From the NCBI GenBank assembly GCA_947585595.1, contig CANPXB010000014.1:1-38416 (forward strand): 38,416 nucleotides of DNA, in the 5' to 3' direction. This DNA is from an uncultured Bacilli bacterium. GTDB lineage: Bacteria; Bacillota_I; Bacilli_A; RF39; UBA660. Below are positions 1 through 38,416 of the stretch, one piece after another. The notes beneath the pieces were generated by a model that had not been told where the DNA came from, did no database searches, and was given only the letters and a program-made list of their open reading frames with translations. The position numbers and the translations under genes were made by a program. Within the stretch, counting starts at the first letter, position 1, and every line of letters begins with the position of its first letter.

Positions 1-1
1 G

Positions 2-883
2 GCTGCTGGTGTTCCAATTAAAGCTCCAGTTGCTGGTATTGCGATGGGTCTTATTACTTCAGAAGATGGTAAAAAACATACTGTCTTAACTGATATTCAA
101 GGCTTAGAAGACCATATGGGTGATATGGACTTTAAAGTAGCTGGTACTAGAAAAGGTATTACTGCTTTACAAATGGATATTAAGATTAAAGGTGTAACTG
201 AAAAAATCTTAAAAGAAGCATTAGCTCAAGCTAAAGAAGCTCGTATGGAAATCCTAGATTTAATGGAATCAGTAATTCCTGAACCACGTAAAGAATTATC
301 CAAATATGCTCCTAAAATTGAAATCTTACATATCAACCCTGATAAGATTAAAGATGTTATCGGTAAGGGTGGCGATATGATTACTAAGATTATCTTAGAA
401 GCTTCTCATGTTACATCCGTAAATGATGTTAATGCTGTTAAAGTCGATCTTCAAGATGATGGTACTGTTTTAATCTATCATCAAGATAAAGACATAATTA
501 ATGCTACTAAAGAAATGATTGAAAATGTTGCTCGTGAAGTTGAAGAAGGTAAAATCTATACTGGTAAAATAGTTAAAGTTGAAGAATTTGGTTGCTTCGT
601 TGAATTATGGCCTGGTTGTGAAGGAATGTGTCATGTTTCACAATTAGCTTGGGAAAGAATAGATAACCCTAAGAAACTATTTAAAGTAGGGGATGAAATC
701 ATCGTTAAAGCTGAAGGTTATGATAATCGTAATCGTTTAAATCTTTCTCGTAAAGCTGCTTTACCAAAACCAGAAAGAAAAGAAGATAAAGAAGTTAAAG
801 ACGATAAAAAAGAAGTAAAAGAAACTAAAGAAGATAAAAAAGCTAAAAAAGAAGACAAAAAGAAAACTAAAAAAGAAGCATAA
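2..883 (+). CDS. pnp: Polyribonucleotide nucleotidyltransferase (PNPase), 3' part
   Basis: The reading frame is open from base 2, so the gene begins upstream of the window and only the C-terminal ~293 residues are seen. PNPase is a phosphorolytic 3'-5' exoribonuclease of the RNA degradosome. Visible in order are the end of the second RNase PH core ([19 protein letters not shown], and DMDFKVAGT, the conserved core segment), a KH domain with the IGKGG loop near the middle, and an S1 domain ([20 protein letters not shown]). A Lys/Glu-rich tail of about 35 residues follows, a low-complexity end common in PNPases. The ATG at 44 is internal and not a start. It is followed at once by a bidirectional terminator shared with the convergent gene. 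Identification is from family motifs and is very secure. Confidence 0.96.
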
Positions 884-912
884 AAAAATCTAGATTAATT
901 TCTAGATTTTTT
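883..912. terminator. Bidirectional Rho-independent terminator between pnp and the convergent gene
   Basis: The 12-bp perfect stem 883-894 (AAAAAATCTAGA) pairs with 901-912 (TCTAGATTTTTT), loop TTAATT. A and T runs on the two flanks let it serve both strands. The pnp stop codon touches its 5' edge and the opposite gene stops at 915. Confidence 0.85.
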
Positions 913-914
913 GT

Positions 915-2960
915 TTATAAACTATTTGGATTATCTTCTACAGGATTAGTTACATTTTCTGGAACTACTGGTGTCGGATTATCAGTATTCTCTTCAGGTG
1001 TTATATTATTTTCTGTATCATAATATTCATTAATACCAGGTTCATACATTCCTGAAACTGTTTGAAAGAATGTACCTAATGGTGTACTATTATATAACTC
1101 AGTATTAAATCTATTTCTAACATCGGCAATCTCTGTTTCAGTTAGATTAACAACACTACCAGTCGCTGAAGTATTAATATTAGCAACTTCACTTGACCAA
1201 TCTTCTGTAAATGCTAAACCAATACTTAAATTTTCATCTTTTGATACTTTAATTGAAAAATCAAAATTAACTTTTAATCTTTCATCATTTAAATCTTTTG
1301 TATACTTAACAGTTCCAGTATAATCGCCATCTTTATCTTTAATAGTATAATCAAATTCCTTAGTTTTTTCATCCCAAGCTTTTATATCAAGAATTATTGC
1401 TTCTTCACCATTAACTGAAACCGTTATCTTATGGCCATCAGCATTATCAACACCTTTAATGTCAATTTTACTTTCTTCTCTTTTACCAGTTTCTTCATTA
1501 TCTTCAACTGAATATATATAAGCTTCAAAGAATCCTTTATCTTTAGAATAATAATGGAATTCAACTTCTTCTTTAGCATCAGTTATTGCATAACCAATTA
1601 TTGTATTCTTATTACCATAAGTATAAATACTAATATATAAAGTATCATCTTCCGTAATAACTTCATCAACATTTATTTCTTCTAAAGCTTTCTTAATTTC
1701 ATCTTTATTACCATCAGTAAGTTTAGCAAATATCTCTAAAGCCTTATCATCATCTTTAAAAGCATCAATTACATATTTAACTGTTCTTCTTTTATTATCT
1801 AAATCTAAAACATATTTATTATTAGTTACTTTTAAAGATTCACCATTTAAAGTAATACTTGCATCTTCTTTAGATAATTTATTTTCATCTATACTACCTG
1901 AAATTGTTTTAGAAAGTTTATCAACTAAATAATTTAAATCATCATTATTAACTTTATCATAATTATTAATTAAACCTTGGAAACTAGAGAATAAATCACT
2001 TACTTCTTGGCTATTAGTTTCACCAGTATAAATAAGTCCTGTTTTACCACTTTCATCTCTATAAGTAGAATATCTTTCATAAGTTTTATTATCTTTAATA
2101 TATGAATAAGCACTATATTCTAAATTAGTTGGTGTCTTAATAGCATATCCTAATTGTAAATTCTTTTTATTAGGATCTATTCCAAAATTAACTCCATATT
2201 TATAACCAGAATAAGGTTTTAAAACTTCTAAATTAGAATCTAAAGATAATTCTATATCATAAATAGCTTTTTCATGAACAACTTCATTAATTGAAGTATT
2301 AATACCTCTAAAAGCACTATCTATTGTTGTTGTATAAACATTCATTGGATCATTAAAGAATGTCTTTAACACATATGGATATACAACAAAGTATCCAACA
2401 ACTCCTAAAATAATTAAAACGATAATTGTGATAATTAATGGTACTTTACTTTTCTTTTTTGGTAAGTCATCACTAGCTGCTACAAAGCCAATATTTGTTA
2501 AATCAGCATCACTACTCATTGGTTTACTAGGTCCAAATGTGCCGTTTCCTGTACTAACAGTTCCACTAGGTTGTAATGTTGCCACTGGTTCTAAACTAGC
2601 AGTTGGTGCCGGTGCGGGTTGTTCTACCGGTGTTGTCGTTGGCGCAGGGGTAGTAGCAGGTACTGGAGTAGGTGTAGGCGCTGGCGCTTGGGCAGGTACC
2701 GGCGTTGGTGTCGGCGTTGCTGCTGGTTGCGCAGGGACCGCTTGAGCTTCACTTGCCGCTTGAGCAGGTTGTACTGCTACTTGAGGTGCAGCTGCAGGAG
2801 CTACTTCTTGTCCACTCGGAGCAGCTTGTGGGACAGCTTCCGGTTTAATTGTATTAATATTTTCCATCACAGATGGAGTAGGTGTTGGATTAGTACTTGG
2901 AGATTGAGCATTACTTTGTGACGGATTAGTTCCCGTTACATTATTATTTTGTTCGTTCAT
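915..2960 (-). CDS. Single-pass membrane protein with long Pro/Ala/Thr-rich N-terminus
   Basis: 681 residues, function not recognised. Residues 1-~165 are low complexity, rich in P, A, Q and T with PTPTPVP-type repeats. A KKKSK cluster then precedes one hydrophobic helix of about 25 residues (near 173-197), so the N-terminus should be cytoplasmic and the ~480-residue remainder outside. The ectodomain is rich in D, E, K, S and T, has no obvious catalytic motif, and ends in another PE/PT-rich tail. It is a paralog of the protein at 4275-6242: NGESLKVTNNKYVLD matches VDGKTVSATKNSLVLD there, and FAKLTDGNKDEIKKALEEI matches FAKVAEIDKGDVKEALKEL. Start: ATG behind GGAAG. It lies downstream of the carboxypeptidase gene on the same strand, so a cell-envelope role is plausible but unproven. 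The P/A-rich coding segment is clearly richer in G+C than its surroundings. Confidence 0.85.
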   Translation of the reverse strand: MNEQNNNVTGTNPSQSNAQSPSTNPTPTPSVMENINTIKPEAVPQAAPSGQEVAPAAAPQVAVQPAQAASEAQAVPAQPAATPTPTPVPAQAPAPTPTPVPATTPAPTTTPVEQPAPAPTASLEPVATLQPSGTVSTGNGTFGPSKPMSSDADLTNIGFVAASDDLPKKKSKVPLIITIIVLIILGVVGYFVVYPYVLKTFFNDPMNVYTTTIDSAFRGINTSINEVVHEKAIYDIELSLDSNLEVLKPYSGYKYGVNFGIDPNKKNLQLGYAIKTPTNLEYSAYSYIKDNKTYERYSTYRDESGKTGLIYTGETNSQEVSDLFSSFQGLINNYDKVNNDDLNYLVDKLSKTISGSIDENKLSKEDASITLNGESLKVTNNKYVLDLDNKRRTVKYVIDAFKDDDKALEIFAKLTDGNKDEIKKALEEINVDEVITEDDTLYISIYTYGNKNTIIGYAITDAKEEVEFHYYSKDKGFFEAYIYSVEDNEETGKREESKIDIKGVDNADGHKITVSVNGEEAIILDIKAWDEKTKEFDYTIKDKDGDYTGTVKYTKDLNDERLKVNFDFSIKVSKDENLSIGLAFTEDWSSEVANINTSATGSVVNLTETEIADVRNRFNTELYNSTPLGTFFQTVSGMYEPGINEYYDTENNITPEENTDNPTPVVPENVTNPVEDNPNSL

Positions 2961-3001
2961 AAAAAACTCACTTCTTCCTTTATCATATTTATCTATTATA
3001 G

Positions 3002-3010
3002 ATTATATCA
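3002..3010 (-). promoter_or_regulatory. Extended -10 promoter for the 681-residue membrane protein
   Basis: Read on the minus strand this is TGATATAAT, a perfect extended -10, 42 bases upstream of the ATG. No good -35 was seen. Confidence 0.6.
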
Positions 3011-3034
3011 TAAAGCTTCTAATAAATACATAAG

Positions 3035-4174
3035 TTAAATATCACCATGAACCACTTTTTTGTAAATATCCCAAAACATACTTCCTATACTATGTTTCTT
3101 AATATTTTCATTTATAACTAAATCAACTGTTTTAACAACTTTCCCATTATTATCAATAATTTCTAAAGAACCAACAACATCGCCTTTCTTAATCGGTGCT
3201 TTAATACTATTAAGCTCCTTATTATATGTATAAGTTTTATTTTCATTTTGTTTAATTAAATCCGTTACATCTTCTAAAACTGAATAAGTACCTTTACTTT
3301 GCCTTCCTTTCTTAATTTCAATTTCACCTAAAACATCTTCTTTTTTTAAAATCGTATTAAGTTTATAATTAGTAAATCCATAATTAAGCATACTAGTCGT
3401 ATCAACACTACGATGTTCTGAAGTATCAACTCCCATTGTTACGGTAATAAATCTAATATTATTTTTCTTAGCTGTCGCTGTTAAACAATATAAAGCTTCT
3501 TTAGTATATCCCGTTTTTAATCCATCAACTCCTGGATAAAATCTCACTAATTTATTTGTATTAACTAACCATGTCTTAGTACCATCTGGTTTTTCTAAAT
3601 AATCTTCATATAATGAAGTATATTTTAAAATATCCTGATGAGTTAACAATTCTCTTGCAATCTGACTCATATCATAAGCTGAAGAGTAGTGGTTTTCACT
3701 ATCTAAACCATGAACATTTTCAAAATGAGTATTTTTAAGTCCTAATTCTTTTACTTTGTCATTCATCATCTTGACAAATTCGTCAGTACTTCCTGCTATA
3801 TGTTCTGCCATTGCTACTGCTGCATCATTTCCACTAGCAATAGCAATTCCTTTTATTAATTGTTCAACTGATATTTGCATATTTTCTTGTAAGAACACTT
3901 GACTACCACCCATACTTGCAGCATTCTTACTAATTGTTACCATATCACTAAGTTTTATTTTACCATCATCAACATGTTCCATAATTATGAGTAATGTCAT
4001 CATTTTAGTCATCGAAGCTGGTGCTAATTGTTCATCTTTATTATTTTCTATAATAATTGTATTAGTCGTTGGTTCAATCATAATACTCGCTTTACTATAT
4101 TGTGTTAAATCTAAAGCTTTAACACTAGTTATAATAAAAAAACAAATGCCTAAGATAAATAAAATTTTTTTCAC
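3035..4174 (-). CDS. D-alanyl-D-alanine carboxypeptidase (PBP5/DacA-DacF family)
   Basis: 379 residues, the usual length of low-molecular-weight penicillin-binding proteins. It removes the terminal D-Ala of peptidoglycan pentapeptides outside the membrane. A signal peptide covers residues 1-20 (MKKILFILGICFFIITSVKA). All three active-site motifs are present: SxxK as S54-M-T-K57, SxN as S114-G-N116, and KTG near residue 220 (GLKTGYT). The C-terminal ~100 residues look like the PBP5_C beta domain plus a short aromatic amphipathic tail (SMFWDIYKKVVH) that may sit on the membrane. The start is GTG (4174), placed by AAGGTGAT just upstream and by the signal peptide. It is transcribed divergently from the membrane protein at 4275. 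Whether it is the vegetative (DacA) or sporulation (DacF) type cannot be told. Confidence 0.93.
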   Translation of the reverse strand: MKKILFILGICFFIITSVKALDLTQYSKASIMIEPTTNTIIIENNKDEQLAPASMTKMMTLLIIMEHVDDGKIKLSDMVTISKNAASMGGSQVFLQENMQISVEQLIKGIAIASGNDAAVAMAEHIAGSTDEFVKMMNDKVKELGLKNTHFENVHGLDSENHYSSAYDMSQIARELLTHQDILKYTSLYEDYLEKPDGTKTWLVNTNKLVRFYPGVDGLKTGYTKEALYCLTATAKKNNIRFITVTMGVDTSEHRSVDTTSMLNYGFTNYKLNTILKKEDVLGEIEIKKGRQSKGTYSVLEDVTDLIKQNENKTYTYNKELNSIKAPIKKGDVVGSLEIIDNNGKVVKTVDLVINENIKKHSIGSMFWDIYKKVVHGDI

Positions 4175-4215
4175 AAAATCACCTTATTAAAAATTATGAA
4201 AAAAAGAAAAAATTA

Positions 4216-4245
4216 TTCACGAATAGAATAAAAATATGCTATAAT
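4216..4245 (+). promoter_or_regulatory. Promoter of the 655-residue membrane protein
   Basis: TTCACG at 4216-4221, an 18-base spacer, then TATAAT at 4240-4245 preceded by TG at 4237-4238 (TGCTATAAT, extended -10). The ribosome site AAAGAGG (4256-4262) and the ATG at 4275 follow. Confidence 0.65.
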
Positions 4246-4274
4246 GATAAAATAGAAAGAGGTATGAAGTTTAT

Positions 4275-6242
4275 ATGAATAATGAAGTAAATAATGAATC
4301 TCCAGTAACTGGTAATTCTGTAGATTCATCTGTTCAACCAGTAAATCCAACTAATGTAACCTCAACACCAACAGACTTTAATAATTCAGTTGTTCCACCT
4401 GTTATGGATACTCCTGTTGTAAATCCAATGCCAACAGCTAATAATGGTGGAGTAGCTCCAAAAGCTAAAATTAGTATTTTACCAATTGTCATAATTACTG
4501 TTGTTGTTGTCGTTTTAATCGGTGGTGTTACTGCTAAAGTTGTAACATCAACACCAAAAGCTGTTTTCAAAGGCCAAATTAATAATGCCTTTAAAGCAGT
4601 AAATCAAGTAATTGATGAATATGATGAATTTGATAAAAAATTCGATTTAGGAAGTAATAGTCTTTTATTAAATGGTAGTCTTAAATTCAATACTAATATG
4701 AAAGATGAAGATTTAGAACTATTAAATAAAATGACTATGGCTGCTGAATTTGGTATTGATATCGATTCAGAAGAATTATATCTAAGCGGAAGTATTAAAG
4801 GAGATAAAAATACTTTAGGTCTTAAAGGATACTATAAAGATCAAAATGCTTATATTGATGCATCATTCTACGATAAAGTTGTTAAAGTAGAAAGTGATGA
4901 AATTGATTTTGATGAATTTAAAGAAGCTTTAAACTCATTAAATGAAGCTTTAAAAGAAGTAGATACTAAAAAATATGAAAATATCGTTGATACCCTTAAC
5001 GATGCTATCAACAAATCACTTGATAGTAAAAGTATGAAAAAATCAAGTGGTAAATTTGAAGTAGATGGTAAAACTGTCTCAGCTACTAAAAATAGTCTTG
5101 TTTTAGATGAAGATACTCTACAAAAAATGATTGAAACTATTTGTGATGAATTACTAAATGATGATCAATTCTTAAGTGATTTCGCTAAAGTAGCTGAAAT
5201 TGATAAAGGCGATGTTAAAGAAGCTTTAAAAGAATTAAAAGATTCTGCTAAAGATCTTGATATGGAAGAAGATCTAGTAATTAACATCTGGACTAAAGGA
5301 TTATTAAATTCATGTGTTGGTTTCAGTCTTGAAGTAGATGAAAAAGAATATTTTTCATTCTATCAAGATGGTAAAAAAGCTGAATTTGTTGTAAACAATC
5401 ATAGTGATTATGACAAACTTAAATTAGTTGCTCTTTTCGAAGAAAAGAAAGAAGGAACTGAATTCACTGTTAAAATGAATGGTGAAAAATTAGCTTCAGG
5501 TACTATTAGAGAACTTTCTGATGAATTAATTGATTTTGATATATCTGTTGATGATGGTTCTGATAAATATAAAATATCAATATACTTAAGTAAAAAAGAA
5601 GATAAAAAATCAATTAAAGGTGATTATAAATTTAAAATCGCTCAAAATGATGAATACATTGAAGTATCAGGAGATTATGGCTTCGCTACTGGCAACATCC
5701 CAAGTGTTGACACAAGTAAGGCTGTAGATATTGAAGATGTAGACGAAGAAGATTTAATGAATTCACTAAAAGATCTAATTAAAGAAGATAGTGCTTTAAA
5801 TGATGTAATAGGTTCTTCTTTAGATGAATATGAAAAATCACTAATCGATTTAAATAGTTATGGTATGCATCCAATTTATGATGTTAATGAAGCTCTAGAT
5901 GTTTTAAAGAAAGATAAAGCTAGTGTTCTATATGTTGGCAGTACTTATTATTCAAGTTATTCTAACTTAGATGCCTATAACATGTTTGAAGCTCTAGAAG
6001 ATGCTCAAGAAGATTTAGATTTTTATAGTCATTACTTAAATTATTATTCTGTAAGTGAAGATTTCAAAAATGCCGTTAAAGATATTAACTATACATGTCG
6101 TACTTCAACTGAAGGAAATACAACTTGTGCAGAATATCCTGCTATATACCTAGTTAAAGATGGCGAAGTTAAAAAAGCTTTTAGAGGTACAGTTACTAAA
6201 GAAGAGTTAACATCAGCTCTAAAAGAAATTGGTATTGAATAA
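4275..6242 (+). CDS. Single-pass membrane protein with C-terminal thioredoxin-like region lacking CxxC
   Basis: 655 residues, function unknown. An Asn/Pro/Val/Thr-rich N-terminus (1-~70) is followed by one membrane helix (ISILPIVIITVVVVVLIGGV) and a large acidic ectodomain, which is paralogous to that of the protein at 915-2960. The last ~120 residues differ. They read like a thioredoxin fold: NEALDVLKKDKASVLYVGS as the first helix-strand, a YPAIYLVKDGEV strand with the cis-Pro position, and a terminal helix TKEELTSALKEIGIE. Where thioredoxins carry CxxC this one has YYSSYS. Two Cys instead lie just before the cis-Pro strand (YTCRTSTEGNTTC). A redox-inactive or unusual thioredoxin domain on a surface protein is the likely reading, from sequence pattern only. 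It is divergent from the D,D-carboxypeptidase. Confidence 0.82.
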   Translation: MNNEVNNESPVTGNSVDSSVQPVNPTNVTSTPTDFNNSVVPPVMDTPVVNPMPTANNGGVAPKAKISILPIVIITVVVVVLIGGVTAKVVTSTPKAVFKGQINNAFKAVNQVIDEYDEFDKKFDLGSNSLLLNGSLKFNTNMKDEDLELLNKMTMAAEFGIDIDSEELYLSGSIKGDKNTLGLKGYYKDQNAYIDASFYDKVVKVESDEIDFDEFKEALNSLNEALKEVDTKKYENIVDTLNDAINKSLDSKSMKKSSGKFEVDGKTVSATKNSLVLDEDTLQKMIETICDELLNDDQFLSDFAKVAEIDKGDVKEALKELKDSAKDLDMEEDLVINIWTKGLLNSCVGFSLEVDEKEYFSFYQDGKKAEFVVNNHSDYDKLKLVALFEEKKEGTEFTVKMNGEKLASGTIRELSDELIDFDISVDDGSDKYKISIYLSKKEDKKSIKGDYKFKIAQNDEYIEVSGDYGFATGNIPSVDTSKAVDIEDVDEEDLMNSLKDLIKEDSALNDVIGSSLDEYEKSLIDLNSYGMHPIYDVNEALDVLKKDKASVLYVGSTYYSSYSNLDAYNMFEALEDAQEDLDFYSHYLNYYSVSEDFKNAVKDINYTCRTSTEGNTTCAEYPAIYLVKDGEVKKAFRGTVTKEELTSALKEIGIE

Positions 6243-6250
6243 AATAACAA

Positions 6251-6279
6251 TAGACAATAAAAAATAAATATTATATAAT
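6251..6279 (+). promoter_or_regulatory. Sigma-A type promoter for the DUF4176-like gene
   Basis: TAGACA (6251-6256), a 17-base spacer, TATAAT (6274-6279). This is one of the closest matches to the vegetative consensus in the window. It lies 33 bases before the ATG. Confidence 0.7.
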
Positions 6280-6311
6280 TTTTATAGAGTAAAAAGAGAA
6301 GGGATGATAAT

Positions 6312-6695
6312 ATGAACGGACAAATAGGAGAAAAATATTTACCTGTTGGAACAGTTGTCTTATTACAAAACGGAACAAAGAGAGTTATGATAAATGGATT
6401 CTGTACTATGGATGCTAATAATCCAAGTCGTATCTTTGATTATTCAGGAGTTTTATTTCCTGAAGGATCATTAAGTTCAGATCAAACTTTATTATTTGAT
6501 CACAGCCAAATAGTTAGAGTTGACCATATGGGTTTACAAGACGATGAAGAAAAAACATTCAAAGTTAAATTAAAAGAAATCGTTGCTGCTAGTGCCGGAG
6601 GAACAAATCCAGCATCTGCTGCTCCTGCCGCTCCACAAGCTCCAGTAGCACCACAACCTGCTCCACAAGCACCACAAAATCCTTTCCAAGGCTAA
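6312..6695 (+). CDS. DUF4176-like small protein with Pro/Ala/Gln-rich tail
   Basis: 127 residues. Residues 7-95 show the DUF4176 pattern: LPVGTVVLLQNGTKRVMINGF, then a short FDYSGVLFPEG segment. From memory of the family, DUF4176 proteins are small cytosolic proteins often found near type VII (Ess/WXG100) secretion loci; their exact role is not established. The last 30 residues are a P/A/Q-rich tail (APQAPVAPQPAPQAPQ) like those on other proteins here. The start is ATG after GAAGGGATGATAAT. It has its own promoter and a strong terminator, so it is monocistronic. No EssC or other secretion ATPase is in the window, but a WXG-type protein is encoded at 34733-35788. Confidence 0.78.
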   Translation: MNGQIGEKYLPVGTVVLLQNGTKRVMINGFCTMDANNPSRIFDYSGVLFPEGSLSSDQTLLFDHSQIVRVDHMGLQDDEEKTFKVKLKEIVAASAGGTNPASAAPAAPQAPVAPQPAPQAPQNPFQG

Positions 6696-6704
6696 TAAGA
6701 ATTT

Positions 6705-6740
6705 AACAATTACTATTTGACAAACAATAGTAATTGTTTT
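6705..6740 (+). terminator. Rho-independent terminator of the DUF4176-like gene
   Basis: A 13-bp perfect stem: 6705-6717 with 6726-6738 (AACAATTACTATT / AATAGTAATTGTT), loop of 8, then TT. The loop and stem also hold the -35 of the next promoter. Confidence 0.8.
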
Positions 6741-6745
6741 ATATT
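6717..6745 (+). promoter_or_regulatory. Promoter of the proS T-box transcript, -35 inside the upstream terminator
   Basis: TTGACA at 6717-6722, a 17-base spacer, TATATT at 6740-6745. The -35 hexamer occupies the loop and last stem base of the preceding terminator hairpin. Confidence 0.75.
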
Positions 6746-6751
6746 ACAATG

Positions 6752-6950
6752 AACATGTTGATTGGGACATAGTTATTTACTTCCTTATTTAAAGAGAGCT
6801 TAAGTAGGTGAGATTAAGCAATAATAGTAAATAATTCCTACCCATAAGTGAAGTATGAAAATACTTCCGGAAATATTTCCGTTATCAAAAAGAGTATATA
6901 AGGATGGTACCGTGCATAATGCACTCCTTTAGGTACCATCCTTTTTTATT
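6752..6950 (+). promoter_or_regulatory. T-box leader, proline specific (specifier CCU)
   Basis: The antiterminator signature GGATGGTACCGTG (6902-6914) is present. The competing terminator pairs 6902-6911 (GGATGGTACC) with 6932-6941 (GGTACCATCC), followed by six T. In Stem I, 6763-6766 (TGGG) pairs with 6841-6844 (CCCA), and 6774-6781 pairs with 6826-6833. Between them on the 3' side lies the specifier loop with CCT at 6837-6839 followed by A6840. Uncharged tRNA-Pro should bind the codon and the UGG bulge and permit readthrough into proS. The T-box call is secure. The specifier is read from the helix pattern and agrees with the downstream gene. Confidence 0.9.
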
Positions 6951-6965
6951 TTAGGAAGTGGTAAA

Positions 6966-7031
6966 ATGTTTAAATTAACTAAACGACCGAATATTATTAT
7001 AAAAAATATTATAATAGGAGGAAGAAAATGA
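6966..7031 (+). CDS. Possible 21-codon small ORF coupled to proS
   Basis: An ATG at 6966 preceded by AGGAAGTGG (6953-6961) opens a frame MFKLTKRPNIIIKNIIIGGRK. Its TGA (7029-7031) overlaps the proS ATG as ATGA. It lies after the T-box terminator, so it would be translated only on readthrough. It could couple translation into proS or be chance. No family is recognised. Confidence 0.3.
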   Translation: MFKLTKRPNIIIKNIIIGGRK

Positions 7032-8725
7032 AAATAAGTAAAAGTTATTTTTTCACTTTACGTGAAAATGCTAAAGATGAAGAAAGTCAAAGTGGCAACT
7101 TACTAGTAAGAAGTGGCATGATCAAAAAAGTAGGTGCTGGAATATATATGTTCTTACCAATGGGTTTAAGAACACTTGATAAAATAAAGAAAATTGTTAA
7201 AGAAGAAATGGATAAAGCTGGAGCCGAAGAACTATTAATGCCTAGTTTAATTCCAAGTGAATATTATGAAAAATGTGGTCGTGTTACTGCTTTTGGTAAT
7301 GATATGTTTAATTTACATGATCGCTACAATAAAAATTTAGTATTAGGTCCTACCCATGAAGAATTATTTACCATTGCGGCTAAAGCTATGGTTAAAAGTT
7401 ATAAAGATTTACATTTTACCTTATATCAACAAGCTGATAAATTTAGAGATGAACCACGTCCTAGATATGGTTTAATCCGTGTCCGTGAATTTATTATGAA
7501 AGATGCTTATTCATTTGATAAAGATGAAGAAGGTTTAAATATTTCATATGATAATATGAAAGAAGCCTATAATAGAATATATAATCGTTTAGGTATCAAC
7601 TACAAAATAGTTAGATCTGATTGCGGAGCGATGGGTGGAACTTTATCCGAAGAATATCAAGCCTTAACTGATATTGGCGAAGACACCATCGTTCTTTGTG
7701 ATAAATGTGGCTATTCAAGTAACTTAGAAATAACTGAATGTATATCTAAGATAAATGATCAAGAAAAAGAACTACCATTAGAAATGGTTGAAACACCACA
7801 TCAAGAAACTATTGAAGATGTGTGCAATTACTTAAATCTTGATGTTAAAAAATCAATTAAAGCTTTATTAATGAATATCAATAATGAATTAGTTGTCTTC
7901 TTCGTTCGTGGTGACCGTGAACTAAACGAAACCAAAGTATGTAAACTTCTAAACTGTCAGGAAGTTAATTTTGCTAATGATGAACTGATTTCTACAAGTA
8001 ATGCCGTTCCAGGTTATACTGGTCCAGTAAATTTAAAAGCTAAAGTAATTATTGATAATGAAATCTTAAAAATGAAAAACTTCTGCTGTGGTGCTAATAA
8101 AGAAGGATATCACTATATCAATGCTAATCTTAAAGATATCAAGTATGATCTTGTTGCAGATATTGTTAATGTTAAAGAAGACGATATCTGTCCAGAATGT
8201 GGTGGTAATATCTACTTTAAAAAAGGTATTGAAATTGGTAACTTATTTAAACTTGGTACTAAGTATTCCGAAAAACTAGGTTTAACATACTTAGATGAAA
8301 ATAATAATGAACATCCAGTAGTTATGGGTTGCTATGGATTAGGACCAGGTCGTGTCTTAGCAAGTATTATTGAACAAAGTCATGATGAAAATGGTCTTAT
8401 TTTACCTTTAAGTATTGCTCCTTATCAAGTTGCAATAGTTCAAATAGATATGAAAGATAAAGAACAAACTAAAGTTGCTGAAAAACTTTATAATGAACTA
8501 AACAAAAAACATATTGAAGTTATTTATGATGATCGTGAAGAAAGACCAGGTGTTAAATTTAAAGACATGGATTTAATAGGTATTCCTCTTCGTCTTACTG
8601 TAGGTAAAAAGATTAAAGAAAACCAAGTAGAACTTAAATATCGTCATAATGGTAAACAAGAAGATATCTCTCTTGATGATATTGTAAACAACATTGTAGA
8701 ATATATTAAAGACGGCTTAAAATAA
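7028..8725 (+). CDS. proS: Prolyl-tRNA synthetase, bacterial type with editing insertion
   Basis: 565 residues, the normal length of bacterial ProRS. It charges tRNA-Pro in the cytosol. Class II motif 2 is clear (QADKFRDEPRPRYGLIRVREF), as is motif 3 (GCYGLGPGR near residue 440). Between them is the INS/YbaK-like editing domain of about 180 residues. It includes SIKALLM, whose Lys matches the position needed to deacylate Ala-tRNA-Pro, and the NAVPGYTGP loop. Two CxxC pairs (LCDKCGYSSN and CPECGG) bracket the insertion. A C-terminal anticodon-binding domain (YQVAIVQIDMKDKEQ onward, with DDREERPGVKFKDMDLIGIP) completes it. The start is ATG behind AGGAGGAAG. Expression is controlled by the upstream proline T-box. 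The terminator overlaps its stop codon. Confidence 0.97.
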   Translation: MKISKSYFFTLRENAKDEESQSGNLLVRSGMIKKVGAGIYMFLPMGLRTLDKIKKIVKEEMDKAGAEELLMPSLIPSEYYEKCGRVTAFGNDMFNLHDRYNKNLVLGPTHEELFTIAAKAMVKSYKDLHFTLYQQADKFRDEPRPRYGLIRVREFIMKDAYSFDKDEEGLNISYDNMKEAYNRIYNRLGINYKIVRSDCGAMGGTLSEEYQALTDIGEDTIVLCDKCGYSSNLEITECISKINDQEKELPLEMVETPHQETIEDVCNYLNLDVKKSIKALLMNINNELVVFFVRGDRELNETKVCKLLNCQEVNFANDELISTSNAVPGYTGPVNLKAKVIIDNEILKMKNFCCGANKEGYHYINANLKDIKYDLVADIVNVKEDDICPECGGNIYFKKGIEIGNLFKLGTKYSEKLGLTYLDENNNEHPVVMGCYGLGPGRVLASIIEQSHDENGLILPLSIAPYQVAIVQIDMKDKEQTKVAEKLYNELNKKHIEVIYDDREERPGVKFKDMDLIGIPLRLTVGKKIKENQVELKYRHNGKQEDISLDDIVNNIVEYIKDGLK

Positions 8726-8735
8726 GTCGTCTTTT
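8710..8735 (+). terminator. proS terminator enclosing the stop codon
   Basis: AGACGGCTTA (8710-8719) pairs with TAAGTCGTCT (8723-8732, one G-U), loop AAA, then TTT. The proS TAA is 8723-8725, inside the 3' arm. Confidence 0.75.
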
Positions 8736-8736
8736 C

Positions 8737-8745
8737 TGCTATACT
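8737..8745 (+). promoter_or_regulatory. Extended -10 promoter before the 643-residue unknown protein
   Basis: TGCTATACT, immediately after the proS terminator and only 16 bases before the next ATG. The 5' leader would be about 10 bases and starts at the ribosome site AGGTGAG. No convincing -35. Confidence 0.55.
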
Positions 8746-8761
8746 GATAGTAGGTGAGAAT

Positions 8762-10693
8762 ATGAAAAATACTTTTCAAAAACTTTGCCAATATTATTTA
8801 AATGAACAAGAAACAAATCCAGATGAAATGGCTAAACTCATTAAAGAAACAAATCTTAAAACTTTAAAAAAAGCCGAGAATTTAACTAATAAAATCAAAA
8901 CTAAAGTTAATGAATTAGGTTTTAATCCTGACTTTAGTTCTTTCTGTGATATGATTGAATACTATCTTAAAAATAAAAAAGATTTTAGTGCTTCTAAAAA
9001 AGTAGAGTACCTTAAATTATTAATTAGTTTATCTAAAATATATGATATAAATTTACGAGAAGAATTAGCTCGTTATAGTACTCCTAAAGAAGAAAATTAT
9101 AATATTGAAGAAACAAATCTCTTTTATCGTTTCTGTCGTTATAATTTAGAACCTAATAATGATGTTAATGAATTTAATGTCTTAAAAGATCTATCTACAA
9201 AATCTAATATCAATTACAAAGATTTACAAAAAAAATCATTAATTTTTATTGAAGATATTAAGATTCATATTGAAAAACTAGGTTTAGATATTAAAGAAAA
9301 TTACTTTGATAACATGTTAAATCAATATATGTTAGTTAAAGCTACCTTACCATATGAAACAAAAGTAGAATATCTTAAAATCTTATTATATTTATCTGAA
9401 ATATATGATTTAAATTTAAGAGAAATCTATACTTCTAAAAAATTAGCTGAATTAAAAGAACATACTTTAAATAAAATATCTAATATTTTAGATCAAGATG
9501 GATTATTAAAAGACTTAATTGTTACTCGTTATGATAATGGTTATTTTGATATAAAAGAATATACTTTAAATGAAAAAGTTGGTAAATCCAAAACTAAAGA
9601 ATATAATCATTTAAAAATGATTGCTGATTTATCCTATCGTCTATATAGTATTTTAATTGATAAAATAAATAACTATGCTTATGATGATCTAAATCCTACC
9701 TATACTAAATTACTAGGGGAGGATGAAGTAATTCGTTTAAGTTCATTATCTCGTGAAGACATCTATGAAATACTAGAATTTAAATCTTACTTAGATAATG
9801 AAGCTGAACAAAACCCTCAACTTCGTATTATGGAAAAACATAATCTATCTTTAGATTTATATAAATTTATTAATGAATCACAAAAATGTTTTGATTTCTA
9901 TGATCAAGTAATTGGTCTTAATAATCATAACTTATTTAATTCCCCTGATAACTATAACAATATAACTATTAATTTTAATGGTCCAGTCTTTGAAACTGAA
10001 TTTATTGTTAATGAATATATTAAAAAATGTATTGAAGATAATTTAAATTATGAATTAACTGGTGAGCTAAATGAAAATAAAGAACATATTAAAGTATTAT
10101 CTGTTTATCTATATGCTAGTGAACAAGACTTACTAACTAAACTTCATATTCTAGATAATATTTTTAAGATTCATCATGATTTAAGAAACTTATTTATATC
10201 ACCATTAAAATGTTCTATTCAAATAGCTAATTCCCCATATGGTATATATAATCGTTTTATTGGTCTTAATGATTCAAATCCATTAGATTATATAAAATAC
10301 TTTAATTCTTTAGCTGAAGTTTCATATTATCGTGTCTTAGCTAAAATAATCTTACCTAAAATAACCGAAGAAAAAGTCATAACTACAATTGAAGATTTTA
10401 TTAATTTTAAAAATATGGAAACTAATCCTAATGAACCACGTAATCCATTATATATTAAGTTTAATAATTTTACTTTTGAAGTTATTAAAGATTTAATTAA
10501 TCAATACATTCCTTTAGTAAATGATATATTAAATTCATATATTGAATTATCTAATTCTAAAGAAACAATGATTGAAGAATTTAAAAAGTCTTTACTATAT
10601 CTTCATAATAAATGCTTAAATAAAGATAAAAATCATCCGAGTAATCTTTCTTTATTAGATGAATATCTCGAAATAATTATTCCATGTGAATAA
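8762..10693 (+). CDS. Unknown protein with a duplicated ~105-residue helical module
   Basis: 643 residues, no family recognised. No signal peptide or membrane helix is visible, so it is probably cytosolic and mostly helical. Residues ~5-110 and ~122-226 are tandem copies. The first has KVEYLKLLISLSKIYDINLRE and the second KVEYLKILLYLSEIYDLNLRE, and both open with an F-x-K/R-x-C-x-Y motif (FQKLCQYYL, FYRFCRYNL). The remaining ~415 residues are not clearly repeated and contain no motif I can name. The start is ATG after AGGTGAG. It has its own promoter and terminator, so it appears to be a single-gene unit between proS and a YjdF-like membrane protein. Confidence 0.82.
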   Translation: MKNTFQKLCQYYLNEQETNPDEMAKLIKETNLKTLKKAENLTNKIKTKVNELGFNPDFSSFCDMIEYYLKNKKDFSASKKVEYLKLLISLSKIYDINLREELARYSTPKEENYNIEETNLFYRFCRYNLEPNNDVNEFNVLKDLSTKSNINYKDLQKKSLIFIEDIKIHIEKLGLDIKENYFDNMLNQYMLVKATLPYETKVEYLKILLYLSEIYDLNLREIYTSKKLAELKEHTLNKISNILDQDGLLKDLIVTRYDNGYFDIKEYTLNEKVGKSKTKEYNHLKMIADLSYRLYSILIDKINNYAYDDLNPTYTKLLGEDEVIRLSSLSREDIYEILEFKSYLDNEAEQNPQLRIMEKHNLSLDLYKFINESQKCFDFYDQVIGLNNHNLFNSPDNYNNITINFNGPVFETEFIVNEYIKKCIEDNLNYELTGELNENKEHIKVLSVYLYASEQDLLTKLHILDNIFKIHHDLRNLFISPLKCSIQIANSPYGIYNRFIGLNDSNPLDYIKYFNSLAEVSYYRVLAKIILPKITEEKVITTIEDFINFKNMETNPNEPRNPLYIKFNNFTFEVIKDLINQYIPLVNDILNSYIELSNSKETMIEEFKKSLLYLHNKCLNKDKNHPSNLSLLDEYLEIIIPCE

Positions 10694-10703
10694 TTATTTT
10701 TTT
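10672..10703 (+). terminator. Terminator overlapping the end of the 643-residue gene
   Basis: AATAATTATT (10672-10681) pairs with AATAATTATT (10689-10698), loop CCATGTG, followed by a T run to 10703. The stop codon (10691-10693) is in the 3' arm. The stem is AT-only, so termination may be partial. Confidence 0.5.
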
Positions 10704-10735
10704 CTTTAAATATACTTTATAAAGGAAAGATATCC

Positions 10736-11554
10736 ATGTTTAAAATAATGAAAAATAAATTTTTAAGTGTGAATAAACAGAGTAAAAAATCTTCAGTAAT
10801 AGTTTATTATATTTTACGTATTTTAGTTGTTACTTGTATGATTTTAGAATTTATAAGAGGTGATTTAAATAATGCTATTCTTTGTTTAATATCTCTTATT
10901 TTATTTTTTATTCCCTTTTTTCTAAAACGTAAATTTAAAATTGAACTACCTAATCTTTTAGAAATAATTATTCTTTTATTTATCTATGCTGCCGAAATCC
11001 TTGGTGAAATTAATAACTTCTACGGTGTCATTCCATACTGGGATACAATTCTTCATACTATTAATGGTTTTTTATTATCCGGCGTAGGTCTATCATTAAT
11101 TGACTTACTAAATAAAAACATTACTAGTATTAAATTATCACCTATCTTTGTCTGTATAGTATCATTTTGTTTCTCGATGACTATTGGAATATTCTGGGAA
11201 TTCTATGAATATATTTCTGATAACTCTTTATTACATACCGATATGCAAAAAGATCGCTATATTACCAAAATAGATAGTGTATTATTAAATACTGATAAAA
11301 AGAATATTCCCCTAAAAATTAATCACATTATATCTACCGATATCTATTATTTAGATAAAAATAATAATAAAAAGAAAATAACAATTAAAGAAGGATACTT
11401 AGATATTGGTTTAAATGATACTATCAAAGATCTATTTGTTAACTTTATTGGCGCTCTTTCTTTTAATATATTCGGCTACTTTTATCTTTCTAATCAAGAA
11501 AAATTTAAATTTTTACAAAATTTCATCTTAAAAAGACAAGAATTACCTAGTTAA
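10736..11554 (+). CDS. YjdF/DUF2238-like integral membrane protein
   Basis: 272 residues with about six hydrophobic segments (near 22-40, 46-64, 74-92, 104-125, 135-157 and 230-252). The family-type motifs are visible: D-x-x-LHxxxG (YWDTILHTINGFLLSGVGLS), WExxEY (FWEFYEYISD), and a late DIGLNDTIKDLFVNFIGAL corresponding to the conserved D..D..N..GA segment. A polar loop of ~60 residues (about 165-225) is inserted before the last helix. The biochemical role of the family is not established as far as I know. The start is ATG after AAAGGAAAG; a Met at residue 5 is an alternative. A weak TATACT at 10711-10716 could be its -10. Confidence 0.75.
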   Translation: MFKIMKNKFLSVNKQSKKSSVIVYYILRILVVTCMILEFIRGDLNNAILCLISLILFFIPFFLKRKFKIELPNLLEIIILLFIYAAEILGEINNFYGVIPYWDTILHTINGFLLSGVGLSLIDLLNKNITSIKLSPIFVCIVSFCFSMTIGIFWEFYEYISDNSLLHTDMQKDRYITKIDSVLLNTDKKNIPLKINHIISTDIYYLDKNNNKKKITIKEGYLDIGLNDTIKDLFVNFIGALSFNIFGYFYLSNQEKFKFLQNFILKRQELPS

Positions 11555-11602
11555 ACACAGTGTAAAAGGCCTTTTAAAAAAGTCAATAAATAAAACTATC
11601 TA

Positions 11603-11611
11603 TGCTATAAT
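11603..11611 (+). promoter_or_regulatory. Extended -10 promoter of the phospholipase-C-like gene
   Basis: TGCTATAAT, a perfect extended -10, 15 bases before the ATG at 11627. No clear -35. Confidence 0.6.
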
Positions 11612-11626
11612 TATTATGGTGATAAT

Positions 11627-12256
11627 ATGGCATCAGCTATTATACATTTATGTATTGCAAAAGAAGTAAATAGATATCTTGGTATGGATGAATACCAAAT
11701 TTTACTAGGTTCTATAGCTCCAGATATTTCTAAACAAATAGGGGAAACTAAAGAAATATCTCATTTCTTAGATCATAGTAATGAAGATGATATTCCTAAT
11801 ATCAATAACTTCCTAACTAAGTATAAAAATGATTTACAAGATCCTTTTACTATGGGTTATTTTATTCACTTATTAACTGATAAATATTGGTTTAGAGATT
11901 ATATCTATAAATTTATTGATCGTTATGCAACCAGTCAAAGTAAAAAGAAATTAACTTATACAGCTATTAAAGATGTCATATATAATGATTATACTAATAT
12001 TAATATTGATTTAATTGATCGTTATACTTTACCACTAGATATTTTCTATACTGATTTTCGTCGACCAAATTCCAAGATTAACGAAATACCTTTAGATAAA
12101 TTACCTATCTTAATTGAAAAAATGGGTTTAATTATTGAAGAGAGTAAAGAAGAAAAAACCTTTATGTTTGATACTCGTGAAATAATTTCCTTTATTGAAG
12201 AAACAACTAAATACATTATTAAAGACATTCAAATGTTAAGAATTAAAGAAGATTAA
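11627..12256 (+). CDS. Zinc-dependent phospholipase C-like protein
   Basis: 209 residues. The arrangement of His and Asp matches the zinc-dependent phospholipase C/S1-P1-type family as found in small bacterial proteins. An N-terminal His lies in ASAIIHLCIA, then GSIAPDIS with the metal-binding Asp, then SHFLDHS, then FTMGYFIHLLTDKYWFRDY with His and Asp one turn apart. No signal peptide is present, so it is probably cytosolic, unlike secreted phospholipase C. The substrate is unknown. The start is ATG after TGGTGAT. It forms a single-gene unit with its own extended -10 promoter and a strong terminator. Confidence 0.8.
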   Translation: MASAIIHLCIAKEVNRYLGMDEYQILLGSIAPDISKQIGETKEISHFLDHSNEDDIPNINNFLTKYKNDLQDPFTMGYFIHLLTDKYWFRDYIYKFIDRYATSQSKKKLTYTAIKDVIYNDYTNINIDLIDRYTLPLDIFYTDFRRPNSKINEIPLDKLPILIEKMGLIIEESKEEKTFMFDTREIISFIEETTKYIIKDIQMLRIKED

Positions 12257-12262
12257 ATATAG

Positions 12263-12292
12263 CTCGTTTTTAAAAGCAAAAACGAGTTTTTT
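12263..12292 (+). terminator. Rho-independent terminator
   Basis: CTCGTTTTT (12263-12271) pairs with AAAAACGAG (12278-12286), loop AAAAGC, then six T (12287-12292). Confidence 0.85.
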
Positions 12293-12329
12293 AATGCTTA
12301 AATTAATCAATTCTTTTTTTGGTAAATTA

Positions 12330-12358
12330 TTGACTAAAGAAATTAAATATTATATATT
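12330..12358 (+). promoter_or_regulatory. Sigma-A promoter that fixes the start of the secreted protein gene
   Basis: TTGACT (12330-12335), a 17-base spacer, TATATT (12353-12358). Transcription would begin near 12365, downstream of an in-frame ATG at 12294. That ATG therefore cannot be the translation start. Confidence 0.65.
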
Positions 12359-12395
12359 TATATTAAGAAAAATTAGAGAATCGAGTGTGAAAACT

Positions 12396-13787
12396 ATGAA
12401 GAAAAAATACATAATATGCCTAGTCGTAATCGGTTTAATGCTCGCTGTAACATTATCAATGGGTACTGGTTATGGTTTATGGGTTTCTACTAATAATCAA
12501 GATGAATTAAGTTCAACAACTATTGGTTGTTTTAAAATATATTTCCAAGATAGCAAGAAAAATGTTATTGAAATGAAAAACATCACTCCAGTCACAACTG
12601 AAAAAGGTTTAGAAACAAGTCCTTATACTTTAACTATTAAAAATGTTTGTGATGTTGATAAAGAATTACAAGTTCGTTTAAATGTTTTAGATTCTACAAC
12701 TGTTGATCTAAAATCACTTACTTTAGAAGCTTCAGGATATATCACTAAAGAAGCTAGTTTATATAATAATTTAGAAATAACTAAGTCTGAAGATGAAAAT
12801 ATCGTTCAAAGTAGGTTAATTGGCGTTGCTACAGTTAAACCTAATGAAACAGTTAGAACTAATATTAAATTATGGTTTGATGAAGTAAAAAGTCCTAAAA
12901 TTGAAAAAGGTAAAGTATTTAATGCTCAATTTGAATTAATTGATACTGAATCAAGTATTAAAGCTAAATTCTTTGAAAAATTATTAACTGAAAAAGCTAA
13001 AATTGAAGCTAAAGCATCCCCAAACTTTGCTAATACTTCAACAGCTGCTGATGGACTATATGTAACAAATACTAGTAATGGTAAAGCTTACTATTATCGT
13101 GGTGTAGTTAATAATAACTATGTTTCATTTGGTAACTTCATCTGGCGTATTGTAAGTATTAATGAAGATGGAACAATTAAATTAATTCTTGATAAATCAG
13201 CTTCATATTCTGAATATAATAAATTATTAAGTCAAGAAAAAGACTATGTTGGTTATCAATATATTTGGTACAACAACGAAACTAATAGTACAGCTAAAGA
13301 TGTTTTAGATGAATGGTATAACAATAATGTTACTGCTAAAGGTTTAGATAAGTATGTTGCAACTACAAGTTTCTGTAATGATACTGGATATCAAAACGCT
13401 GCTCATATTTACTTCAATGGTTATAAACGTTTAACTACCGATCATGCACCATCACTAGTATGTCCAGCTGGCGCATCTGACTTTGGTGGCGCTTATAGTT
13501 CTAAAGTTGGTTTAATTACCGCTGATGAAGTAGTAATGGCTGGTGGAGCAGTTAATGCTAATAATATGAATTACTATTTAGCTAATGGTGAAAACTTCGT
13601 TACATTTACTCCATATGATTTCAACTTAGGTAAACCAACAATGTATAGCGTTAATAATAATGGCGCCTTAGTTTCAACCCCAGTTAATACTGAATTAGGA
13701 CTTCGTCCAGTTATAACTTTAATTAAAGATATTACAGTTTCCGGATCTGGTACTGTAGATAATCCTTATACAATTGATATGGAATAA
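12396..13787 (+). CDS. Secreted protein with SipW-dependent-type signal peptide
   Basis: 463 residues from the ATG at 12396. The open frame continues upstream to 12294, but the promoter lies inside that stretch and the signal peptide begins at this ATG, so this start is preferred even though the ribosome site (GAGTG) is weak. The N-terminus MKKKYIICLVVIGLMLAVTL followed by GTGYGLW resembles the TasA/SipW-type leader of Bacilli. Residues ~30-190 form a beta-rich region (TLTIKNVCDVDKELQVRLNV, a TasA/CalY-like style). Residues ~230-463 hold WRIVSINEDGTIKLILD and end GLRPVITLIKDITVSGSGT, a module common in secreted proteins of gut Firmicutes. No sortase motif is present. It may be a matrix or surface protein; function unproven. 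No SipW peptidase is in the window. Confidence 0.8.
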   Translation: MKKKYIICLVVIGLMLAVTLSMGTGYGLWVSTNNQDELSSTTIGCFKIYFQDSKKNVIEMKNITPVTTEKGLETSPYTLTIKNVCDVDKELQVRLNVLDSTTVDLKSLTLEASGYITKEASLYNNLEITKSEDENIVQSRLIGVATVKPNETVRTNIKLWFDEVKSPKIEKGKVFNAQFELIDTESSIKAKFFEKLLTEKAKIEAKASPNFANTSTAADGLYVTNTSNGKAYYYRGVVNNNYVSFGNFIWRIVSINEDGTIKLILDKSASYSEYNKLLSQEKDYVGYQYIWYNNETNSTAKDVLDEWYNNNVTAKGLDKYVATTSFCNDTGYQNAAHIYFNGYKRLTTDHAPSLVCPAGASDFGGAYSSKVGLITADEVVMAGGAVNANNMNYYLANGENFVTFTPYDFNLGKPTMYSVNNNGALVSTPVNTELGLRPVITLIKDITVSGSGTVDNPYTIDME

Positions 13788-13806
13788 GCACTTTACAGTG
13801 CTTTTT
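13786..13806 (+). terminator. Terminator of the secreted protein gene
   Basis: AAGCACT (13786-13792) pairs with AGTGCTT (13797-13803), loop TTAC, followed by a T-rich run. The stop codon TAA (13785-13787) overlaps the 5' arm. Confidence 0.75.
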
Positions 13807-13846
13807 CTTTTTTATTCGTCTCTTTTTTTCTTAGTTTGTCGAACCT

Positions 13847-13876
13847 GTTTAAAAACTATCTTTAAAGCACTATATT
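13847..13876 (+). promoter_or_regulatory. Candidate forespore (SigF/SigG-type) promoter of the sporulation cluster
   Basis: GTTTA (13847-13851) fits the SigF -35 pattern GYWTA. After 16 bases comes CACTATATT (13868-13876), a partial match to SigF/SigG -10 elements. No vegetative -35 is correctly spaced with TATATT. The match is only suggestive, and autoregulation by the encoded sigma factor would be the natural model. Confidence 0.3.
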
Positions 13877-13896
13877 CTAGTTAACAGGTGATAAAA

Positions 13897-14541
13897 ATGA
13901 CAAATCTGGAAACCATCATTCAATTACATGAAAAACTAATCTATAAAATAGCCACAAGATTTCATGGCGCTGAACTAGAAGATTTATATCAAGCTGGTGT
14001 TATTGGTCTTATCAAAGCTTATAATAATTTTAAAGATGATGGTACTACAAAATTTACAACATATGCTTATAACTATATTTTTGGTGAAATGTATGACTTT
14101 GTTAACAATATTAGGACAATTAAATTAAATAAAAATATTTTAAGTCTATATAAAAAGATTGAACAAACTAAATATCATCTTGCTCAAAAACTAAATCATC
14201 TTCCATCTCTTAGTGAATTAGCATCTTTCCTAGAACTTGATGAAAGTATTATTACTCAAGTCTATGAATGTACAGCATCCATCATGAGTTTAGATAATGA
14301 AACTGAAAGACCTATCTATGAAATCATCTCTAATCCTCAAGATGATATTTCAACTAATATGATAGATTTAAAAGATTCTTTAAATACCTTAACTAAAGAA
14401 GAAAAAGATATTATAAATTATCGTTACTTTAAAGATTTTACTCAAAGTGAAACAGCTAAAATACTAGGTATGTCTCAAGTAAAAGTCTCTCGTTATGAAA
14501 AGAAAAGTTTAAGTAAAATGTATAATTATTTAAGTGCTTAA
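13897..14541 (+). CDS. Sporulation sigma factor of the SigF/SigG/SigB type
   Basis: 214 residues from the ATG at 13897; AGGTGATAAAA just before it is the ribosome site. Region 2 shows DLYQAGVIGLIKAYNNF and GEMYDFVNNIRTIKLNK, matching the GE-x-x-RF-x-R/D-D pattern of SigF/SigG. Region 3 follows, and region 4 ends YFKDFTQSETAKILGMSQVK with VSRYEKKSLSKM, nearly the B. subtilis SigF wording (QSEVA..LGISQVQVSRLEKK). It is about 40 residues shorter than B. subtilis SigF, lacking most of the N-terminal extension. Adjacency to spoVAC-AD-AE mirrors B. subtilis sigF-spoVA, favouring SigF, though SigG cannot be excluded. The anti-sigma genes spoIIAA/spoIIAB that normally precede sigF are absent here. 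Confidence 0.88.
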   Translation: MTNLETIIQLHEKLIYKIATRFHGAELEDLYQAGVIGLIKAYNNFKDDGTTKFTTYAYNYIFGEMYDFVNNIRTIKLNKNILSLYKKIEQTKYHLAQKLNHLPSLSELASFLELDESIITQVYECTASIMSLDNETERPIYEIISNPQDDISTNMIDLKDSLNTLTKEEKDIINYRYFKDFTQSETAKILGMSQVKVSRYEKKSLSKMYNYLSA

Positions 14542-14565
14542 ACATACTAAATAACAGGTGATTAT

Positions 14566-14994
14566 ATGAATACTGTTAAGTATAAAAAGATGGTTGAAGA
14601 ATTAACTCCTAAAGAAAACCGTCTATCTAACATGATAATTTCTTTTATTGGTGGTGGTTTAATAGGTGTTATTGGTACTTTAATATATCTTAATTTAAAC
14701 AAAGTATATAACTCTGAAGATTCTATTTCTTTTATGTTATTAATTTTTATCATAATATCGGCTTTTTTAACATGTTGTGGTTTTGCTGATAATTTATTTT
14801 CTAAACTAAAATGTGCTCTTATAATACCCATCACTGGTTTTGCGCATTCAGTATCTTCTTCAATTATTGATTATAAAAAAGAAGGCTTAATTAATATGGG
14901 GTCTAATACTTTTAAATTAGCTGGTTCAGTAATTCTTTATGGTACTGTTAGTGCCATTATCCTAACTTTAGTGAAGGTGATCTTAAATGTCTAG
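14566..14994 (+). CDS. spoVAC: Stage V sporulation protein AC
   Basis: 142 residues, close to the 150 of B. subtilis SpoVAC. It is an inner-membrane component of the SpoVA channel that moves Ca-dipicolinic acid during spore formation and germination. Matching segments include PKENRLSNMIISFIGGGLIG, ISAFLTCCGFADN, PITGFAHSVSSSIIDYKKEG and MGSNTFKLAGSVILYG, the last being strongly conserved in the family. Three to four hydrophobic helices are visible. The start is ATG after AACAGGTGATT, 24 bases after the sigma gene. It overlaps spoVAD by 8 bases, indicating translational coupling. Confidence 0.94.
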   Translation: MNTVKYKKMVEELTPKENRLSNMIISFIGGGLIGVIGTLIYLNLNKVYNSEDSISFMLLIFIIISAFLTCCGFADNLFSKLKCALIIPITGFAHSVSSSIIDYKKEGLINMGSNTFKLAGSVILYGTVSAIILTLVKVILNV

Positions 14995-15955
14995 TTTTAA
15001 ATATCATAAAGTTTATCTTAAAGATTATGAATCAATCGCTGGACCAGAAGAAGCTAAAGGTAACTTAGAATATCAAAATACTATTAAAGATTATTATTAT
15101 AATGAAAAAAGAATTGAAGATGCTGAAATAAAAATGCAAAATCTTTGTTTAATGAATCTTACTAAAAGAAATAACTTAAATAAAAAAATAGAGTTATTAG
15201 TTGGTGGTGATTTAATAAACCAAATAGCTATTACTTCTTATAATATTGCTAATCGTGATATTCCTTTTTTAGGACTTTATAACGCTTGTGCTACTTTTAA
15301 TGAAAGTTTAATTGTTCTATCTAATTTTATTGAATCAAACATGATTAAAAGTGGTTTAGCTATTACCTCTAGTCATAATCTAAATGCTGAAAGACAATAT
15401 CGTTTTCCTATTGAATATGGTTCACCTAAAAAATGTTATACAACTTTTACCACTACTGGTGCTGCTTGTGCTTATTTAACTAATGAAGAGAGTAATATAA
15501 AAATTGAATCTTCAACCATTGGTACTGTTGTTGATTATGGTATAAAAGATGCTTCTAATATGGGTGCTGTTATGGCTCCTAGTGCCGCATCTACCTTACA
15601 TAAACATTTAACTGAATTACAAAGAGATATAACTTACTATGACTTAATAATTACTGGTGATCTAGGTTCTTTTGGAAGTGAACTATTTTTAAAACTTATT
15701 AAAGAAGATTATAACTACATTCCTAAAGCTTATTTAGATGCTTCAAGTATTTTATATAAAGATAATCAAAATACATATCAAGGAGGTAGTGGACCAGTTG
15801 TTGTTCCTTTAGTTTTATTTAATAAAATATTTAAAGAAAAACAATATAAAAGGATTCTTATCTTAGCTACTGGTTCACTACATAATACTTTAATGGTTAA
15901 TTTAAAAAAGAGTATTCCTTCTATAACTCATGCTGTAAGTATCGAGGTGAAATAA
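14987..15955 (+). CDS. spoVAD: Stage V sporulation protein AD
   Basis: 322 residues against 338 in B. subtilis. SpoVAD is the soluble dipicolinic-acid-binding subunit with a thiolase-like fold that does not act as a thiolase. Recognisable stretches are IAGPEEAKGNLE at the start, LYNACATFNESLIVLSNFI, SSHNLNAERQYRFPIEYG, TTTGAACAYLT, DYYDLIITGDLGSFG-type wording near residue 225, and YQGGSGPVVVPLVL followed by ILILATGSLHN. The start is ATG after AAGGTGAT inside spoVAC. Its stop TAA shares a base with the spoVAE ATG (TAATG). Confidence 0.95.
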   Translation: MSSFKYHKVYLKDYESIAGPEEAKGNLEYQNTIKDYYYNEKRIEDAEIKMQNLCLMNLTKRNNLNKKIELLVGGDLINQIAITSYNIANRDIPFLGLYNACATFNESLIVLSNFIESNMIKSGLAITSSHNLNAERQYRFPIEYGSPKKCYTTFTTTGAACAYLTNEESNIKIESSTIGTVVDYGIKDASNMGAVMAPSAASTLHKHLTELQRDITYYDLIITGDLGSFGSELFLKLIKEDYNYIPKAYLDASSILYKDNQNTYQGGSGPVVVPLVLFNKIFKEKQYKRILILATGSLHNTLMVNLKKSIPSITHAVSIEVK

Positions 15956-16305
15956 TGATATATATAAATTCCTTTTTAATATGTGGAACTATTTGTTTAA
16001 TAGGTCAAATAATTTTAGATAATACTAAACTAACTCCTGGACATATAACTAGTATCTTTGTTGTCCTTGGTGCTTTAATGTCCTTCTTAGGTATTTATGA
16101 AATCTTATCTGAATATAGTTTAGTAGGTAGCAGTATTCCTATAACTTCATTTGGTAACGCTTTATATAAAGCTGCTTATGAAGGATTTCAAAATAATGGT
16201 TTTATAGGTATGTTTAGTAATTTATTATCAACTACTAGTACTGGTATAACTGGAGCTATTTTCTTCGGTTTTATCTTTTCATTAATATTCAAAATTAGGG
16301 ATTAA
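15955..16305 (+). CDS. spoVAE: Stage V sporulation protein AE (AEb type)
   Basis: 116 residues, the length of B. subtilis SpoVAEb. It is a small integral membrane channel subunit with three hydrophobic stretches (IYINSFLICGTICLIGQIIL, ITSIFVVLGALMSFLGIYEI, TGAIFFGFIFSLIF). Conserved motifs include LTPGHITSIFVVLGA and SIPITSFGNALYKAAYEG. It is translationally coupled to spoVAD. It ends the sporulation cluster. spoVAA, spoVAB, spoVAEa and spoVAF are not present, leaving only the core AC-AD-AE set. Confidence 0.94.
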   Translation: MIYINSFLICGTICLIGQIILDNTKLTPGHITSIFVVLGALMSFLGIYEILSEYSLVGSSIPITSFGNALYKAAYEGFQNNGFIGMFSNLLSTTSTGITGAIFFGFIFSLIFKIRD

Positions 16306-16333
16306 ATAATCTCTTTTTTAATTTGTTGTTATT

Positions 16334-16342
16334 TGATATAAT
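16334..16342 (+). promoter_or_regulatory. Extended -10 promoter of the membrane protein-scpAB operon
   Basis: TGATATAAT, 26 bases before the ATG at 16369. The -35 region is a T run (16313-16319) with no real consensus. Confidence 0.6.
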
Positions 16343-16368
16343 TATATAAGAAGAATGAAGGGATTATC

Positions 16369-17640
16369 ATGGATAATAAAGATTTAAATAATAAGATTGA
16401 TTCTACGGAAGAACAAAATACATCAACTTCTTTAAATGAAGAAGCCAGTGAAACTACGCAAGCCCCTGTCCAAGAAGAAACACCAAAGCTAGCAGAACAA
16501 CCTCAAACAGAAGTAACACCCGTAATCAATATTCCTGAAAGTAATGAAAAAAAGGAAGAAGTTAAATCACAAAACCAAACTTTAAATACTAATGCTGATT
16601 TTAGTTCTATCTTTGGGGTAGCCTCAGAAGAAAAACCAGTAGAAGAAAATAAGCCAGTTAAAGAAGTACCAAAGGAAGAATTAGCACCAGAGGTCAAAGT
16701 AACTGAACAACCAAATCCTGAAAAACAACCAGCTAAATTTAACAAAGACTTATTTAATAATGAAGAAAAAATATTATATGAAATAAAACCAGAAAAAGAA
16801 GGTAATCCTTTAGTAGTTGTTTTCTTCTTTATCTTCTTAGTTGTCTTTATTATTTTCTTACCATCAATAGTTAAAGTTGCTAACTTCAAATCAAATACCG
16901 GTGGTAATACACCAACAACTAAACAAGAGGAAGAAAGTGATATCTACGAATTAGGATCTACTGCTGTCAGAGTTAAATTAGATAACTTAGAATTTAATAA
17001 CTTTGTTAAAATATCTGATAATGATGAATTATATATTAACTTTACTTTAACTAATACTGCTAGCCAACCATATATGTTTGATAAAAAATACTATATTACT
17101 TTATATGATGAAGAAACTATCGTTGGTTATGCTCTAATTCATTCTTATGATATCGTATCAGCCTATGGTTCTTATGAAGCACAAGTCGTTGTTAATGAAA
17201 ATACATATCGTCGTGCTAATCATTTCAAAGTTGAAGAGATTGTTCCAAGTCGTTATCCAAATAAAGTAACTACTGAAGTAGATGGCGATTACAATGTCTT
17301 AACTTGTACTCATTTAAATGATGAAATGAAATACTACTTTAATAATAGTTCTTTAGTTAAAATAACTGAAACATATAAAGAAACATTAGAAGGTAATAAA
17401 AATTATAGTACTGATAAAGAAAATTATCGTAATTTATCTGAAAAATATAAACAAATTGACCATTTTAATTCAACATTTGTTGAAACTAATACAGATTTTA
17501 CCATGTTAAATGATATCGATTTAAAAGATATCCCAGATAAAACCTTAACTGATTTAAAAGTATATCGTTACTTTAGATACAGTGAGCAATTAAACAATAT
17601 TGCATTTGAAATCGAGGCACAAGGTTATACATGTAGATAG
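16369..17640 (+). CDS. Single-pass membrane protein with acidic/Pro-rich cytoplasmic region
   Basis: 423 residues, function unknown. Residues 1-~140 are low complexity, rich in E, P, K, Q and T (KPVEENKPVKEVPKEELAP). One membrane helix (VVVFFFIFLVVFIIFLPSIV) spans about 145-166, and a ~255-residue ectodomain follows with beta-rich wording (DELYINFTLTNTASQPYMF). The ectodomain contains two Cys (NVLTCTHLND and the terminal YTCR). The layout copies that of the proteins at 915-2960 and 4275-6242, but I see no direct homology in the ectodomain. It is the first gene of a run with scpA and scpB (10 bases to the scpA ATG), which may mean only shared transcription. The start is ATG after GAAGGGA. Confidence 0.82.
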   Translation: MDNKDLNNKIDSTEEQNTSTSLNEEASETTQAPVQEETPKLAEQPQTEVTPVINIPESNEKKEEVKSQNQTLNTNADFSSIFGVASEEKPVEENKPVKEVPKEELAPEVKVTEQPNPEKQPAKFNKDLFNNEEKILYEIKPEKEGNPLVVVFFFIFLVVFIIFLPSIVKVANFKSNTGGNTPTTKQEEESDIYELGSTAVRVKLDNLEFNNFVKISDNDELYINFTLTNTASQPYMFDKKYYITLYDEETIVGYALIHSYDIVSAYGSYEAQVVVNENTYRRANHFKVEEIVPSRYPNKVTTEVDGDYNVLTCTHLNDEMKYYFNNSSLVKITETYKETLEGNKNYSTDKENYRNLSEKYKQIDHFNSTFVETNTDFTMLNDIDLKDIPDKTLTDLKVYRYFRYSEQLNNIAFEIEAQGYTCR

Positions 17641-17650
17641 GGGGATTAAT

Positions 17651-18379
17651 ATGACTTACAATTTTACAACTGCTGATTTTGAAGGCCCATTAGATTTACT
17701 ACTTCATCTAGTAAAAGAGTCAAAAATGGATATTTATGAAATAAATATTCATGAGATTATTAATCAATACTTAGATTTTATTCATTCATTAGAAGAAAAA
17801 AATATTGATGTTGCTAGTGAATACTTAGTAATGGCTGCTGAACTTATTCATTTAAAAAGTAAGTTATTAATCAATCGTCATGAAGAAGAAAATGAAGATG
17901 ATGAATTCTCCTTTAATAGTGAAGAAGATTTAAAAAATAAATTAATTGAATATGAAAAATATAAAGAAATAACTAAAAATTTTCAAGAACTAGAAGAAAA
18001 AAGAGCAGAAGTATATACTAAATTACCAGAATCTTTAAATGAATATTTAGATTCAACTGGTTTTATCAAAGGTGAATTAAATGTCGAAGACTTATTTAAA
18101 GCTTATCAACTATTTATTGAAAGACAAAAATTTGATAAACCATTAAATACTAAAATAACTAAAAGAGAATTAAGTGTTGATGATAAAATAAAAGATATCA
18201 GATCTATCTTAAAAAAACGTTCTAAGGTTAATTTTATCGAGTTATTTACTGAATTAACTAAAGAAAATATTGTTGTTACCTTTTTATCTATTTTAGAAAT
18301 GAGTAAAAACAATGAAGTATCTTTAACTCAAGAAGCAGCCTTTAGTCCAATTATGATAGAAAGAGTGAGTAAGAAATGA
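17651..18379 (+). CDS. scpA: Segregation and condensation protein A
   Basis: 242 residues. ScpA is the kleisin that bridges the SMC dimer in the chromosome condensation complex together with ScpB. The N-terminal kleisin motif is clear (FEGPLDLLLHLVKESKMDIY followed by EINIHEIINQYLDFI), and DVASEYLVMAAELIHLKSK is the diagnostic helix. An acidic middle and a winged-helix C-terminus (FIELFTELTKENIVVTFLSILEM) follow. The frame is open upstream to 17600, but the ATG at 17651 follows AGGGGGAT and gives the standard N-terminus. It overlaps scpB by 4 bases (ATGA). smc is not in the window. Confidence 0.96.
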   Translation: MTYNFTTADFEGPLDLLLHLVKESKMDIYEINIHEIINQYLDFIHSLEEKNIDVASEYLVMAAELIHLKSKLLINRHEEENEDDEFSFNSEEDLKNKLIEYEKYKEITKNFQELEEKRAEVYTKLPESLNEYLDSTGFIKGELNVEDLFKAYQLFIERQKFDKPLNTKITKRELSVDDKIKDIRSILKKRSKVNFIELFTELTKENIVVTFLSILEMSKNNEVSLTQEAAFSPIMIERVSKK

Positions 18380-18951
18380 ATCTAATCGGAGTTTTAGAAG
18401 GAATATTATTTGTGGTTGGCGATGAAGGATTAACCCTTAATCAAATATGTGATATCTTAGATATTGATATGGAAAAAGCCAAAGAACTCTTAATGGAATT
18501 AAAAAAGAGTTATGATGCTGATAATCGTGGAATTAGAATAAGTTACTTAGGAGATGCCTTTAAACTTACAACTAAAAAAGAGCATAAAGAATATTATAAA
18601 AAATTAATTGAAAATCCCGAAAATAATACTTTATCTCAAGCAGCTTTAGAAACCTTAGCTATTATTGCTTACAATCAACCAATAACTCGTGTTGAAATAG
18701 ATGAAATGCGTGGTGTTAGTAATGTTCATATGTTAAGAAAATTACTAGCTAAAGGTTTAATTAAAGAAGCCGGAAAAAGTACATTACCTGGAAGACCAAA
18801 TTTATATGCTACAACTAGTGAATTCCTAGATTACTTTGGTTTATCATCAATCAGTGATTTACCAACTATCATAAGTGAATCAGAAGAACCAAACGAAGAT
18901 AAAGATTTATTCACTTCAATTTATAAGGAAGAAGAAAATGACGAAAAATGA
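18376..18951 (+). CDS. scpB: Segregation and condensation protein B
   Basis: 191 residues, the usual length. ScpB is a winged-helix dimer that binds ScpA in the SMC complex. Diagnostic segments: LEGILFVVGDEGLTLNQICDI at the start, LSQAALETLAIIAYNQPITR and EIDEMRGVSNVHMLRKLLAKG in the second winged helix, then GRPNLYATTSEFLDYFGL. An acidic tail (SESEEPNEDKD) ends it. The start codon is inside the scpA stop (ATGA). The 3' end overlaps the pentapeptide gene by 14 bases. The stop is TGA, which shows that TGA is not read as Trp here. Confidence 0.96.
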   Translation: MNLIGVLEGILFVVGDEGLTLNQICDILDIDMEKAKELLMELKKSYDADNRGIRISYLGDAFKLTTKKEHKEYYKKLIENPENNTLSQAALETLAIIAYNQPITRVEIDEMRGVSNVHMLRKLLAKGLIKEAGKSTLPGRPNLYATTSEFLDYFGLSSISDLPTIISESEEPNEDKDLFTSIYKEEENDEK

Positions 18952-19525
18952 TTTTACTTCCGAAGAAGATTTAATAAGTGAAGATCTAAATAATCAAAAC
19001 TTATCTTCACTAGAAATTGCTAATAAAAATATTAAACTATGTAATTTTACTTATACTAACTTAAATAATAATATATTTGAAAATACTTTCTTCGAAAAAG
19101 TTGAATTTACTAATTGTGATTTATCTAATACTAAATTTATTGACTGTAATTTTCGTGAAATAAAATTTATTAATTGCAAATTAGTTGGTGTTAATTTGAA
19201 TAATTGTCATTTAACTAAAATAGAAATAAATAATTCCTTATGTAAATATTTAAACTTAGTCGATAGTAAAATTAAAGAATTAAAAATTAATGATTCTGAT
19301 TTTACTGAAAGTACTTTTTATAATATAACTAATAAAGATTTTATCTTTAATAATACTAAATTAATTAAAACGGAATTTGTTGATACTGTCTTAGAAGGTA
19401 TTGACCTTAGTACATGTGATATAACTAATATTAAAATTCAACCTAAATATTTAAAAGGTTTAAAAGTAAATTTAATACAAGCTCTTGAACTATCTAAAAT
19501 ATTAGGTATTGAAATTGTTGAATAG
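18938..19525 (+). CDS. Pentapeptide-repeat protein
   Basis: 195 residues from the ATG at 18938, chosen because AAGGAAGAAG precedes it; the frame extends upstream only within scpB. From about residue 22 to 160 the sequence follows the A/N/D-L/F-x-x-x five-residue pattern of right-handed quadrilateral beta-helices (CDLSNTKFIDCNFREIKFIN, LVGVNLNNCHLTKIEINNS). The last part (GIDLSTCDITNIKIQPKYLK followed by GLKVNLIQALELSKILGIEI) is the cap that recurs at the C-terminus of one pentapeptide subfamily, where a Q-A-x-x-L motif is typical. Some family members protect DNA gyrase, but nothing here shows that activity. It is cotranscribed with scpB and the thioredoxin-like gene. Confidence 0.88.
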   Translation: MTKNDFTSEEDLISEDLNNQNLSSLEIANKNIKLCNFTYTNLNNNIFENTFFEKVEFTNCDLSNTKFIDCNFREIKFINCKLVGVNLNNCHLTKIEINNSLCKYLNLVDSKIKELKINDSDFTESTFYNITNKDFIFNNTKLIKTEFVDTVLEGIDLSTCDITNIKIQPKYLKGLKVNLIQALELSKILGIEIVE

Positions 19526-19534
19526 AGGAGTAAT

Positions 19535-20134
19535 ATGAAAAAAATAATCATTGCTGTAATTTTAACTGTTTTAAGTATTTCGACCATTACTTTTGGTTTA
19601 GGAACAGTTTATTTTTATAAAGAGACAACTAATGCTGAAGATAAAATAAGTAATCTTGAAGATGATATTAAAGAATTAGAAAGTTCGCTAGAAACTTTTA
19701 AAAATGAAAATACTTCTTCTAGTAATAATAACTATGAAGGTGAAGAAAATACCTCTGAAGAAGAACCAGTATATAATGAACAATCTAGTTATAGTAATTT
19801 AAAAGTAATATCATTTAATGAATTAAATACTTTAATCAATAACAAAGAAACATTTATTCTTCTTATATCTCAAACATATTGTTCACATTGTATTGAATAT
19901 AAACCTGAGTTAAATGAAATATTAAAAAAACATAGTTTATCAGCTTATGTTATTGAATATGATCTTCTAAGTAGTGAAGACATAGTTTCATTTAAAGCAA
20001 TTACTAGTTTAGATTACACACCAACTACAACCTTCTTTAAAAATGGTATTGAAGATACAAAAAATCGCTTTGTTGGTGACTTAGGTGAAAGTGTTGTTGA
20101 AGCTAATTTAAAACAAGCTGGATTTATTAAATAA
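19535..20134 (+). CDS. Membrane-anchored thioredoxin-like protein
   Basis: 199 residues. An uncleaved-looking signal anchor at residues 3-26 (IIIAVILTVLSISTITFGLG) is followed by a short coiled coil (ISNLEDDIKELESSLETF), a Ser/Glu/Asn linker (~52-85) and a thioredoxin domain (~88-199). The redox motif is C116-S-H-C119, and TPTTTFFKNG gives the cis-Pro strand. It should sit on the outer face of the membrane and act as a thiol-disulfide exchange protein; the partner is unknown. The start is ATG after GAGGAG, 9 bases behind the pentapeptide gene. Its terminator overlaps the stop codon. It contrasts with the thioredoxin-like region at the end of the 4275-6242 protein, which has no CxxC. Confidence 0.87.
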   Translation: MKKIIIAVILTVLSISTITFGLGTVYFYKETTNAEDKISNLEDDIKELESSLETFKNENTSSSNNNYEGEENTSEEEPVYNEQSSYSNLKVISFNELNTLINNKETFILLISQTYCSHCIEYKPELNEILKKHSLSAYVIEYDLLSSEDIVSFKAITSLDYTPTTTFFKNGIEDTKNRFVGDLGESVVEANLKQAGFIK

Positions 20135-20161
20135 GAGGTTTGCTAAACAAATCTTTTTTAT
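20133..20161 (+). terminator. Terminator of the scpAB operon
   Basis: AAGAGGTTTG (20133-20142) pairs with CAAATCTTTT (20148-20157, two G-U), loop CTAAA, followed by a T run. The stop codon overlaps the stem. Confidence 0.75.
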
Positions 20162-20189
20162 TTGTACAATAAAATATTTATGTTATAAT
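20162..20189 (+). promoter_or_regulatory. Promoter of tRNA-Leu
   Basis: TTGTAC (20162-20167), a 16-base spacer, TATAAT (20184-20189) with TG at 20181-20182 (TGTTATAAT). The mature tRNA begins 13 bases later. Confidence 0.65.
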
Positions 20190-20202
20190 TAATTATGTAA
20201 TT

Positions 20203-20289
20203 GCCCATGTGGCGGAATTGGTAGACGCGCTGGACTCAAAATCCAGTGGTAGCAATATCGTGTGGGTCCGAGTCCCACTATGGGCACCA
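20203..20289 (+). tRNA. tRNA-Leu (anticodon CAA)
   Basis: A class II tRNA of 87 bases with encoded CCA. The acceptor stem GCCCATG (20203-20209) pairs with TATGGGC (20279-20285, last pair G-U), discriminator A20286, CCA 20287-20289. The anticodon stem-loop CTGGA-CTCAAAA-TCCAG has anticodon CAA at 20237-20239, reading UUG. A long variable arm follows, and the T arm is GTGGG-TCCGAGT-CCCAC. No terminator lies directly behind it. The first one is 80 bases on, so the primary transcript probably includes the hairpin element at 20303-20408. Confidence 0.97.
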
Positions 20290-20302
20290 TAATGTATTAA
20301 AT

Positions 20303-20408
20303 CTCGATTAATCGAGGATAAAAAGGGACATTCAATAATGCATATTGAGTGTTGCCATATAATGCGCATCACCTAAATCATTGCTGAGATAGGTGATTCT
20401 TTTATTTT
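20303..20408 (+). ncRNA. Structured element 1: GGGA-ACATTCA-type hairpin followed by a terminator
   Basis: Three structures in order. Hairpin A is CTCGATTAATCGAG (20303-20316). Hairpin B pairs 20328-20336 (ACATTCAAT) with 20344-20352 (ATTGAGTGT), nine pairs with one G-U, and is flanked by GGG (20325-20327) and CC (20355-20356). The terminator pairs 20368-20375 (ATCACCTA) with 20390-20397 (TAGGTGAT) and is followed by a T-rich run. The 3' strand of hairpin B (GTGTTGC, 20349-20355) can also pair, with one mismatch, with the 5' arm of the terminator (GCATCAC, 20366-20372), which would block it. It resembles the element at 21666-21784. Attenuator or small RNA cannot be decided; no known family is recognised. 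Confidence 0.45.
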
Positions 20409-20431
20409 ATAATGCAATAGGAGCGATTACT

Positions 20432-20998
20432 TTGAAAAATTATTTTATTATTCATGGTTTTAAAGGTAGTAATATTGAAAATTGGTTTCCATGGCTTAAA
20501 CAAAAAATAGATGACTCTAATAACTTATGTATAATCCCTCAATTTCCAATTGATGATAAACATCATATTTATAGTGAATGGAAAAAAATATTAGACATTT
20601 ATAATAAAGAATATGATTTAATAAATGAAAATACCATTATTATTGGTCATTCAACTGGTAGTATATGTGCTTTAAAATATATTTTAGAAAATAAGATTCA
20701 TATTCAAAAATTAATCTTAGTAAGTGGCTTTAATAACTATTTATCACAAGATGAAACAGATCTTCATAATAAACTAAATCCAACTTATTATGTTGATGAG
20801 AATCAAATTTCTAAAATAAATGACTATGTTAAAGAAATAGTTTGTATTTATGGCGATAATGATCCATATATTCCACAAGAGACATTAAAACATTTCGCTA
20901 GTTCCATTAAAGCTAAAGAAATTATTATTCATAATGGTGGTCATTTAAATCACGAAGCTGGTTATGATTCATTTAATGAAATATTAAAAGAAATTTAA
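20432..20998 (+). CDS. Alpha/beta hydrolase of the RBBP9/YdeN type
   Basis: 189 residues starting at TTG 20432. The frame is open from 20393, but AATAGGAG lies 9 bases before this TTG, and the protein then begins MKNYFIIHGFKGS as in the family. The fold markers are the HGF oxyanion strand at 8-10, the nucleophile elbow GHS74TG (IIGHSTGSICALKY), CIYGDNDPYIP with the acid, and GGHLNHEAGY with the catalytic His near the end. It is a small cytosolic serine hydrolase with unknown substrate. It follows the tRNA-Leu/element 1 terminator, whose T run overlaps a possible -10 (TATAAT, 20408-20413). It is probably cotranscribed with the Nudix gene 11 bases downstream. Confidence 0.88.
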   Translation: MKNYFIIHGFKGSNIENWFPWLKQKIDDSNNLCIIPQFPIDDKHHIYSEWKKILDIYNKEYDLINENTIIIGHSTGSICALKYILENKIHIQKLILVSGFNNYLSQDETDLHNKLNPTYYVDENQISKINDYVKEIVCIYGDNDPYIPQETLKHFASSIKAKEIIIHNGGHLNHEAGYDSFNEILKEI

Positions 20999-21009
20999 TA
21001 GGGGTATAT

Positions 21010-21618
21010 ATGTCAAGTAATGAAGTATTAGAAAGAATAAAAGGGTTAACAAATCAAGAAAAAAGAAATCTACCATATGATGAATTAGTTAAAATAATTG
21101 AAAAACTATCGCCAGATGAAATTATTGAGTTAAGTAACATTATTGGCTATCCAGTATTTACCAGATTATGTATGGGAGAATTAAAACACAAATTTGTCTT
21201 ATTACAAGATGGCGCCGCTGCTATTATTGTGAATGAAAAAGGAGAGATACTTCTTCAATCAAGAGCCGATAATGATCGTTGGGGATTACCAGGTGGCTGT
21301 CAAGAACTAGGTGAAAGATTTGAAGAAACAGTAATTCGTGAAGTTAAAGAAGAAACTAACTTAGATGTCGCTGAAAATGATCTAGAATTAATTGCTATTG
21401 TCTCAGGTAAAAGTAGAAGAAATGAATATCCAAATGGTGATGTTGTCATTAACAATACCGCTCTATATTGTATAAAAAACTATTCAGGAACATTAAAATG
21501 GGATAGTGAATCAAAAAATATGCAATTCTTTGCTTTAGATAATCTACCTGTTAATCAAAATGATCCCGATCTAATTGAAATATATCGAAAAAAATTAAAA
21601 GATAAATCTCTATTATAA
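21010..21618 (+). CDS. Nudix hydrolase
   Basis: 202 residues. Residues ~1-58 form an N-terminal helical region, and the Nudix domain follows. The Nudix box is complete (GGCQELGERFEETVIREVKE followed by ETNL) and fits Gx5Ex7REUxEExxU, with Asn where Gly is usual at the next-to-last position. QDGAAAIIVNEKGEILLQSRA gives the first strands and DRWGLPGG the approach to the box. It hydrolyses a nucleoside diphosphate linked to some moiety; the substrate cannot be told. The start is ATG after AATAGGGGT, 11 bases behind the hydrolase gene, so one operon is likely. Confidence 0.92.
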   Translation: MSSNEVLERIKGLTNQEKRNLPYDELVKIIEKLSPDEIIELSNIIGYPVFTRLCMGELKHKFVLLQDGAAAIIVNEKGEILLQSRADNDRWGLPGGCQELGERFEETVIREVKEETNLDVAENDLELIAIVSGKSRRNEYPNGDVVINNTALYCIKNYSGTLKWDSESKNMQFFALDNLPVNQNDPDLIEIYRKKLKDKSLL

Positions 21619-21631
21619 AATAGGATGAAAC

Positions 21632-21659
21632 TTGCAAATACATCATTTTGTGTTATGAT
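21632..21659 (+). promoter_or_regulatory. Promoter driving structured element 2
   Basis: TTGCAA (21632-21637), a 16-base spacer, TATGAT (21654-21659) with TG at 21651-21652. Transcription would start near 21666, just before the first hairpin. Confidence 0.6.
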
Positions 21660-21665
21660 GAATAT

Positions 21666-21784
21666 GTCAAGGAAACTTGCATAAAATAAAAAAAGGGAAC
21701 ATTCAGTTTTGCTATGTTGAATGTCTACCCAATATTTTTTAGGAAGACATTTAATTCAAATGTGAATTAAGTGTCCTTTTTTTT
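21666..21784 (+). ncRNA. Structured element 2: same hairpin type with its own promoter and terminator
   Basis: Hairpin A is CAAG-GAAA-CTTG. Hairpin B pairs 21699-21705 (ACATTCA) with 21718-21724 (TGAATGT), enclosed by GGG (21695-21697) and CCC (21728-21730). The terminator has a 13-bp stem, 21746-21758 with 21763-21775 (one G-U), then eight T. The 3' strand of hairpin B (TTGAATGTC, 21717-21725) can alternatively pair with the terminator 5' arm (GACATTTAA, 21746-21754), nine pairs with one G-U. That gives mutually exclusive structures, as in an attenuator. The WYL gene downstream has its own promoter, so this may be a ~120-base small RNA. No known family is recognised. Confidence 0.5.
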
Positions 21785-21812
21785 ATTACTGTTATCATAA
21801 TAAGAAGACGAC

Positions 21813-21841
21813 TTGTGAGTAAGTTGCTTTTATGTTATATT
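21813..21841 (+). promoter_or_regulatory. Promoter of the WYL regulator
   Basis: TTGTGA (21813-21818), a 17-base spacer, TATATT (21836-21841) with TG at 21833-21834. The leader is about 45 bases. Confidence 0.6.
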
Positions 21842-21892
21842 TTAAATACTTGATGAAAAGAAATCTTTATAGTAACTTTGGAAGTGATATAA

Positions 21893-22474
21893 ATGAGTAA
21901 ACTATCTAATACTTTATTAATGTTAAGTTATTTACAAAATGGTCGTAAATATTCCATTAATGAACTTGCTGAAAAAATTGAAGTCTCACCAAGAATGATT
22001 CGCTTATACAAAGAAGATCTAGAAAAAGCTGGTTTTATTATCGAAACCATCTATGGTCCATATGGTGGATACATCTTAGTAAAAAATAACTTTAATATTT
22101 CATCTAGTTTCAATAACTATGATTTAAATATGTTAAAACAAATAAGTCCCCAAGATGATAAACAAAAAGAATATTTAAAAACTTTACAAGATAAAGTAAA
22201 AACGATTATTGATTCTAACTCACAAGAGCTAATTCCAAGTACTATCCAAACAACTTATAATATCTTATCACGTGCAATTAAAGAAAAAAGAAAAGTCTTA
22301 ATTACTTATGATTCACTTAATAAAGGTTTAAACGAACGCATTATTGATCCATTAGAATTATTCTATTTAAAAGATGGTTTCGGCATTGCTGCTTTCTGTG
22401 AAAAGAAAAAAGATCTTCGTCATTTTGAGCTTAAAAGAATCAAAGATATTAAATTATTAAACGAAAATTATTAA
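21893..22474 (+). CDS. HTH and WYL-domain transcriptional regulator
   Basis: 193 residues. A DeoR/HTH_11-type winged helix fills residues 1-60 (YSINELAEKIEVSPRMIRLY as recognition region, then GPYGGYIL as the wing). A linker follows, and from ~135 to 190 a WYL-type ligand-sensing domain (VLITYDSLNKG, then YLKDGFGIAAFCEKKKDLRH and FELKRIKDI, where YLxDGFGIAA replaces the usual WYLVA). The C-terminal WCX extension of full-length WYL regulators is missing, so it is short for the family. WYL proteins often sense nucleotides or nucleic acid and control stress or defence genes. Here the likely targets are itself or the SIS/PfkB pair 54 bases downstream, which is inference. Confidence 0.87.
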   Translation: MSKLSNTLLMLSYLQNGRKYSINELAEKIEVSPRMIRLYKEDLEKAGFIIETIYGPYGGYILVKNNFNISSSFNNYDLNMLKQISPQDDKQKEYLKTLQDKVKTIIDSNSQELIPSTIQTTYNILSRAIKEKRKVLITYDSLNKGLNERIIDPLELFYLKDGFGIAAFCEKKKDLRHFELKRIKDIKLLNENY

Positions 22475-22490
22475 CAAGACCAAATATTAC

Positions 22491-22523
22491 CACATCTTAT
22501 ATTATTCTGTAATAAAGGATGTG
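22491..22523 (+). promoter_or_regulatory. Hairpin covering the ribosome site of the SIS gene
   Basis: CACATCTT (22491-22498) pairs with AGGATGTG (22516-22523, one G-U), and TATTA (22500-22504) with TAATA-type bases 22510-22514, loop TTCTG. The 3' arm contains the likely ribosome site AAAGG, 10 bases before the ATG. This could limit translation. It lacks a T run, so it is not a terminator. Confidence 0.35.
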
Positions 22524-22528
22524 ATTTT

Positions 22529-23440
22529 ATGTTAGAAGAAATTATTAACACTTTAGAAGACAACATTAATAATTCATTAACAGATACTAATTTAAATAAT
22601 ATTTTTTCTAAGTTAAATAAACTTAATGAACCAACACTAGTATGTGGAGTAGGAGGAAGTAATGTTGTAAGTACTTTCTTAACTAAAATATTAAATCAAA
22701 AAAATAACATTATAACGCAAAATATTCCTGTGGAAAATTATTATCTTCAAAATACATCTTTATATCATAACTTAATCTTAGTTAGTTACTCAGGAACTAA
22801 TCATGGTATTAAAACCCTAACTAATACTAACTTAAATACTTACTTATTAACACATCGTAAGACCAAAATAAATAATGAGACATTATTAAACTATACCATA
22901 ACTAATCATCATAAAAGTTTTATTTCTTTTGATGACACAATCATTCCCTTATCAATTCTCCTATGTTATTACTTAAATATAACAAAACTAGATTTTAAAA
23001 TACCTAAATTAAATAATCTATCTCTTAAACCATTTACTAATTTAAATATTATTTATGATGAATCATCTATAACTTGTGCTACTTTTTTAGAAACAACCTT
23101 TATCGAATCAGGTACATCTTCAGTAAATCTTCATACTAAATATAGTTTATGTCATGGTCGTACTAATATCATTAATAATCAAGATTCCTTAGTTCTTTAT
23201 TTAAATACCAACAATACTGAATTAGATCAATTATTAATTAATGAACTTCCTAAAATCTCTAATAATTTTCTTATCCTAGAAGAAATAAATAAAGACATAA
23301 TTATTGCTGATTATCTTCTTGTTTTAAAATCATTATCTTTACTTCTATATTTAAATAAAGAATATCACTATGAATTTGTTAATGTTAAATATAATCAAAT
23401 AGTTCCTACTATCTATAACTTTAAAGGAGACTTAAAATGA
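22529..23440 (+). CDS. SIS-domain phosphosugar-binding protein
   Basis: 303 residues. The N-terminal half shows a SIS (sugar isomerase) fold: VCGVGGSNVVSTFLTKILN as phosphate-binding turn, then NLILVSYSGTNHGIKTL, where S-x-S-G-T-N contacts the phosphosugar. The second half (SSITCATFLETTFIESGTSS, YSLCHGRTNII) resembles a second SIS lobe, as in double-SIS aldose-ketose isomerases. It has no HTH, so it is not an RpiR regulator. Probable role: isomerase or binding protein for a phosphorylated sugar, with the adjacent PfkB kinase making or using that substrate. The start is ATG within AAAGGATGTGATTTT. It overlaps the kinase gene by 4 bases (ATGA). Confidence 0.8.
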   Translation: MLEEIINTLEDNINNSLTDTNLNNIFSKLNKLNEPTLVCGVGGSNVVSTFLTKILNQKNNIITQNIPVENYYLQNTSLYHNLILVSYSGTNHGIKTLTNTNLNTYLLTHRKTKINNETLLNYTITNHHKSFISFDDTIIPLSILLCYYLNITKLDFKIPKLNNLSLKPFTNLNIIYDESSITCATFLETTFIESGTSSVNLHTKYSLCHGRTNIINNQDSLVLYLNTNNTELDQLLINELPKISNNFLILEEINKDIIIADYLLVLKSLSLLLYLNKEYHYEFVNVKYNQIVPTIYNFKGDLK

Positions 23441-24324
23441 ATGTAATTGGTATTGGTAACTTAGTTTTAGATTACTATTTTTATCATAATCAAATATATG
23501 TAAATGGTGGTGGAACAGTTTCTAATATCTTAGCTAATCTTTCTAATATGGGAATTAATACTAAAATATGTGGTTATTATGGTAATGATTATGGTGGAGA
23601 GATTGCTAAAGAATCAATTGAAAAATGTCATGTTGATACAACTCTTTTAGAAAAGAAAAACTATCTAACCAAAAAATTCTTTATTACTCCCAATAGTTAT
23701 AGTAGTACCTGTCCATACTGTCATCAAAAAACTAAGAACTATCATTTAAAACTAGATATTCAAGATTATATTAATAAAGATGATATCATTCTTATTCAAG
23801 ATTATGTTAAACTTCCTAATCTATCTAATAAAATATGTTTAGATTTTGGTTATTATCAAAAATTAATTTATGAAGATAATAAAATTATTGCAAACTTTAT
23901 TTTTCGTAAGTATTATCTTGTAAGTCTTAAAGAAGAAGTCTTAAATTTTATTCTTCAAAGACTTAATTTAACTTTTAATGAATTTATCAACAAAATCGAT
24001 ATTTACTTATTAATTATTACCAAAGGCAAAAAAGGAACAACTATCATTTATCAAAAACAGATTTATCATTACGAAGTAAAACCATTTAAAGAAATTGAAA
24101 CAAATGGATGTGGTGATATCTTCTTTGCTACTTATATTAGTGAAGTCCTTAAAAGAGAACAAATAACTACTAAAGATCTATATGAAATATTTAATCTTGC
24201 TACACAAAATGTCAAAATTGTTATTAATAATATCGGTGCTCGAAATCATCTCATTCCTAATCTAATCATCACTAAAAATAAAGAATGTCTTTGTGAAAAA
24301 TTTAACATTAAAAATTTGTCCTAA
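23437..24324 (+). CDS. PfkB-family carbohydrate kinase with CPYC insertion
   Basis: 295 residues. It is a ribokinase-like fold: GIGNLVLDYYFYHN at the N-terminus, NGGGTVSNILANLSNMG for the sugar-binding GG, and near residue 225 TNGCGDIFFATYISEV, which replaces DTxGAGD and keeps the catalytic Asp. It phosphorylates a sugar or nucleoside; which one cannot be told. Unusual is C92-P-Y-C95-x-H97 (STCPYCHQKTKNYH), in the region that usually forms the lid or substrate loop. It could bind zinc together with nearby His/Cys. It is translationally coupled to the SIS gene, so the two very likely act on the same sugar phosphate pathway. Confidence 0.85.
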   Translation: MNVIGIGNLVLDYYFYHNQIYVNGGGTVSNILANLSNMGINTKICGYYGNDYGGEIAKESIEKCHVDTTLLEKKNYLTKKFFITPNSYSSTCPYCHQKTKNYHLKLDIQDYINKDDIILIQDYVKLPNLSNKICLDFGYYQKLIYEDNKIIANFIFRKYYLVSLKEEVLNFILQRLNLTFNEFINKIDIYLLIITKGKKGTTIIYQKQIYHYEVKPFKEIETNGCGDIFFATYISEVLKREQITTKDLYEIFNLATQNVKIVINNIGARNHLIPNLIITKNKECLCEKFNIKNLS

Positions 24325-24344
24325 TAACAAGATTATGATATAAT
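24316..24344 (+). promoter_or_regulatory. Promoter of the aspS T-box transcript
   Basis: TTGTCC (24316-24321, overlapping the end of the kinase gene), a 17-base spacer, TATAAT (24339-24344) with TG at 24336-24337. Confidence 0.68.
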
Positions 24345-24349
24345 TCACA

Positions 24350-24604
24350 TATCAGCTTTGATTAGGAAGAGTAGTTTAATTATTTATTTTAGAGAGTTAT
24401 CGCTTGGTGAAAGATAATATAAATATTAAATGAAAGACACCTATGAGCTACTTATCTGAAATTAATAGTAGGGTAAGTCGGCATGTTCCGTTATAACATT
24501 GAGTGATTATATATTTAACTTTTTATTATATATAATAATTTGGGTGGTACCGCGGATTTAAACAGTTAATTCGTCCCTTTGTGGATAATATTAACTGTTT
24601 TTTT
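24350..24604 (+). promoter_or_regulatory. T-box leader, aspartate specific (specifier GAC)
   Basis: The canonical T-box sequence GGGTGGTACCGCGG is at 24542-24555. The terminator pairs 24560-24570 (AAACAGTTAAT) with 24590-24600 (ATTAACTGTTT), then seven T. In Stem I, TAGG (24363-24366) pairs with CCTA (24440-24443), and TTTAAT (24375-24380) with ATTAAA (24425-24430). The specifier loop between them has the S-turn-like AAGAGTAG on the 5' side and GAC (24436-24438) followed by A24439 on the 3' side. This is the same geometry as the CCU codon in the proS leader. GAC is an Asp codon, matching the downstream synthetase. Confidence 0.9.
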
Positions 24605-24628
24605 ATTATATATTTACTAGGAGGTTAA

Positions 24629-25945
24629 ATGATGAAAAAAATATATTTTAAAAATTTGTCTGAGTACTATAACAAAACTATTACAGTGGAAGGCTTTGTT
24701 GATAGTATTCGTGATTTACAATATGTTCAATTTTTAATTGTTAGAGATAGTACCGGTAAACTTCAAGTAACAATTGAAAAAAATGAAGAGAATAAAAATC
24801 TTAATGAAATTGTTTCCAACTTGACTGCTGAAAGTACTGTTAAAATTACTGGAACATTATTACCAAACGAAAAAGTAAAATTAAATGGTCATGAGTTAAT
24901 TCCCACTGATATAATTGTAACTAGTAAATGTTTAGAAGATCTACCTCTAAACTACAAAGATAGCAAGTCCGCACTATTAGATACTAGATTAAATTATCGA
25001 TTTTTAGATTTACGAAGTGAAAAGAATATTTTAATGTTCAAAGTTCAAACTTGTTTAATTAATGCCATGAGAGAATTTGTCGTTCAAAATAATTTTATTG
25101 AAATCCACACACCTAAAATTATTAGTACGGCAAGTGAATCTGGTTCTAATGTCTTTGAATTAAAATACTTCGATCGCAAAGCTTATTTAGCCCAAAGTCC
25201 TCAATTCTATAAACAAATGGCTATGAGTAGTGGCTTTGAAAAAGTATTTGAAATCGCTCCCGCTTTCCGTGCGGAAAATTCTAACTCATATCGTCATACA
25301 ACTGATTTTACATCTTTCGATATTGAAATAAGCTACCTAGAAAATTTAGATGAGTTAATGGATTTCGAAGAAAACTTACTTATTGCCGGCTTAACAGCTG
25401 TCAAAGAAAAATATGGCCCAGAAATTAAAGAATTATTTAATGTTGATGTCATAATTCCTACTAAGCCATTTCCACGAATTAAATTAGAAGAGTTATATCA
25501 AATCCTTGAGAAAGAATATAATTTTAAAATGAATTATGAAGATGTTGGTGATATGAATGCTGAATCAGAAAAATTAGCGTCAAAATATATCAAAGAAAAA
25601 TATGGCCATGAATTTGTCTTCATAACTGATTTCAGTGCTAAAAAAAGAGCATTTTATCATCAAAGAGCTAATGGTGTTCCTATCGGCGCCGACCTTATTT
25701 GGAAAGGCTGTGAAATAACTACATTAGCTATTAGAGAACATAGATATGAAATTCTTTGCCAGCAAGCTAAAGAAAAAGGTTTAACCGAAGATGTTAAATT
25801 CTATCTAGAATTCTTTAAATATGGTTGCCCTCCACATGGTGGATTTGCTTTAGGTGTTGATAGATTTACTATGCTTCTTTTAGAAACCGGTTCTTTAAAA
25901 GAAACAATGTTTATCTTCCGTGGACCAAATAGAGTAGAACCTTAA
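24629..25945 (+). CDS. aspS: Aspartyl-tRNA synthetase, archaeal/short type
   Basis: 438 residues, far shorter than the ~590 of the usual bacterial AspRS and without its GAD insertion. It matches the archaeal-type enzyme, which is often non-discriminating between tRNA-Asp and tRNA-Asn. Domains: an N-terminal OB fold (ITVEGFVDSIRDLQYVQFLI), then the class II catalytic core with SESGSNVFELKYFDRKAYLA, LAQSPQFYKQMAM, motif 2 as FRAENSNSYRHTTDFTSFDI, and motif 3 GFALGVDRFTMLLL. The DIE wording after motif 2 argues for AspRS over AsnRS (which has EPEM). The end RGPNRVEP differs from the common RDPxRLxP. The start is ATG (24629, or 24632 one codon on) after AGGAGG. It is controlled by the T-box. Confidence 0.88.
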   Translation: MMKKIYFKNLSEYYNKTITVEGFVDSIRDLQYVQFLIVRDSTGKLQVTIEKNEENKNLNEIVSNLTAESTVKITGTLLPNEKVKLNGHELIPTDIIVTSKCLEDLPLNYKDSKSALLDTRLNYRFLDLRSEKNILMFKVQTCLINAMREFVVQNNFIEIHTPKIISTASESGSNVFELKYFDRKAYLAQSPQFYKQMAMSSGFEKVFEIAPAFRAENSNSYRHTTDFTSFDIEISYLENLDELMDFEENLLIAGLTAVKEKYGPEIKELFNVDVIIPTKPFPRIKLEELYQILEKEYNFKMNYEDVGDMNAESEKLASKYIKEKYGHEFVFITDFSAKKRAFYHQRANGVPIGADLIWKGCEITTLAIREHRYEILCQQAKEKGLTEDVKFYLEFFKYGCPPHGGFALGVDRFTMLLLETGSLKETMFIFRGPNRVEP

Positions 25946-25961
25946 AAACAATAAGTAATAT

Positions 25962-25989
25962 TTGCAATTGTCATAAAATACGATATAAT
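25962..25989 (+). promoter_or_regulatory. Promoter of the 191-residue unknown gene
   Basis: TTGCAA (25962-25967), a 16-base spacer, TATAAT (25984-25989). The predicted start site near 25996 lies after an in-frame ATG at 25992, which rules that codon out. Confidence 0.6.
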
Positions 25990-26021
25990 ATATGTTTATT
26001 GGAGGAGAAAATTTTTACAAG

Positions 26022-26597
26022 ATGAAAAAATATGTCGCGAAAAGAGACAACGTATATGCTGGAACATTAATTAAGAAAATAGTTCCAAGAGTAAGTATTA
26101 TCGATGAGGAAGGGCAAGAATTTACTGAAGACCAATTTGCTGAATTAGGTATTACTAATTTTCAAATACAAGGTGGCCTTATCTGTCGAGGAATGCTATT
26201 CAGTATTAACAAGAATGATATGGCTGAAGATTTAGTTTATGCTTCACCAAACGACTATAACATTGAAGGAATCGAACCAAAACTTGATTTATTTGATGAA
26301 TTTGTTATTACAGAATATGCTAAATTAGAAGAATTACTTAAATATTTAAAATATGGTGAGGATCTTACTCAAGAAGATATGAATCAAATATATCGTCGCT
26401 TCTTAGTTCATGGTTGGTGGTTAAAACGTCACTTAGAATTATTTGGTTATAAAAAGATTCCTAATGGTTATGCATCTGAAGGAGAAGAAGTTCTTCCTCA
26501 AGATATTGCTGATACCTTAACATCTATTAATTTAACTAAAGCAACTAAACCCCATCCTGAAGAACCATTTCATAAATTAATATATAAAAGAAAATAA
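26022..26597 (+). CDS. Unknown 191-residue protein
   Basis: No family is recognised. The product is soluble and acidic, without signal peptide or membrane helix, and reads as alpha/beta. It begins KKYVAKRDNVYAGTLIKKIV and has an Arg/Trp-rich helix QIYRRFLVHGWWLKRHLELF around residues 125-145, which may bind a partner or nucleic acid. The ATG at 26022 is preferred because the promoter makes 25992 untranscribed. However, GGAGGAG (26001-26007) lies 14 bases away, longer than usual, so the start is not certain. It is a single-gene unit after aspS with a strong terminator. Confidence 0.75.
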   Translation: MKKYVAKRDNVYAGTLIKKIVPRVSIIDEEGQEFTEDQFAELGITNFQIQGGLICRGMLFSINKNDMAEDLVYASPNDYNIEGIEPKLDLFDEFVITEYAKLEELLKYLKYGEDLTQEDMNQIYRRFLVHGWWLKRHLELFGYKKIPNGYASEGEEVLPQDIADTLTSINLTKATKPHPEEPFHKLIYKRK

Positions 26598-26618
26598 AAC
26601 TTGATTATTCAAGTTTTT
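26596..26618 (+). terminator. Rho-independent terminator
   Basis: AAAACTTGA (26596-26604) pairs with TCAAGTTTT (26609-26617), loop TTAT, T-rich after. The stop codon overlaps the 5' arm. Confidence 0.8.
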
Positions 26619-26621
26619 CTT

Positions 26622-26649
26622 TTGCTTTAATCACATAATGTATTACAAT
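26622..26649 (+). promoter_or_regulatory. Candidate promoter of the six-gene run
   Basis: TTGCTT (26622-26627), a 16-base spacer, TACAAT (26644-26649), 23 bases before the ATG at 26673. A moderate match. Confidence 0.45.
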
Positions 26650-26672
26650 ATTATATGAGAGGAGAAGGCTCT

Positions 26673-27518
26673 ATGAATAAAGAACAATTTATTTCTCATA
26701 CTAATAAAAATTTTAATGGTCATGCTAAAGAATTAATCTTAAAACAAATTGAATTATTCTATGATAATTCTAAAATAGACTCGTATAATAAATATGCTGT
26801 AGGTGATGATGTTAAACTTTCTAAATATAATTACCTTCATGGTATCTTAGGTATGTTAGATGGTTTTGATTGGATAGCTGAAAATGGTTTTATAAGTAAT
26901 GACTTTACTGATGAAAATGTTCATAATAAGATTTCCCATAGTGTTGGAATGTGGGAAATAAAAGAAGATATCTTACTTAAAGATTATATAAAAAAATATA
27001 GTGGTTTTACTATTACTTATACTATCGGTCGTGGACCAGGTTCTAAAGAGGTAACTGAATTAATTCCTTATCATCAATTTGATTCTTATACTGAAGAGTT
27101 AAATAATCGTGAGGAAGTTTGGATGTACTGGGGTGATCAAACTAAAGAAGTAAGATTTCTACCTAGTTTAGTAGCTAATAAACGTCAAATAGCTTTTATT
27201 CTCAATTTAAACAATCCTCTTGCCCAAGAGCTAATCAAAGCTGATGTATGGAGTTTAGACATGGATGAAGAAACCTTAAAAGATTTTTTAGATTATCGTT
27301 ATTATGATAAGTTTTTAACTGAGAGATTAAATCGTAATGCTCAAACTACTGATCGTGAAACAGCTATTATATTTGGCTTACCAGCTAAATTAATTGAAGG
27401 TGTCTTTGTTGGTCGTAAAGTTGAACAAGATCAAAATGCTTTAAATCATATCAAAGAAAAATTACCTAATTGCTATATTTGTAACATTGATGGTAAAGTA
27501 ATTGTTGGTAATAAATAA
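26673..27518 (+). CDS. Unknown 281-residue protein
   Basis: No family is recognised with confidence. The ATG at 26673 is chosen over one at 26655 because GAGAGGAGAAGG precedes it. The protein is soluble. It has an N-terminal helix (QFISHTNKNFNGHAKELILK), a GFDWIAENGFIS segment, an ITYTIGRGPGSKEVTELIPY loop, and a compact C-terminus. That C-terminus contains RETAIIFGLPAKLIEGVFVG, then RKVEQDQNALNHIKEKLPNC and YICNIDGKVIVGN. The C-terminal motif reads like a conserved module, possibly of an ADP-ribosyltransferase-like fold, but I cannot assign it. It is the first gene of a closely spaced run ending at 31840. Confidence 0.75.
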   Translation: MNKEQFISHTNKNFNGHAKELILKQIELFYDNSKIDSYNKYAVGDDVKLSKYNYLHGILGMLDGFDWIAENGFISNDFTDENVHNKISHSVGMWEIKEDILLKDYIKKYSGFTITYTIGRGPGSKEVTELIPYHQFDSYTEELNNREEVWMYWGDQTKEVRFLPSLVANKRQIAFILNLNNPLAQELIKADVWSLDMDEETLKDFLDYRYYDKFLTERLNRNAQTTDRETAIIFGLPAKLIEGVFVGRKVEQDQNALNHIKEKLPNCYICNIDGKVIVGNK

Positions 27519-27538
27519 AATTAAGTAGGGGGGATACA

Positions 27539-28147
27539 ATGCTATATTTAACTAAACAAGATGAATTAACAACCGCGCATCATTACCAGGACTTTTTATT
27601 ATCTTTAAAAGATAACTTAATGAAGTATCAACCTGATAATGCTTTAACTTGCTATTCTTTAATAAATTATTTACTTCGTCATGGTCATTTTAGTTTTAAT
27701 AACGAAATGCATTTTTCACCATCTTTTAATTATTTAGCTTTACCCAGTACCCAAGAACCTTTACAAGTTATGTATGGTACTGCTTGTTGTCGTCATATTA
27801 ACTTATTAATTAATGATATTTTAAGAACGTTAGGTTTTAATGTCTCATTACTTTATATTAAAACTGATGAAACAGATACTTGGCATCGAGCAACACCTGC
27901 TACGGCGAATCACGTTGCTGTGACTTTAAAAGAAAATGATTCTGAATACCTACTAGATGCTTTTAATAATTTTGCTTTCCAAGTAGTAGGTCATGATCTA
28001 GTATTATTAGATTTACCAAGCAGTATTCCGGAAAAATTATTATCTACATACCCTGATGATAATGTAAGAGAAATCGGTCAAGTTTTAAAAAAATACTATA
28101 CTTTACAAGAATATGGTATTGATTTTGTTTATGATTATAGTTATTAA
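27539..28147 (+). CDS. Transglutaminase-like (papain-fold) protein
   Basis: 202 residues. A cysteine-protease/transglutaminase triad is readable: C84 at the start of a helix (YGTACCRHINLLINDILRTL, the usual G-x-C-x-x-x-x-x-L-x-x-x-L-R-x-L-G layout), H125 in ANHVAVTL, and D140 in YLLDAFNNF. No signal peptide is present, so it acts in the cytosol if active. Members of the superfamily cleave or form amide bonds; the substrate is unknown. The start is ATG after TAGGGGGGATACA, 20 bases behind the previous gene and 16 before alr. Confidence 0.8.
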   Translation: MLYLTKQDELTTAHHYQDFLLSLKDNLMKYQPDNALTCYSLINYLLRHGHFSFNNEMHFSPSFNYLALPSTQEPLQVMYGTACCRHINLLINDILRTLGFNVSLLYIKTDETDTWHRATPATANHVAVTLKENDSEYLLDAFNNFAFQVVGHDLVLLDLPSSIPEKLLSTYPDDNVREIGQVLKKYYTLQEYGIDFVYDYSY

Positions 28148-28163
28148 ATAGAGGAGTGTTATT

Positions 28164-29225
28164 ATGTATCGTCATACATATGCCCAAATAAATTTACAAA
28201 ATATTCAAGATAATGTTCATCAAATAATTAATTACTATTTTGATTATCAATACTATTTTGGTGTTGTTAAAGCTGAATGTTATGGTCATAATGATTTAAC
28301 AGTTGTTAAATCAATTATTGCTGGTGGATGTAATTATCTTGCTGTTGCTTTATTAGAAGAAGCCCTAGAAATAAGAACCGAGTATAAAGATATTCCCATT
28401 CTTTGTTTAGGTATTATTAATCCTAAATACTTATCTATCTGTGAAGAAAATAATATTACTATTACTGTAAGTTCTTTTGAATATGCTACATCTTTAGTAA
28501 AAGAAAAACATCCTAATTTAAAAGTTCATTTAAAAATAAATAGTGGAATGAATCGTTTAGGTATGTCTACTAAAGAAGAAATAAATAAAACTTATTCTTT
28601 ACTTAAAAAACATAATATTCATCTTGAAGGAGTATTTACTCATATTTATAATGCTTTAAATAAAGAAGATACAGAAAAGCAATTTACTAAGTTCCAAGAA
28701 CTTATTGCTGATCTTAATAAAGAGGAAATACCTATTATTCATCTAGCTGCTAGTGAAACTTTAACTAACTATCCTAAATTACCATTTATAAATGGTTGTC
28801 GTTTAGGTATTATCATGTATGGTTTTACTGATAATAAAGATTTGAAACTAGAATCTACAATTAGTTTACATAGTGAAGTTATCCAAATAAATAAGTTACA
28901 TCAAGGCGATAAACTAGGTTATGGTGGCGCTTATATCGCTAAAGGTGATGAATTAATCGCTGTTGTCTGTATCGGTTATGCCGATGGTCTTATTAGAAAA
29001 AATACTGGTCGTTATGTCTATATTAATAATCATAAGTATCAAATAGTTGGCAATATCTGTATGGATATGTTATTTGTTAAAGTAGATGACCAAGTTAAAG
29101 TAGGTGACGATGTTATTATCTTAAAAGATATTAACCATATTAATGAAGTAGCTAAATACCTAGATACTATTCCTTATGAAGTCTTATGTACTATTGGTAA
29201 AAGAGTTCCTCGCATTTATAATTAA
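28164..29225 (+). CDS. alr: Alanine racemase
   Basis: 353 residues, slightly short of the usual 370-390. It is PLP-dependent and makes D-Ala for peptidoglycan in the cytosol. The PLP lysine is K36 in VVKAECYGHND (usually VKANAYGHG, so the next two positions are atypical). KINSGMNRLGM and GCRLGIIMYG are family signatures. The catalytic Tyr is in LGYGGAYIAKGDELIAVVCI, followed by GYADG and GNICMDMLFVKV. The start is ATG after AGAGGAG. It belongs to the tight run starting at 26673; no cell-wall gene is beside it except possibly the transglutaminase-like one. Confidence 0.94.
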   Translation: MYRHTYAQINLQNIQDNVHQIINYYFDYQYYFGVVKAECYGHNDLTVVKSIIAGGCNYLAVALLEEALEIRTEYKDIPILCLGIINPKYLSICEENNITITVSSFEYATSLVKEKHPNLKVHLKINSGMNRLGMSTKEEINKTYSLLKKHNIHLEGVFTHIYNALNKEDTEKQFTKFQELIADLNKEEIPIIHLAASETLTNYPKLPFINGCRLGIIMYGFTDNKDLKLESTISLHSEVIQINKLHQGDKLGYGGAYIAKGDELIAVVCIGYADGLIRKNTGRYVYINNHKYQIVGNICMDMLFVKVDDQVKVGDDVIILKDINHINEVAKYLDTIPYEVLCTIGKRVPRIYN

Positions 29226-29242
29226 ACAAAAGAAGGTGTATT

Positions 29243-29887
29243 ATGCAAAAAGCTGAAAGTGTTATTAAATTTTATATCTTATGTAATAAATTAAAAGATG
29301 TCATTCGTAGTGGTTGGTTAACTTGGCATATAAAAAAAGAAAGAGTTGAAAGTGTTGCTGAACATATCTATAGTACGGAAATGTTAGCTATAGCTATGAA
29401 GTCTGAATATCAAATTAATATCGATTTAGAAAAAGTTATCTTTATGCTAGCTATTCATGAATTAGAAGAAACAGTAATAGGTGATATTGAAATAACTGCT
29501 TCCGATTATGCTTCTAAAACTGCCAAAGGTCATGCAGCTATTCATGAAATACTAAAAGACTTAATTGATGGTGAAAAACTCGAAAGTCTTATTTTAGAAT
29601 TTGATGAATGCCAAACTAAAGAAGCATTCTTTGCTTATCAATGTGATAAATTAGAATGCGACCTACAAGCTAAATTATATGATTTACAAGGTTATGTTAG
29701 TTTTGCCGATCAAGAAGATAACTATGAATATAATTCGGAAATGGCTCAAGAATTAATTAAAAATGGTGCTAAAGGATTTTCTGATATCTGGCTTGCTACA
29801 GATACCAAACTATATCCTATAGATAATGAATTTAAAGAAGTTTTTGAATATATAAAAAATAATGATATAAGTAGTTTAATAGATTAA
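29243..29887 (+). CDS. HD-domain protein of the YfbR/HDDC2 (5'-deoxynucleotidase) type
   Basis: 214 residues. The family layout is LKDVIRSGW at the start, ESVAEHIYST with the first metal His (H41), then LAIHELEETVIGDIEITASD, and a late CDKLECDLQAK with the last Asp. In this subfamily the second motif is normally HDxxE...GD. Here it is H72-E73, a conservative swap of the metal-binding Asp. If active, it would remove phosphate from a nucleoside 5'-monophosphate. The rest of the metal site appears intact. The start is ATG after AAGAAGGTG, 17 bases behind alr. Confidence 0.85.
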   Translation: MQKAESVIKFYILCNKLKDVIRSGWLTWHIKKERVESVAEHIYSTEMLAIAMKSEYQINIDLEKVIFMLAIHELEETVIGDIEITASDYASKTAKGHAAIHEILKDLIDGEKLESLILEFDECQTKEAFFAYQCDKLECDLQAKLYDLQGYVSFADQEDNYEYNSEMAQELIKNGAKGFSDIWLATDTKLYPIDNEFKEVFEYIKNNDISSLID

Positions 29888-29913
29888 AAATTGATTGATT
29901 AACAGGGGGAATT

Positions 29914-31416
29914 ATGAGTAGAGTATATTTTTATCAAGGTTTATCTTTAAGACAATATTGTGCTGAAAACGATATTAAATATTCCCGTATTCTAGCTCGT
30001 ATTAATGATTTTAAAAAAATTAACCCAGATTTACCAGTTCCTGAAATAATTAAAAAAGCTATCGAAGATTACCAAGACCCTCGTTGTCGCTTTACTTATC
30101 AAGGAATGTCTTTAAGACAGTATTGTCTTACTCATGACTATAACTTTCAAAGAATCTATCGTCAAATAAAAGATTTAACTAATATAGACGAAATAAATCA
30201 TAGATTAAGTGTTTACTTTGCCGATGATCCAACTAAACGCATTCCCCGTTATAAAATAGGAGGATTAAGTTTAAAGAAATATTGTGATTTAAAAGGTTAT
30301 ATTTATCCAACATTAAAAACTTATATTGCTAATATTCGCGAAACTAATCCTAAATATAGTGATGATGAAATAGTATCTGCTGCTATAGAGTATTACAAAC
30401 AACATCACGAATATAAAGAAATATGGTTTTATCATGGTGAAAGACTAGTTGATTTTTGTAAAAGAAATAATTTATCTTATGCTAATATTTTTAGTTACTT
30501 AGATCATATGAATATACCTAATCCTCAAGACATATCTGATGAAGAATTAAATGAAGCTATCAAAAAATATCATTTAAAGATTCGTAAAGATGCTTTTGCT
30601 AGATTAAATAATTGTCAAACTGAAGAAGAATACCAAGAAATAATTACTATTCTAAATATTGATAAAGCATCAGTTGATTTAGTAAAAACTTTTAATTACA
30701 GTACTATAAGAGCTATATACTTTGTATGGTATTTTGGTAAAGAACAAAATGGTAAAATATCATTAGACGTTAAAAGAATTAATACAGTCTTAAGATGTGT
30801 AGGTCGTATTGACTTATTTGAAATAAACTTTTTACTTGGCTACTATTATTCTGGAATATATGATACAAGACAATTAATTTATAATAAAATATTTTTAAGT
30901 ATTCGTAAAATAGTTAGTGATTTAAGCAAAATATATCATATTCTTCCCAATAGTGATTATTATCTAGAATTAAAATCAGAGGCTGACCTTTTAGCTTTTG
31001 AGTTTATTGAACGAACAAATTCTAGATATATTGGTCAAATAATTAGTTATATGAATGCTTATATTACTGGTTGTTTAAAAAGAAAAATTCTTAGAGATTT
31101 AAAAGAAAATGATAAACTAAGTCTAAATAGTAAAATAAAATATGATAGCAAGAAAGAATTTCTTGATAATTTATCTGATTCTTCTTCAATGGTTGATACT
31201 TCATACTTTAGTGATGAAATGCTTAATATTATTAAATCCCTAACTTCATTAGAACAAAAATATATTATTTTAAGATTTCAAAATTTATTAGACGATGAAG
31301 AAATAGCTGCAATCCTACATATGCCTTTAGAAGATGTCATAATTCTGCAAAATCAAACCCTAACAAAATTAAAAAATAACAATCAAATAAATAAATTAAT
31401 GTTAAAAAGGAGTTAA
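29914..31416 (+). CDS. Sigma-factor-like protein with four N-terminal repeats
   Basis: 500 residues. The N-terminal ~215 residues are four copies of a 50-58 residue unit: GLSLRQYCAENDIKYSRILA, GMSLRQYCLTHDYNFQRIYR, GLSLKKYCDLKGYIYPTLKT and GERLVDFCKRNNLSYANIFS. Three of the four are followed by an amphipathic helix of the type PEIIKKAIEDY. Each unit looks like a helix-turn-helix. The middle (~220-340) is helical. The end resembles sigma-70: ~350-400 like region 2 (LAFEFIERTNSRYIGQIISY then MNAYITGCLKRKILRDLKE), and ~438-492 like region 4 (LTSLEQKYIILRFQNLLDDE then EIAAILHMPLEDVIILQNQT). It is probably an alternative sigma factor or transcription regulator; promoter and targets unknown. The start is ATG after CAGGGGGA. 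Confidence 0.75.
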   Translation: MSRVYFYQGLSLRQYCAENDIKYSRILARINDFKKINPDLPVPEIIKKAIEDYQDPRCRFTYQGMSLRQYCLTHDYNFQRIYRQIKDLTNIDEINHRLSVYFADDPTKRIPRYKIGGLSLKKYCDLKGYIYPTLKTYIANIRETNPKYSDDEIVSAAIEYYKQHHEYKEIWFYHGERLVDFCKRNNLSYANIFSYLDHMNIPNPQDISDEELNEAIKKYHLKIRKDAFARLNNCQTEEEYQEIITILNIDKASVDLVKTFNYSTIRAIYFVWYFGKEQNGKISLDVKRINTVLRCVGRIDLFEINFLLGYYYSGIYDTRQLIYNKIFLSIRKIVSDLSKIYHILPNSDYYLELKSEADLLAFEFIERTNSRYIGQIISYMNAYITGCLKRKILRDLKENDKLSLNSKIKYDSKKEFLDNLSDSSSMVDTSYFSDEMLNIIKSLTSLEQKYIILRFQNLLDDEEIAAILHMPLEDVIILQNQTLTKLKNNNQINKLMLKRS

Positions 31417-31417
31417 T

Positions 31418-31840
31418 ATGTTTAAATTTAATAAATTAGAAGAACTAAAAGAACAAATAACTATTGAAAAATTTAAAGGTAAAATATACCATGTTAAAAC
31501 CAAAGAAATGGAGTACTATGACTCTTTATCCTTTGATATAGATGGTAATTTTGCTAATCATCAAGTATCAATTAGTTTTGAACTTAATTGCCCATTACAA
31601 GACTTACTTAAAATAGAATCATATAAAACAACTTCCTTTGATTCTTATATCGAAGGTTCTGATTTATTTTTTACTATTGATGGTAAAATGGGCTTTATCA
31701 CTAATTATCATTCTAAAATAACTAGATGGATAAAAAATAAATATATCATTGAAATCTGTTTTGTTAGTGATATTAATTCTGATTCTGATTCTTCTCATTT
31801 TGCTGGTGAAATTGAAATCGATTTAGACTTAGATAGATAA
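31418..31840 (+). CDS. Unknown 140-residue protein paired with the sigma-like gene
   Basis: No family is recognised. It is soluble, acidic and beta-rich (YYDSLSFDIDGNFANHQVSI, then SYIEGSDLFFTIDGKMGFIT), with a D/S-rich end. It starts one base after the sigma-like gene stop, behind AAAAAGGAG, so the two are surely cotranscribed and probably coupled. That position would suit an anti-sigma factor or other partner, but the sequence gives no independent support for this. No strong terminator is seen between it and the csp promoter; only a weak AAATTTAAATTT palindrome. Confidence 0.7.
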   Translation: MFKFNKLEELKEQITIEKFKGKIYHVKTKEMEYYDSLSFDIDGNFANHQVSISFELNCPLQDLLKIESYKTTSFDSYIEGSDLFFTIDGKMGFITNYHSKITRWIKNKYIIEICFVSDINSDSDSSHFAGEIEIDLDLDR

Positions 31841-31896
31841 TTATTTATAAAAAAATAAAGAAATTTAAATTTTCGACAACAACCGACTTTGGGATA

Positions 31897-31905
31897 TGGC
31901 ATAAT
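31897..31905 (+). promoter_or_regulatory. Extended -10 promoter of csp
   Basis: TGGCATAAT, with a possible -35 TCGACA at 31873-31878 at a long 21-base spacing. The leader is only about 25 bases, unlike the long thermoregulated leader of E. coli cspA. Confidence 0.5.
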
Positions 31906-31936
31906 ATCAATGTGCTAAGCTAGAGGAGGAATAAAA

Positions 31937-32146
31937 ATGGAAAGTAAAGTAAAATGGTTTAATAATGAAAAAGGATATGGATTTATAGAATATAAGGAGA
32001 ATGAAGATATATTTGTTCATTATTCAGCTATTCTACAGGATGGTTATAAAACTTTAAATCAAGGAGACAATGTTTATTTTGATTTAGTTGAAACAGCTAA
32101 AGGCTATCAAGCTAAAAACGTTCAACAAATCCATCAAGCAATTTAA
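31937..32146 (+). CDS. Cold-shock protein (CspA family)
   Basis: 69 residues, the full single cold-shock domain. It is an OB-fold RNA chaperone that melts mRNA structure. RNP1 is KGYGFIEY and RNP2 is DIFVHYS, and the start [13 protein letters not shown] is diagnostic. The ribosome site AGAGGAGG is the strongest in the window, which fits high expression. It is followed by a structured 3' region and a terminator, and the hisS leader promoter begins inside the terminator's T run. Confidence 0.97.
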
Positions 32147-32147
32147 A

Positions 32148-32253
32148 ACTTAGAAGTATTAAACATTAGATAATTGATTTACCAAAAAATATTATATTTA
32201 TGTTTAGCACATCATGATTAGTAAATCATCAATAAAGTTTAGTATTAATAAGT
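32148..32253 (+). repeat. Long imperfect inverted repeat in the csp 3' untranslated region
   Basis: The arms 32148-32182 and 32221-32253 pair as ACTTA/TAAGT, GTATTAAAC/GTTTAGTAT (two G-U) and TGATTTAC/GTAAATCA, with internal loops between. The apical part contains TTAGCACAT (32204-32212), the exact complement of ATGTGCTAA (31910-31918) at the 5' end of the csp transcript. It is upstream of, and separate from, the terminator. It may stabilise the mRNA or yield a small RNA; this is inference. Confidence 0.5.
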
Positions 32254-32257
32254 ATAT

Positions 32258-32286
32258 AATAGCTACTTCATGTAGCTATTTTTTTT
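32258..32286 (+). terminator. csp terminator
   Basis: AATAGCTAC (32258-32266) pairs with GTAGCTATT (32272-32280), loop TTCAT, followed by T to 32286. The last two T belong to the TTGACA of the next promoter. Confidence 0.85.
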
Positions 32287-32313
32287 GACAAAATATTTGT
32301 TTCGTATTAAGAT
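32285..32313 (+). promoter_or_regulatory. Promoter of the hisS leader transcript
   Basis: A perfect TTGACA at 32285-32290 abuts the csp terminator. The best spaced -10 is TAAGAT (32308-32313, spacer 17); GATAAT (32311-32316) is an alternative at spacing 20. The start site falls near 32320, just before the leader-peptide ribosome site. Confidence 0.6.
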
Positions 32314-32337
32314 AATAACATGAAAGGGAAGATTACT

Positions 32338-32397
32338 ATGTTAGAATTATTAAATTTACATGTACATCATCATAATAATCTACACTTGTTTAAATAA
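32338..32397 (+). CDS. Histidine-rich leader peptide of hisS
   Basis: A 19-residue ORF, MLELLNLHVHHHNNLHLFK, stop TAA at 32395-32397. It is preceded by AAAGGGA (32323-32329) at normal spacing. Five of 19 codons are His, four of them within five codons (32359-32373, His-Val-His-His-His), plus CAC at 32383. Such enrichment, placed directly before mutually exclusive hairpins and a synthetase for the same amino acid, is the hallmark of a ribosome-stalling leader peptide, as in enterobacterial his operons. The peptide itself needs no further function. Confidence 0.85.
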   Translation: MLELLNLHVHHHNNLHLFK

Positions 32398-32490
32398 CAA
32401 ACGTTATGGTAACAAGTGTTATTTGTGATGCTTGTTACTTGTATATAATAAATAACTTTTAGAACTATACAAGTCGTATAGTTCTTTTTT
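32382..32490 (+). promoter_or_regulatory. Ribosome-mediated transcription attenuator of hisS
   Basis: Segment 1 (ACACTTGTT, 32382-32390, in the leader ORF) pairs with segment 2 (AACAAGTGT, 32411-32419). Segment 2, as GTAACAAG (32409-32416), pairs instead with segment 3 (CTTGTTAC, 32431-32438). Segment 3, as ACTTGTATA (32437-32445), pairs with segment 4 (TATACAAGT, 32466-32474). Segment 4, as AGAACTATAC (32461-32470), forms the terminator with GTATAGTTCT (32476-32485) and six T. A ribosome stalled at the early His codons leaves 1:2 free to form, so 3:4 blocks termination. A ribosome reaching the stop covers segment 1, so 2:3 forms and the terminator folds. The pairings are seen; the mechanism is inferred. 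Confidence 0.8.
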
Positions 32491-32526
32491 AGTAATAAGC
32501 ATCGAAAAAGAAAGAAGGAGATAAAA

Positions 32527-33828
32527 ATGATAATACAAAATGTTAAAGGTGGTTATGATTTCTTACCTAAAGAACAAAAAATTAGAAATTATATTAATGG
32601 TGTTTTAAAAAGTACTTTTGAAAACTATGGTTATCAACCAATTGAAACTAGTATTCTATGTTACTTTGATATGTTAGCTGGTAAATATGATGAAAATAAT
32701 GATATCTTAAATGAAATATATAAACTAACTGATCAAGGTAATCGTAAATTAGGACTTCGTTATGACTTAACTGTTCCATTTGCTAAATTTATTGCATTAA
32801 ATAAAAATGAAATTAAATTACCATTTAAAAGATATGAAATAAATAAAGTCTTCCGTGATGGTCCAGTAAAAGTTGGCAGAGATCGTGAATTTACTCAATG
32901 TGATGTTGATGTAGTAGGTTTAGATAATCAAATGATTGAAGCTGAATTATTAAGTCTTTATGTTGATGCTTTTACTAAATTAAATATTGAAATAATAATT
33001 AAATTCAATAGCCGTAATCTTATGAGTGGTTTAATAAAAGAAGCTGGTGTTAAAGAAGAATTAATTTCTAGTACTATTACTATCTTAGATAAAATAGATA
33101 AACTATCTAAAGAAGAATTAGCTAAAGAATTACTTAATATTGACTTAACTGAAACTGAAATAAAAACTTTATTAGATTACTTTACTTTAGATTTAACTAA
33201 GTTAAATAAAAAATTTAAAAATACTACAAATGAATTAATTATTAAAGGTTTAACCGAATTAAATAATTTAGTAGAGTTTATCAAGAAATTAGGTCTTGAA
33301 GATTATTGTATCTTTACTTCATCACTTGCTCGTGGTCAAGATTATTATACTGGTAATGTTTTTGAAGTATATGAAAAAAATGGTAAATTAAGTGCTGCTA
33401 TTGGTGGGGGAGGTCGTTATGATAAAATGATTACTGACTTCATTAATGATGGTAATTCTTATCCAGCTGTTGGTATTAGTTTTGGTTTAACATCTATTTT
33501 TGAACTTTTAAAAAATGATGAAACTTTAAACAATAATACATCCCTAGATTTATATATTATTCCTTTAGGTACTAAGTCCGAAAGTTTAAAACTAGCAAAT
33601 AAGTTACGTCAATATAATTTAAATATCGATATCGAAATGAATGATAAAAAAATTAAAAAAAGTTTAGATTACTGTAATAAAGAAAATATACCTTATGTTA
33701 TTATTCTTGGTGAAGATGAAATTAATAATCAAACATTTAATTTACGTAATATGAATACTAAAGAAGAATACCCAATTAAATTTAATAATTTAGAAAGTGT
33801 TTATAACATAATTAAAAAGGATAGATAA
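32527..33828 (+). CDS. hisS: Histidyl-tRNA synthetase
   Basis: 433 residues, typical of bacterial HisRS. It charges tRNA-His. Class II motif 2 and the surrounding HisRS wording are present (YEINKVFRDGPVKVGRDREF followed by TQCDVDVVG), as is the histidine-specific signature SLARGQDYYTGNVFEVY and motif 3-type GGGGRYDKMITDF. The N-terminal VKGGYDFLPKEQ corresponds to the usual KGTxDxLP. A C-terminal anticodon-binding domain ends it (LDLYIIPLGTKSESLKLANK). The start is ATG after AGAAGGAGATAAAA. It is regulated by the leader peptide and attenuator upstream rather than a T-box. Its stop lies in a hairpin shared with the convergent gene. Confidence 0.96.
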   Translation: MIIQNVKGGYDFLPKEQKIRNYINGVLKSTFENYGYQPIETSILCYFDMLAGKYDENNDILNEIYKLTDQGNRKLGLRYDLTVPFAKFIALNKNEIKLPFKRYEINKVFRDGPVKVGRDREFTQCDVDVVGLDNQMIEAELLSLYVDAFTKLNIEIIIKFNSRNLMSGLIKEAGVKEELISSTITILDKIDKLSKEELAKELLNIDLTETEIKTLLDYFTLDLTKLNKKFKNTTNELIIKGLTELNNLVEFIKKLGLEDYCIFTSSLARGQDYYTGNVFEVYEKNGKLSAAIGGGGRYDKMITDFINDGNSYPAVGISFGLTSIFELLKNDETLNNNTSLDLYIIPLGTKSESLKLANKLRQYNLNIDIEMNDKKIKKSLDYCNKENIPYVIILGEDEINNQTFNLRNMNTKEEYPIKFNNLESVYNIIKKDR

Positions 33829-33847
33829 CTTACATATCTATCCTTTT
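33815..33847. terminator. Bidirectional terminator holding both convergent stop codons
   Basis: AAAAGGATAGAT (33815-33826) pairs with ATCTATCCTTTT (33836-33847), 12 bp, loop of 9. The hisS TAA (33826-33828) and the minus-strand gene's TAG (33838-33840) both lie in it. Confidence 0.8.
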
Positions 33848-34650
33848 AATAAGCCTTCAAAGAATTGTTTTACTTTTTTACCAAAAGTTAACTTTTGACC
33901 TTTATTATTTTCTTTTTCTTCTTCTTTAGTTTTAATCTTTACACTTGTAATAAGTGCTTTCCCATCATCACTTAACTTCTTAGTTTCTTCAAAGTCACCT
34001 AAAAATTCATTACATTCCATATTATTCATAATTAATAAGCTTAAAGCTGATTGTAATAAACTCATTGGAATTTTATCATTCTCTTTTAATTCTTGACCAT
34101 CAGTACGATATAAAAAGACTTGCATTGGATTAATTCCTTGTTTAACTTCATATCCTGCACTCTTATCATCAGCTTCTATTTTAAATCCATCATTATCAAT
34201 AACTTCTGGAAAAGGTATGGAAATAAAACCTTGTTTAAACCATAATACTCTTGGTAAAGCCGCAAATTTATGATCTAATAATTCATGTCTATTTCTTAGA
34301 TCCATATTCTTTTTACGTTCTTCTAATGGTAAAGCATTAAACTTATTAGCTATCTCATTCATTTCATCTTGAATTGCTTGACCATGATCTATTAACTCTT
34401 TTTCACTAAGTTTATAATAATCCTTAAAATTTATAATCCAATCAGCATCTTTAAAAAACTTAATAGCTACTGGATCATCAAAACGGACAAACTCACTATT
34501 ATTACTTCCATTAATAATAACAATACCATTACCAAATACTTGTGTCACAATACAGGCAGGTATAGCTTCATCTGAATGCATTAAAACTGCTAAATCATCT
34601 AATTGAACATAAACAACTTCTTGATTATCTTCAATATTAAAAACCTTCAT
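33838..34650 (-). CDS. Unknown 270-residue protein, divergent to the WXG/NlpC gene
   Basis: No family is recognised. It is soluble, with no signal peptide. The N-terminal half has VVYVQLDDLAVLMHSDEAIP and FGNGIVIINGSNNSEFVRFD, beta-rich. A Lys/Glu/Asn-rich helical stretch follows (DHGQAIQDEMNEIANKFNAL), then VLWFKQGFISIPFPEVI and MQVFLYRTDGQEL. A basic amphipathic tail ends it (LTFGKKVKQFFEGLLKG) that might touch the membrane. The start is ATG behind ACAGGTGG. It shares a short intergenic region with the divergent WXG/NlpC-P60 gene, so a related role (for instance a helper of that secreted protein) is possible but unsupported by motif. Confidence 0.78.
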   Translation of the reverse strand: MKVFNIEDNQEVVYVQLDDLAVLMHSDEAIPACIVTQVFGNGIVIINGSNNSEFVRFDDPVAIKFFKDADWIINFKDYYKLSEKELIDHGQAIQDEMNEIANKFNALPLEERKKNMDLRNRHELLDHKFAALPRVLWFKQGFISIPFPEVIDNDGFKIEADDKSAGYEVKQGINPMQVFLYRTDGQELKENDKIPMSLLQSALSLLIMNNMECNEFLGDFEETKKLSDDGKALITSVKIKTKEEEKENNKGQKLTFGKKVKQFFEGLLKG

Positions 34651-34667
34651 AAAACCACCTGTTAACT

Positions 34668-34695
34668 ATCATAACATAAATACTCAAATAAACAA
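34668..34695 (-). promoter_or_regulatory. Minus-strand promoter of the unknown 270-residue gene
   Basis: On the minus strand: TTGTTT (34695-34690), a 16-base spacer, TATGAT (34673-34668) preceded by TGT (TGTTATGAT). Confidence 0.5.
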
Positions 34696-34702
34696 ACAAA
34701 TA

Positions 34703-34711
34703 TGTTATAAT
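34703..34711 (+). promoter_or_regulatory. Extended -10 promoter of the WXG/NlpC-P60 gene
   Basis: TGTTATAAT, 21 bases before the ATG. It lies about 30 bp from the divergent -10. No clear -35. Confidence 0.6.
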
Positions 34712-34732
34712 AAAATAGTGAGGTAGATAGAT

Positions 34733-35788
34733 ATGAATTATGCGTCAGTTGCTAGTAGTATTAATACATCTTTAACTGGCTTTGAAAACTTAGCTAGTCA
34801 ATTAAATGATGTTTCTTTTAGTTCAGTATGGAGTGGTGATGCTTATACTACTCAATCTAATAATTTAACTCAAACTATTCAAAAATTAAAATCAGAAATT
34901 AGTTATATTAAAACTTTTACTAGTGCTCTAAATAAATTACAAGAATATAAAAATAATAAAGAATCTTTAGAAAGTTTACGTAGTCAATATAGTAGTCTAG
35001 CTAATACCGAAGAAAATGCTAGTGCCAGGAGTAGTTTATCTAGCCAAATAAGTAGTTTAGAAACAGAAAATTCTAATTTGAAATCATCAATTATTAGTTT
35101 ATTAAGTACAATATCAGGTATTTCTAATGATATCGAAACAGTTTCGTATGTTCCACAAGAAGACTATAAAGCTTATGCTGAACAAATATCTGATCTATAT
35201 AATTGGAATGAACAAGGTCGTCTAGCTTTATTATATAAAGATTCATTATTTAACTATGTATCTCCAGAACAAGTTGAAACTGAATTAAATAGTATTAAAA
35301 ATCAATACAATGGTCGTAATGCTGCTGTTAATTGTGCTGTTGGTTTAATGCATATTGCTGCTGAAGTTGGTAAAAAAATTGGTTATTTAGATGAAAGATA
35401 TGATGGAGATACTCACTATAGTACTCATAATCCTGAAACTTTCCCATTATCAGAAGTTATAAATGGTACAGATTGTAGTTCATTTGTATCTTGGGCTGTT
35501 AACCAAGGTGCTATTGGTAACTTTACTACTCATTCAACTAAGGACTTTAAGACTGTTGGTAATCCAATAGCTTTCAATGTTGCGCGTCCTGGTGATATTA
35601 TTGTCTCTAATAATTCTCATGTTGGTTTAATTGTTGAAAATCATCCAGAAGGTAATTACTTCTTAGTTGCTGAAGAGGGTGGCGAAGATCGTGGTCTTGT
35701 AGTCCAAAAAAGACCTTATAGCAGTCTAGAAAATTTCAAAGCTCGTGACCTATCTTATGTTTATGGTGAAAATGCTACAATTGTTTAA
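34733..35788 (+). CDS. WXG-type N-terminus fused to an NlpC/P60 peptidoglycan hydrolase domain
   Basis: 351 residues. Residues 1-~90 look like a WXG100-type helical hairpin: a first helix with Leu/Phe spacing, the turn W33-S-G35 (VWSGDAYTTQ), then a second helix. A Ser/Glu/Leu-rich coiled coil runs to ~130 (SLSSQISSLETENSNLKSSI). From ~205 to 345 lies an NlpC/P60 cysteine peptidase domain: C248 in NGTDCSSFVSWAVNQG, H296 in NNSHVGLIVEN, and the RPGDIIV strand before it. There is no signal peptide, so export by a type VII (WXG100/ESX-like) route would explain a wall-cutting domain. The export route is inferred. The start is ATG after GTGAGGTAGAT. Confidence 0.83.
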   Translation: MNYASVASSINTSLTGFENLASQLNDVSFSSVWSGDAYTTQSNNLTQTIQKLKSEISYIKTFTSALNKLQEYKNNKESLESLRSQYSSLANTEENASARSSLSSQISSLETENSNLKSSIISLLSTISGISNDIETVSYVPQEDYKAYAEQISDLYNWNEQGRLALLYKDSLFNYVSPEQVETELNSIKNQYNGRNAAVNCAVGLMHIAAEVGKKIGYLDERYDGDTHYSTHNPETFPLSEVINGTDCSSFVSWAVNQGAIGNFTTHSTKDFKTVGNPIAFNVARPGDIIVSNNSHVGLIVENHPEGNYFLVAEEGGEDRGLVVQKRPYSSLENFKARDLSYVYGENATIV

Positions 35789-35811
35789 AGCTTAAGTAAT
35801 TGAGCTTTTTC
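35787..35811 (+). terminator. Terminator of the WXG/NlpC-P60 gene
   Basis: AAAGCTTA (35787-35794) pairs with TGAGCTTT (35801-35808, one G-U), then a T-rich run. The stop codon TAA (35786-35788) overlaps the stem. Confidence 0.65.
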
Positions 35812-35867
35812 TTTTTTCTTAAATACTTTTGTATTATAATAAACTTGTTATAAACTGGAGGATTATT

Positions 35868-36443
35868 ATGCAAGAAATTATTAATAAAGTATATGACGAA
35901 GTAAAAAGAAGATGTGAAGCCGAAACTAATTTTTATGGCATGGGTGCTTGGGATCATCATATCGAACTTGTTTATAAATTAGCAGTTGCTAACAGTAAAA
36001 AATATGGTGCTGATAAAGACATAGTTGCTTTATCAGCTTTATTACATGATATAGCATCTGTTACTAATAAAGATTTCACGGAAGAACATCATATAATTGG
36101 AGCGGAGATAGCTGAAGAATTATTAACTGAATATGGCTTAGAAAAAGATAAAATACAATTAATAAAAAAATGTATTTTAAACCATCGTGGAAGTCGTCTA
36201 GCTAAGAAAACAACTCCTGAAGAAATATGTCTTGCTGATAGTGATGCTATGGCTCACTTCTATAGTATTCCATCACTTCTAAGAATGGTTTACGCTGAAA
36301 AGAAACTATCTATCGATGAAGGTGCCAAATTCGTCTTAGATAAACTAACTAGAAGTTATAATAAACTAAGTGATCAAGGTAAAAAACTAGTATCTAAAAG
36401 ATATGAAGCAGCTAAATTATTCCTAGCTAATGATATCAATTAA
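35868..36443 (+). CDS. HD-domain phosphohydrolase
   Basis: 192-residue frame from the ATG at 35868, behind CTGGAGG; an upstream in-frame ATG at 35829 lies within the promoter (TATAAT at 35835-35840) and is rejected. The HD superfamily metal site is clear: H30/H31 in WDHHIELVYKLA, the H60-D61 pair in SALLHDIASV, a third His in EEHHIIGAEIA, then NHRG and ADSDAMAHF with the last Asp. It resembles the YedJ-like cytosolic HD hydrolases of general phosphohydrolase type; the substrate is unknown. It is probably cotranscribed with the gene 30 bases downstream. Confidence 0.86.
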   Translation: MQEIINKVYDEVKRRCEAETNFYGMGAWDHHIELVYKLAVANSKKYGADKDIVALSALLHDIASVTNKDFTEEHHIIGAEIAEELLTEYGLEKDKIQLIKKCILNHRGSRLAKKTTPEEICLADSDAMAHFYSIPSLLRMVYAEKKLSIDEGAKFVLDKLTRSYNKLSDQGKKLVSKRYEAAKLFLANDIN

Positions 36444-36473
36444 TGATAAAATTATAATAAGAAGATGATATAT

Positions 36474-37352
36474 ATGAAAAGAAAATATAAAGGTATTACT
36501 GTTCCATATCATTATACAGACAAAAAAGCTAATTACACTTATTATATCTATAATGATCAAGAGTACTTAGATTTAAATTTACTATTCCAAGACTTTCTTG
36601 GTTTATATCTAACATATCATTATGAAGTTAAAGATAAACTTTATGAAGTTCATAACTTAAGTGAAGTCTTAGAAGCTTTATTAAAAAATAAAGATACTTT
36701 TAAAATACCTAAAGAATATCAAGAAGAGTATAGTGAAGAAGAATTAAAGTATATTAAAGGTTTACAAAAAAGTTTAATCAATGATACCTTAAAAATAGCT
36801 TATGATAAGAATCGTGAATTTAATAAAAAAGATTATCCGAGTACTAAAAGTTATAATATGGCTTTAGAAGTCTATGATAAATATCGTAGAGTAGTTATTC
36901 CTAAAAAAGTTAATTTATATAATCATAACTATTATGTCGTAGCTGGTGAATATTTTGAATCAATTTATCATGCCTTAGATTATGTTTATAATAACAATCT
37001 ATACTATCAATTTGGTGGTCCTAAAAAAGAAAATAATCGTAATCATCTTCATTCTCATTCTTTTGATGATCTAATTAGTTTAATATTCACTAATTCTGAA
37101 GACTTTAAAATTCATGTTTTCCAAAGACAATATTATAGTAAACAAGAATTAGATTTCTTAACAAAACTAGCTAGTAAACTACGTAAAATGAATTTTCATA
37201 GTATCAAGTTTAATCCTGATAAAATAGAGTATGAAGAATATTGGTATCTAAAAGATGAAAAAAAATTCTTTAAACTTTTAATAAATAATCTAAGATGGAA
37301 TAGATTAAATAAACAATATGAAAAAGATGTCTTAGAAAGTCATAAAATATAA
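36474..37352 (+). CDS. Unknown 292-residue protein rich in Tyr, Lys and Asn
   Basis: No family is recognised. The ATG at 36474 is preferred over 36465 because AAGAAG (36459-36464) is at the right distance. No signal peptide or membrane helix. The N-terminus YKGITVPYHYTDKKANYTYY has a two-domain look, with later segments VNLYNHNYYVVAGEYFESIY and a His cluster NRNHLHSHSFDDLISLIF (around residue 195) that could bind metal. A C-terminal helical region follows (EYWYLKDEKKFFKLLINNLR). It lies between an HD hydrolase and an AraC regulator and ends in a good terminator. Confidence 0.75.
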   Translation: MKRKYKGITVPYHYTDKKANYTYYIYNDQEYLDLNLLFQDFLGLYLTYHYEVKDKLYEVHNLSEVLEALLKNKDTFKIPKEYQEEYSEEELKYIKGLQKSLINDTLKIAYDKNREFNKKDYPSTKSYNMALEVYDKYRRVVIPKKVNLYNHNYYVVAGEYFESIYHALDYVYNNNLYYQFGGPKKENNRNHLHSHSFDDLISLIFTNSEDFKIHVFQRQYYSKQELDFLTKLASKLRKMNFHSIKFNPDKIEYEEYWYLKDEKKFFKLLINNLRWNRLNKQYEKDVLESHKI

Positions 37353-37377
37353 TAAGTACACCCCGTACTTATTTTTC
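37351..37377 (+). terminator. Rho-independent terminator
   Basis: AATAAGTAC (37351-37359) pairs with GTACTTATT (37365-37373), loop ACCCC, then T. The stop TAA (37350-37352) is in the 5' arm. Confidence 0.8.
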
Positions 37378-37379
37378 TA

Positions 37380-37388
37380 TGGTAAAAT
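37380..37388 (+). promoter_or_regulatory. Possible extended -10 promoter of the AraC-type gene
   Basis: TGGTAAAAT directly after the terminator and 16 bases before the ATG. No -35 recognised. Confidence 0.45.
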
Positions 37389-37404
37389 AAATATAGGTGA
37401 TTAT

Positions 37405-38220
37405 ATGAATATCTATGCTTCATTAAATAAAATAACAGAATATATTGATCATCATTTAGAAGAAAAGATTGATTATAATAAATTAGCTATGATGTTAGGT
37501 GTTAATTCTTATACTATGCAAAGAATATTTTCTTTATTAACCAATGTCACTTTAACTGAATATATCCGAAAAAGAAGATTATCTGTTGCAGGTGAAGAAT
37601 TATATAATGGTAATGATAAAATAATGGATATTGCTATTAAGTATTGTTATGATAATGCCACTTCTTTTTCTCGTGCTTTTGAACAATTTCATAGTATTAA
37701 ACCAAGTCAAGTAACTAAAGAAAGTAAACTTAAGATTTTTCCACGAATTACTTTTGATGAAAATATACCTATTACAACTGAAATACCATATGAAATAATC
37801 GAATTACCAAAACTCACATTATATGGATGTAAAAAAGAAACTGATAATAATCATATTAATGTTGATGCTCCAAGTTTCTTCCATGAATGCTTAATAAAAT
37901 ACGAAAAAGACTATGGCGATATTCCATATGGAATGATAACTTATACTGATTTAGAACGTAGATATTGTAATGCTTATTGGATATTATATGATAAAGAAAT
38001 ACCTAATTTAGAAAAGATAATTATACCATCTAGTAAATATGTTAAATTTAAAATATCTACCCAAGAACCACAAGATATTCAAGCTATGTCTGATAAATTC
38101 TATTTAGAGTTTTTACCAAGTTCTAATTTAAACTTCTCTGATGCTCCTGAACTAGAATACTATCACGATGATATAACTGAGTTTTTAGTACCACTTCAAA
38201 CTGACAAAACTGGAAACTAA
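37405..38220 (+). CDS. AraC-family regulator with GyrI-like effector-binding domain
   Basis: 271 residues. An N-terminal double helix-turn-helix of the AraC type fills residues 1-~105 (KIDYNKLAMMLGVNSYTMQR, then DIAIKYCYDNATSFSRAFEQ and FHSIKPSQV, the standard second helix-turn-helix). From ~125 to 265 lies a GyrI-like small-molecule-binding domain (YEIIELPKLTLYGCKKETDN, YGMITYTDLERRYCNAYWIL, and a late LEYYHDDITEFLVPL). This DNA-binding-first order matches Rob/SoxS-like multidrug regulators in Firmicutes. Targets are unknown. The start is ATG after TAGGTGATT. A terminator follows directly. Confidence 0.9.
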   Translation: MNIYASLNKITEYIDHHLEEKIDYNKLAMMLGVNSYTMQRIFSLLTNVTLTEYIRKRRLSVAGEELYNGNDKIMDIAIKYCYDNATSFSRAFEQFHSIKPSQVTKESKLKIFPRITFDENIPITTEIPYEIIELPKLTLYGCKKETDNNHINVDAPSFFHECLIKYEKDYGDIPYGMITYTDLERRYCNAYWILYDKEIPNLEKIIIPSSKYVKFKISTQEPQDIQAMSDKFYLEFLPSSNLNFSDAPELEYYHDDITEFLVPLQTDKTGN

Positions 38221-38236
38221 AAAGTCAGTTTTTTCT
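38198..38236 (+). terminator. Terminator of the AraC-type gene
   Basis: AAACTGAC (38198-38205) pairs with GTCAGTTT (38224-38231), with an 18-base loop that includes the stop codon. An alternative stem is AAAACTG (38207-38213) with CAGTTTT (38226-38232). A T-rich run follows. Confidence 0.6.
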
Positions 38237-38275
38237 TTTTTATCTATTTTATAATGCTAATATGAGGTGATGTTT

Positions 38276-38416
38276 ATGGGGTTCTCTTCCGAAATATTTT
38301 TAACTAAAAATAATCTAACTAAAGAAGAATGGCAAAACTTTATTAATATAATATCTAATTATATTGGTTTATTTCACCATTGGACTTTAACTATTAAAAT
38401 AGAACATAATAAAATA
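38276..38416 (+). CDS. Start of an unknown gene, cut by the window end
   Basis: The ATG at 38276 follows TGAGGTGATGTTT, and the frame stays open for 47 codons to the end of the window. The visible part reads MGFSSEIFLTKNNLTKEEWQ, then NFINIISNYIGLFHHWTLTI. No family can be named from so little. TATAAT at 38250-38255 is a likely -10 for it. The open frame and ribosome site make it a probable gene. Confidence 0.6.
   Translation, partial: MGFSSEIFLTKNNLTKEEWQNFINIISNYIGLFHHWTLTIKIEHNKI

Follow-up and report, generated by a model that had tools for sequence, protein, structure and literature searches.

A histidine-codon leader with alternative RNA helices precedes an auxiliary histidyl-tRNA synthetase gene in uncultured Bacilli and points to an attenuator with exchangeable codon runs

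A leader ORF lies upstream of hisS2

We analyzed a stretch of 38,416 nucleotides from an uncultured Bacilli bacterium (the whole stretch is hereafter the window), in which hisS2, encoding an auxiliary histidyl-tRNA synthetase of 433 aa (TIGR00442 hisS), occupies 32527–33828 on the forward strand, as do all leader features described below. Upstream of it, a leader promoter at 32285–32313 combines a −35 box (TTGACA, 32285–32290), a 17-nt spacer and a −10 box (TAAGAT, 32308–32313), and aligned relatives carry TTGACA and a −10-like box at the equivalent position. A ribosome-binding site visible in the sequence and kept in relatives (AAGGGA, 32324–32329) is followed by a leader peptide ORF of 19 codons at 32338–32397 (MLELLNLHVHHHNNLHLFK; ATG at 32338, TAA at 32395–32397) with His codons at 32359, 32365, 32368, 32371 and 32383. 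A first-pass annotation of this DNA had placed ahead of hisS an ORF of 19 codons that has a ribosome site and contains five His codons, and reading the sequence bears this out. The gene next upstream of the leader is cold-shock-like and has a T-rich hairpin of its own behind it, and because of that hairpin we consider hisS2 to be probably transcribed from its own promoter.

hisS2 is a second synthetase gene in a genome with T-boxes

Evaluating the gene product against curated models, we found that HisRS2 scores 344.7 bits to TIGR00442 (above the cut-off of 286.75), while its best model is the PRK12420 HisRS subgroup (NF009085) at 493 bits, yet below the curated cut-off of 540. Its nearest solved structures are 6nhi (248 bits) and human cytoplasmic HisRS (202 bits), with weaker matches to 1qe0 (107 bits) and to bacterial HisRS entries of the E. 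coli type (85 bits). The canonical hisS lies on another contig of the same genome (G000:C8, the window being G000:C14), scores 484.9 bits to TIGR00442, is 27% identical to HisRS2 and is followed by asnS (516.6 bits). A T-box precedes this hisS-asnS operon (L002 2773–2956, reverse strand; 74.8 bits, below the Rfam gathering score of 93, E=1.6e-16); its specifier, read by eye, could be AAC (Asn), so that it may not sense histidine. The earlier view of a hisS under leader control in place of a T-box thus stands as to the leader and changes as to the gene, which is the second, auxiliary HisRS in a genome where a T-box stands before the canonical hisS-asnS operon. T-boxes had also been ascribed to proS and aspS in the window, and correctly so, at 151.6 bits for aspS and 85.5 bits for proS (6749–6931; below the Rfam gathering score of 93, E=3e-19, and missed by default scans).

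Synthetase genes of Bacillota are usually under T-boxes, as are three in this genome (the canonical hisS, proS and aspS), and the region 5' of hisS2 might likewise be a T-box or another direct sensor of tRNA or ligand, with the ORF incidental. We regard this as very improbable: barring three matches at chance level, no Rfam family including the T-box (RF00230) was matched at 32150–32560 at E≤1, whereas conservation extends to the ribosome site, the start codon and the His run and, in homologous leaders, the codon run becomes Arg or Cys. The Rfam model search also gave no match of the enterobacterial his leader (RF00514) at the hisS2 leader.

Five RNA segments with alternative pairings

The leader RNA contains five segments that can pair in more than one way. 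Segment 1 (32382–32390) overlaps the end of the ORF and has segment 2 as its partner; segment 2 (32409–32421) can pair with 1 or 3; segment 3 (32426–32445) uses 32426–32438 for segment 2 and 32437–32445 for segment 4; and segment 4 (32461–32474) uses 32466–32474 for segment 3, as a putative antiterminator, or 32461–32470 for segment 5, which together with its T run (32476–32490) would complete an intrinsic terminator. Three pairings are present exactly where they had first been placed, namely 1:2 (9 bp, 32382–32390/32411–32419), 3:4 (9 bp, 32437–32445/32466–32474) and 4:5 (10 bp, 32461–32470/32476–32485, with the T run after it). The 2:3 pairing, given earlier as 8 bp, exists as well, and its length is 13 bp (32409–32421/32426–32438) once the loop-side pairs flanking a short loop are counted. 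Two further elements complete the architecture: a helix 0, absent from the earlier description, that spans 32331–32380 and joins the start region (32331–32340, GATTACTATG) to His/Asn codons (32371–32380, CATAATAATC), and an inner hairpin between segments 1 and 2 (32394–32407, pairing 32394–32398 with 32403–32407) that covaries. The structure of the window leader is beyond chance, with a fold z-score of −4.6 and none of 200 shuffles equally good.

The leader is conserved and its helices covary

Aligning the region with related genomes, a check that the first-pass annotation had proposed, we found the His run, ribosome site and helices kept in 20 aligned loci, with covariation. Specifically, a His-run leader with a ribosome site stands directly before hisS2 in 20 of the fetched loci, across many genera, with the core HHHNSLHLLIRH, and the HHH run is kept in 20/20 of the aligned leaders (as HHY in L044). 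The compared genomes are mostly metagenome bins (those with a named source are all bins except one distant genome without the leader), and the named relatives are uncultured Bacilli including Candidatus Coprovivens and Candidatus Faecisoma. A covariance model built from 18 leaders, with the window leader and its 88%-identical relative left out (R3), recovers the window leader at 32324–32488 with 95.5 bits and E=3.2e-17 (next best match, 27.6 bits); the match of the leader family to the window is not circular.

Both sets of pairings are maintained among the 20 leaders. Helices 1:2, inner and 3:4 have 91.8% of cells paired with 6 pairs changed on both sides, and helices 0, 2:3 and 4:5 have 94.5% of cells paired with 7 such pairs, as against 21–53% of cells paired for slid control helices. 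Helix 0 by itself has 91% of cells paired and no pair changed on both sides; compensatory changes in it appear in L050 and L055 only on a hand-shifted reading of the alignment. In a larger alignment of 41 leaders of mixed specificity, 2:3 and 4:5 are 93.3% paired with 16 covarying pairs, and their doubly changed cells number 84 versus 16 in shuffles, with 0/500 shuffles reaching any of the measures; 4:5 covaries at 9/10 of its pairs. The same alignment, which was not fitted to the competing helices, gives 87.1% paired and 33 doubly changed cells versus 10 in shuffles for 1:2, inner and 3:4, and 97% paired with 5 covarying pairs for 1:2 alone. The least uniform helix is 3:4, with 80% in the common register and no double change there. 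As the shuffle control ignores relatedness, weight falls on the slid control and on segments that have been rewritten and still pair; in L055, read from the alignment, these are CATTTTCC/GGGAAAATG for 3:4 and TAGGAA/TTCCTA for 2:3.

Conservation of the peptide core HHHNSLHLLIRH would also be expected if the ORF encoded a functional micropeptide rich in His (one binding metal, for example), with the hairpins doing no more than terminating a separate short transcript. We give this reading the same slight chance as a T-box, given that a one-base shift after HHH in L034 and L040 converts the C-terminus to RTC-stop and leaves the RNA segments unchanged, that conservation tracks RNA pairing, and that the alternative pairings of segments 1–4 would be needless for a plain terminator.

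Ribosome position shifts the predicted folds

We folded in silico the nascent RNA ending before segment 5 for 55 leaders, with the front edge of the ribosome placed 13 nt downstream of the first nucleotide of the codon in its A site. With the ribosome stalled at the first regulatory codon, the median numbers of pairs were 14.1 in 1:2, 0 in 2:3 and 14.0 in 3:4, whereas with the ribosome at the stop codon they were 0, 8.7 and 10.3, respectively. At the stop, 2:3 gained more than 1 pair in 52/55 leaders and 3:4 lost more than 1 pair in 39/55; switching in the wrong direction was seen in 2/55. Without a ribosome, the nascent RNA had medians of 14.6 pairs in 1:2 and 13.3 in 3:4.

Step-by-step folding of the window leader gave 1:2 and 3:4 (9 bp) for a ribosome halted on the first CAT in the HHH run and 2:3 for one at the stop. 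When the ribosome stands on the third CAT, 1:2 is already open in the best fold once segment 4 is present, which allows 2:3, and the early His codons should therefore matter most. A 6-bp part of 3:4 persists both in that state and with the ribosome at the stop, a point against attenuation set by ribosome position. Equilibrium folding of the full transcript did not discriminate the states, the terminator dominating in most of them regardless of the ribosome; antitermination would therefore have to be kinetic.

Taken with the kept His run and the covarying helices, these stall and stop folds support the mechanism and geometry first proposed, and we conclude that the leader very probably acts by ribosome-mediated transcription attenuation, so that more of the auxiliary HisRS is expressed when charged tRNA-His is short. 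When His-tRNA is low, a ribosome on the leader would stall at the codons at 32359–32373 and leave segment 1 free; 1:2 would then form, segment 3 would pair with 4, and the 4:5 terminator would be blocked, so that hisS2 is transcribed. When His-tRNA suffices, a ribosome at the stop codon (32395) would cover segment 1, 2:3 would form, and segment 4 would be left to segment 5, giving the 4:5 terminator and an end to transcription. What we observe are attenuator parts that are conserved and covary and that fold alternatively in silico; from these we infer stalling, termination and the response to histidine. A five-segment leader that is not translated is predicted to read through, because 1:2 and 3:4 form without a ribosome.

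One scaffold with exchanged codon runs

Searching the 386 genomes of the family, we found leaders in 48 with model R1, whose training set consisted only of His leaders from in front of hisS2, and in 59 (41 genera) with model R2. For family assignments, leaders and first genes were read and representatives were profile-tested, with weak members scoring 33–60 bits. That the His-trained R1 also finds Arg, Cys and ABC-F forms speaks for a single scaffold and not for convergence.

Leaders with His runs precede varied genes. In five relatives within the genus (L091–L095), the operon after the leader holds phosphoribosyltransferase-like and SLOG-family genes with hisS2 last (families tested in L060 and L133), while in L059 the leader is followed by a protein that is racemase-like by eye (no Pfam match) and then by hisS2. 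His-run leaders also stand before hisG (L135 and L142, above cut-off), before M20 peptidases (L130 tested; L131, L136, L150 and L151 by sequence) and, in L148, before a GNAT-like gene and a CntK-like His racemase (114 bits, below cut-off). In L165, a His leader is followed by a 494-aa protein without a Pfam match, an S66 LD-carboxypeptidase and hisS2; L134, L137 and L141 likewise have a His leader before a protein of the 494-aa type and an S66 LD-carboxypeptidase (tested in L165). This arrangement may point to the use of peptides or to a means of withstanding a synthetase inhibitor (immunity).

On the same scaffold, Arg-run leaders (e.g., MILINIRRRRLRF) precede M20 peptidases in L152, L154, L155, L159, L160, L162–L164, L211, L216, L219, L224, L226 and others, the peptidase identity having been tested in L152 and L211. 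Cys-run leaders precede cysS in L149 (G408:C10, MLLYRNTCCMKSMHLSL) and L220 (G163:C97, MLNNMKYCCCCNNCLCCR), both above the TIGR00435 cut-off. A WRH/WHH leader (TWRHIGNTYT-like) is found before M20 peptidases in L157 and L208–L215 (L208 tested) and once before trpS (L217, above cut-off). Leaders that have no clear run and share a conserved VIMYI-like or KKIMYT stretch stand before genes of the ABC-F ribosome-protection type in L153 and L221–L225 (L153 and L221 above cut-off). In other Bacilli families, weak R2 matches (35–56 bits) mark His-run leaders before hisZ-like genes in L199, L201, L202, L205 and L227, with L199 and L201 tested, below cut-off, and the other three called by sequence; L203 was discarded as noise.

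The ABC-F leaders in L153 and L221–L225, lacking a clear amino-acid run, would suit a sensor of general translation or of stress that targets the ribosome, in which the His run would serve as a weak or secondary cue. His runs stand, however, before His-related genes (hisS2, hisG, His-racemase-like) and Cys runs before cysS, and for the hisS2 leader we hold general stress sensing to be scarcely more probable than a T-box or a micropeptide. Amino acid-specific attenuation remains our preferred reading, and we think it likely that in this Bacilli family one attenuation scaffold has spread as a modular regulon in the fashion of T-boxes, its five segments kept, its codon run exchanged (His, Arg, Cys, probably Trp or mixed, and an ABC-F form) and its untranslated state on by default. 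If this is true, leader-peptide attenuators in Bacillota, besides arising as isolated inventions, could operate as a module that can be transferred and takes its specificity from a few codons, beside T-boxes in the same genome; the leaders would offer testable amino-acid assignments for uncharacterized peptidases and racemase-like genes; and an attenuator with an odd number of segments would be one whose untranslated state should be on.

Relation to known attenuators

In the leaders of enterobacterial his and trp operons, stalling at a codon run sets mutually exclusive hairpins that end in a terminator. The leaders described here would share the stalling principle and differ in having five segments, such that the untranslated RNA is predicted to read through where theirs terminates. 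Streptomyces trpRS1, reportedly described by Vecchione and Sello as an antibiotic-resistant auxiliary TrpRS under ribosome-mediated attenuation, is like hisS2 an auxiliary synthetase with a leader peptide for its own amino acid and differs in synthetase and phylum.

The novelty first suggested for a leader of this kind before hisS falls to prior predictions. In 2010 Naville and Gautheret predicted that a His leader peptide precedes hisS* and hisZ in bacilli, while the main hisS is under a T-box (PMC2965389). Our locus resembles that system in that, again in Bacillota, a second HisRS paralog has upstream of it a leader ORF with His codons and a terminator, and the main hisS has a T-box. Compared by description, it differs from that system of Bacillus-kind bacilli in the five-segment scaffold and in the Arg, Cys and other versions, which are unreported there. 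Ashniev in 2022 described His attenuators before his operons in the B. cereus group, Peptostreptococcaceae and six Erysipelotrichales (PMC9413887); these likewise have 3–5 His codons in the leader with attenuator and terminator hairpins, and leaders of that sort are what R2 weakly picks up ahead of hisZ-like genes in other Bacilli families. They control biosynthesis operons, whereas the leaders here stand before the gene of an auxiliary synthetase or, in relatives, before genes for peptidases and racemase-like proteins. In Rhodobacterales, the uORFC-8-2 motif (PMC8632094) gives cysS a leader with Cys codons and a terminator; it is alphaproteobacterial, and our Cys leaders, likened to it by description, share the scaffold of the His leaders. 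Our searches of open-licence papers gave no description of codon-run exchange on one leader scaffold. What looks new here is that exchange, together with the occurrence in another lineage and the strongly covarying scaffold of five segments.

Occurrence of hisS2 and other features of the genome

HisRS2 genes occur in 65/386 genomes of the family, and the idea that a leader precedes every one of them was rejected. In a more distant group (about 46–54% identical, L061–L090), R1 matched nothing at better than E=1, and none of the 20 loci searched with Rfam had a leader; some closer genes (e.g., L039, L043, L047 and L049) have no leader either. Further copies in the window's own genome were likewise dismissed, the other R1 and R2 matches there scoring 17.8–26.4 bits and the inspected ones (L098, L196 and L197) being without such a leader. 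Elsewhere in the window of this 1.55-Mb genome, a spoVAD-like gene at 14987–15952 (323 bits to PRK08304, below cut-off) adjoins genes resembling the rest of the spoVA set.
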